Positions 1 through 45,100 of a DNA stretch of 45,100 nucleotides are shown piece by piece (the stretch's first letter is position 1; each line of letters begins with the position of its first letter). The DNA is taken from the NCBI RefSeq assembly GCF_003591005.1, contig NZ_QYYD01000034.1:1-45100 (forward strand). Direction: 5' to 3'. This stretch comes from Rhodopseudomonas palustris (GTDB lineage Bacteria; Pseudomonadota; Alphaproteobacteria; Rhizobiales; Xanthobacteraceae). The notes under the pieces were generated by a model. It had not been told where the DNA came from. It worked only from the letters and a program-made list of their open reading frames with translations, and searched no databases. Both the position numbers and the translations under genes were made by a program.

Positions 1-90
1 CGATCGACGCCCTGCTCAAACCGCCGCCGACCATCAAAGATCAGCGACAGTTGAGCCTCAGTATTGATCAAATTTAAACCGGACAGCCGT

Positions 91-111
91 GGGACAAGCC
101 CGGCCATGACG
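91..111. repeat. Truncated arm of a dispersed palindromic repeat
   Basis: These 21 bases match the right arm of the large inverted repeat at 4094-4185 (bases 4164-4184) with one mismatch. Only one arm is present, so this is either a decayed copy or one arm of an element whose partner lies outside the window. No gene overlaps it. Confidence 0.55.
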
Positions 112-164
112 AAGTTTGTGAGCAAACTAAGCGAGCGATGATGGCCTTACCCCCGCAATGCAAC

Positions 165-191
165 GAAAAAGGCGCCCCGCGAGGGGCGCCC
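165..191 (-). terminator. Rho-independent terminator of glnA
   Basis: A GC-only inverted repeat (171-190) is flanked on its left by an A run (166-170). Read on the minus strand this is a stem-loop followed by five Ts. It lies about 40 bases past the glnA stop codon. Bases 1-164 hold no gene that I can support. Confidence 0.85.
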
Positions 192-229
192 TGGTCGTCT
201 CGGCGGGCCGGCGTTTGCCGGCGCGGCGC

Positions 230-1639
230 TCAGTAGGAGTAGTACATCTCGAACTCGACCGGGTGCGGCGTCATTTCGAAGCGCGCGACCTCGGTCATCT
301 TCAGTTCGATGTAGGCGTCGATGAAGTCGTCGTCGAACACGCCGCCGGCCTTGAGGAAGGCGCGGTCCTTGTCGAGGCTCTCGAGCGCCTCGCGCAGGCT
401 GCCGCAGACGGTCGGGATCTGCTTCAGTTCTTCCTTCGGCAGATCGTACAGGTCCTTGTCCATCGCCGGACCCGGATCGATCTTGTTCTTGATGCCGTCG
501 AGGCCGGCCATCAGCATCGCCGCGAAGGCGAGGTAGGGGTTGGCCATCGGGTCCGGGAAGCGGACTTCGACGCGCTTGGCCTTCGGCGAGGTGGTGTAGG
601 GGATGCGGCAGGAGGCCGAACGGTTGCGGGCCGAATAGGCCAGCAGCACCGGCGCCTCATAGCCCGGGACCAGACGCTTGTAGGAGTTGGTCGATGGGTT
701 GGTGAAGGCGTTGATCGCCTTGGCGTGGGTGATGATGCCGCCGATGTAGTGCAGGCAGGTTTCCGACAGGTCGGCGTACTTGTTGCCGGCGAAGGTCGGC
801 TTGCCGTCCTTCCAGATCGACTGGTGCACGTGCATGCCCGAGCCGTTGTCGCCGAACACCGGCTTCGGCATGAAGGTCGCGGTCTTGCCGTAGATGTGGG
901 CGACCTGATGGATGCAGTATTTGTAGATCTGCATCTGGTCGGCCATGTGGGTCAGGGTGTCGAACTTCATGCCGAGCTCGTGCTGGGCCGAAGCGACTTC
1001 GTGGTGATGCTTCTCGACCTTGACGCCCATCCGGGCCATCGCGCCGAGCATCTCCGAGCGCATGTCCTGAACCGAGTCCTGCGGCGGAACCGGGAAGTAG
1101 CCGGCTTTGGTGCGGATGCGGTGGCCGAGGTTGCCGCCCTCATACTCGGTGTCCGAATTGGTCGGCAGCTCCGAGGAGTCGAGGCGGAAGCCGGTGTTGT
1201 ACGGGTTCGCCGAATAGCGCACGTCGTCGAACACGAAGAACTCGGCTTCGGGGCCGACGAACACGGTGTCGCCGACGCCCATCGCCTTGACCTGGGCCTC
1301 GGCCTTCTTGGCGATGCCGCGCGGATCGCGGTTGTAGGGCTCGCCGGTCGACGGCTCGAGGATGTCGCAGGTGATGACCATGGTGGTTTCGGCGAAGAAC
1401 GGGTCGATCACCGCGGTCGACGGATCGAGCATCAGCATCATGTCGGACTCGTTGATCGCCTTCCAGCCGGCGATCGAGGAGCCGTCGAACATCGTGCCCT
1501 CAGCGAAGATCTCTTCGTCGATCATCGAGACGTCGAAAGTGACGTGCTGCCACTTGCCGCGCGGATCGGTGAAACGCAGGTCGACGTATTTGACGTCGTT
1601 GTCCTTGATGGATTTCAGGACTTCTTTGGCGGTCGTCAT
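230..1639 (-). CDS. glnA: Type I glutamine synthetase
   Basis: ATP-dependent ligase that makes glutamine from glutamate and ammonium, the main ammonium assimilation step; it acts in the cytoplasm as a dodecamer. The 469-residue length is normal for GSI-beta. The beta-grasp N-terminal domain is followed by the catalytic domain with the ligand segments [11 protein letters not shown] and [10 protein letters not shown] and the substrate loop [17 protein letters not shown]. Tyr398 in KDLYDLP corresponds to the adenylylated tyrosine of enteric GlnA, so control by GlnE adenylyltransferase is expected. The ATG start is supported by an AAGGGG Shine-Dalgarno sequence. The gene lies 90 bases downstream of glnB on the same strand, the usual alphaproteobacterial glnBA pair. 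Identification is secure. Confidence 0.98.
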
Positions 1640-1669
1640 GAGTACCCCTTGTTGTGCGGGTCGTCGTGA

Positions 1670-1693
1670 AACGGCGGCCCGAACGGGGCCGCC
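1670..1693 (-). other. Intercistronic hairpin between glnB and glnA
   Basis: An 8-bp perfect GC stem (1673-1680 with 1686-1693) with a 5-base loop lies in the glnB-glnA gap. On the minus strand it is followed by only three Ts. It is therefore better read as an attenuating or RNA-processing hairpin than as a full terminator; it could set the ratio of the two proteins. Confidence 0.5.
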
Positions 1694-1729
1694 AGGTGAT
1701 GCGGTCGATGCAGGTGATAGGCCGGGTGC

Positions 1730-2068
<339 letters not shown>

Positions 2069-2097
2069 TTAGACTCTCCCCGGACTTCCCAAGCCTT

Positions 2098-2147
2098 GAG
2101 ACGAACCGTCGTAAGACTAGACGTCTCGAGACGGCTCGTCGTGAGAC
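2098..2147. repeat. Imperfect 20-bp direct repeat in the glnB leader
   Basis: Two copies (2098-2117 and 2128-2147) share GAGACG, CGTCGT and AGAC blocks, 16 of 20 positions, with a 30-base period. The junction forms the perfect palindrome CGTCTCGAGACG at 2122-2133. It lies 30-80 bases upstream of the glnB start codon, so it could be an operator or an RNA structure. Confidence 0.55.
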
Positions 2148-2317
2148 GGCAACTGTATGCCAGATTGCGCGGCGCTGCGCAGTGGATCGATAACACCGCG
2201 GGCCGATCGGGCAAGCAGCTCCGTTCGCGGTTGGGGCTGGGCCCGAAGCCGGAGACGGTCGCGCGCTGACCCCGCCAGGATCGGCGAGCGCGAGGGATCG
2301 AAACATGGCTTCCGTAA

Positions 2318-2335
2318 AAGCAGGGTCCATGCCAA
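2318..2335 (-). promoter_or_regulatory. Candidate sigma-54 promoter for glnB
   Basis: On the minus strand the sequence TGGCATGGACCCTGC fits the sigma-54 pattern TGGCAC-N5-TTGC, with exactly ten bases between the invariant GG and GC. Sigma-54/NtrC control of glnBA is known in related bacteria. The implied leader would be about 240 bases. I did not find a clear NtrC palindrome upstream, so this stays a candidate. Confidence 0.4.
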
Positions 2336-2530
2336 GTTGCCGGGATGGCTGATTATGGAGCATTATCAGATTATTAAGGCCGCGTCCGCGTAGACTTTCG
2401 AGGCTCGCTGCAACGAGGTCTGATTAATTATTGGGCTGTAAGCCTAAATTTTGATCATTCAAGACGTCGTTATTGCCGCCAGATCAGCTTCGACTGCCTT
2501 CGTGTAAGGCGAGAGTAACGGGAATTGAGC

Positions 2531-4030
2531 ATGGAGTTACTCACTCCGGTAGAAATGAACCGCGCGGACCTGCTGACAATCTCGGGCGGGTCGTCGGGGT
2601 TCGCGCTGATGCTGCACGCCGGCCGGCACGTCGCCCAGGCGGCGATCGAAATGGTCGAGAGCGGCCCCATTCTGGTGATCGCCGGGCCGGGCAACAATGG
2701 CGGCGACGGGTTGATCGCGGCGACCGAGCTTGTGGCACTCGGCCGCACCGTGCACGTCATGCTGCTCGGCGATCGTGAGGCGCTGAAGGGCGACGCCGCG
2801 CTGGCGGCGCGGGAGTGGAAGGGGCCGCTGCTGCCGTTTCTGCCGCAGTCGATCGGCGCCCCGGCGCTGATCATCGATGCGCTTTTCGGCGCCGGCCTCA
2901 ACCGGCCGGTCAAGGACCAGGCGCTGGAGATGATCGAGGCGGTGAACGCCAGCGGCGTACCGGTGCTGGCGGTCGATCTGCCGAGCGGCATCAACGGCGC
3001 GACCGGCGCGGTGCTCGGCGCCGCCATCAAGGCGCGCGAGACCGTCACCTTCTTCCGTCGCAAGCCGGGGCACCTGCTGGTGCCGGGCCGGCTGTATTGC
3101 GGCAAGCTGCGCGTCGTCAATATCGGCATCGATCCGGCGGTGCTGGACGAGATCCGGCCGCAGGCGTTCGAGAACGATCCGGATCTTTGGCTCGGGCACT
3201 TTCCGGTGCCGCGCGCCGACGGCCACAAATACGGCCGCGGCCATGCCGTGGTGATTTCCGGTGAGCTGTCGCAGACCGGCGCGGCGCGGCTCGCCGCCCG
3301 CGGCGCGCTGCGCGCCGGGGCCGGGCTGGTGACGCTGGCGTCGCCGCGCGATGCGCTGGCCGTGAATGCCGCGGCGCTGACGGCCGTCATGGTGCGGGCG
3401 ATCGACACGCCCGAGGAGTTGGCCGGGATGCTGAGCGATCGCCGCTTCAACGCGGTCGGGATCGGGCCGGGGGCGGGGATCGACGATCGCACCCGGGGCA
3501 ATGTGCTGGCGGCGCTGGCCGCCGGCGCCGGCTGCGTGCTCGACGCCGACGCGCTGACGGTATTCGCCGGCAGCCCCGAGACGCTGTTCGAGGCGATCAA
3601 ATCCGGCACCAATCCACAGGTTGTCCTGACCCCGCACGAGGGCGAATTCCCGCGGCTGTTCAGCGACATGAGCAACAAAAATCCACTTCGGTCGAAACTC
3701 GAAAGGGTCCGCGTAGCGGCGCAGCGGTCGGGGGCCGTGGTGCTGCTCAAGGGGCCGGACACCGTGGTGGCGTCGCCCGACGGCCGCGCCGCGATCGCTT
3801 TCAACGCGCCGCCCTGGCTGGCGACGGCTGGCGCCGGCGACGTGCTGACCGGCATCATCACCGGCCTGCTGGCGCAGCGCGTCCCAGCCTTCGAAGCCGC
3901 CTGCATCGGCGTCTGGATGCACGGCGAAGCGGCCTGCGAAGCCGGCCCGGGGCTGATCGCCGAGGATCTGACCGAGACGCTGCCGGCGGTGACGCGGCGG
4001 GTCTATGACGAGCTTGGCGTGGCGTATTGA
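2531..4030 (+). CDS. nnr: Bifunctional NAD(P)HX epimerase / dehydratase
   Basis: Repairs hydrated NADH and NADPH. The N-terminal YjeF_N domain epimerises R- and S-NAD(P)HX and the C-terminal ribokinase-fold domain dehydrates S-NAD(P)HX using a nucleoside phosphate. The glycine-rich motif GPGNNGGDG lies at residues 52-60. The second domain carries the terminal ATAGAGDVLTGI segment around residue 435, the conserved anion-hole region of this fold. Length is 499 residues, normal for the fused form. I chose the ATG at 2531 because a GGGA sequence sits seven bases upstream; an in-frame TTG six bases earlier would be too close to it. It is divergent from glnB. Confidence 0.93.
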   Translation: MELLTPVEMNRADLLTISGGSSGFALMLHAGRHVAQAAIEMVESGPILVIAGPGNNGGDGLIAATELVALGRTVHVMLLGDREALKGDAALAAREWKGPLLPFLPQSIGAPALIIDALFGAGLNRPVKDQALEMIEAVNASGVPVLAVDLPSGINGATGAVLGAAIKARETVTFFRRKPGHLLVPGRLYCGKLRVVNIGIDPAVLDEIRPQAFENDPDLWLGHFPVPRADGHKYGRGHAVVISGELSQTGAARLAARGALRAGAGLVTLASPRDALAVNAAALTAVMVRAIDTPEELAGMLSDRRFNAVGIGPGAGIDDRTRGNVLAALAAGAGCVLDADALTVFAGSPETLFEAIKSGTNPQVVLTPHEGEFPRLFSDMSNKNPLRSKLERVRVAAQRSGAVVLLKGPDTVVASPDGRAAIAFNAPPWLATAGAGDVLTGIITGLLAQRVPAFEAACIGVWMHGEAACEAGPGLIAEDLTETLPAVTRRVYDELGVAY

Positions 4031-4093
4031 ACGGGTCCGCGTCCGCAGATTGGCCACGGGTCGACCAAAAAGTTCAGGCGCTTAGCTCTCCAC

Positions 4094-4185
4094 CCGTCAT
4101 GCCCGGCCTTGTGCCGGGCATCCACGCCTTGCTGCCGGAGATGCAGAGAAGGCGTGGATGGCCGGGACGAGCCCGGCCATGACGG
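4094..4185. repeat. Large imperfect inverted repeat (dispersed intergenic element)
   Basis: Two arms of about 36 bases (4095-4130 and 4149-4184) are near-complementary around an 18-base loop. The element begins CGTCATGCCCGGC and ends GCCCGGCCATGACG. It lies between convergent genes (nnr and the cupredoxin-like gene), so the transcript could form a long hairpin and act as a bidirectional terminator. A partial arm recurs at 91-111, which argues for a multicopy family. Confidence 0.8.
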
Positions 4186-4243
4186 CCGAGAGACCGGTGT
4201 TCGACCGAAATCCCTGCTGCGTCGAGGTCTTGGAACCCGGCCT

Positions 4244-5560
4244 TCAACTGACCAGATAGCTCCGCACCAGCCGCGGCGCCGACCATTTGGCGGCGAAGGC
4301 TTGCATCAGCCAGAGGCCGGGGTGCTCGGCTGCGAAAGCGATGCGCTGGGTTTGGCCGGCGTCGATCGCCAGCGTGTCGAGCCAGAACGGCTTCCAGCCA
4401 TCGTCCAGCCGGTCGAGCAGGCGGAAGTGGTGGCCGTGCAGATGGAATACCATCGGCTGGGTGGCGCGATTGGTCAGCGCCAGCACGACGGTGCGGCCGC
4501 GTTTGGCGTGGAACGCCGGGCCGGATGCCGGCACGAATTTGTCGGGTGCGAACCAGTCGAGCTGGGCCGGGGCGAGGGCGCCGAGCGGCAGTTCGACCCG
4601 TAGCGCCGAGCCGAGCGGCAGCTGCGCCGGCAATCCGTAGCTGGGCAGAGCGGAGGGCGCTGGCAGCGGCGCGGCGCGCAGCGGCGGCTCGGACGAGGTG
4701 ACCAGCCGGCCGAGCGGCACCGGCTTGCCGCCGTCGAGCAAGGTGATGGCGGAGGACGAGCCGGGCGGCCGCGTGGCGTCGATCAGCGCGTCGACCCGTC
4801 CGCCGGGTGTCAACACCAGTGTACCGCCTCGTGCCAGAAACGGCTCAGCCGGCTGACCGTCGAGGCCGATTACCCGGACGTCGAAATCATCGATTCGCAC
4901 AGCGATCACATTGCGCTGGCAGCCATTGATGAAGCGCAGCCTGAACCGGCCATTGGAGCGCAGCGCGATATCGGCACTCGGCTTGCCATTGATCGTGTAA
5001 AGCCAGGCCGCGTCACCGGCGTCGACGCCCGCCGCAAGCGGTTGGCCGTTCGGGCCGAGCCGGGCGTCCTCGACCAGCACCACCTCGTCGCCGTCGACCT
5101 GCAGCGGCTTGTCGTCGTGAACCACCAGCGGCAGCACCGGCATCGGCACGCTGCCGTCGGCGCCGAGTCGCAGGTCGGCCAGCAGCGTGCCGGCGGAGCG
5201 CAGCGACAGTTTGAACTCGTCCCTGCCGCCGGGCGGCACCGGTCGGCGCGCCACCAGCGGCTCAGCCGACGCCGCGCCGTCGAGGCCACGAATCGTCATC
5301 AGGGCAGGCTGTTGCAGAGCATTCTCGAAGCGGATCGTGAGCTCGTCGCCGCGCTGCAGCGGCGCCTGGTCGGTCCACAGCAGGGCCGGGCGTGATACTG
5401 GATCGCCGCCCGGCTTGAGCACCGCCGGCTCAGCCGCGGCGCGCAGTGTCAGCGTCTTTCCCGCCGCCGCCGATGGCAGCGGCAGCGCGCCAGCGAGGGT
5501 GAGGCCGCCAAGGCCGGCGAGCAGGGTGCGGCGCGAGAGCGGTGCGGGTGTGTGCGTCAT
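4244..5560 (-). CDS. Multicopper-oxidase-fold protein, degenerate, Tat-exported
   Basis: The protein starts with a twin-arginine signal (SRRTLLAGLGGLTLAGALPL, then an alanine-rich cleavage region near residues 30-34), so it should be exported folded to the periplasm. The remainder resembles a three-cupredoxin multicopper oxidase. The segment HLHGHHFRLL (373-382) is recognisable. The first-domain HWHG-type motif is replaced by TIRGLDG, and the C-terminal HCHxxxH motif is replaced by WLMQAF (417-422) with no following His or Met ligands. The type 1 and most type 2/3 copper ligands are therefore missing. It may be a structural, FtsP/SufI-like protein rather than an oxidase. It is a single gene, convergent with nnr. 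Confidence 0.8.
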   Translation of the reverse strand: MTHTPAPLSRRTLLAGLGGLTLAGALPLPSAAAGKTLTLRAAAEPAVLKPGGDPVSRPALLWTDQAPLQRGDELTIRFENALQQPALMTIRGLDGAASAEPLVARRPVPPGGRDEFKLSLRSAGTLLADLRLGADGSVPMPVLPLVVHDDKPLQVDGDEVVLVEDARLGPNGQPLAAGVDAGDAAWLYTINGKPSADIALRSNGRFRLRFINGCQRNVIAVRIDDFDVRVIGLDGQPAEPFLARGGTLVLTPGGRVDALIDATRPPGSSSAITLLDGGKPVPLGRLVTSSEPPLRAAPLPAPSALPSYGLPAQLPLGSALRVELPLGALAPAQLDWFAPDKFVPASGPAFHAKRGRTVVLALTNRATQPMVFHLHGHHFRLLDRLDDGWKPFWLDTLAIDAGQTQRIAFAAEHPGLWLMQAFAAKWSAPRLVRSYLVS

Positions 5561-5708
5561 CGTGCGATGCGGACCATGTTCGTGCCGCGCTGTCCACTGC
5601 GGCAGCCCGACGCGGCGTGATGCAAGTGCGGGTTTTTCTTGATGCGCGACCTATATGTCATGTTATAAGCCCGCCGCCCGCGGCATCGCGGTCGGACATG
5701 ATGCTCTA

Positions 5709-5793
5709 GCGGGCGTGGCGGAACTGGTAGACGCGCTGGATTTAGGTTCCAGTGACGAAAGTTGTGGGGGTTCGAGTCCCTCCGCCCGCACCA
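5709..5793 (+). tRNA. tRNA-Leu (anticodon UAG)
   Basis: The acceptor stem GCGGGCG pairs with CGCCCGC at the 3' end and CCA is encoded. The anticodon stem CTGGA/TCCAG encloses loop TTTAGGT, giving anticodon TAG at 5743-5745. The long variable arm expected of class II tRNA-Leu is present and the T arm GTTCGAGTC is intact. Confidence 0.97.
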
Positions 5794-5946
5794 CGCAAGT
5801 GCTCTGCTCATGACGAATTTCCGGCGGGCCGGGTCCTTCAGGACACGCGTTCGCCAAACCACAGGTGCAGGCTTTTCGCTGCGCATCGCCAACCTCGACA
5901 CCTCCAGCCGCGCGGCTGGATCACACGGAAGAAGAAGATCGACGCC

Positions 5947-7305
5947 ATGCAGGTCAAGGAAACCGTCGCCGACGGGTTGAAGCGCGAATTCCAGGTCAAT
6001 GTCCCGGCAGCGGATATCGACGCCCAGATCGATGCGCGGCTGGTCGACCTCAAGGACAAGGTGAAGCTCAACGGCTTCCGCCCCGGCAAGGTGCCGGTTG
6101 CGCATCTGAAGCGCGTCTATGGCCGTTCGGTCGCCGCGGAGACCATCGACAAGCTGGTCCGCGAAACCAATGACGGGATCTTCGCCGAGCGCGGCTTCCG
6201 CCTCGCCACCGAGCCGAAGATCACGATGCCGCAGGACCAGAAAGAGATCGAGCAGATCCTCGAAGGCAAGTCGGACCTGACCTACACGGTCGCCATCGAG
6301 GTCGTGCCGTCGATCGAACTGGCCGACTTCAAGAGCTTCTCGGTCGAGAAGCCGGTGGTCGAGGTCGGTGAATCCGACGTCGATGAAGCGATCAAGCGCA
6401 TCGCCGACGCCAATCGCGCTTATGCCGACAAGGGCGAGGGCGCCAAGGCCGAGAACGGCGACCGCGTCACCGTGTCGTTCGTGGGCAAGATCGACGGCGT
6501 GGCATTCGACGGCGGCACCGGCTCGGACATTCCGGTGGTGATCGGCTCGGCCAGCTTCATTCCGGGCTTCGAGGACCAGCTGGTCGGCATCGCCCAGGGC
6601 GAGACCCGAACCATCAAGGTGTCGTTCCCGGAGAACTATGCCAGCGACACGCTGGCCGGCAAGCCGGCCGAGTTCGAAACCACGGCGACCAAGGTCGAGA
6701 CGCCGCAGGACACCACGATCGACGACGAGTTCGCCAAGACGCTCGGCATGGAATCGCTCGACAAGCTGAAGGAAGCCGCCAAGGCGCGGCTCGCCGCCGA
6801 ATACGCCGGCGCCTCGCGGCTGCGGGTCAAGCGCCAGCTGCTCGACCGGCTCGACGAGACCCACAAGTTCGAAGCCCCGCCGTCGCTGGTGGAGCAGGAA
6901 TTCGGCGTGATGTGGCAGTCGATCAACGCCGAGATGCAGCAGAACGGCAAGTCGTTCGCCGACGAGAACACCACCGAGGAAGCGGCGCGCGAGGAATATC
7001 GCAAGATCGCCGACCGCCGCGTCCGGCTCGGCCTGGTGCTGTCGGAGATCGGCGAGAAGAACAAAATTCAGGTTACCGACGACGAAGTCAGCCGCGCGGT
7101 GATCGAGCGCGCCCGGCAGATGCCCGGCCGCGAGAAGGAAGTCTGGGACTTCTACCGCAGCAATCCCGAGGCGCTGGCCCAGCTCCGCGCCCCGATCTAC
7201 GAAGACAAGGTGGTCGATTACATCCTCGAGCTCGCCAACGTGACCGACAAGCCGGTCAGCCGCGAGGAGCTCTACAAGGACGACGACGACAAGACCGCGG
7301 CCTGA
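5947..7305 (+). CDS. tig: Trigger factor, ribosome-associated chaperone
   Basis: Peptidyl-prolyl isomerase and chaperone that binds ribosomal protein L23 at the exit tunnel and shields nascent chains. The ribosome-binding signature GFRPGKVP occupies residues 43-50. A central FKBP-like domain ([20 protein letters not shown] onward, around residues 170-245) is followed by the helical C-terminal arms. Length is 452 residues. The ATG at 5947 is preferred over longer in-frame starts because it begins the conserved [15 protein letters not shown] sequence and follows a GGAAGAAG ribosome-binding site. Placement before clpP-clpX is the classic tig-clpP-clpX-lon order. Confidence 0.97.
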
Positions 7306-7342
7306 TCGCAAGGCCCTGATCGTAAGGTTCGACCTATTCCAG

Positions 7343-7376
7343 CGGCCGTCGCGACGCTCGTCGCGGCGGCCGTTTT
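7343..7376 (+). terminator. Rho-independent terminator of tig
   Basis: A 13-bp stem with one G-T wobble (7343-7355 with 7360-7372) and loop GCTC is followed by TTTT. It begins 37 bases past the tig stop and separates tig from clpP. Confidence 0.85.
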
Positions 7377-7489
7377 GCGTCCGCTGCCCGTTAACGATGC
7401 CGGCGGAAAGCGCGCCGAATCGATCGGAAAGCCGGCTGGCGGTTTTGCGGTAGACCGCCGAATCGGTATCAACTCCGCTCAGAAACGGG

Positions 7490-7522
7490 GCTCACCCTTG
7501 TGGCCGGGCAATCGGGCCATAT
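7490..7522 (+). promoter_or_regulatory. Candidate heat-shock (RpoH-type) promoter for clpP
   Basis: The sequence CTCACCCTTG (7491-7500) matches the -35 region of RpoH promoters and CCATAT (7517-7522) resembles the -10 region, with 16 bases between CTTG and CCATAT. This spacing is slightly short. The start site would be near 7530, about 100 bases before clpP. The rest of 7377-7633 shows nothing else I can support. Confidence 0.4.
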
Positions 7523-7633
7523 CTGAGCACTCGCTTTCACGTCCTGCATCACGGGACGATCGCCGCGGCGGAGCCGGTCGCCAGACCGGAATTGCACCCC
7601 GCACGATCGTTTTCGACAACCCTCAGGTGAACT

Positions 7634-8272
7634 ATGCGCGATCCGTTGGAGACCTACATGAACCTCGTGCCGATGGTGGTCGAGCAGACCAACCGCGGCG
7701 AACGAGCCTACGACATCTTCTCGCGCCTCCTGAAAGAGCGGATCATCTTCGTGACCGGCCCGGTCGAAGACGGCATGTCGACGCTGATCGTGGCGCAGCT
7801 GCTGTTCCTCGAAGCCGAGAATCCGAAGAAGGAAATCTCGATGTACATCAACTCGCCGGGCGGGGTGGTGACGTCGGGCCTGGCGATCTACGACACCATG
7901 CAGTTCATCCGCCCGCCGGTGTCGACGCTGTGCACCGGCCAGGCCGCCTCGATGGGCTCGCTGCTGCTCGCCGCCGGCTACAAGGACATGCGGTTCTCGC
8001 TGCCGAACGCCCGGATCATGGTTCACCAGCCCTCCGGCGGCTTCCAGGGCCAGGCCACCGACATCATGCTGCACGCCCAGGAGATCCTGAACCTGAAGAA
8101 GCGGCTTAATGAGATCTACGTTCACCATACCGGCCAGACCTACAAGGCGATCGAGGATGCGCTGGAGCGCGACAAGTTCCTCACGGCCGAGATGGCGCGC
8201 GACTTCGGCATTGTCGACAAGGTGATCGACAAGCGGGCCGAGGAAGCGGCCGCTGTCGCGAAAGCGACCTGA
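7634..8272 (+). CDS. clpP: ATP-dependent Clp protease proteolytic subunit
   Basis: Serine peptidase that forms a double heptameric barrel and degrades substrates fed by ClpX or ClpA. The catalytic triad is visible: Ser106 in [11 protein letters not shown], His131 in MVHQPSGG and Asp180 in ALERDKF. Length is 212 residues. The ATG at 7634 follows AGGTGA with suitable spacing. Gene order before clpX is standard, but the 382-base gap suggests separate expression of clpX. A heat-shock-like promoter lies about 110 bases upstream. Confidence 0.97.
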
Positions 8273-8654
8273 GCAGGGCCCGGCGGGATTGAGCTTGGTG
8301 AAAATCGCGGGGCGGGGATGGAATGTTCCGCTTTCGTGCCTGTGCTCGTGCCAATCCCGCAACGCTGCCTTGTTTTCGCCGATCAAGAGTCGCCCAACTG
8401 CAGCAAATCACGCTATTGTCACGCGTCCCGGCTTGGGGCGCGGTTAGTGAAATCTTGATAGACGGGTGACAGCATGATTGGCTGAACCTGATCGACGAAA
8501 GTGTTTGGGGGATTCGAAGCGGCCGCGATTGGTGCGGCCACAGAAGTGCGGGGGGCTTTTCTGGTACGGAATTTGCTCCATTTATACTGGGTCTGTCGGG
8601 TCCAACCGGGAGGCGCAGCTGCCAGAGAAGACCGAACCGCGGACGGAGAACGAA
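8273..8654 (+). other. clpP-clpX intergenic region
   Basis: This 382-base gap has no convincing ORF and no clear terminator. The stretch 8390-8480 and the AT-rich patch near 8565-8590 are the likeliest promoter positions for clpX, but I cannot assign -35 and -10 boxes with confidence. Confidence 0.5.
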
Positions 8655-9929
<1,275 letters not shown>

Positions 9930-9976
9930 TGATCAGCCATCGCACGGACTTCTCCGCGCGAAAGGGCCACGACGTT

Positions 9977-10008
9977 CGGGCTGCCGGGTTCTCTCGGCAG
10001 CCCGTTTT
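9977..10008 (+). terminator. Rho-independent terminator of clpX
   Basis: A perfect 10-bp stem (9977-9986 with 9995-10004) with an 8-base loop is followed by TTTT. It lies about 50 bases past the clpX stop codon. Confidence 0.9.
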
Positions 10009-10071
10009 CGTCTCGCTTGTGACTGCGCGCGCTGCGCGCGGATACCTGACAAACCGGTGCTTTCTCCACGA

Positions 10072-10103
10072 CTTGACACCCCCCGGGGGGATAGCCACCT
10101 AAT
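10072..10103 (+). promoter_or_regulatory. Candidate lon promoter with CCCCCCGGGGGG palindrome
   Basis: CTTGACA (10072-10078) is a good -35 element for either the housekeeping sigma factor or RpoH. The candidate -10 region CCACCTAAT (10095-10103) is weak. The spacer contains a perfect 12-bp palindrome (10079-10090), which would be an unusual DNA feature inside a promoter. The remainder of 9930-10256 contains only the clpX terminator and a six-codon ORF touching lon. Confidence 0.35.
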
Positions 10104-10256
10104 GTTCACGGCGATGACAAGCGTTATCAGGATTCGCCATCAACCCGGACGAGTGGGGCCTAAGCCGGCCGAAACGCGCCGGTACACTCGGCACCTTGTG
10201 GTGGCTGCGCCGGTGGCGGGTCACGGGCAAGGGGGCACAATGAAAAGGAACGGGCC

Positions 10257-12689
<2,433 letters not shown>

Positions 12690-12717
12690 GCGGCCTTCGG
12701 CCTCACGATGCAATCAG

Positions 12718-12741
12718 CGGCGCCCGAAAGGGCGCCGTTTT
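12718..12741 (+). terminator. Rho-independent terminator of lon
   Basis: A perfect 8-bp GC stem (12718-12725 with 12730-12737) closed by a GAAA tetraloop is followed by TTTT. It starts 29 bases past the lon stop codon. Confidence 0.92.
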
Positions 12742-12848
12742 GCGTTTGGCGGGCGACAACGCCCACATGCGAAGCTGTGGGAGGGATCGCAGCCGAGCGA
12801 TCGCGCGGACTTGCGCCGCTTCCCGCCCAGAGGGTAAACAGGCGGGAC

Positions 12849-12925
12849 GGGCGGCTAGCTCAGCTGGTTAGAGCATCTCGTTTACACCGAGAGGGTCGGG
12901 AGTTCGAATCTCTCGCCGCCCACCA
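12849..12925 (+). tRNA. tRNA-Val (anticodon UAC)
   Basis: The acceptor stem GGGCGGC pairs with GCCGCCC and CCA is encoded. The anticodon stem TCTCG/CGAGA with loop TTTACAC gives anticodon TAC at 12883-12885. D and T arms are normal. It marks the left boundary of the accessory region, and tRNA 3' ends are common integration targets, but I found no second copy of its 3' end in the window. Confidence 0.97.
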
Positions 12926-13089
12926 GGTCTCCCTGCATATGCGATCGACGATCCGCCATGGTCGGCACCGCCGGGCCCCGGAGCCGCGGCGCTCGATATC
13001 GGCCGGCTGGCCGCGGGCGCGCCGCATGACATCGCCGCGCGGCCGAACATTCGGATTGAGGTCGTGAGTTGCCACCAATGGCGGTTTGG

Positions 13090-14121
13090 CTAGACGCTGC
13101 GGCTTCCTTCGGCGGCTTTGAGCGTCTGCCCGAGCAGATCGACGCGGCCGCCAAGTCGCGGAATGAATTCTCGTTGATCGAGCCCCCGACTCTCGGAATT
13201 CAGCTGAGCGAAGTAGAGGCTGAGCCAGCCGATCTCCTTCGGTTTCACCTGCTCTCCAAATCTCTTGTCCAGCGTGCGAGCCGACAGATTGTCCACCAGA
13301 TTATCGAGATAGTGCTTGAGCTTTCCGGGAGGCGGAGGCAACTCCGAACCCAGATGCTGAAGGCGATAAAAGATGTAGAGCGGCTGCGCGCCGAAGTAGA
13401 AATAGTGAACGGCGCGCTGACCGCGACCAAGCTCGTGACTCGGTAGGCCTTCATCCGAGATATCGTCGATCGCGTGCTGGTACCAACTCGTGGCGATCGT
13501 CCGTGCCGCGCTGTCCTTGGTGATCGTCGATGCGGCAAGGACACTCATCGCCGCCCACGAGGTCAGATTGTTCTTCGTCTTGCGCTTCTGATAGAAGGCG
13601 ATCACGTCCTTGGTTAGTTTTTCCAACCACGGGCGAATGTGGGGATCGGCCTCCGCGGCGTTCCGCAAATCGCTCTTCAGAATGACGAGGGCCAACGTGC
13701 CGAGCACCCAACCCTGGACAAACCTGCCGTTGGGCGTGTCCGGCTTGTCGAGAAACGCGCTGTTCTGAGCCCAGCTTCGAAGAATTTGAAGCAGGCAAGA
13801 TCGCACGACGCCCGAACGATCTCGCAAGCTTGCGTCCGCCAAAATCGACACGACCGATTGGAAATGGCGGGTCGGTGCAACCAAATAGGTGTTCGTGGCC
13901 CACAGCCTGAAGTCCATCTCCGACCGTGTTTGATCGCCCTTGCGATAAACGCTGGTCGCTTCGATCTGCCGTATGACGGGGCCGACGGTCGGACACAGCA
14001 GGGCGCAGGCTGATCTTTGGCCGAACGCCGAGCCGACCGACGGTGCAACCAACACCAGCGGCCGTAAGGCAACTCGCCAGAAAACGGCTGCCAGACGCGC
14101 GCGGATCCCGTGAAGTTGCAT
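13090..14121 (-). CDS. Alginate-lyase-like (PL5-type) exported protein, catalytic His replaced
   Basis: The protein is homologous over its whole length to the one at 21982-22995; both share CP-x-x-GPVI near the N-terminus, PTRHFQ, and EFIPRL-x-GRVD near the C-terminus. The layout resembles PL5 mannuronate lyases (AlgL). In that family an NNH motif supplies the catalytic histidine; here it reads NNL (residues 184-186), and a second conserved His in the RAxxYH segment is Phe. The fold is probably kept while lyase activity may be lost. I chose the ATG at 14121 (343 residues) over a TTG at 14163; it gives a positively charged then hydrophobic signal-like N-terminus, so export to the periplasm is likely. 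It is transcribed away from the other accessory genes and has no clear terminator. Confidence 0.72.
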   Translation of the reverse strand: MQLHGIRARLAAVFWRVALRPLVLVAPSVGSAFGQRSACALLCPTVGPVIRQIEATSVYRKGDQTRSEMDFRLWATNTYLVAPTRHFQSVVSILADASLRDRSGVVRSCLLQILRSWAQNSAFLDKPDTPNGRFVQGWVLGTLALVILKSDLRNAAEADPHIRPWLEKLTKDVIAFYQKRKTKNNLTSWAAMSVLAASTITKDSAARTIATSWYQHAIDDISDEGLPSHELGRGQRAVHYFYFGAQPLYIFYRLQHLGSELPPPPGKLKHYLDNLVDNLSARTLDKRFGEQVKPKEIGWLSLYFAQLNSESRGLDQREFIPRLGGRVDLLGQTLKAAEGSRSV

Positions 14122-14472
14122 GGGCGAGGGCCTGACTAAATGGCGGGGCCAAGGAAAGCGCAATGGGCATCGGCGGTGCGTCGACGCCTCGGCTCCGAAG
14201 CCGCGCCGCGGAGTGCCGTTGCCGACCGCTTACGTCCTGCGAGCATCCCCTCGATGTCGATCATCGGTCGCGCGGTCGGTGCAGTACAGCCGAAGCAAAC
14301 ACTATCTGCAAACGGGCCGTGCGCTTGGGTCTCAGGCGAAAGCATCATATCGGGAGCGAAGGCGAACGCCGGCTCGCGGGGAGCGGCATCGCTGCAATGG
14401 CGCCCTGGCTCATCCCGTGTTTGCTGAAGAGCATTCCATGCACCCCTGACGCACATCAACGAGCCGACGGAC
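14122..14472. other. Intergenic region upstream of the left PL5-like gene
   Basis: This 351-base stretch lies between two minus-strand genes. No ORF here has family-like sequence or a good ribosome-binding site, and I see no strong hairpin. It presumably contains the promoter of the left PL5-like gene. Confidence 0.45.
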
Positions 14473-15330
14473 TCACCCGACATTCTCTGGCGTTCGGGTC
14501 TCGATGACGTTCGCCCGCAGTGCTGCAACTCTCTCCGTGATCGCCCTGTTCAGATATCTCCACAGGACCTCACCATATTCCTGATTTTTGTGACGGAGAT
14601 TGTGCCTTGGTACTTGGTCCCATTGGGGGGCATGGCCGGACTCGAAGTTCCTCGAGCCGAGAGCTCCCTCGGAGTACTTGGACGGACATCGATATCCGTC
14701 GACGACTACCTCGGCCGGCACATTTAGCACGCTTATTCCATTTTCGCGATGATAGCGCCGGTACAGCTCCGCTTCATTCTCGCAGATCTCCCGCTTGGCG
14801 GCGGGCGCCAGTCTTGACCAGGCGTCGGGTGTGCGAAGCTCGGGGACGATTTCGGCTGCATCTTCCCGAACCATCGGACGCGGCAGGAAGAAAACGGGGC
14901 GCTCCGGATTTCCCGACTGAATCCCTTCGGCCAGCTTGATCGTGCTCGCAATGGTGCGCTTGTAGTCGCAGGAAGCCTTGAACAGCGCGTAGGACATCGG
15001 CGGCGAGTCGATGAACCTCTCGACGGAGTATCCCGCCGCGTTGATGTTGTTCATCTGCCAAGGGTTGACGGGCGGAACCACGCAGGCAACCAGAACAACG
15101 TCGAATGGCGACATATCGAAGGGCCCGTCCGATCCTGTCGTGAGCGCCCAGAGGTGTCTTTGTGCAGGATTCTCTGCGCTCGGACCGCCCAAGCTGACGC
15201 GATCGTCCTCGAACTCCAGGTCATTCAAGATCTGACTCGAGCCGGCAGCAAAACTGACTTCGAAATCCGACTTATCGACCGCTGCGCGAAGGGTGGCAGC
15301 GTGGGAATTTCCAAGTACCAGAAGCTTCAT
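14473..15330 (-). CDS. SGNH/GNSH-motif hydrolase-like protein
   Basis: A 285-residue protein of unknown specific function. It starts MKLLVLGNSHAATL, where GNSH (7-10) sits exactly where the nucleophile block of SGNH/GDSL hydrolases lies, after the first beta strand. The C-terminal part has a His-rich segment (residues about 245-265, including HAPQWDQ and RHNLRHK) that could hold the catalytic His. No signal peptide is evident. The ATG overlaps the stop of the GSCFA gene by four bases (ATGA), so the two are very likely co-translated. Likely role, by inference: removal or transfer of acyl groups on a glycan. The start at 15330 excludes an upstream extension that would lie inside the GSCFA gene. 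Confidence 0.65.
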   Translation of the reverse strand: MKLLVLGNSHAATLRAAVDKSDFEVSFAAGSSQILNDLEFEDDRVSLGGPSAENPAQRHLWALTTGSDGPFDMSPFDVVLVACVVPPVNPWQMNNINAAGYSVERFIDSPPMSYALFKASCDYKRTIASTIKLAEGIQSGNPERPVFFLPRPMVREDAAEIVPELRTPDAWSRLAPAAKREICENEAELYRRYHRENGISVLNVPAEVVVDGYRCPSKYSEGALGSRNFESGHAPQWDQVPRHNLRHKNQEYGEVLWRYLNRAITERVAALRANVIETRTPENVG

Positions 15331-16415
15331 GGAGTCGCTTCCGCGCCCGCGGGCGGAGCAAATGCGGCGAGGATCGCTTCGTCGCAAACGATCTCGTCTT
15401 CGGCTTTCTCCAGATTGTCCAGAACCGAATCCGAGCGAACAGAAGGAGCGAGCGGAGCTATCGGTTCGTGGGCGTGAGCCGCGAAGAAGGTTGCCATCAC
15501 GTGCTCGACGCTCTCCGGGCGAACGTCCCGGAGATTCTGAGTGTAGTGGACGGTGCTGCTCCAGGAATTGGTGATGATCTCGTAGGATGGGAAATAGTCC
15601 ACGTCATCGTAGCGGTCGGCGAGCAAGCCGGCGACGGAGCGCAGCGTGGATTTCGAATAGCTCGTCGCAACCATCACGTGGTTGCTGGTTGCGGTCGCCG
15701 CGAGTGGGACGGGCGAGACCGTGACCAGAAAGCGCGCATTGGGTTGCTGAGCCCTGATGAGTTTGCGACATTCTTCGAAATCGTCCAGGACTTCGCTGAA
15801 ACTCAGATTCCTGAAGCGGTGGCGCGACGGGTCGAACGAGCCCGCGATGGTGCCCGGCGCCGAGGGATAAACCGTCCCCGAGGGATGGTGCTCCCAGACC
15901 TCAGTCAATCCGAATGTGAAGATGAACACGTCCAGCTGGCGCATCAGATCTCGTACTTGCCGCAGGTGGTACTCCCTGTGACGCCGGACCTCGTCTTCGC
16001 TGTCGAAGCCGCTCGGCTCGATCGAAGGGCGCAACGCGTCGCAGAACCCACCGTCCTTCGCCTGCCAGACGGCATCGGTCGGACTGAAGAGCCCGAGCGA
16101 CTCTCTCAGCAATTGCAGCAGCTGTCTGGTCGTGTAGACGTTTCCATAGCGCGCGGAAAACATGCCGAAGCCGAACTGCCCGTATTGCTGTTTCGGCAGA
16201 TTTTCAGGAGCAGGCTCCGCGTCCAGAACCTGGAAGCCTCGTCTCCGCAATTGATGTCCGATGTGCTGTGCAAAGCAGCTGCCGGCGGTCATGATTTTGT
16301 CGCTCGGCAGGATAGGCCATTTCGGGCGATAGATGTTTATCGGCAGCCCGTCCTGACTGAGAGCGCTTTTCCAATAAGCCTTTCGACCCAGGTTATGGTA
16401 GGGATTTCTTGCCAT
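15327..16415 (-). CDS. GSCFA-domain protein
   Basis: A 362-residue protein with the defining GSCFAQHI motif at 45-52, which corresponds to the SGNH nucleophile block. GSCFA proteins are SGNH-like and are commonly found near polysaccharide genes; their exact reaction is not established. Further family-like segments are FTFGLTEVWEH and DFEECRKLIRAQQPNARFLV in the middle and DVRPESVEHVM near the end. I chose the ATG at 16415 because AGGAG lies ten bases upstream and the sequence after it (MARNPYHNLGRKAYWKSAL) looks like the conserved beginning; the in-frame upstream extension does not. It is divergent from the heparinase-like gene across a 299-base region that should hold both promoters. Confidence 0.8.
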   Translation of the reverse strand: MARNPYHNLGRKAYWKSALSQDGLPINIYRPKWPILPSDKIMTAGSCFAQHIGHQLRRRGFQVLDAEPAPENLPKQQYGQFGFGMFSARYGNVYTTRQLLQLLRESLGLFSPTDAVWQAKDGGFCDALRPSIEPSGFDSEDEVRRHREYHLRQVRDLMRQLDVFIFTFGLTEVWEHHPSGTVYPSAPGTIAGSFDPSRHRFRNLSFSEVLDDFEECRKLIRAQQPNARFLVTVSPVPLAATATSNHVMVATSYSKSTLRSVAGLLADRYDDVDYFPSYEIITNSWSSTVHYTQNLRDVRPESVEHVMATFFAAHAHEPIAPLAPSVRSDSVLDNLEKAEDEIVCDEAILAAFAPPAGAEATP

Positions 16416-16714
16416 CTGTGAAGCGCTCCTGACGGGCGTCCCGTTAAGTTGCGAGATCAGACGAGGTTGCCGAGATCCGATGTTCGATACTACCCGACCA
16501 TCGGCGGCAAGCCAAGCAGCCGAAGCGTCTGCAGCAAGAGAGCCATGGTGTCGCAGGAGACAGATAGAATTGTCGCCGAAGCCTGAAGACGCCAAACTCG
16601 GAAATCTCGCGAAGCGGTTGATGGTTCCTGACGGCGCGACACGCTTGGTGTTACGACAGCAACTATCTTGGAGACAGCGCGCCTTCTAGCGCCGCGCATG
16701 TTTTAGGTTAAATT

Positions 16715-18352
16715 GTGCTCACCGAAAGTTTCAAGAACAGAACGATGCAGGAAACTCTCAAGCAGAAAGTCCCGGGATCCGGCGGCGAAGCGACGCAATT
16801 GCAGGCGGAAGATCTCTATATCTGGAGCACATTCAACGACTACGAGAAGCAAACCAACGAAGGCTTTCGGCCGCGAAAGGATCGGCCTGCGGTCCGGCTG
16901 GTTGTGCCCATCGACTGGGCGCTGAGCCCATTTGAAGACTCGAACTGGCTGTTCCATTTGCACAGCTGGCGCATGATCGACCCGATCATGAAGGAATGGT
17001 TCGCGCGGCCGAACTCAGCGCTGGTCGAGGAAATGTGGTCCTACGCCGCCGACTGGTGGCGATATCACAAGAACGGTGGCCGATGTGCAATGAGCTGGTA
17101 CGACATGGCTGTCGGCGTTCGTGCAATCCGGCTGGCTTTCTTCCTGCAACTGCACCGTGATGGCCAGCTCACGCTTTCCGCGGCGGACCAGACCACTCTT
17201 GCTGAACTCGTGAACGCACATGCTGCCGATCTTCGCGACCCGGCCAAGCTTGCCAGATCAAACCACGGGATATTTCAGGCAGTCGGTTACAGGTTGCTCG
17301 GTCGCCAAGCGCCGGCCTGTGAGTTGCTTGCCGATAGCGAGGTCGGATCGGCCGCGTACATGCAGGAGATCTTGGACGCGCAATACACCCCGGAGGGCAT
17401 TCAAAAAGAGCACTCGCCGGGGTATCACATCTGGGTTTCGGGATTGCTCCGTGACCTCCGCGTTGCCGAGTGGTTCGCGGAGGTTCCTCTCATCACGCAG
17501 CGTGTCCAGGCGGCGATCGAGAATCAGGGCTGGTTCATCCAGTCCGATGGCGTGGTGGCCCGGATTGGTGATACGCGCGCCAGAAGGGAGCCGCCGAAAT
17601 CGCTGTCTCCGTCGCCGGGCTGGGAAACGAACGAATACGCGGTCGGGGATTTCTCAAAATCTGGTTGGATCATCATTCGGTCCCGACCTCAGGTGCCGAT
17701 CGAACAGCAATCCATGCTGTTCTTTACGGCCATGGCACACAGCTATACGCACAAGCATGCGGACGACCTCAGTTTCGAATGGTTCGACCGTGGGCGCAGG
17801 ATCCTGATCGACAGCGGCCTGTATTCGTTTCATCGGGACGAAATGAGGCACTATGTGGAAACCTCGGCCGCGCATAATACGGTCGATTTCGCCGATCGCA
17901 GCATAGGGCGTTCGGACACCGCCCCGTACGGATCGGGTCTGGCCGCTCCGCAGTTTGCCGAGGATGGTTTCGTGCTGTCGGGCAAAGTGTGCAAACGAGC
18001 CAAGAAATTCGACCACTCCCGCAGATTGATTTGGAAGCCAGGCCGGTCTTTGGCTATCAGCGACCATCTGGTGGCCGAGAAGACCTACAAATTTGTCAGC
18101 CGGCTGCATTTCGATACGAATCTGACGCTGCACAATCTGGGTGCGGACATCGTCGCCGCATTCCGGGGCAGGGCGATCGCAAAAATCGTCCCTCCATCGG
18201 AAGCATCCGTTCAAATTGTCCGAGCCAGGGAAGGGGATTTGCTCGGCTGGGAATCGCCGGATTATCGGGTGATAAAGCCCGTCAGTGTGATCGAAGCCTA
18301 TCTGCCAGAACAACTGGAAATGATTTCCGAATGGACGTTAACTCTCATTTAG
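16715..18352 (+). CDS. Heparinase II/III-like polysaccharide lyase
   Basis: The 545-residue protein has an alpha-helical N-terminal half and a beta-rich C-terminal half, the layout of the heparinase II/III family. Candidate catalytic residues are visible: Asn183-His184 in RSNHGIFQ, Tyr237 in HSPGYHIW, and His346/His348 in YTHKHADDLSFEW. These parallel the His-Tyr-His set of heparinase II. No signal peptide is seen with either the GTG at 16715 or the ATG at 16745, so location is uncertain; such proteins also occur in bacterial exopolysaccharide clusters. The GTG is kept because AGG lies upstream, but the ATG is possible. A methyltransferase gene follows after 23 bases. Confidence 0.82.
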   Translation: MLTESFKNRTMQETLKQKVPGSGGEATQLQAEDLYIWSTFNDYEKQTNEGFRPRKDRPAVRLVVPIDWALSPFEDSNWLFHLHSWRMIDPIMKEWFARPNSALVEEMWSYAADWWRYHKNGGRCAMSWYDMAVGVRAIRLAFFLQLHRDGQLTLSAADQTTLAELVNAHAADLRDPAKLARSNHGIFQAVGYRLLGRQAPACELLADSEVGSAAYMQEILDAQYTPEGIQKEHSPGYHIWVSGLLRDLRVAEWFAEVPLITQRVQAAIENQGWFIQSDGVVARIGDTRARREPPKSLSPSPGWETNEYAVGDFSKSGWIIIRSRPQVPIEQQSMLFFTAMAHSYTHKHADDLSFEWFDRGRRILIDSGLYSFHRDEMRHYVETSAAHNTVDFADRSIGRSDTAPYGSGLAAPQFAEDGFVLSGKVCKRAKKFDHSRRLIWKPGRSLAISDHLVAEKTYKFVSRLHFDTNLTLHNLGADIVAAFRGRAIAKIVPPSEASVQIVRAREGDLLGWESPDYRVIKPVSVIEAYLPEQLEMISEWTLTLI

Positions 18353-18375
18353 CGTTCGAAGGAAGGAACGAGCGA

Positions 18376-18993
18376 ATGTCGGACGGCATATCAGCGAACG
18401 AATACTGGAATAAGAGGAAGACACAGCTCTACTATCAGGTGGTGCAAGTTCTTTCGCAAAAGCTGGCGGTGCGGGCGAAGTCGGTCGTGGACGTGGGATC
18501 GAACCAGTGTCCCTACCTCGAGTGGTTTCCGGATGTGCCGCATCGAACCTCACTCGATCTGCGAAAGCCCTTCGTCGGACCGGGGATCAAATCGATCAAA
18601 GCGGACTTTCTCGCCTGGGACGCAGGCCGGACTTACGACCTGGCGTTGTGTCTGCAAGTCCTCGAGCATATTCCACGCGCCGATCTAGCGGCGAAGAAGC
18701 TTCTCGACGTGGCGAAGACGGTCGTCGTGAGCGTTCCATACAAATGGCCTGTCGGCACGGTCAGTACTCATGTGCACGATCCGGTCGACGAACAAAAAAT
18801 GCTGGACTGGTTCGGTCGAAAGCCCAATTTTTCGTACCTGTGCCGGGAGGTCAACATAGACGCCGACCGGCTCATTCACGTCTATGAAAGAAACGATCTG
18901 GCCTGGAAGTTCACCAATCAAAGGAACGCGCTTCTCAAACAGATGAAGACGGCCGGAGGTGAGGCTGGTCCGTCGGCCGTAGCGAGCGCGTGA
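18376..18993 (+). CDS. Class I SAM-dependent methyltransferase
   Basis: A 205-residue protein with a Rossmann-type SAM site: VVDVGSNQCPY (37-47) is motif I, SLDLRKPF supplies the acidic residue of motif II, and LCLQVLEHIPR matches the type-11 methyltransferase motif. The substrate is unknown; a sugar or lipid of a surface glycan is plausible from context. The ATG at 18376 is preceded by an AAGGAAGGA ribosome-binding site; earlier in-frame starts would overlap the heparinase-like gene. It is the second gene of the plus-strand pair. Confidence 0.78.
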   Translation: MSDGISANEYWNKRKTQLYYQVVQVLSQKLAVRAKSVVDVGSNQCPYLEWFPDVPHRTSLDLRKPFVGPGIKSIKADFLAWDAGRTYDLALCLQVLEHIPRADLAAKKLLDVAKTVVVSVPYKWPVGTVSTHVHDPVDEQKMLDWFGRKPNFSYLCREVNIDADRLIHVYERNDLAWKFTNQRNALLKQMKTAGGEAGPSAVASA

Positions 18994-19003
18994 GAGCCGG
19001 GTT

Positions 19004-19042
19004 GTCGGCGTGGCTGGCCTTGTATAAGTCACGCCGACTTTA
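19004..19042 (+). terminator. Terminator between convergent genes
   Basis: A 9-bp stem GTCGGCGTG/CACGCCGAC (19004-19012 with 19030-19038) with a 17-base loop is followed by TTTAT. It lies just after the methyltransferase and faces the end of the minus-strand glycosyltransferase, so it may serve the plus strand only. Confidence 0.6.
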
Positions 19043-19156
19043 TCATCGTTGGGACGATGGCCGGACGTGCGTCATTGGTTGCGATGGCGCTGGTGTCCGT
19101 CGTCGATGGTCGAGGGCAGCGCTGAACTGAGACCCGAGGTCGGACGCCGCGTCTCG

Positions 19157-21235
19157 TCAGGTCACCGCGATCTCGTCGGGCGCAACGAACTGCCTGGGGT
19201 TATGGCCGATCGGGATGATCATCGATTTGCCGGCCAGGATGTTGTCGAAATGCCAGCCGACCCAGTTCTCCCAGTATTTCAGACGCACCGGCGAATACCT
19301 GAACTCGTCGAAGGCGGTGACGCCGGCGGTGGTCAGTGAATTCTCATGGTGCAGGCCGAGCGCCAGGACGTCATCCATCTCCTCGACATTGGCAGCGCCG
19401 AAAGAGCTTTTGATCCGCCAGAGCATCTCGGTGTCGGCGCCGGTGCGGACGGAATCGAACACGCCGATCTTGTCGAACACCGCGCGCCTGATGAAGGTCG
19501 ACGCCGGATTTCGGTGAACGAAACCGCCCCCCTTGCGGAGGATCGACTCGCCTTCCGACGTCATCCTGATCCAGCTCGACACGGTCGTGATCAGATCACG
19601 CTCGGTCATCCGCTTCAGGTGCGTCTCCAGTCGTTGCGGATGCATCCAGTCATCGGAATCGTGGAACGTGATGTATTCGCCCTTGGCTTCGACGACGGCC
19701 TGGTTCTTCGAACAATAGGTCCCCATATTGTAGTCGTTGAAGATGTACTTCACGCGCGGGTATCGCAGAGCCAGGTTCTTGATGATCGCGCGGGAATTGT
19801 CGGTGCTGCAATCGTCGACGATGATCAGTTCGAAATTGCCATAGGTCTGGTTGACGATGCTCTTGACCGCATGCTCGATGGTGGCCGCCGAATTGAACGA
19901 CGTCATGACGATCGTGATCAGTGGATGATCGAGCTTCTTGTGGCTGAGCCGTTCGCCGAACCCGAACAGTGAGTTGGAGTCGTCGATGAGAAGGTCTTTG
20001 CCCGTGAGTCCCTGAGACTCGAAATGATTGCACATGTGCTGGCGCCAGGCCGATTTCGATCCGTGCCGGAGTGCAAAGTTCGCGAAGCTCGTATGGACGT
20101 CGGGGTGGGGCCGCTCGCGCTCCTTCAGGCCTCTCAGCAGCCGTACCGCCGTGGCCTGATCGCCGCGCCGATGCAGAAAATCCGCGATCGACACGATCTG
20201 GTTGGGATTGAGCTCCTTTCCGCATTCCATCGAGGTGCGGAGAAGTTGCTCGGCCTTGTCCGGAGCCGTCTGCATGATGAAATCGCCGAGCAGGAAGTAG
20301 GCTTCCCAGTCGAGCGGGTAGGTGGCGATGAGCTCCTCGTATTGCCTGATTCCGACGTCGGCGCGGCCCGATCGGACCGCAGCCAGCGCTCGCAGCTTGT
20401 ACAACCGGTTGATCTCGGATTCCGAGAACAACACCAACTCGCTGGCTCTGGAGTGCAGATTGTCGGCCAGCTGGAAAGCGGTCTCGCTCATGAAGAATTT
20501 GAGAAACACACGCGCGGCAGTGAACGTCACGTAGTCTCTGACCGGCTTCTTGATGCTCGGGTTCTTCTGACACTGGTGATAGAGCCAGATTACTCCAGGG
20601 CCCGGATCCTTTTTATGAAGATCGAGGATCTGTCCGCGCGCGCTCTTGTCCTGGCCCGTGAGAATTTTCTCGAACACCTTGACGGCGGCATCGGTCGCCC
20701 CTTCGGAAAGGGATCGCGACGTACCGAGCTCGACGGCGGGTGCCGCGGGCGTAACAGGCGTGGCGGAAGAGGCCGGAGCGGCAGCGGCGGCTGATGGGGC
20801 GTCGTTGTTCGACTCTGAAGGCGCGGGCGCCGTCGACACGCTGGCGATCGCGTCCATAAAGGCTTCGACACGGCCGCTGTCGCCCAGCGTCTTCTTCAAC
20901 TGTCGGCAGAGGTCGGCATCCGTGACGATGAGCCGCATCAGGTCCGACCAGTTCTTCGTCGTAGACAGGCTCTTGATCGAGGCTGCACCGAGCGGGATGT
21001 GCGCCTTGACCCATCTGATGTCGTCTGCGTCCAGATGCAGACGACGCTCTTCATGAACAGTTTCGCGCCGCTCCAACAGAGGCTCGATGGCGCTCGACCG
21101 GAATTCGGCGCTGGTGACGATGTTGCAGACAGATTCCGTGATCGAGCGAGCCTGCAATTCGATCATTGCTTTCTCGGAGGGTAGCCTTCCGAGCAGGATG
21201 CGCATCAGCGCCACAACGTCCGATTTTGAGGTCAT
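19157..21235 (-). CDS. Glycosyltransferase family 2 protein with helical N-terminal region
   Basis: A 692-residue protein. The C-terminal GT2 (GT-A fold) domain spans about 437-692: ITIVMTSFNSA begins it, IIVDDCSTD gives the nucleotide-binding aspartates, and HDSDDW (525-530) holds the metal-binding DxD. Residues about 1-120 contain a segment like those linked to GT and DUF4214 proteins (LLGRLPSEK ... VTSAEFR). An Ala/Pro/Ser linker (about 125-165) is followed by TPR-like helices (about 240-420). It probably transfers a sugar to a surface glycan or protein. Start uncertain: the ATG at 21235 lacks a well-spaced ribosome-binding site, and a nearby TTG at 21241 is an alternative. It lies 53 bases downstream of the methyltransferase at 21289. 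Confidence 0.8.
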   Translation of the reverse strand: MTSKSDVVALMRILLGRLPSEKAMIELQARSITESVCNIVTSAEFRSSAIEPLLERRETVHEERRLHLDADDIRWVKAHIPLGAASIKSLSTTKNWSDLMRLIVTDADLCRQLKKTLGDSGRVEAFMDAIASVSTAPAPSESNNDAPSAAAAAPASSATPVTPAAPAVELGTSRSLSEGATDAAVKVFEKILTGQDKSARGQILDLHKKDPGPGVIWLYHQCQKNPSIKKPVRDYVTFTAARVFLKFFMSETAFQLADNLHSRASELVLFSESEINRLYKLRALAAVRSGRADVGIRQYEELIATYPLDWEAYFLLGDFIMQTAPDKAEQLLRTSMECGKELNPNQIVSIADFLHRRGDQATAVRLLRGLKERERPHPDVHTSFANFALRHGSKSAWRQHMCNHFESQGLTGKDLLIDDSNSLFGFGERLSHKKLDHPLITIVMTSFNSAATIEHAVKSIVNQTYGNFELIIVDDCSTDNSRAIIKNLALRYPRVKYIFNDYNMGTYCSKNQAVVEAKGEYITFHDSDDWMHPQRLETHLKRMTERDLITTVSSWIRMTSEGESILRKGGGFVHRNPASTFIRRAVFDKIGVFDSVRTGADTEMLWRIKSSFGAANVEEMDDVLALGLHHENSLTTAGVTAFDEFRYSPVRLKYWENWVGWHFDNILAGKSMIIPIGHNPRQFVAPDEIAVT

Positions 21236-21288
21236 CACCAATGCCGCGCTTAGGTCCTTGCCTGAAGGGTCGATCGGGAGACGATGAT

Positions 21289-21873
21289 CTAGATCGGCTT
21301 GCGTCTGATCATCACCTGCGAGCCCTTCCAGAGGACGTCGTATTCGCCGGCCTTGTAATCCAGAAACGCGTTGATGGCGTCGTGCGGCCGCTGATCTGCG
21401 GGCCGATCGAGCTTCCACTGATAATCGTCCCAAATCATGACGCCGCCTTCGCGGAGCATCGCCCAGGCCATGATCGACATCACCAAGGTGGGATCCCGCA
21501 TCTTGCCGGCATCGAGATAGATGATCTGGTAGCGCTTCTTTTGAGCGATCAAGTCGTCAAGGTGAGAAATCGCCTTGCCCTTGAGTTTGGTGACGCGGTC
21601 GCCGAATTCGGCGAGGTTGCTGTCGAAGCGGTTCTCGAATTCGCCGTTGAACAGATCGATGCAGGTCAGGTGGGCTTGGGGGAAGTGGTTGAGGATGAAA
21701 ATCGCGGAGCGACCCTCGAAGCTGCCGAGTTCTAGAAACCTGATCGGCCGCTTAGTGAAGCCTTTGAGGTGCGTGGTCCAATGTGGGACCTTGGAAGTGA
21801 ACCAATCTGAGGTCAGCTCTTTGCCCGCATACCACTCTTCGAGGTTGCGGGCATCTTTTTCTTTCAGCTTCAT
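21289..21873 (-). CDS. Class I SAM-dependent methyltransferase (Methyltransf_24-like)
   Basis: A 194-residue protein. FLELGSFEGRSAIF (46-59) is the SAM-binding motif I, CIDLFNGE holds the motif II acidic residue, and MIWDDYQW is typical of the methyltransferase group found with glycan clusters. The sequence YQIIYLDAGKMRDPTL fits the active-site loop. Substrate unknown. It is upstream of, and probably co-transcribed with, the glycosyltransferase, and divergent from the right PL5-like gene across 108 AT-rich bases. It has no close sequence similarity to the methyltransferase at 18376. Confidence 0.8.
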   Translation of the reverse strand: MKLKEKDARNLEEWYAGKELTSDWFTSKVPHWTTHLKGFTKRPIRFLELGSFEGRSAIFILNHFPQAHLTCIDLFNGEFENRFDSNLAEFGDRVTKLKGKAISHLDDLIAQKKRYQIIYLDAGKMRDPTLVMSIMAWAMLREGGVMIWDDYQWKLDRPADQRPHDAINAFLDYKAGEYDVLWKGSQVMIRRKPI

Positions 21874-21981
21874 AAGTGCGCCTTGTTTCGAGAGCGATAA
21901 TCAGTCGCAAATATGTGACTCAGAACTCGACTCTTTTCAACGAAAAAAGCAATCGCAGGTAGGGATGGGGTCGCTATTCGG

Positions 21982-22995
21982 ATGACGATGACAGGACGAC
22001 GACAGTTAGGGTTAATGTCGCGGTGGTTGATCGGTCTCATTCCGGTAATCGGAGTGATCTTATCATCGTCTGTTGTTAGTGCGTTGGAGTGCCCAAATAC
22101 TGGGCCGGTGATAGCCAAAATTGAGGCATCTCGCGTCTATTCGCGCAACGATCCTACGTACTCCATCGTTGACGCAGCGGCCTACGAAAAGAACAGAGAA
22201 CTGGTCGGGCCCACGCGACACTTTCAAGCCGTCATCTCGCGTTTGGCCGACGCGTCGCAGAGTGGAAGCAGCGAATTAAGTCGAAGCTGTCTGCATCAAA
22301 TTCTTTCGACGTGGGCGCGAGGAAATGCGTTCCTTTCCGCGCCGAAAGCTCATCAGGAAGTACTTGTTCTGACATGGGTGCTTTCGACTGTGGCACTGGG
22401 GGTTGTGAAGGCCGACATGATCGACGAGGTCCGCGCCGATCCTCAGATCATGGCGTGGTTGGAAGAATTCCAGGCGCGGGTCGTTGCCAATGTCGAGGCG
22501 CGTAAGACAATCAACAATCACAATTACTGGGGCGCGCTGGCTGTATTCGTCAGTGGAGTCATTCTCAACAGGCAGGACTTGATCGAGCTTGCAGACGGAT
22601 GGCACACGCAGGCGCTGGGCAACATCGATCAGGACGGATATTTGTCTGAAGAGCTGAAGCGTGGCGCGCGTGCTTATCACTACCACTACTTCGCGGCGCA
22701 GCCGCTGTTCGTGCAAGAGCGTCTTCGGCAGCTTGCCTTTCCAAGAAGGGCTGTTCCAGCTTCCCTGGGGCGATTACTTAATATGCTATCCCGCTCCGCG
22801 CTTCCCGCGCGTTTCCCTGTTCCGCAGCAGCCTGCGAAGGAAACCGGCTGGATGTCGATATACTGCCGTCAGGCTTCCTGCCAGCAGCAGTTCGACGCAC
22901 ATGAGTTCATCCCGCGGTTGGCGGGCCGCGTGGATGTGCTCGATGCGACGATGCAGAAACTGGACACGGCGACGCCGGCTGTTTCGTTGCATTGA
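21982..22995 (+). CDS. Alginate-lyase-like (PL5-type) exported protein
   Basis: The 337-residue protein has a signal sequence (basic start, hydrophobic WLIGLIPVIGVILSSSVV, cleavage near VSA-LEC at 34-37), so it should reach the periplasm. NNHNYW (178-183) matches the catalytic Asn-His of PL5 mannuronate lyases, and Arg230 with the following aromatic segment AYHYHYF matches the second catalytic block, although the position aligned with the family Tyr appears to be Phe237. It could cleave a uronic-acid-containing surface polymer, as AlgL does during export. It is a paralogue of the gene at 13090. In-frame ATGs at 21988 and 22015 are possible starts. Composition is clearly less GC-rich than the flanking housekeeping genes. 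Confidence 0.75.
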   Translation: MTMTGRRQLGLMSRWLIGLIPVIGVILSSSVVSALECPNTGPVIAKIEASRVYSRNDPTYSIVDAAAYEKNRELVGPTRHFQAVISRLADASQSGSSELSRSCLHQILSTWARGNAFLSAPKAHQEVLVLTWVLSTVALGVVKADMIDEVRADPQIMAWLEEFQARVVANVEARKTINNHNYWGALAVFVSGVILNRQDLIELADGWHTQALGNIDQDGYLSEELKRGARAYHYHYFAAQPLFVQERLRQLAFPRRAVPASLGRLLNMLSRSALPARFPVPQQPAKETGWMSIYCRQASCQQQFDAHEFIPRLAGRVDVLDATMQKLDTATPAVSLH

Positions 22996-23226
22996 GGCGG
23001 GCGGAGGTCGAGATCCCGTGACGATCGGGCGCACGCGCCAACTCCGGCGGCGCCACCCGGCGCAACAGCGCTTTTGATCATTCGCAGTTCGATAAGCGAA
23101 GCACCTCTACCGCGCACGGCGCGGCGCAGCCGGCGCCTCAGGGCGCGAACATGTCGTCGGGGCGTGTGCCGCGCGCGAAGGCGCCATTGTGAAGGTGGGC
23201 AGAAAGCAAGCGATCTGGAGCGGCGC

Positions 23227-24495
23227 CTACGCCCGCTCTTCCCAGATCATCGCCAGATGCACGATCGTCCGCACCGCGGCTTCCATGTCCTGGCGGCTGA
23301 CCCATTCGAGGCGGGAGTGGAAGGCGTGTTCGCCGGCGAAGATGTTGGGGCAGGGCAGGCCCATGAACGACAGCCGCGAGCCATCGGTGCCGCCTCGGAT
23401 CGAGGTGGTGACCGGCTCCAGGCCGGCGCGGCGGATGGCGTCGCGGGCATTGGCGACCAGCTCGGGGTGGCGGTCGAGCACCTGCTTCATGTTGCGGTAC
23501 TGCGGCTTGATGTCGACGGTGGCGGTCGAGCGCGGGTAGCCGCGCATCACTTCGTCGACGATTGTTCGCAGCAGAGCGCCCTTGTCCTGCAGGCCGGCCT
23601 CGGTGAAGTCGCGGATGATCAGGCTCAGCGTCGCCTGCTCCAGCGTACCGGCGATGCCGATCGGATGCAGGAAGCCGTCGCGGCCCTCGGTCGTCTCCGG
23701 CGAGCAGGTGTCTTTCGGCAGCCGCTCGACGATCGCCGCGGCGATCTTGATGGCGTGTTCGATCTTGCCCTTGGCGAAGCCCGGGTGGGCGCTGACGCCG
23801 GTGATGGTGACGAGCGCGCCGTCGGCCGAGAACGTCTCGTCCTCGATATTGCCGGCGGTCTCACCGTCGATCGTGTAGGCGAAGTCGGCACCGAGCTTGT
23901 TGAGGTCGACCTTGTCGACGCCGCGGCCGATCTCTTCGTCCGGCGTGAACAGGATCTTGAGCGGACCGTGCTTGATCTCGGGATGCGCGATCAGGAAGGC
24001 CGCGGCGTCCATGATTTCGGCGATGCCGGCCTTGTTGTCGGCGCCGAGCAACGTGGTGCCGTCGGTGGTGATGATGTCGTGGCCGATCTGCTGCGCCAGC
24101 GCCGGGTGCTCGGCGAAGCGGATGACCTGGGCCGGATCCGCCGGCAGGACGATGTCGCCGCCCTGATAATTCTTCACGATCTGAGGTTTGACCCCGGCGC
24201 CTGAACAATCGGGCGAGGTGTCCATGTGCGAGCAGAAGCAGATCACCGGGACGTTCGGCTTGTCGGTCGTCGCCGGGATCGTGGCGTAGACGTAGCCGTG
24301 GTCATCGAGATGGGCGTCGGCGAGGCCGAGGTCGCGCAACTCCTGCGCCAACAGGGCGCCGAGAGTCTTCTGCTTGTCGGTCGAGGGGCAGGTCGGCGAG
24401 GCGGGATCGGACTGGGTGTCGATCGCGGCGTAGCGCAGGAAGCGCTCGGTGACGCCATGGCTGAAGGCGATGTCGCGGGTCGGTGAATTGCTCAC
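23227..24495 (-). CDS. pepT: Peptidase T (tripeptide aminopeptidase)
   Basis: Di-zinc cytoplasmic aminopeptidase of the M20B family that removes N-terminal residues from tripeptides. Metal-site motifs are visible: His90 and Asp92 in CSHMDTSPD, the bridging Asp in GADNKAG, the Glu pair in TPDEEIGRG, the Asp in TIDGETAG, and the final His in GEHAFHSRLEW. Length is 422 residues from the GTG at 24495. A longer in-frame form from a GTG at 24549 would begin at the edge of the hup terminator hairpin and adds a non-family sequence, so I prefer the shorter one, though its ribosome-binding site is poor. It follows hup on the same strand. Confidence 0.93.
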   Translation of the reverse strand: MSNSPTRDIAFSHGVTERFLRYAAIDTQSDPASPTCPSTDKQKTLGALLAQELRDLGLADAHLDDHGYVYATIPATTDKPNVPVICFCSHMDTSPDCSGAGVKPQIVKNYQGGDIVLPADPAQVIRFAEHPALAQQIGHDIITTDGTTLLGADNKAGIAEIMDAAAFLIAHPEIKHGPLKILFTPDEEIGRGVDKVDLNKLGADFAYTIDGETAGNIEDETFSADGALVTITGVSAHPGFAKGKIEHAIKIAAAIVERLPKDTCSPETTEGRDGFLHPIGIAGTLEQATLSLIIRDFTEAGLQDKGALLRTIVDEVMRGYPRSTATVDIKPQYRNMKQVLDRHPELVANARDAIRRAGLEPVTTSIRGGTDGSRLSFMGLPCPNIFAGEHAFHSRLEWVSRQDMEAAVRTIVHLAMIWEERA

Positions 24496-24520
24496 GTCGG
24501 GGACCGCCGGACTTGATGGT

Positions 24521-24536
24521 GCCCGGCAGGCCGGGC
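24521..24536. repeat. Short GC hairpin between hup and pepT
   Basis: A perfect 7-bp stem GCCCGGC/GCCGGGC with a two-base loop lies just upstream of the preferred pepT start. Together with the 24550-24579 hairpin it makes two consecutive structures in the hup-pepT gap. It may shape readthrough from hup into pepT. Confidence 0.5.
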
Positions 24537-24549
24537 TTTGCAGCAACAC

Positions 24550-24579
24550 GATCCCGGGAGCCGTTGGCCGCCCGGGATC
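24550..24579 (-). terminator. Hairpin after hup
   Basis: A 9-bp perfect stem GATCCCGGG/CCCGGGATC (24550-24558 with 24571-24579) with a 12-base loop lies 23 bases past the hup stop. The following minus-strand bases are GTGTTG, which is only weakly T-rich, so termination may be partial. Confidence 0.5.
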
Positions 24580-24602
24580 GCGAGAAGCGTCGGAAGCAGA
24601 GC

Positions 24603-24914
24603 TTAGATGGCTTCCTTGAGTTCCTTGGCGGCGCGGAACGCGACCTTCTTGCTGGCCTTGATCTGGATGGTCTCGCCGGTGGCCGGGTTGCGGCCGGTGC
24701 GGGCGGCACGCTTGCGGACCTGGAGGATGCCGAGGCCGACGATGCGGATGCGCTCGCCCTTCTTCAGGTGCTTGGTGATGCGGGCGACCATGTCGCCGAG
24801 AATCGCTTCGGTCTGCTTCTTCGACAGTTCGTGCTCCTCGGCCAGCGCGGCGGCGAGATGCTTCAGGGTCACGGTCGTGGGGGTCGCGGCTTTCGCGACT
24901 GCTTTCTTCGCCAT
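24603..24914 (-). CDS. hup: HU family nucleoid DNA-binding protein
   Basis: Small histone-like protein that bends DNA and compacts the nucleoid. Residues 16-103 match the HU fold, with the beta-arm signature in GLGILQVRKRAARTGRNP (60-77) and the Pro-containing tip NPATGE. A lysine/alanine-rich N-terminal extension of about 12 residues (MAKKAVAKAATP) makes the protein 103 residues rather than about 90. The ATG follows a strong GGAGG site seven bases upstream. IHF subunits are less likely because the sequence matches HU at the arm. Confidence 0.95.
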   Translation of the reverse strand: MAKKAVAKAATPTTVTLKHLAAALAEEHELSKKQTEAILGDMVARITKHLKKGERIRIVGLGILQVRKRAARTGRNPATGETIQIKASKKVAFRAAKELKEAI

Positions 24915-24993
24915 ATTTAGCCCTCCGGGTTTTGTAGCGGCTTAGGAAACTAAGACGTAGCAGGCCTTAAACGATTCGGGTGGCGCCTGCATA

Positions 24994-25023
24994 CGCTGTT
25001 TCCCCTGAAAACAGCGGTTTTTT
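24994..25023 (+). terminator. Orphan plus-strand terminator upstream of hup
   Basis: An 8-bp stem CGCTGTTT/AAACAGCG (24994-25001 with 25009-25016) is followed by GTTTTTT on the plus strand. No plus-strand gene precedes it; the nearest gene is hup on the opposite strand. It would end an RNA antisense to hup or insulate the hup promoter. Confidence 0.65.
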
Positions 25024-25161
25024 CGCATTGCCTGTTCAAAAACCACCGGCAGCAAAGGACATTTGCAATACCGCGCACGCGAACCCACAACCTTCGCGCA
25101 ATCGGCTTGACTTGCGGATGGCGCCCCGGTAGATCGACCGCCTGCGCGGGACGCAAACCAC

Positions 25162-25238
<77 letters not shown>

Positions 25239-25525
25239 TTTAGCCCTGTTCAATCAGGCGTTTGGCGAAGCCGCAGAAAACTCCGGAAAGACTGTCTGAC
25301 TGCAGCGCTTGGGCGTTGAGGCTGCGTGCTGCGTTCGTGCTTTGCAATGCTTCGAGCATGCGGCCGGCGGATGCGTGGGCATGCTCGCAGTCGGGTGCGT
25401 CACGCCGCGGCGGCGCTTTGCGATTCATTCAGCACGTTTTGCAGAAGTCGGGGATTCATCCCGGCATGTCCAGCACGACCGGGCGTCGGCGATCGTGCGG
25501 CGCGCGCCGGGGCCGGCTGCTCGAC
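25239..25525. other. Intergenic region after tRNA-Asp
   Basis: No ORF in these 287 bases has a ribosome-binding site together with family-like sequence. A very short hairpin (CCTG/CAGG near 25244) right after the tRNA is too weak to call a terminator. I see nothing else. Confidence 0.4.
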
Positions 25526-25552
25526 AACAAAAAGGCCGCCCGAAAGGCGGCC
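25526..25552 (-). terminator. Rho-independent terminator of the small membrane protein gene
   Basis: A 7-bp GC stem GGCCGCC/GGCGGCC (25534-25540 with 25546-25552) with a five-base loop is flanked on the left by an A run. On the minus strand it reads as a stem-loop followed by five Ts. It lies 46 bases past the stop of the 25599-25793 gene. Confidence 0.88.
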
Positions 25553-25598
25553 GCCGTCAACCCTCTGTGAGGCGCGATGCGCGGAGCGATCCGCGCGC

Positions 25599-25793
25599 CT
25601 ATCTCACCGTCGAGGTCTCGGAGCTGGTGACGGTGATCTGCTTCGTTGCCTTCACGACGTGGGCGGTCTGGCTGTAGTCGGACGAGACCCGCGCTGAAAT
25701 TCCGAGCACCGCGACCGCAATGCCGGCCACCAGGGCCACCACCACGATCTTCAGGTGGGTCGCACGATCCGCCGAATGGATGGAGTGATTCAT
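25599..25793 (-). CDS. Small single-span membrane protein of unknown function
   Basis: A 64-residue protein that I do not recognise by function. Residues 1-13 are polar (MNHSIHSADRATH), 14-32 form one transmembrane helix (LKIVVVALVAGIAVAVLGI), and the rest is a polar Ser/Thr-rich tail. Evidence that it is real: a GGGAGG ribosome-binding site seven bases before the ATG, a strong terminator just downstream, and a three-unit 21-bp repeat array starting 57 bases upstream that looks like a regulatory region. Small one-helix proteins of this kind often act as stress-related membrane regulators, but that is not shown here. Confidence 0.72.
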   Translation of the reverse strand: MNHSIHSADRATHLKIVVVALVAGIAVAVLGISARVSSDYSQTAHVVKATKQITVTSSETSTVR

Positions 25794-25849
25794 CTGCCGC
25801 CTCCCACGAAGGAGCTTGCTGCTGCTTCGATGGCGGGAGTCATACGGGC

Positions 25850-25912
25850 CGTGTGTTTCCGGATAGTTTCGCGGGGTTTGGAAATGGTTTCGTCGGATCT
25901 GGATATGGTTTC
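25850..25912 (-). repeat. Three tandem 21-bp repeats upstream of a small gene
   Basis: On the minus strand three consecutive 21-base units (25892-25912, 25871-25891, 25850-25870) each begin GAAAC; the first two share GAAACCATWTCCA and the third is more diverged. The 21-base period equals two helical turns, so a protein binding each unit would sit on one DNA face. The array ends 57 bases before the ATG of the 64-residue membrane protein. Confidence 0.75.
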
Positions 25913-25966
25913 CGGCACGTTTACGGTGTGGCGGCGAGCGCGGTGGGGCGCGCGCCCGTGCTGGGG

Positions 25967-26066
25967 CGTCATTCCCGCGAGATGCGGGGATGAGTATTGA
26001 AGAGCGTTTGCTGTTCGCTGCAAAGGTTTGGGATACTGGGTCGCCCGCCTCCGCGGGCAACGACGG
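25967..26066. repeat. Palindromic intergenic repeat
   Basis: The ends are imperfect inverted repeats: CGTCATTCCCGCG on the left and, read on the other strand, CGTCGTTGCCCGCGG on the right. Two small hairpins (CCCGC/GCGGG and GCCCGC/GCGGGC) lie just inside. The left end resembles that of the 4094-4185 element, which suggests a related dispersed family. Confidence 0.55.
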
Positions 26067-26347
26067 TCGTGTGGGCAGGGCCGCCTCAGTCGCAGCGTCG
26101 GAGTGCTGCTGAGGGTGCTCCACAACGATAAGGGTGGTGCATAGGAACGTAGCGCCTTGAGGCGCGTGAAGATGTGAACCGCGGTTTGTGCATGTGTCCG
26201 GGAGAACCCATGTCTTGTCAGGAGAGGCCGTGGACGCGTTGTCAACACAGCTTGCCTTGCGCCCCCTGTTGCACTGCGCTAAGCGGTAGAACAATTCAAA
26301 TGCAAACGAGTCTGCGGCGGTGCACAACCGCGGGATAGGGAACGGTA

Positions 26348-26713
26348 ATGAGCGGCATTCTGCCGAATTATCTGCCAATCGTGGTGTTTATTATCGTAGC
26401 GGCTGGTCTGAGCTTCGTGCTCCTGGTGGCGCCTTTTGCCGTCGCCTACCAGCAGCCTGATCCGGAAAAGCTGTCGGCTTATGAATGCGGGTTCAACGCT
26501 TTTGGCGATGCCCGCATGAAGTTTGACGTGCGGTTCTATCTGGTCGCGATCCTGTTCATCATCTTCGACCTCGAGGTCGCTTTCCTGTTTCCCTGGGCGG
26601 TCGCGTTCGGGAAGCTGGGTGCGACCGGCTTCTGGTCGATGATGGTGTTTCTCGGTGTGCTCACCGTCGGCTTCGCGTATGAGTGGAAGAAGGGTGCACT
26701 GGAATGGGATTGA
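26348..26713 (+). CDS. nuoA: NADH-quinone oxidoreductase subunit A
   Basis: Membrane subunit at the hinge between the peripheral and membrane arms of complex I. It has 121 residues with three predicted transmembrane helices (about 9-31, 63-84, 90-110). The loop [20 protein letters not shown] (45-64) includes the conserved Cys of the quinone-site loop. AGGGAA is six bases before the ATG. First gene of the nuo operon; its end overlaps or nearly touches nuoB. Confidence 0.97.
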
Positions 26714-27321
26714 GGTCAGCCTCGATGCAGCAGACGCCGTCGGCCAATCCGATCGGGGCTCAGCCGCTGGTCGCGCCGGCGCCGCGCGGCATCATCGATC
26801 CGAATACCGGCAAGCCGATCGGCAGCGACGATCCGTTCTTCCAGAACGTCAATCGCGAACTGTCCGACAAGGGCTTCTTCGTCGCCGCGACCGATGACCT
26901 GATCACCTGGGCGCGCACCGGCTCGCTGATGTGGATGACGTTCGGTCTCGCCTGTTGCGCGGTCGAGATGATGCAACTGTCGATGCCGCGCTACGACGCC
27001 GAGCGGTTCGGCTTCGCGCCGCGTGCGTCGCCGCGCCAGTCGGACGTGATGATCGTCGCCGGCACGCTGACCAACAAGATGGCGCCCGCGCTCCGCAAGG
27101 TCTACGATCAGATGCCGGAGCCGCGCTACGTCATCTCGATGGGCTCCTGCGCCAACGGCGGCGGCTATTATCATTATTCCTATGCAGTCGTCCGCGGCTG
27201 CGATCGCGTGGTTCCGGTCGACATCTACGTGCCGGGCTGCCCGCCCACCGCCGAGGCTCTCCTGTACGGCATGCTGCTGCTGCAGAAGAAGATCCGCCGG
27301 ACCGGTACGATCGAACGCTAA
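26704..27321 (+). CDS. nuoB: NADH-quinone oxidoreductase subunit B
   Basis: Peripheral subunit that carries the terminal [4Fe-4S] cluster N2, which passes electrons to quinone. Its ligands are visible as Cys84-Cys85 in GLACCAVEM, Cys149 in GSCANGGG and Cys179 in VPGCPP. Length is 205 residues from the ATG at 26704, which overlaps the nuoA stop. A second in-frame ATG at 26725, with GAGG nine bases upstream, would give 198 residues; I cannot decide between them. Confidence 0.95.
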
Positions 27322-27333
27322 GAAGGCTGCTTC

Positions 27334-27948
27334 ATGGACGACAACGGGCTCGACACCCTTGGTCAGACGATCGTGGCCGCCTTGCCGGGCGCCGCGATCG
27401 GTCACTCGGTTGCGCATGGCCAGCTCGAGATCGCGATCGATCCGCTCAAGGTCGTGGACATCGTGCGGGTGCTGCGTGACGATCCGCGGCTGCGCTTCGT
27501 CAGCATCATCGACGTCACCGCGGTCGACTACCCGGGCCGCGAATTGCGGTTCGACATGGTCTACCACTTCCTGTCGCCGACGCTGAACGAGCGGGTGCGG
27601 CTGGTCGGGCAGGTCGGCGAGACCACGATGGTGCCGTCGATCATCAGCGAGTTCCCGGGCGCCGACTGGTTCGAGCGCGAGGTCTACGACCTCTACGGCA
27701 TCGTCATCACCGGCCACCCCGACATGCGCCGGATCCTGACCGACTACGGCTTCGACGGCCATCCGCTGCGCAAGGACTTCCCGCTCAGCGGCTTCGTCGA
27801 AGTGCGTTACGACGACGACCAGAAGCGGGTGGTGTACGAGCCGGTGCGGCTCAACCAGGAATTCCGCAAGTTCGATTTCCTCTCGCCCTGGGAAGGCGCC
27901 GACTATCCGATCCTCCCCGGAGACGAGAAGGCTGGGGTGAAGCCGTGA
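27334..27948 (+). CDS. nuoC: NADH-quinone oxidoreductase subunit C
   Basis: Peripheral-arm 30 kDa subunit; it has no cofactor and helps place the N2 cluster. The family signature is visible as [27 protein letters not shown] near residues 112-138, with the conserved HPLRKDFPL after it. Length is 204 residues. Here nuoC is separate from nuoD, as in most alphaproteobacteria and unlike the fused nuoCD of enterics. It starts 12 bases after nuoB. Confidence 0.96.
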
Positions 27949-27981
27949 CGCCATTCGCTACTCGCCATTCGCTATTCGCCA
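27949..27981 (+). repeat. 14-bp tandem repeat in the nuoC-nuoD linker
   Basis: Two copies of CGCCATTCGCTA(C/T)T at 27949-27962 and 27963-27976 are followed by a partial third (CGCCA). The repeat begins directly after the nuoC stop codon. Such short tandem blocks occur in intergenic spaces of this bacterial group; copy number may vary among strains. Confidence 0.75.
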
Positions 27982-27996
27982 GCAAGCGGAGCTTGC
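27982..27996 (+). promoter_or_regulatory. Hairpin presenting the nuoD ribosome-binding site
   Basis: The sequence GCAAGC-GGA-GCTTGC forms a perfect 6-bp stem with a GGA loop three bases before the nuoD ATG. The only plausible Shine-Dalgarno sequence, GGAG, sits in the loop and first stem base, so folding should affect nuoD translation. Confidence 0.5.
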
Positions 27997-27999
27997 CCC

Positions 28000-29205
28000 A
28001 TGGCTGACGCCGCCACCGAGGCCGCTGGTCTCCGCAATTTCACCATCAATTTCGGCCCGCAGCATCCGGCGGCGCACGGCGTGCTGCGGCTGGTGCTGGA
28101 GCTCGACGGCGAAGTCGTCGAGCGCGTCGATCCGCATATCGGCCTGCTGCATCGCGGCACCGAGAAGCTGATCGAAGCCAAGACCTATCTGCAGGCGATC
28201 CCGTATTTCGATCGGCTCGACTACGTCGCGCCGATGAGTCAGGAGCACGCCTTCTGCCTGGCGACCGAGAAGCTGCTCGGCATCGAGGTGCCGCGCCGCG
28301 CGCAGCTGATCCGCGTGTTGTTTTGCGAGATTAGCCGCATCCTGTCGCACATGCTCAACGTCACCACGCAGGCGATGGACGTCGGCGCGCTGACGCCGCC
28401 GCTGTGGGGCTTCGAAGAGCGCGAAAAGCTGATGATGTTCTACGAGCGCGTTTCCGGCAGCCGGATGCACGCGGCGTATTTCCGCGTCGGCGGCGTGCAC
28501 CAGGACATGCCGAAGCAGCTGATCGACGACATCGACGTGTGGTGCGACAACTTCGTGCAGACCGTCGACGATCTCGAAACGCTGCTGACCAACAACCGCA
28601 TCTTCAAGCAGCGCAACGTCGACATCGGCGTGATCTCGCTCGACGATTGCTGGAAGTGGGGCTTTTCCGGCGTAATGGTGCGCGGCTCGGGCGCGGCCTG
28701 GGACCTGCGCAAGGCGCAGCCCTACGAGTGCTACGCCGAGATGGAATTCGACGTTCCGATCGGCAAGAACGGCGACTGCTACGATCGCTACTGCATCCGC
28801 GTCGAGGAGATGCGGCAGTCGGTCAAGATCATGAAGCAGTGCATCGCCAAGCTGCGCGCGCCGGACGGGCAGGGCCGTGTCGCGGTCGACGACAACAAGA
28901 TCTTCCCGCCGCGCCGCGCCGAGATGAAGCGCTCGATGGAATCGCTGATCCATCACTTCAAGCTCTACACCGAAGGCTTCCGCGTGCCGGCCGGCCAGGT
29001 CTACGTCGCGGTCGAGGCGCCGAAGGGCGAGTTCGGCGTGTTCCTGGTCTCGGACGGCACCAACAAGCCCTACAAGTGCAAGGTTCGCGCGCCGGGGTTC
29101 GCGCACCTGCAGGCGATGGACTACATGAACCGCGGCCATCTGCTGGCGGACGTGTCGGCCATCCTCGGCTCGCTCGACATCGTGTTCGGAGAGGTCGATC
29201 GGTGA
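28000..29205 (+). CDS. nuoD: NADH-quinone oxidoreductase subunit D
   Basis: The 49 kDa peripheral subunit; with NuoB it forms the quinone-binding site. The N-terminal [15 protein letters not shown] segment (17-31) carries the conserved His at the quinone headgroup, and [11 protein letters not shown] and [11 protein letters not shown] are family motifs. Length is 401 residues. It starts 51 bases after nuoC, the largest gap of the early operon, filled by a tandem repeat and a hairpin. Its TGA overlaps the GTG of the next gene. Confidence 0.97.
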
Positions 29206-30173
29206 TCCCACCCGCGCCCATCCAGTTCGATCGCGCGACCGGCGCTCTCGAGGGGGCTAGCGCCCTCGAGCGCGTCGCCGCGTACGCACTGGTGATGGGC
29301 GCGCGCGTGTCGTCGGCGTTCTCGTATCGCGGCTACAATGCCGCGGCGAACCTGATGCGCAAGGCGCTGCCGGAGCGCGACATCGCGATCAAGCTCAACA
29401 GCGACGCGACGTTCGTGTTCCCTTATGGCGATGGCTACTGGAGCAAGCTGCTCGAACGCTCGTATCGCTACGAGATCGAGCTCGATCTGCTGTTTGCGCA
29501 TTCGGCGGACGTGGACTACACGTTCGTCGATTGCGGTGCGAATTACGGCTACTGGTCGGTGCTGGTGTCGAGCCGCCCGTTCGGCGCGCATCGCACTATC
29601 GCGATCGAGCCATCGCGCTCCAATTTCGCGCGGCTGGCGCACAACGCCAAGGTCAACGGCGACCGTTTCGAGACGTTGAAATGCGCGATCGGCGCGGCGC
29701 GCGGCACCGCGCGGCTGTCGGGCACCAAGCACGAGGCGCTGAGCATCGTCGGCCATGACGACGCGACGGGCGAGGACGTGCCGGTGATCCGGCTCGACGA
29801 TCTGATCGACGACGGCCACCTGGCGGTCGGCGGCAAGTATCTGGTGAAGCTCGACGTCGAAGGCGTCGAGATCGACGCGATCCGCGGCGGCGAACGGCTG
29901 CTGCAGGGCGACACCGCCATTTTGTGCGAGGAACACGGCAGCGACCGGGCTCATACCGTGTCGCGCTTCATCCTCGAAAATACGCCGTTGAAGCTGGTGG
30001 TCTACGATCCCGGCAGCAACAAATTCGAGGCCGTCGTCGACCTCGCCATCCTCGACCGGATCAAGGTCGCGTCGAATGTCGGCTACAACGTCGTCGGCAC
30101 TGCGAGCGCGTTCTGGCAGGCCCGGATCGAAAACCTGAATGCGAGCGCCGCCAAGCGCGCGATGAGAAACTGA
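29202..30173 (+). CDS. FkbM family SAM-dependent methyltransferase inside the nuo operon
   Basis: A 323-residue protein. [12 protein letters not shown] (109-120) is the SAM-binding motif [10 protein letters not shown] holds motif II, and [16 protein letters not shown] matches the FkbM signature IKxDVEGxE. FkbM enzymes methylate hydroxyl groups on sugars or small molecules; the substrate here is unknown. The GTG start overlaps the nuoD stop by four bases (GTGA), and nuoE starts two bases after its stop, so it is a fully integrated operon member. It is not a complex I subunit. Composition is as GC-rich as its neighbours. Confidence 0.85.
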
Positions 30174-30175
30174 TC

Positions 30176-30925
30176 ATGTCCGTCCGTCGTCTGGCTCCGA
30201 AAGAGCTGCAACCCGCCAGCTTCGCGTTCACCGAGGACAACCTCGCCTGGGCGCAGCGCGAGATCGCCAAGTACCCGCCGGGCCGCCAGTTCTCGGCGGT
30301 GATCGCCATGATGTGGCGGGCGCAGGAGCAGTGCGGCGGTTGGCTGCCGGAAGCTGCGATCCGCGTGGTCGCCGACATGATCGAGATGCCCTATATCCGC
30401 GCGCTGGAAGTCGCGACCTTCTACACGATGTTTCAGCTCAATCCGGTCGGAAAGAAGGCGCATGTGCAGGTCTGCGGCACAACGCCCTGCATGCTGCGCG
30501 GCGCCGGCGAACTGATCGAGGTCTGCAAGAGCCGTATCCATCACGATCCCTTCCATCTGTCGCCGGACGGCGATTTTTCGTGGGAGGAGGTCGAGTGCGC
30601 CGGCGCCTGCGTGAACGCGCCGATGGTGCAGATCTGGAAGGACACCTACGAGGATCTGACGCCGGAGCTGCTCAACAAGGTGATCGACGGCTTTGCCGCT
30701 GGCAATCCGCCGAAGCCCGGCCCGCAGAACGGCCGGCAATACGCCGCGCCGATCACCGGCCCGACGACGCTGAAGACCGGCGGCATCAATGTCGAGCCGG
30801 GCGACAACAAAGGTCCGGCGCTGACCGATAACGAGCCAAAGCGGACGACCGCCGAGGCGAACGTGCGCGAACGGCCCGATCCCAAGGCGCCGACCGCTGA
30901 CGCTACCGAGAAGAACCCGCCATGA
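30176..30925 (+). CDS. nuoE: NADH-quinone oxidoreductase subunit E
   Basis: The 24 kDa peripheral subunit with [2Fe-2S] cluster N1a. Ligands are Cys100 and Cys105 in VCGTTPCML, and Cys141 and Cys145 in [10 protein letters not shown]. The first 165 residues are the thioredoxin-like core. Residues about 175-249 form a Pro/Gly/charged, probably disordered tail ([16 protein letters not shown] onward), longer than in enteric NuoE but known in other alphaproteobacteria. The ATG follows the FkbM gene by two bases. Its stop overlaps the ATG of the next small gene. Confidence 0.96.
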
Positions 30926-31137
30926 TCGCGCCGATGAGCACCGGCCGGAGCGGGGCCGAGGGGACTGGATCGATGAGCAAGCCGCTCTACATCGCGATGC
31001 ACGCTTGCATCGCCGCCGTCTTCATCTTCGTGCTGCAGCGCTACGCGCTCAGCGCGACATTCGAGTCGAGCCTGATCTGGGCGCTTACCTTCGGGGGATG
31101 CGCCGCCGGGCTCGCTTACATGCAATCGAATCGCTGA
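30922..31137 (+). CDS. Small two-span membrane protein in the nuo operon
   Basis: A 71-residue protein of unknown function. Two hydrophobic segments, about 25-42 ([18 protein letters not shown]) and 50-66 ([17 protein letters not shown]), are joined by a short loop, giving a hairpin in the membrane. The ATG overlaps the nuoE stop (ATGA). A second in-frame ATG at 30973, preceded by GAGGGG, would give 54 residues starting MSKPLYIA and may be the real start. Its position between nuoE and nuoF suggests an accessory role in complex I assembly or membrane anchoring, which is inference only. Confidence 0.68.
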
Positions 31138-31155
31138 CAGGGAACGTCGCAAGCC

Positions 31156-32481
31156 ATGCTCGACGACAAGGACCGCATTTTCCGGAACCTGTACGGCCTC
31201 GACGACTGGGGCCTCAAGGGCGCGCGCCGTCGCGGCCAATGGGAAGGCACCAAGGCGATCATCGACAAGGGTCGCGACTGGATCATCAGCGAGATGAAGG
31301 CGTCGGGCTTGCGCGGCCGCGGCGGCGCCGGCTTCCCGACCGGCCTCAAGTGGTCCTTCATGCCGAAGGACAACGCCGACGGCCGGCCGAGCTATCTGGT
31401 CGTCAACGCCGACGAGTCCGAGCCGGGCACGTGCAAAGACCGCGAGATCATGCGGCACGATCCGCATACGCTGGTCGAGGGCTGTCTGATCGCCGGCTGC
31501 GCCATGGGCGCCCATGTCGGCTACATCTACGTTCGCGGCGAGTTCATCCGCGAGCGCGAGCACCTGCAGGCGGCGATCGATCAGGCCTATGACGCCAAGC
31601 TGATCGGCAAGGACAACGTCCACGGCTATCCGTTCGATCTGTATGTGGCTCACGGTGCCGGTGCTTATATCTGCGGCGAAGAAACGGCCCTATTGGAAAG
31701 CCTCGAAGGCAAGAAGGGGCAGCCGCGCCTGAAGCCGCCGTTCCCGGCCAATGTCGGCCTGTACGGCTGTCCGACCACTGTCAACAACGTCGAGTCGATC
31801 GCGGTGGCGCCCGACATCCTGCGCCGCGGCGCGGCGTGGTTCTCCGGCATCGGCCGGCCGAACAACGTCGGCACCAAGCTGTACGGCATCTCCGGCCACG
31901 TCAACGCACCGTGCGTGGTCGAGGACGCGATGAGCATCCCGTTCCGCGAACTGATCGACAAGCACGCCGGCGGCATCCGCGGCGGCTGGGACAATCTCCT
32001 GGCGATCATTCCCGGCGGCGCGTCGTGCCCGCTGATCCCGGCGGCGGATTGCGAAGAGCTGATCATGGATTTCGACGGCACCCGCGCGGTGAAGTCGAGC
32101 TTCGGCACCGCCGGCGTCATCGTCATGGACAAGTCCACCGACGTCGTCGCCGCGATCGCCCGCATCAGCTACTTCTTCAAGCACGAGAGCTGCGGCCAGT
32201 GCACGCCGTGCCGCGAAGGCACCGGCTGGATGTGGCGCGTGCTGAGCCGCATGGTCGAGGGGCGCGCCCACAAGCGCGAGATCGACATGCTGCTCGAAGT
32301 GACCAAGCAGGTCGAAGGTCACACCATCTGCGCGCTCGGCGACGCCGCGGCCTGGCCGATCCAGGGCCTGATCCGCGCCTTCCGTCCGGAGATCGAGCGC
32401 CGCATCGACGATTTCTCGCGCAAGGCCACGCTCGACGACCAGGGCGTGCTCGATCCGGCGCATATGGTGGCGGCGGAGTAG
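31156..32481 (+). CDS. nuoF: NADH-quinone oxidoreductase subunit F
   Basis: The 51 kDa subunit that oxidises NADH through [19 protein letters not shown] is the FMN/NADH glycine-rich loop, and the [4Fe-4S] cluster N3 is bound by Cys346, Cys349 and Cys352 (SCGQCTPC) and Cys392 (HTICALGD). Length is 441 residues. An AGGGAA site lies upstream of the ATG. It forms the NADH dehydrogenase module with nuoE and nuoG. Confidence 0.98.
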
Positions 32482-32492
32482 GGAGGCGAAGG

Positions 32493-32702
32493 ATGGCGGA
32501 GCAGCCGGACAATCTTGTGCTGACTTATTTGCGGCGGCTGGACGGCAAAATCGATCGCGTGCTCGATGACGTTCAGGACCTCAAAGTTCGCATGACCGCC
32601 GTCGAGGAAGGGTTGGCCGGTGTGAACCGGCGGCTCGACCGTCTAGAAGTTCGTGTCGACCGGATTGAACGCCGCCTTGAATTGTCCGAACAACCGCATT
32701 GA
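32493..32702 (+). CDS. Small coiled-coil protein between nuoF and nuoG
   Basis: A 69-residue protein I cannot assign to a function. It begins MAEQPDNLVLTYLRRLDGKID and is then almost entirely heptad-patterned helix (residues about 12-64), rich in Arg, Asp, Glu and Leu/Val, with repeated RxDRLExRVDRIERR-type units. A strong GGGAGG site precedes the ATG, and the gene begins 11 bases after the nuoF stop, so it is very likely expressed. It probably forms a homo-oligomeric coiled coil. Whether it touches complex I is unknown. Confidence 0.72.
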   Translation: MAEQPDNLVLTYLRRLDGKIDRVLDDVQDLKVRMTAVEEGLAGVNRRLDRLEVRVDRIERRLELSEQPH

Positions 32703-32735
32703 TCGCTTGCCGACAATGAGAGTGACTGAAGCCCA

Positions 32736-34811
32736 ATGATCAAGATCATCGTCGACGGCAAGGAAGTCGAGGTTCCGCCGGAATACACGCTGCTGCAGGC
32801 CTGCGAACAGGCCGGCGCCGAGATTCCGCGGTTCTGTTATCACGAGCGGCTGTCGATCGCCGGCAACTGCCGCATGTGCCTGGTCGAGCTGAAGGGCACG
32901 CCGAAGCCGGTCGCGAGCTGCGCCTGGGGCGTGCGCGACTGCCGCCCGGGCCCGAACGGCGAGCCGCCGGAGATCAATACCAAGACTCCGATGGTGAAGA
33001 AGGCCCGCGAGGGCGTTATGGAGTTCCTGCTGATCAACCATCCGCTCGACTGCCCGATCTGCGATCAGGGTGGCGAGTGCGACCTGCAGGATCAGGCGAT
33101 GGGCTACGGCGTCGACACCAGCCGGTTCGCCGAGAACAAGCGCGCGGTCGAGGACAAGTATCTCGGCGCGCTGGTCAAGACCTCGATGAACCGCTGCATT
33201 CAGTGCACCCGCTGCGTGCGCTTCGCCGCCGAAGTCTGCGGCGTGCCGGAAATGGGCGCGATCGGCCGCGGCGAGGATATGGAGATCACCTCTTATCTCG
33301 AGAGCGCGCTGACCTCGGAGCTGCAGGGCAACCTGGTCGACATCTGCCCGGTGGGCGCGCTGACCTCCAAGCCGTACGCCTTCGCGGCGCGGCCCTGGGA
33401 ACTCGGCAAGACGCAGTCGGTCGACGTCATGGACGGCGTCGGCTCGTCGATCCGCGTTGACACCCGCGGCCGCGAGGTGATGCGCATCCTGCCGCGCGTC
33501 AACGAGGCGATCAACGAGGAGTGGATCTCCGACAAGACCCGCCACATCGTCGATGGCCTGCGCACCCAGCGGCTCGACCAGCCTTACGTCCGTGAAGGCG
33601 GCAAGCTGCGTCCGGCGAGCTGGCCGGAAGCGTTCGGTCTGATCAAGGCCAAGATTGCTGCCGCCGATGCCAGGAAGATCGGCGCGATCGCCGGCGATCT
33701 CGCCGCGGTCGAAGAGATGTTCGCGCTGAAGCAACTGCTCGAGCAGCTCGGCTCGTCGAATATGGCGGCCGAGAGCGTCGCGGCGTTCAGCCCGAAAGCG
33801 GGCAGGGCGTCCTACATCTTCAACCCGACCATCGCGGGCATCGAGCAGGCCGACGCGCTGCTGATCATCGGCTCTAACCCGCGCAAGGAGGCGTCGATCG
33901 TCAACGCCCGGATCCGCAAGCGCTGGCGCACCGGCCAGCTGGCGGTTGGCGTGATCGGCGAGCAGTCGGAGCTGACCTATTCGTATGACTATCTCGGCGC
34001 CGGCGCCGAGACGCTCGCCGACCTCGCGGCCGGCAAGCACTCGTTCGCCGAGACGTTGAAGAACGCCAAGAACCCGATCGTGCTGATCGGCGCCGCGGCG
34101 ACCTCGCGGCGTGACGGCGCGGCGCTGCTGGCGGCCGCCGCCAAGCTCGCTGGCGACATCGGCGCGGTCAAGGAGGGCTGGAACGGCTTCGCCGTGCTGC
34201 ACCCGGCGGCCTCCAGCGTCGGCGCGCTCGACATCGGCTTCGCGCCGGGCGAGGGCGGCAAGGACCTGGCGCAGATGACGACCCAAGGCGCGATGGACGT
34301 GGTGTTCGCGCTCGGCGCCGACGAGGTGAAGCTGCCGGACGGCGCCTTCGTCGTCTATATCGGCACCCACGGCGACCGCGGCGCGCACCGCGCCGACGTC
34401 ATCCTGCCGGGCGCGGCCTATACCGAGAAGTCGGGCATCTACGTCAACACCGAGGGCCGGGTGCAGATCGCCAACCGCGCGTCGTTCCCGCCGGGTGACG
34501 CGCGCGAGGACTGGGCGATCATCCGGGCGCTGTCCGACGCGCTCGGCGCCAGGCTGCCCTACGATTCGCTGCAGGCGCTGCGCAAGGCGATCTTCGCCGC
34601 CGTGCCGCATCTGATGCGTGTCGACCAGATCGAAGCCGGCGACGCCGGCGCCGTGCGCACGCTGGCCGCCGCGGGCGGCAGCATCGATAAGGCGCCGCTC
34701 AAGCCGGCGATTGCGGATTACTACATGACCAACCCGATCGCGCGGGCCTCGGCGGTGATGGCGGAATGTTCCCGTCTCGCTTCCGGCCAGATGCTGACGG
34801 CGGCGGAATAG
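32736..34811 (+). CDS. nuoG: NADH-quinone oxidoreductase subunit G
   Basis: The 75 kDa subunit that carries the electron chain away from NuoF. Cys34, Cys45, Cys48 and Cys62 bind the [2Fe-2S] cluster N1b. The His/Cys set HPLDCPICDQGGEC binds N5, and RCIQCTRCVRF with the later CPVGAL binds N4. The C-terminal half is a molybdopterin-oxidoreductase-like domain without obvious cofactor ligands. Length is 691 residues, the shorter form typical of alphaproteobacteria. A 33-base gap separates it from the coiled-coil gene. Confidence 0.97.
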   Translation: MIKIIVDGKEVEVPPEYTLLQACEQAGAEIPRFCYHERLSIAGNCRMCLVELKGTPKPVASCAWGVRDCRPGPNGEPPEINTKTPMVKKAREGVMEFLLINHPLDCPICDQGGECDLQDQAMGYGVDTSRFAENKRAVEDKYLGALVKTSMNRCIQCTRCVRFAAEVCGVPEMGAIGRGEDMEITSYLESALTSELQGNLVDICPVGALTSKPYAFAARPWELGKTQSVDVMDGVGSSIRVDTRGREVMRILPRVNEAINEEWISDKTRHIVDGLRTQRLDQPYVREGGKLRPASWPEAFGLIKAKIAAADARKIGAIAGDLAAVEEMFALKQLLEQLGSSNMAAESVAAFSPKAGRASYIFNPTIAGIEQADALLIIGSNPRKEASIVNARIRKRWRTGQLAVGVIGEQSELTYSYDYLGAGAETLADLAAGKHSFAETLKNAKNPIVLIGAAATSRRDGAALLAAAAKLAGDIGAVKEGWNGFAVLHPAASSVGALDIGFAPGEGGKDLAQMTTQGAMDVVFALGADEVKLPDGAFVVYIGTHGDRGAHRADVILPGAAYTEKSGIYVNTEGRVQIANRASFPPGDAREDWAIIRALSDALGARLPYDSLQALRKAIFAAVPHLMRVDQIEAGDAGAVRTLAAAGGSIDKAPLKPAIADYYMTNPIARASAVMAECSRLASGQMLTAAE

Positions 34812-34820
34812 GCAGGACCG

Positions 34821-35846
34821 ATGGCTGATTTCTTCATGACCAACCTGTGGCCGCTGATCATCGTGATCGGCCAGAGCGTGCTGCTGCTGGTCATCCTGCT
34901 GATCTCGATCGCCTACATCCTGCTCGCCGACCGCAAGATCTGGGCGGCGGTGCAGATCCGGCGCGGCCCCAACGTGGTCGGCCCGTGGGGCCTGCTGCAA
35001 TCCTTCGCGGACCTGCTGAAGTTCGTGCTGAAGGAGCCGACCGTTCCGGACAGCGCCAACAAGGGCGTGTTCCTGCTGGCGCCGCTGGTGACCTGCGTGC
35101 TGGCGCTGTCGGCCTGGGCCGTCATTCCGGTGAGCGCCGGGTGGGTGATCGCCGACATCAATGTCGGCGTGCTGTTCATCCTCGCGGTGTCGTCGCTGTC
35201 GGTCTACGGCATCATCATGGCCGGCTGGTCGTCGAACTCGAAGTACCCGTTCCTCGCGGCGCTGCGCTCCGCGGCCCAGATGGTGTCCTACGAGGTCTCG
35301 ATCGGCTTCGTGGTAATCTGCGTGCTGCTATGCGTCGGTTCGCTGAACCTGACCGCGGTGGTCGAGGCGCAGAACTCGAAGTGGGGCATGCTCGGCTGGT
35401 ACTGGCTGCCGCTGTTCCCGATGTTCGTGGTGTTCTACGTCTCGGCGCTGGCCGAAACCAACCGCCCGCCATTCGACCTCGTCGAAGCGGAATCGGAACT
35501 GGTCGCCGGCTTCATGGTCGAATACTCGTCGACGCCGTATCTGTTGTTCATGCTCGGCGAATACGTCGCCATCGTCACGATGTGCGCGATGGGCACGATC
35601 CTGTTCCTGGGCGGCTGGCTGCCGCCAGTGCCTTACGCCCCGTTCACCTGGGTGCCGGGCATCGTCTGGTTCGCGCTCAAAGTCCTGTTCATGTTCTTCC
35701 TGTTCGCGATGGCGAAGGCCATCGTGCCGCGCTACCGCTACGACCAACTGATGCGTCTGGGCTGGAAAGTGTTCCTGCCGTTGTCGCTGGCGATGGTGGT
35801 GGTCGTGGCCGCAGTCCTGCAATTCGCAGGGCTGGCGCCGAAGTGA
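34821..35846 (+). CDS. nuoH: NADH-quinone oxidoreductase subunit H
   Basis: Membrane subunit that forms the quinone entry chamber. It has 341 residues and about eight transmembrane helices. The conserved loop [14 protein letters not shown] (49-62) and the acidic [20 protein letters not shown] segment are both present; the latter holds the charged residues that couple quinone reduction to the proton pathway. An AGGACC site lies upstream of the ATG. Confidence 0.97.
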
Positions 35847-35853
35847 GGCTCTG

Positions 35854-36342
35854 ATGAATATCAACGCAACCGCCCGCTCGCTGCTGCTGACGGAATTCGT
35901 ATCGGCGTTCTTCCTCGCCATGCGCTATTTCTTCAAGCCGAAGCCGACGATCAATTATCCTTTCGAGAAGAACCCGATCTCGCCCCGCTTCCGCGGCGAG
36001 CACGCGCTGCGCCGCTATCCCAACGGCGAAGAGCGCTGCATCGCCTGCAAGCTGTGCGAGGCGGTGTGCCCGGCGCAGGCGATCACCATCGAGGCCGGTC
36101 CGCGGCGCAACGACGGCACCCGCCGCACCGTGCGCTACGACATCGACATGGTGAAGTGCATCTATTGCGGCCTGTGTCAGGAAGCCTGTCCGGTCGACGC
36201 CATCGTCGAGGGGCCGAATTTCGAGTTCTCCACGGAGACCCGCGAAGAGCTTTACTACGACAAGGCCAAGCTGCTCGCGAACGGTGACCGCTGGGAGCGT
36301 GAGATCGCCAAGTCCATCGCACTCGACGCGCCGTACCGGTGA
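35854..36342 (+). CDS. nuoI: NADH-quinone oxidoreductase subunit I
   Basis: Ferredoxin-like subunit that holds two [4Fe-4S] clusters (N6a and N6b). Ligands are Cys62, 65, 68 and 72 in [12 protein letters not shown] and Cys102, 105, 108 and 112 in [12 protein letters not shown]. An amphipathic N-terminal helix of about 28 residues docks it to the membrane arm. Length is 162 residues. It follows nuoH after seven bases. Confidence 0.98.
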
Positions 36343-36351
36343 GCTGACGCC

Positions 36352-36990
36352 ATGTCCATGCCTGTCCTGTTCTTCTATCTCTACGCCGGCGCCGCGATCG
36401 CCGCCGCCGTCATGGTGGTGTTCGCGCGCAATCCGGTGCACTCGGCGCTATTCCTGATCCTGGTGTTCGTCAACGCCGCCGGCATGTTCGTGCTGATGGG
36501 TGCCGAATTCCTGGCGATGATCCTGATCGTGGTCTATGTCGGCGCCGTGGCGGTGCTGTTCCTGTTCGTGATCATGATGCTCGACGTCGATTTCAGCCAG
36601 CTGCGCGAGGGCTTCCTCGAATATCTGCCGTTCGGCCTGTTGATCGGCTTCATCTTCCTCGCCGAACTGCTGCTGCTGGCCGGCGGCTGGGTGATCACGC
36701 CGACCGTCACCAAGACGATCACGGCGCCGATCCCGACCGATGTCACCAACACCGAAGCGCTCGGCCTGGTGCTGTACACGCGCTACATCCATTACTTCCA
36801 GATCTCGGGCATGATCCTGCTGGTGGCGATGATCGGCGCGATCGTACTGACGCTGCGCCACAAGAAGTCGGTGAAGCGGCAGAACATCGCTGAGCAGAAC
36901 GCGCGCTCCAAGGAGACCGCGATGGCGATCCGTCAGGTCAAGCCGGGGCAGGGACTGTCCGACAGCGACTCCGCGGAGTGGGTGCGATGA
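36352..36990 (+). CDS. nuoJ: NADH-quinone oxidoreductase subunit J
   Basis: Membrane subunit with five predicted helices over residues 5-170. The [16 protein letters not shown] segment (60-75) contains the conserved pi-bulge helix linked to conformational coupling. The 212-residue length includes a polar C-terminal tail. The stop overlaps the nuoK start (ATGA). Confidence 0.96.
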
Positions 36991-37298
36991 ACGAGATCGG
37001 TCTGGGTCACTTCCTGTCGGTCGCCGCCGTGCTGTTCACGCTCGGCATCCTCGGCATCTTCCTCAACCGCAAGAACGTCATCATCATCCTGATGTCGATC
37101 GAGCTGATCCTGCTCGCCGTGAACATCAACCTGGTGGCATTCTCGATCTTCCTCAACGACATCGTCGGCCAGGTGTTCGCACTGCTGGTGCTGACAGTGG
37201 CCGCGGCCGAGGCCGCGATCGGCCTCGCGGTGCTCGTGGTGTTCTTCCGCAACCGCGGCACGATCGCGGTTGAAGATATCAACCTGATGAAGGGCTAG
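36987..37298 (+). CDS. nuoK: NADH-quinone oxidoreductase subunit K
   Basis: MrpC-like membrane subunit with three helices. The conserved Glu residues sit in [18 protein letters not shown] and [14 protein letters not shown] chose the ATG at 36987 (103 residues, the usual size) because it overlaps the nuoJ stop by four bases; an upstream in-frame GTG adds only three residues. Confidence 0.96.
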
Positions 37299-37301
37299 GG
37301 C

Positions 37302-37367
37302 ATGATCGTCCATCAATCGTCGCTGACCCGCGACGCGATCCGGCTCGAGGCGAAGGCGCGCGCATGA
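37302..37367 (+). CDS. Possible 21-codon leader ORF between nuoK and nuoL
   Basis: An ATG follows AGGGCTAGGG at the end of nuoK and reads [21 protein letters not shown], stopping at a TGA that overlaps the nuoL ATG (ATGA). This arrangement would hand ribosomes directly to nuoL. No family is recognised, and it may be only a spacer. Confidence 0.3.
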
Positions 37368-39499
37368 TCCAGGCTATCGTATTCCTGCCGCTGATCGGCG
37401 CGCTGATCGCGGCCGTCATCGCCCTGTATGGCGCGCACGCCCGCAACCCGAGCGGCGACACCGTCGAGCATCACGACGACCACGGGCATGGCCACGGTCA
37501 CGCGGCGCCGGTCGGCGGCGACGCCGCGTTGATCCACGAGACGCATTCCGAACCGGTCGGCCAAGACGCCCACGCGGCGCACGGTCACGACGACCATGCC
37601 CACGACGATCACGCCCACGGCCCGGTCGAACCGGCCGCGGCCGGTTCGCGGCTCGCCGAGATCGTCACCACGACGCTGTTGCTGATCTCGGCGGCGTTGT
37701 CGTGGGTGACGCTGGTCGACGTCGGCTTCATGCACCACGACATCCGCGTCCCGGTGATGCCCTGGATCAATTCCGGCGATCTGCAGGTGGCGTGGACGCT
37801 GCGCGTCGACACGCTGACCGCGGTGATGCTGGTGGTGGTGACGACGGTGTCGTCGCTCGTGCATCTGTATTCGATCGGCTACATGCACGAGGATCCGCAT
37901 CGTCCGCGGTTCTTCGGCTATCTGTCGCTGTTCACCTTCGCGATGCTGATGCTGGTGACCGCCGACAATCTGCTGCAGCTGTTCTTCGGCTGGGAAGGCG
38001 TCGGTCTGGCGAGCTATTTGCTGATCGGCTTCTGGTATCAGAAGCCCTCGGCCAATGCCGCGGCCATCAAGGCCTTCGTGGTCAACCGCGTCGGCGACTT
38101 CGGCTTCCTGCTCGGCATCTTCACGATCTTCGTGCTGGTGGCGTCGACCGATTTCGACACCATCTTCGCGGCCGCGCCGGGCCTGACCGGCAAGACCATC
38201 AACTTCTTCGGCTGGCACGCCGACGCGCTGACGCTGGCCTGTCTGCTGCTGTTCATGGGCGCGATGGGGAAGTCGGCGCAGTTCCTGCTGCACACCTGGC
38301 TGCCGGACGCGATGGAGGGCCCGACCCCGGTGTCGGCGCTGATCCACGCCGCCACCATGGTCACCGCCGGCGTCTTCATGGTGGCGCGGATGTCGCCGCT
38401 GTTCGAACTGGCGCCGACCGCGCAGGCCGTGGTGATGTTCTTCGGCGGCACCACCGCGCTGTTCGCGGCAACGATCGGCTTGGTGCAGAACGACATCAAG
38501 CGCATCGTGGCGTATTCGACCTGTTCGCAGCTCGGCTACATGTTCGTGGCGCTGGGAGCAGGGGCCTATTCGGTCGGCATGTTCCATCTGTTCACGCACG
38601 CCTTCTTCAAGGCGCTGCTGTTCCTGGGCGCCGGCTCGGTGATCCACGCGATGCACCACGAGCAGGACATCCGCCACATGGGCGGCCTCAAGGACCGCAT
38701 CCCCTTCACCTATGCGGTGATGGTGATCGGCACCCTGGCGCTGACCGGCTTCCCGCTGACCGCCGGCTACTTCTCCAAGGACGCGATCATCGAGGCGGCC
38801 TACGTGTCGCACAACCCGATGGCGTTCTACGGCTTCCTGATGACGGTGGTCGCGGCGCTGCTGACCTCGTTCTACTCGTGGCGTCTGATCTTCAAGACGT
38901 TCCACGGCGAGCCGGCCGATCGCAAGCACTACGAGGCCGCGCACGAGAGCCCGTTGACCATGACGATCCCGCTGTTCGTGCTCGCCTTCGGCGCGCTGGC
39001 GGCCGGCTATCCGTTCAAGGAGCTGTTCGCCGGGCACGGGGTCGAGGAGTTCTTCCGCGAGTCGCTGAAGATGCATCCGGGCATCATCGAGGAAATGCAT
39101 CACATTCCAGCCGGCATTGCCTATCTGCCGACCGTGATGATGGTGGTGGGCTTCCTGGTTTCGTATCTGTTCTACATCCGCCGGCCGTATCTGCCGGTGG
39201 AGCTCGCGACCCAGCACCCGCTGCTGTACAATTTCCTGCTCAACAAGTGGTACTTCGACGAGCTGTACGACGTCATCTTCGTGCGACCCGCGAAGTGGAT
39301 CGGCCGCCAGCTCTGGAAGAAGGGTGACGGCATGCTGATCGATGGCCTCGGCCCGGACGGCATCTCGGCCCGCGTGCTCGACGTCACCCGCGGGGTGGTC
39401 AAGCTGCAGACCGGTTATCTCTATCACTACGCATTCGCGATGCTGATCGGCGTGGCCGGTCTGATTACCTGGTTCATGCTCGGCGGGGGAGGCCGGTGA
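37364..39499 (+). CDS. nuoL: NADH-quinone oxidoreductase subunit L, with His-rich loop
   Basis: Distal antiporter-like proton-pumping subunit with the long lateral helix at its C-terminus. Conserved antiporter segments are visible ([47 protein letters not shown] in part, and [16 protein letters not shown]). Length is 711 residues, about 100 more than enteric NuoL. Between helix 1 and helix 2 (residues 30-95) there is an insertion with 15 histidines in 50 residues, rich in Asp, Gly and Ala. A His-rich loop could bind metal; its effect on pumping is unknown. The stop overlaps the nuoM start. Confidence 0.96.
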
Positions 39500-41016
39500 T
39501 GTCGGCTTCAATCATGACCTGGCCGATCCTGTCGGTCGTCACTTTCCTGCCGCTGGTCGGCGCGGTGCTGGTTTATCTGGCCCGCGGCGACGACGAGGCG
39601 GCACGCCGCAATGCGCGCTGGATCTCGCTGTGGACCACGCTGATCACCTTCGCGGTGTCGCTGATCCTGGTGGCGCGGTTCGACGCGTCGAACCCGGGCT
39701 TCCAGTTCGTTGAAAAGGCGCCCTGGCTCGGCAACACGATCAACTACCATATGGGGCTCGACGGCATTTCGCTGCCGCTGGTGATCCTGACCACGGCGAT
39801 CATGCCGTTCTGCATCCTCGCCAGCTGGAAGTCGGTGACGTTCCGGGTGCGCGAGTACATGATGGCGTTCCTGGTGCTGGAAACGCTGATGATCGGCACC
39901 TTCTCGGCGCTCGACCTGGTGCTGTTCTATCTGTTCTTCGAAGGCGGCCTGATCCCGATGTTCCTGATCATCGGCGTCTGGGGCGGTCCCCGCCGGGTGT
40001 ACGCGTCGTTCAAGTTCTTCCTGTACACGCTGCTCGGCTCCGTGCTGATGCTGCTGGCCATCATGGCGATGTACTGGACGGCGGGCACCACCGACATCCC
40101 GACGCTGATGACCACGGCGCTGCCGCGCAATCTGCAGACCTGGGCGTGGCTTGCGTTCTTCGCCTCGTTCGCGGTGAAAATGCCGATGTGGCCGGTGCAC
40201 ACTTGGCTCCCCGACGCGCACGTCGAGGCGCCGACCGCCGGCTCCGTGGTGCTGGCGGCGATCATGCTGAAGATGGGCGGCTACGGCTTCCTGCGCTTCT
40301 CGTTGCCGATGTTCCCCGATGCCTCGGTGTATTTCGCGCCGCTGGTCTACACGCTCTCCGTCATCGCGATCGTCTACACCTCGCTGGTCGCGCTGATGCA
40401 GGAGGACATCAAGAAGCTGATCGCGTACTCCTCGGTCGCGCATATGGGCTTCGTCACCATGGGCATCTTCGCCGGCAACACTCAGGGCGTCGCCGGCAGC
40501 GTGTTCCAGATGGTCTCGCACGGCATCGTGTCGGGCGCGCTGTTCCTCTGCGTCGGCGTGATCTACGACCGCATGCACACCCGCGAGATCGCCGCCTATG
40601 GCGGGCTGGTCAACCGCATGCCGCTGTATGCCTTCGTGTTCCTGGTGTTCACCATGGCCAATGTCGGCCTGCCGGGCACCTCGGGCTTCGTCGGCGAATT
40701 CCTCACGCTGATGGGCACCTTCCGGACCAACATTCCGACCGCGACCTTCGCGTCGCTGGGTGTGATCCTGTCGGCCGCCTACGCGCTGTGGCTGTATCGC
40801 AAGGTGGTGTTCGGCGCGCTGACCAAGCCGTCGCTCGCCTCGATCAAGGATTTGACGCTGCGTGAGAGCGTCATCCTGGCCCCGTTCGTGGTGCTGACCA
40901 TTCTGTTCGGCTTCTACCCGAAGCCGATCCTCGACATGTCGGCCGCTTCGGTCCAGCACCTCGTCAACCAATACGCCGCCGTCGCGACTGCCGTGAAGGC
41001 AGCTGCGCTACCGTAA
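39499..41016 (+). CDS. nuoM: NADH-quinone oxidoreductase subunit M
   Basis: Antiporter-like proton-pumping membrane subunit with about 14 helices in 505 residues. Family segments include [21 protein letters not shown] and [20 protein letters not shown] (in shorter pieces), and a broken helix with [11 protein letters not shown]. The ATG at 39499 shares its A with the nuoL stop and follows GGAGG. Confidence 0.97.
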
Positions 41017-41035
41017 CCGGCAAGGACTGCATGCT

Positions 41036-42472
41036 ATGAATTTAGATATCGCCGGTTATTCGCTGGTCCCGGTCCTGCCCGAACTCGTGCTGGTGGTCGG
41101 CGCGATGCTGCTCTTGATGCTCGGCGCCTATCGCGGTCCGCGCACCACCGGGCTGGTCGCAACGCTCGCCGTCGTGCTGCTGATCGTGGTCGGGGCACTG
41201 GTGGTGATGCTGCCGGCGGGCAAGCTGGTCACCTTCGGCGGCAGCTTCATCGTCGACGACTTCGCCCGCTTCCTGAAGGTGCTGGCGCTGATCGGCTCGG
41301 CGGTGACGCTGATCCTGTCGGCCGAGAACCTTGCCGATCCGACCAAGCGGATGTTCGAATACGCCATTCTGGTGCTGCTGTCGTCGGCCGGCATGATGCT
41401 GCTGATCTCGGCCGGCGACCTGATCATGCTGTATCTCGGCCTCGAACTGATGAGTCTCGCGCTCTACGTCGTCGCCGCCAGCAACCGCGAGGACGCCAAG
41501 TCCAACGAAGCCGGCATGAAGTATTTCATCCTCGGCGCGCTGTCGTCCGGCATGCTGCTGTACGGCGCCTCGCTGATCTACGGCTTCACCGGCACCGTGC
41601 AGTTCGCCGGCATCGCGGTCGCGGCCAAGGACGGCAATATCGGCCTGGTATTCGGCCTCGTCTTCCTGCTCGCCGCGCTGTGCTTCAAGGTCTCCGCCGT
41701 GCCGTTCCACATGTGGACGCCGGACGTCTATGAGGGCGCGCCGACCCCGGTTACCGCGTTCTTCGCGTCGGCCCCGAAGGTGGCGGGCCTTGCGATCTTC
41801 ACCCGCGTGACGCTGACGGCGTTCCCCGGCATCGTGCCGCAGTGGCAGCAGATCGTGGTGTTCGTGGCGATCGCCTCGATGGCGCTCGGCTCGTTCGCCG
41901 CGATCGGCCAGAAGAACATCAAGCGCCTCCTGGCCTATTCGGCGATCGGCCATATCGGCTTTGCGCTGGTCGGCCTCGCGGCCGGCACCGTCGAAGGCGC
42001 GCAGGGTGTGATCGTCTACATCTCGATCTATGTGGCGATGACGCTGGGCGCGTTCGCAGTGGTGCTGTCGATGCGCCGGGGCGGTCTGCACGTCGAAAAC
42101 ATCAGTGATTTCGCCGGGCTGTCGCGCACCAATCCGACGCTGGCGTTCTTCTTCGCGATGCTGCTGTTTTCGATGGCCGGCATCCCGCCGCTCGCCGGGT
42201 TCTTCGCCAAGTTCTACGTGTTCATGGCGGCCATCAAGGCCGGGCTGTTCGCGCTCGCGGTGATCGGCGTCGTCACCAGCGTAGTGGGTGCCTACTACTA
42301 TCTCCTGATCATCAAGGTGATGTATTTCGACGAGCCGGCCCCGGGCATCGACCGGGTGCGGCCGGAACTGCGCGGCGTGCTGGCGGTCGCCGGCCTGTTC
42401 AACATGCTGTTCTTCATCTACCCGGCTCCGCTGGTGAATGCGGCCACGGCAGCAGCCAAGTCGCTGTTCTAG
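41036..42472 (+). CDS. nuoN: NADH-quinone oxidoreductase subunit N
   Basis: Antiporter-like membrane subunit, 478 residues with about 14 helices. Visible family motifs are LGLELMSLALYVV, FKVSAVPFHMWTPDVYEGAP and LAYSAIGHIGFALVG, which carry the Lys/Glu/His relay. AAGGAC lies upstream of the ATG. It is the last nuo gene, and birA begins one base after its stop. Confidence 0.97.
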   Translation: MNLDIAGYSLVPVLPELVLVVGAMLLLMLGAYRGPRTTGLVATLAVVLLIVVGALVVMLPAGKLVTFGGSFIVDDFARFLKVLALIGSAVTLILSAENLADPTKRMFEYAILVLLSSAGMMLLISAGDLIMLYLGLELMSLALYVVAASNREDAKSNEAGMKYFILGALSSGMLLYGASLIYGFTGTVQFAGIAVAAKDGNIGLVFGLVFLLAALCFKVSAVPFHMWTPDVYEGAPTPVTAFFASAPKVAGLAIFTRVTLTAFPGIVPQWQQIVVFVAIASMALGSFAAIGQKNIKRLLAYSAIGHIGFALVGLAAGTVEGAQGVIVYISIYVAMTLGAFAVVLSMRRGGLHVENISDFAGLSRTNPTLAFFFAMLLFSMAGIPPLAGFFAKFYVFMAAIKAGLFALAVIGVVTSVVGAYYYLLIIKVMYFDEPAPGIDRVRPELRGVLAVAGLFNMLFFIYPAPLVNAATAAAKSLF

Positions 42473-42473
42473 G

Positions 42474-43280
42474 ATGGCGCTACGCCTCGGGTCGAAAGCG
42501 GAAGCGGCGGGCTATCGGCTCGCCGCTTTCGATTCGATCGGCTCGACCAACACCGAGGCGCTGGCCCGCGCGCGGGCAGGTGAGGCCGGTCCGATCTGGT
42601 TCGTCACCACCGAACAGACCTCGGGCCGCGGTCGCCGCCAGCGCGCCTGGATCGCGCCGCGCGGCAATCTGGCGGCCTCGGTTCTCGAAGTCCTGCGGGT
42701 GCCGCCGAGCGTCGCCGCGACGCTGAGCTTTGCCGCCGGCCTCGCGCTGGAGCACGCGCTGCAGCAGGTCAGCCTGGAGGCCCGCGCGCGCGGTGGCGCC
42801 GCCGCCACCTTTACGCTCAAATGGCCGAACGACGTGCTGGCCGACGGCAAGAAGCTCACCGGCATTCTGCTCGAGGCCGAGACTGTCGGCCCGGATCGCC
42901 TCGCGGTTGTGGTCGGCATGGGCACCAATGTGGTCGCCGCGCCCGACGACACGCCATATCCCGCCGCATCGCTGCGCGGGCTCGGCATCGAGGTCAGCGC
43001 CGAGGATCTGTTCGCGGCGCTGTCCGACGCCTGGACCGAGATCCGCGGCATCTGGGACGAGGGCCGCGGCTTCGGCGAAATTCGCAAGCAATGGCTGGCG
43101 CGTGCGACTAAGATCGGCGAGCCGGTGTCGATCCAATCCGGTGCGTCGACCGTCGACGGCATTTTCGAAACCATCGACGAGACTGGCTGTCTCATCGTCC
43201 GCACCGCCGACGGAAGGAGGGTACCGATCTCCGCCGGCGACGTGTATTTCCGCTCCGCCGCGTCATCAGGAGCCGCGTAA
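42474..43280 (+). CDS. birA: Biotin-[acetyl-CoA-carboxylase] ligase, short form
   Basis: Activates biotin as biotinyl-AMP and attaches it to carrier proteins such as the acetyl-CoA carboxylase subunit. GRGRRQRAW (51-59) is the biotin/ATP loop and KWPNDV (116-121) the second active-site motif. Length is 268 residues, and the N-terminal helix-turn-helix of enteric BirA is absent, so it is a ligase without repressor function. It sits one base after nuoN, and its stop shares two bases with the rnj start (TAATG). Confidence 0.95.
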   Translation: MALRLGSKAEAAGYRLAAFDSIGSTNTEALARARAGEAGPIWFVTTEQTSGRGRRQRAWIAPRGNLAASVLEVLRVPPSVAATLSFAAGLALEHALQQVSLEARARGGAAATFTLKWPNDVLADGKKLTGILLEAETVGPDRLAVVVGMGTNVVAAPDDTPYPAASLRGLGIEVSAEDLFAALSDAWTEIRGIWDEGRGFGEIRKQWLARATKIGEPVSIQSGASTVDGIFETIDETGCLIVRTADGRRVPISAGDVYFRSAASSGAA

Positions 43281-44950
43281 TGGCACGACCCGACGAACTC
43301 ACCTTTGCACCCTTGGGGGGCGTCGGCGAGATCGGCATGAACCTCTCGATCTACGGCCTCGGCAACCGCGCTCAGCGCAGTTGGCTCGCCGTCGATCTCG
43401 GCGTGTCGTTCGGCGACGAGGAGCATCTGCCCGGCATCGACCTGATCATGCCGGATATCCGCTTCCTCGAAAAAGAAAAGAAGAACCTCGTCGGGCTGGT
43501 GCTGACGCACGCCCATGAGGATCATTTCGGCGCGATCATCGATCTGTGGCCGAAGCTGAAATGCCCGATCTACGCCACCAAATTCAGCGCCTCGCTGTTC
43601 GCCGCCAAGCTCGCGGCCGAACGCACCACGCTGAAGATCCCGATCACCGAAGTGCCGTCGGGCGGCACGATCAATCTCGGCCCGTTCAGCGTCGAGTTCA
43701 TTCCGGTCGCGCATTCGATCCCGGAAAGCCACGCGCTGGCGATCCGCACCTCGGTCGGCACCGTGCTGCACACCGGCGACTGGAAGATCGATCCGACCCC
43801 GGTCGTCGGTCCGCCGACCGACGAGAAGCGGCTGCGCGAGATCGGCGACGAGGGCGTGCTGGCGCTGATTGGCGACAGCACCAACGCGGTGCGCGACGGC
43901 CGATCGCCGTCGGAAGCCGAAGTCGGCGTGTCGCTCACCGGGCTGATCAAATCGGCCAAGGGCCGCGTCGCGGTGACGACGTTTGCGTCGAATGTCGGCC
44001 GCATCCGCGCCGTTGCCGACGCCGCGCAGGCGGCGGGCCGCGAGGTGGTGCTGGTCGGCCGGGCGATGGACCGGGTCTCGAACGTCGCCCGCGAATGCGG
44101 CTATCTCGACGGCGTGCCGAGCTTCCGCGGGCCGGAGTACTATGGGCATTTTCCGCCCGACAAGGTGCTGGCGCTGTGCACCGGCAGCCAGGGCGAGCCG
44201 CGCGCCGCGCTGGCGCGGATCGCGCGCGACGATCATCCGGAAGTCACGCTGAACAAGGGCGACTGCGTGATCTTCTCGTCGCGCACGATTCCGGGCAACG
44301 AGAAGGCCGTCGGCGGCATCATCAACGGCTTGGTCAATCAGGGCATCGAGGTGATCACCGACCGCGATCACCTGGTCCACGTCTCCGGTCATCCGCGCCG
44401 CGACGAGCTGCGCGAACTGATCTCCTGGGTGCGGCCGCAGCTCTTGATTCCGGTGCACGGCGAAGCGCTGCATCTCAACGAGCACGCCAAGCTGGCGCGG
44501 CAGATGGGCGTGCCGAAGGTGATGACCTGCCGTAACGGCGACCTGATCCGGCTCGGCCCGGGCGATCCGGCGGTGATCGAACAGCTGCCCTCCGGCCGGC
44601 TCTACAAGGACGGCAACATCCTGGAGGAGGAGAAGTCGCGCGCCGTGGTCGAGCGCCGTAAGCTGGCCTTCGCCGGCTGCGCCTTCGTGGCGCTGGCGCT
44701 GACCGAGGCCGGCGAACTGGTCGACGATCCGGACGTCGATCTGATCGGCGTGCCGGAAAACAACAGCGCCGGCGAGCCACTCGAAGAAATCGTGTTCGAC
44801 GCCGTGGTGGCGACGGTCGAGGGCCTGCCGCGAGCCAAGCGGCGCGACCCGGACGCCGTCGCCGAGTCCGTCCGCCGTACCGTGCGCTCGATCGTCCAGC
44901 AGCATTGGGGCAAGAAGCCGCTCTGCGTCGTCCACGTGCTGACGGCGTAG
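43280..44950 (+). CDS. rnj: Ribonuclease J (beta-CASP metallo-beta-lactamase RNase)
   Basis: Zinc-dependent endonuclease and 5'-3' exonuclease acting in mRNA and rRNA processing in many alphaproteobacteria. The metal site HAHEDH is at 77-82 (His77, His79, Asp81, His82), with later ligands in AHSIPES and TGDWKID. The beta-CASP insertion lies about 205-370, including CTGSQGEPRAAL, and the motif PVHGEALHL is present. Length is 556 residues. It starts by overlapping birA. Confidence 0.95.
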   Translation: MARPDELTFAPLGGVGEIGMNLSIYGLGNRAQRSWLAVDLGVSFGDEEHLPGIDLIMPDIRFLEKEKKNLVGLVLTHAHEDHFGAIIDLWPKLKCPIYATKFSASLFAAKLAAERTTLKIPITEVPSGGTINLGPFSVEFIPVAHSIPESHALAIRTSVGTVLHTGDWKIDPTPVVGPPTDEKRLREIGDEGVLALIGDSTNAVRDGRSPSEAEVGVSLTGLIKSAKGRVAVTTFASNVGRIRAVADAAQAAGREVVLVGRAMDRVSNVARECGYLDGVPSFRGPEYYGHFPPDKVLALCTGSQGEPRAALARIARDDHPEVTLNKGDCVIFSSRTIPGNEKAVGGIINGLVNQGIEVITDRDHLVHVSGHPRRDELRELISWVRPQLLIPVHGEALHLNEHAKLARQMGVPKVMTCRNGDLIRLGPGDPAVIEQLPSGRLYKDGNILEEEKSRAVVERRKLAFAGCAFVALALTEAGELVDDPDVDLIGVPENNSAGEPLEEIVFDAVVATVEGLPRAKRRDPDAVAESVRRTVRSIVQQHWGKKPLCVVHVLTA

Positions 44951-44974
44951 GGTAGCGCGGCGGTCTGACCCGCC

Positions 44975-45100
44975 CAGAGCTGTCAATCGATCGCGGCCGT
45001 GCTCCTGAGGTGGCCGCCCGGGCCGGCGCGGGGGGGGGCGGCCGGGCCCGGGAGGTGGGGGCCCAGGGCCCGCCCCACCCTGGCGGGGCGCGGGGGGGGG
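44975..45100. other. G-rich low-complexity window end, probable assembly artefact
   Basis: From about 45005 the sequence becomes runs of G and GC with almost no other bases, unlike any intergenic region in the window. This is typical of unreliable sequence at a contig end. I do not assign any feature to it. Confidence 0.7.

Follow-up and report, generated by a model that had tools for sequence, protein, structure and literature searches.

A strain-specific block of surface-glycan-type genes at a variable lon/tRNA-Val-pepT site in Rhodopseudomonas palustris

Gene content of the block

The window analysed here is a 45,100-nucleotide stretch of Rhodopseudomonas palustris DNA (contig NZ_QYYD01000034.1), and at positions 13090-22995 it carries eight intact genes, lettered A to H, with no internal stop in any of the eight open reading frames. 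The core left flank is lon (10257..12689, plus strand), which has Pfam Lon domains and is 93-98% identical in relatives, followed by tRNA-Val(tac) (12849..12925, plus strand; ARAGORN). The core right flank is pepT (23227..24549, minus strand), with Pfam M20 peptidase domains and relatives that are 80-92% identical. Pfam searches uphold the domain calls that a previous sequence-only reading of this DNA had made, and they bear out its statement that no polymerase, flippase or exporter domain is found among the eight proteins.

Genes A (13090..14121, minus strand, start revised to about 14121) and H (21982..22995, plus strand) encode PL5-like proteins that score 64.2 and 74.5 bits, respectively, for Pfam PF05426 (Alginate_lyase; cut-off 22.2). 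By sequence comparison they are sister paralogues with 40% identity; this value, together with long branches, rules out a recent duplication. The active site of H is complete (N179/H180/R227/Y234). The description of the two genes as alginate-lyase-like paralogues is right, with a qualification for A, which keeps the Asn, Arg, and Tyr residues but has Leu in place of the catalytic His. The best scores of A and H against mannuronate-specific alginate lyase NCBIfam equivalogs are 127.8 and 148.5 (cut-off 366), and Smlt1473 is the nearest solved structure for each protein. Secretion and signal peptides of the block proteins were assessed by hydropathy only, and on this measure both A and H have hydrophobic N-termini, that of H being signal-peptide-like.

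Substitution of the catalytic His is not peculiar to A. This residue is missing in 12 of the 39 PL5-like rows in our alignment, 10 of which still have Asn, Arg, and Tyr, and Leu takes its place, as in A, in 8 of the 39. Moreover, one genome (G238) has a His-less PL5 gene (L067, with Ile) beside an intact one (L068, with His). In the available part of a study of Smlt1473, the Tyr is proposed to act as both base and acid on D-uronates and the His as base for C5 epimers only, and the H168A mutant is called inactive (PMC8511899). Because His-less rows are common, and because of this proposed Tyr-only route on D-uronates, we have dropped the firm claim that A is a dead enzyme. If our reading of the locus is right, it also provides a small testable case for the role of such His-less PL5 proteins.

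Gene D (16715..18352, plus strand), which lies between C and E, encodes a heparinase II/III-like, more specifically heparinase-III-like, protein in which both the C domain (83.8 bits, cut-off 24) and the N domain (29.2 bits, cut-off 22) of the Pfam Hepar_II_III model pass. Alignment of D with relatives, to which it is about 27% identical or less, shows that the SNHG, SPGYH, and HKHAD motifs are kept, and the best PDB match to a profile of this alignment is Heparinase III 5jmd (E 1.5e-48). The score of D for the NCBIfam heparin-sulfate lyase HepC is only 18.5, against a cut-off of 600.

Gene C (15327..16595, minus strand) encodes a GSCFA-family protein (Pfam PF08885, 184.7 bits, cut-off 25) with a probable start near 16415, placed by eye from the starts of homologues. 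The portion of PMC9487903 available to us lists GSCFA as an SGNH-clan family without known activity or structure. The end of C and the start of B overlap by ATGA. Gene B (14473..15330, minus strand, start at 15330) encodes an SGNH-type protein whose Pfam SGNH match is weak (14.6 bits, cut-off 27), the assignment resting on its GNSH motif. In the B-family alignment (10 rows, 15-24% identity) this motif is nearly invariant and the C-terminal His253 is present in at least 90% of the rows; the alignment profile has just two PDB matches, both GDSL esterases (E 0.4-0.45). No signal peptide is obvious in B.

The remaining genes encode a TPR protein with a family 2 glycosyltransferase domain (F, 19157..21235, minus strand; Pfam Glycos_transf_2, 113.1 bits, cut-off 23.3), the start of which is revised from 21433 to about 21235, and two methyltransferases. 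G (21289..21873, minus strand) is of the Methyltransf_24 type (47.2 bits, cut-off 26.3), and E (18376..18993, plus strand, start at 18376) is class I methyltransferase-like with a DVGSxxCPYLEW motif and a sub-threshold match to Methyltransf_23 (22.6 bits, cut-off 27). F and G lie on the strand opposite to E.

Composition and distribution among relatives

The lower GC content noticed in the sequence-only reading is real, being 58.4% at 13090-22995 compared to 64.7% on the left and 65.3% on the right, and GC3 is 0.63-0.79 for the eight block genes versus 0.84-0.91 for eight flanking genes. Within the block GC3 differs by unit (0.78-0.79 for F-G, 0.69-0.72 for A-E, and 0.63 for H), which is compatible with several origins.

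PL5-like proteins, the F-specific region, and a second complete heparinase domain are each present in none of 15 genus relatives, and a distant GSCFA protein is found in one of the 15. Genes B, E, and G were compared in these relatives as DNA, within the site stretches only, and the block DNA has no match in any of the 15 stretches. When positions 12690-13100 are compared with the same stretches using blastn, matches that cross the tRNA stop at 12925-12926, or at 12934 in one relative (L053), so that similarity to most relatives ends at the 3' end of tRNA-Val or a few bases beyond. Of the 12 relatives with a visible lon-pepT site, 9 carry an RND efflux pair there and 2 are nearly empty; other cargo includes GGDEF-EAL genes and, in L061, a type I restriction system. 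The lon-pepT interval is therefore a variable site in Rhodopseudomonas. In combining odd composition with absence from relatives the block resembles an integrative genomic island, and one of the two patterns that the sequence-only reading had named as refuting it, the same genes in the same order in every relative and core-like in composition, is not found. Integration by a tRNA-type recombinase was rejected, there being a single occurrence of the last 26 bases of tRNA-Val in the window (three or fewer mismatches allowed) and no Pfam integrase domain among the eight proteins. Direct repeats seen in the window resemble chance or tRNA similarity.

Linkage of the genes in other genomes

The other pattern named as refuting the sequence-only reading, unlinked occurrence of these genes elsewhere, is largely what is found. 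The complete eight-gene set is seen in no other genome, and the smaller units that do recur (GSCFA-SGNH, F-G-E, and PL5 with GT2-DUF6270-methyltransferase) lie apart from one another. Matches to both H and D occur together in 2 of 385 genomes of the class, namely the source genome and G449, where they are on different contigs. Among 72,556 plasmid records, relatives of H, D, and G are found in 12, 4, and 2, respectively, and relatives of E in none. Consistent with the remark that the combination was not recognised as described, a full-text literature search did not find it.

The GSCFA-SGNH unit is represented by 13 relatives of C (32-48% identity) in the searched genome contigs. An SGNH-motif gene lies directly behind the GSCFA gene in 8 of these 13 loci, 5 of the 8 also having the ATGA overlap. 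All 13 loci are without PL5, heparinase, or glycosyltransferase genes, and their surroundings are varied and often non-glycan.

F-G-E recurs as a block, without PL5, in two genomes of another genus (L156 and L157), with identities of 36-37% over about 450-475 residues for F, 50-51% for G, and 42-43% between E and the last gene of the block; in both a polysaccharide pyruvyl transferase gene lies about 6-8 kb away or less. The window departs from this arrangement, with E on the strand opposite to F-G and D placed between C and E, a point against a shared function. Using tblastn, no relative of E, F, C, D, or PL5 is found near the G homologue in nine neighbourhoods from the class. A G-like gene beside a TPR glycosyltransferase gene on a Lichenihabitans plasmid was rejected as a further example, the glycosyltransferase belonging to family GT1 rather than GT2.

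In a third genus (g47), related PL5 genes adjoin a GT2-DUF6270-methyltransferase block at all four loci, with a pyruvyl transferase gene near one locus and NeuB and cytidylyltransferase genes near another. Two of three plasmid PL5 neighbourhoods are annotated. The genes there (TonB receptor, GH88, amino-acid genes) are not those of glycan synthesis, which argues against a general link between PL5 and glycosyltransferases. No D-like (heparinase) gene is found near PL5 in the PL5-bearing relatives, and one relative of D, on a Paracoccus plasmid, adjoins wecB, wecC, and a glycosyltransferase gene.

Proposed role and alternative explanations

We consider it probable (roughly 0.6) that the block is a horizontally acquired, strain-specific island for tailoring a surface glycan, built from several pre-existing units at the variable lon/tRNA-Val-pepT site. 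We infer the uronate substrate, and the joint function of all eight genes from their neighbourhood alone. In the cytoplasm, F would attach a sugar to a glycan that is being built and the coupled SGNH-fold pair C-B may add or remove acyl groups; G and E may methylate a sugar or a linked acid. D would act before export on lipid-linked or mis-made chains. Once the uronate-containing chain is exported, secreted H could cleave it by beta-elimination, and secreted A, having lost its His, might bind the chain without cutting or cleave only D-uronates by the Tyr-alone route. Synthesis and export of the polymer itself would fall to core machinery elsewhere. The sequence-only reading had likewise placed polymer production elsewhere, and general supply genes (UDP-sugar dehydrogenase, Wza-type export) do lie elsewhere in the genome; nothing specific follows from them, since UDP-sugar dehydrogenases and Wza are present in 20 of 20 searched genomes. 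Its wider interpretation holds as far as an accessory glycan-type block without polymerase, flippase, or exporter is concerned, but not for linkage of the genes in other genomes.

Since the complete set is found nowhere else, the block may instead have come together by chance at a hot spot for insertions, where the GSCFA-SGNH, F-G-E, heparinase, and PL5 units arrived separately and do not cooperate. This is a serious but clearly less probable explanation, in keeping with the unlinked units, their unequal GC3, and the unrelated cargo (RND efflux, GGDEF-EAL, type I restriction) at the same site in the genus. Against it, all eight genes suit envelope-glycan work, none of them is a transposase, phage, or unrelated cargo gene, and PL5 genes of the same clade again lie beside glycosyltransferase and methyltransferase genes in g47. 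It is very unlikely that the lyases break down external uronate polymers (alginate, glucuronan) as food; their families do include degradative enzymes, and some distant PL5 relatives adjoin a TonB receptor or GH88 gene, but by Pfam none of the eight genes encodes a transporter, TonB receptor, regulator, or enzyme of uronate catabolism, no signal peptide is obvious in D, and a GT2 with two methyltransferases is biosynthetic. No more likely is a phage-defence or superinfection module, acting by receptor masking or as another defence system: surface glycans are phage receptors and in L061 the hot spot is also home to a type I restriction system, yet no protein of the eight matches PADLOC-DB (E 0.001), and a defence system was set aside.

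We think it improbable, if worth stating, that tailoring of a new kind takes place in which H and His-less A, both secreted, act together on one uronate surface glycan that the coupled GSCFA-SGNH pair acyl-modifies in the cytoplasm. Equally speculative is the division of labour that this would entail, in which H would cleave at either C5 epimer, or at every site, and A would either grip the chain or cleave at D-uronates alone.

Comparison with known systems

As a surface-glycan island in itself, the block is ordinary. It shares low GC and glycosyltransferase, methyltransferase, SGNH, and lyase genes with surface-polysaccharide islands of the O-antigen or capsule type, and is likewise in one species only, but differs from them in that genes for a polymerase, a flippase, an exporter, and sugar-nucleotide supply are all missing by Pfam. 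A and H resemble the PL5 lyases Smlt1473, AlgL, and A1-III in Pfam family, H also keeping Asn/His/Arg/Tyr; both nevertheless fall far under the NCBIfam equivalog cut-offs with no alginate operon around them, and A has Leu for His. D shares both Pfam domains and the Asn/Tyr/His motifs with heparinase III-type lyases (5jmd, 4mmh), from which it differs in its lack of an obvious signal peptide, its biosynthetic neighbours, and the absence of a direct PDB match (at 1e-3) for its sequence alone. Finally, C-B has the gene order of the GSCFA-SGNH pairs found elsewhere and the ATGA overlap of five of those eight pairs. If our reading is right, it offers a small testable set for the role of GSCFA proteins, here in a recurrent pairing with an SGNH gene that overlaps by 4 bases.

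Gene content and proposed role of the block

Between lon/tRNA-Val and pepT lie eight genes, A to H, the reading frames of which are all open. Two of them encode PL5-like alginate lyases, A (13090-14121, minus strand) and H (21982-22995, plus strand), and between these are B (SGNH; 14473-15330, minus), C (GSCFA; 15327-16595, minus), D (heparinase II/III-like; 16715-18352, plus), E (methyltransferase; 18376-18993, plus), F (TPR and GT2; 19157-21235, minus), and G (Methyltransf_24; 21289-21873, minus). Pfam assignments exceed the cut-off except for B and E, which fall below it. The GC content of the block is 58.4%, compared to 64.7% and 65.3% in the sequence on either side, and GC3 is 0.63-0.79 for A to H as opposed to 0.84-0.91 for the flanking genes (n = 8). 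The parts of the block are consistent with envelope-glycan tailoring, in which the GT2 of F, methyltransferases G and E, and the C-B pair would act on the cytoplasmic side, with H and A placed outside. General supply genes are located elsewhere in the genome, but they are present in 20/20 genomes searched. Joint action of the eight genes is the weak point of the tailoring reading because the whole set is seen once; an alginate lyase, a heparinase, and GSCFA were not found together in the open-licence literature, in which a single paper mentions GSCFA along with a polysaccharide.

The block in relatives

Searches of the 15 congeneric genomes found neither PL5 (query H) nor the F-specific region in any of them. 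Each of these relatives possesses one heparinase of the D family and none has a second complete copy, the two partial matches on different contigs of G014 probably being a single gene split by a contig end. GSCFA gives one distant, partial match at another location (genome G009; 35% over 130 residues). Block DNA has no match in any of 15 stretches from relatives. The surroundings of lon were compared in 14 stretches from relatives, with the space behind lon being readable in 12; three (L060, L062, and L063) stop short of pepT. An efflux pair (membrane-fusion/AcrB-type) follows lon in 9/12 on the basis of ORF reading, Pfam-checked in L056 only; hardly anything lies past the tRNA in two (L058 and L065), and a GGDEF-EAL-type gene with type I restriction genes occupies the site in one (L061). 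At 9360-16558, L061 carries type I restriction-modification genes together with a RhuM-family gene. Pfam detects no integrase among the eight proteins, and the end of the tRNA occurs only once in the window (last 26 bases, up to 3 mismatches). As a separate observation, lon and tRNA-Val (12849-12925) are co-oriented here and also in G009 and G014, but have opposite orientations in the other 11 relatives where the tRNA was seen (stretches compared: L053, L054, and L056-L066).

Recurring units and the heparinase-like gene

The pre-GT2 part of F has matches in 3/296 family genomes including this one. In the other two (G033 and G098, both of one other genus), F, G, and E form a single-strand block having 36-37% (F), 50-51% (G), and 42-43% (E) identity to the window, with a polysaccharide pyruvyl transferase gene ~6-8 kb from F and no PL5 match in either genome. 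G-like genes are matched in 24/289 class genomes, and tblastn (E 0.0001) of nine such neighbourhoods elsewhere in the class detects nothing related to the rest of the module, which counts against a general link of G with it.

A scan of genome contigs with C gave 13 relatives, mostly from Rhodobacterales but also from Novosphingobium, Methylococcaceae, and Shewanella. An ORF with a GNSH-type motif lies directly behind GSCFA in 8/13 loci, five of these eight having the ATGA overlap seen for C-B in the window, and no other module gene has a relative nearby in any of the 13 (tblastn, E 0.001). B is 15-24% identical to these ORFs; GNSH and a C-terminal His are conserved in the alignment. One published listing gives neither an activity nor a structure for GSCFA (PMC9487903). 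The ORF behind one GSCFA gene (L044, 1714-2535) begins VALLGSCLGS, by eye closer to the DUF6270 start than to GNSH.

D alone gives no structure match at 0.001, but a profile of D and 13 relatives best matches heparinase III structures (E 1.5e-48). Its N-terminus is without a hydrophobic stretch. D-like matches, many of them weak, occur in 26/385 class genomes, accompanied by PL5 only in this genome and G449, where the two are on different contigs. One plasmid relative of D adjoins wecB, wecC, and a glycosyltransferase gene. Two D-like genes are also present on opposite strands of L136 (G694:C6; 8443-10404 and 16325-18202), ~6 kb apart, near ORFs resembling UDP-GlcNAc 2-epimerase and GlmS by eye.

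Kinship and active sites of the PL5-like pair

PL5 is found in 10/391 family and 22/385 class genomes, this genome included in both. A and H are mutual nearest relatives (40% identity; support 100/98). The second PL5 of G238 (L067) groups with them next (97/93), and PL5s of another genus, g47, follow with weaker support (93/71). Four of the five PL5-bearing g47 genomes fall in this clade, and all four clade members are ~1-5 kb from a GT2-DUF6270-methyltransferase block with a GT2 of 1070-1080 residues, which is not the case for the fifth (L076). DUF6270 was assigned by Pfam in one g47 locus and by similarity in the rest; no mention of it was found in the open-licence literature. The L067 gene (G238:C10, 2831-3898, on a 5.8 kb contig) has Ile in place of the His and is flanked on both sides by IS66-type and other transposase-like genes; G238 also has an intact PL5 (L068).

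Alignment shows Asn179, His180, Arg227, and Tyr234 to be present in H. In A, Leu replaces the active-site His, and Asn, Arg, and Tyr are kept. Across 39 aligned PL5-like rows (L073-L077, L081, L116, L124, and others) the catalytic His is present in 27 and absent in 12, with Asn, Arg, and Tyr retained in 10 of these 12 and one of the remaining two appearing misaligned. Loss of the His is seen in more than one branch. The nearest solved structure to the pair is the polyuronate lyase Smlt1473, in which Tyr is proposed to serve D-uronates in the two roles of base and acid, with His being the base for C5 epimers, and H168A is called inactivating (PMC8511899). Given these roles, and the loss of His with the other residues kept, A may function either as a binding protein or as a lyase of restricted action.
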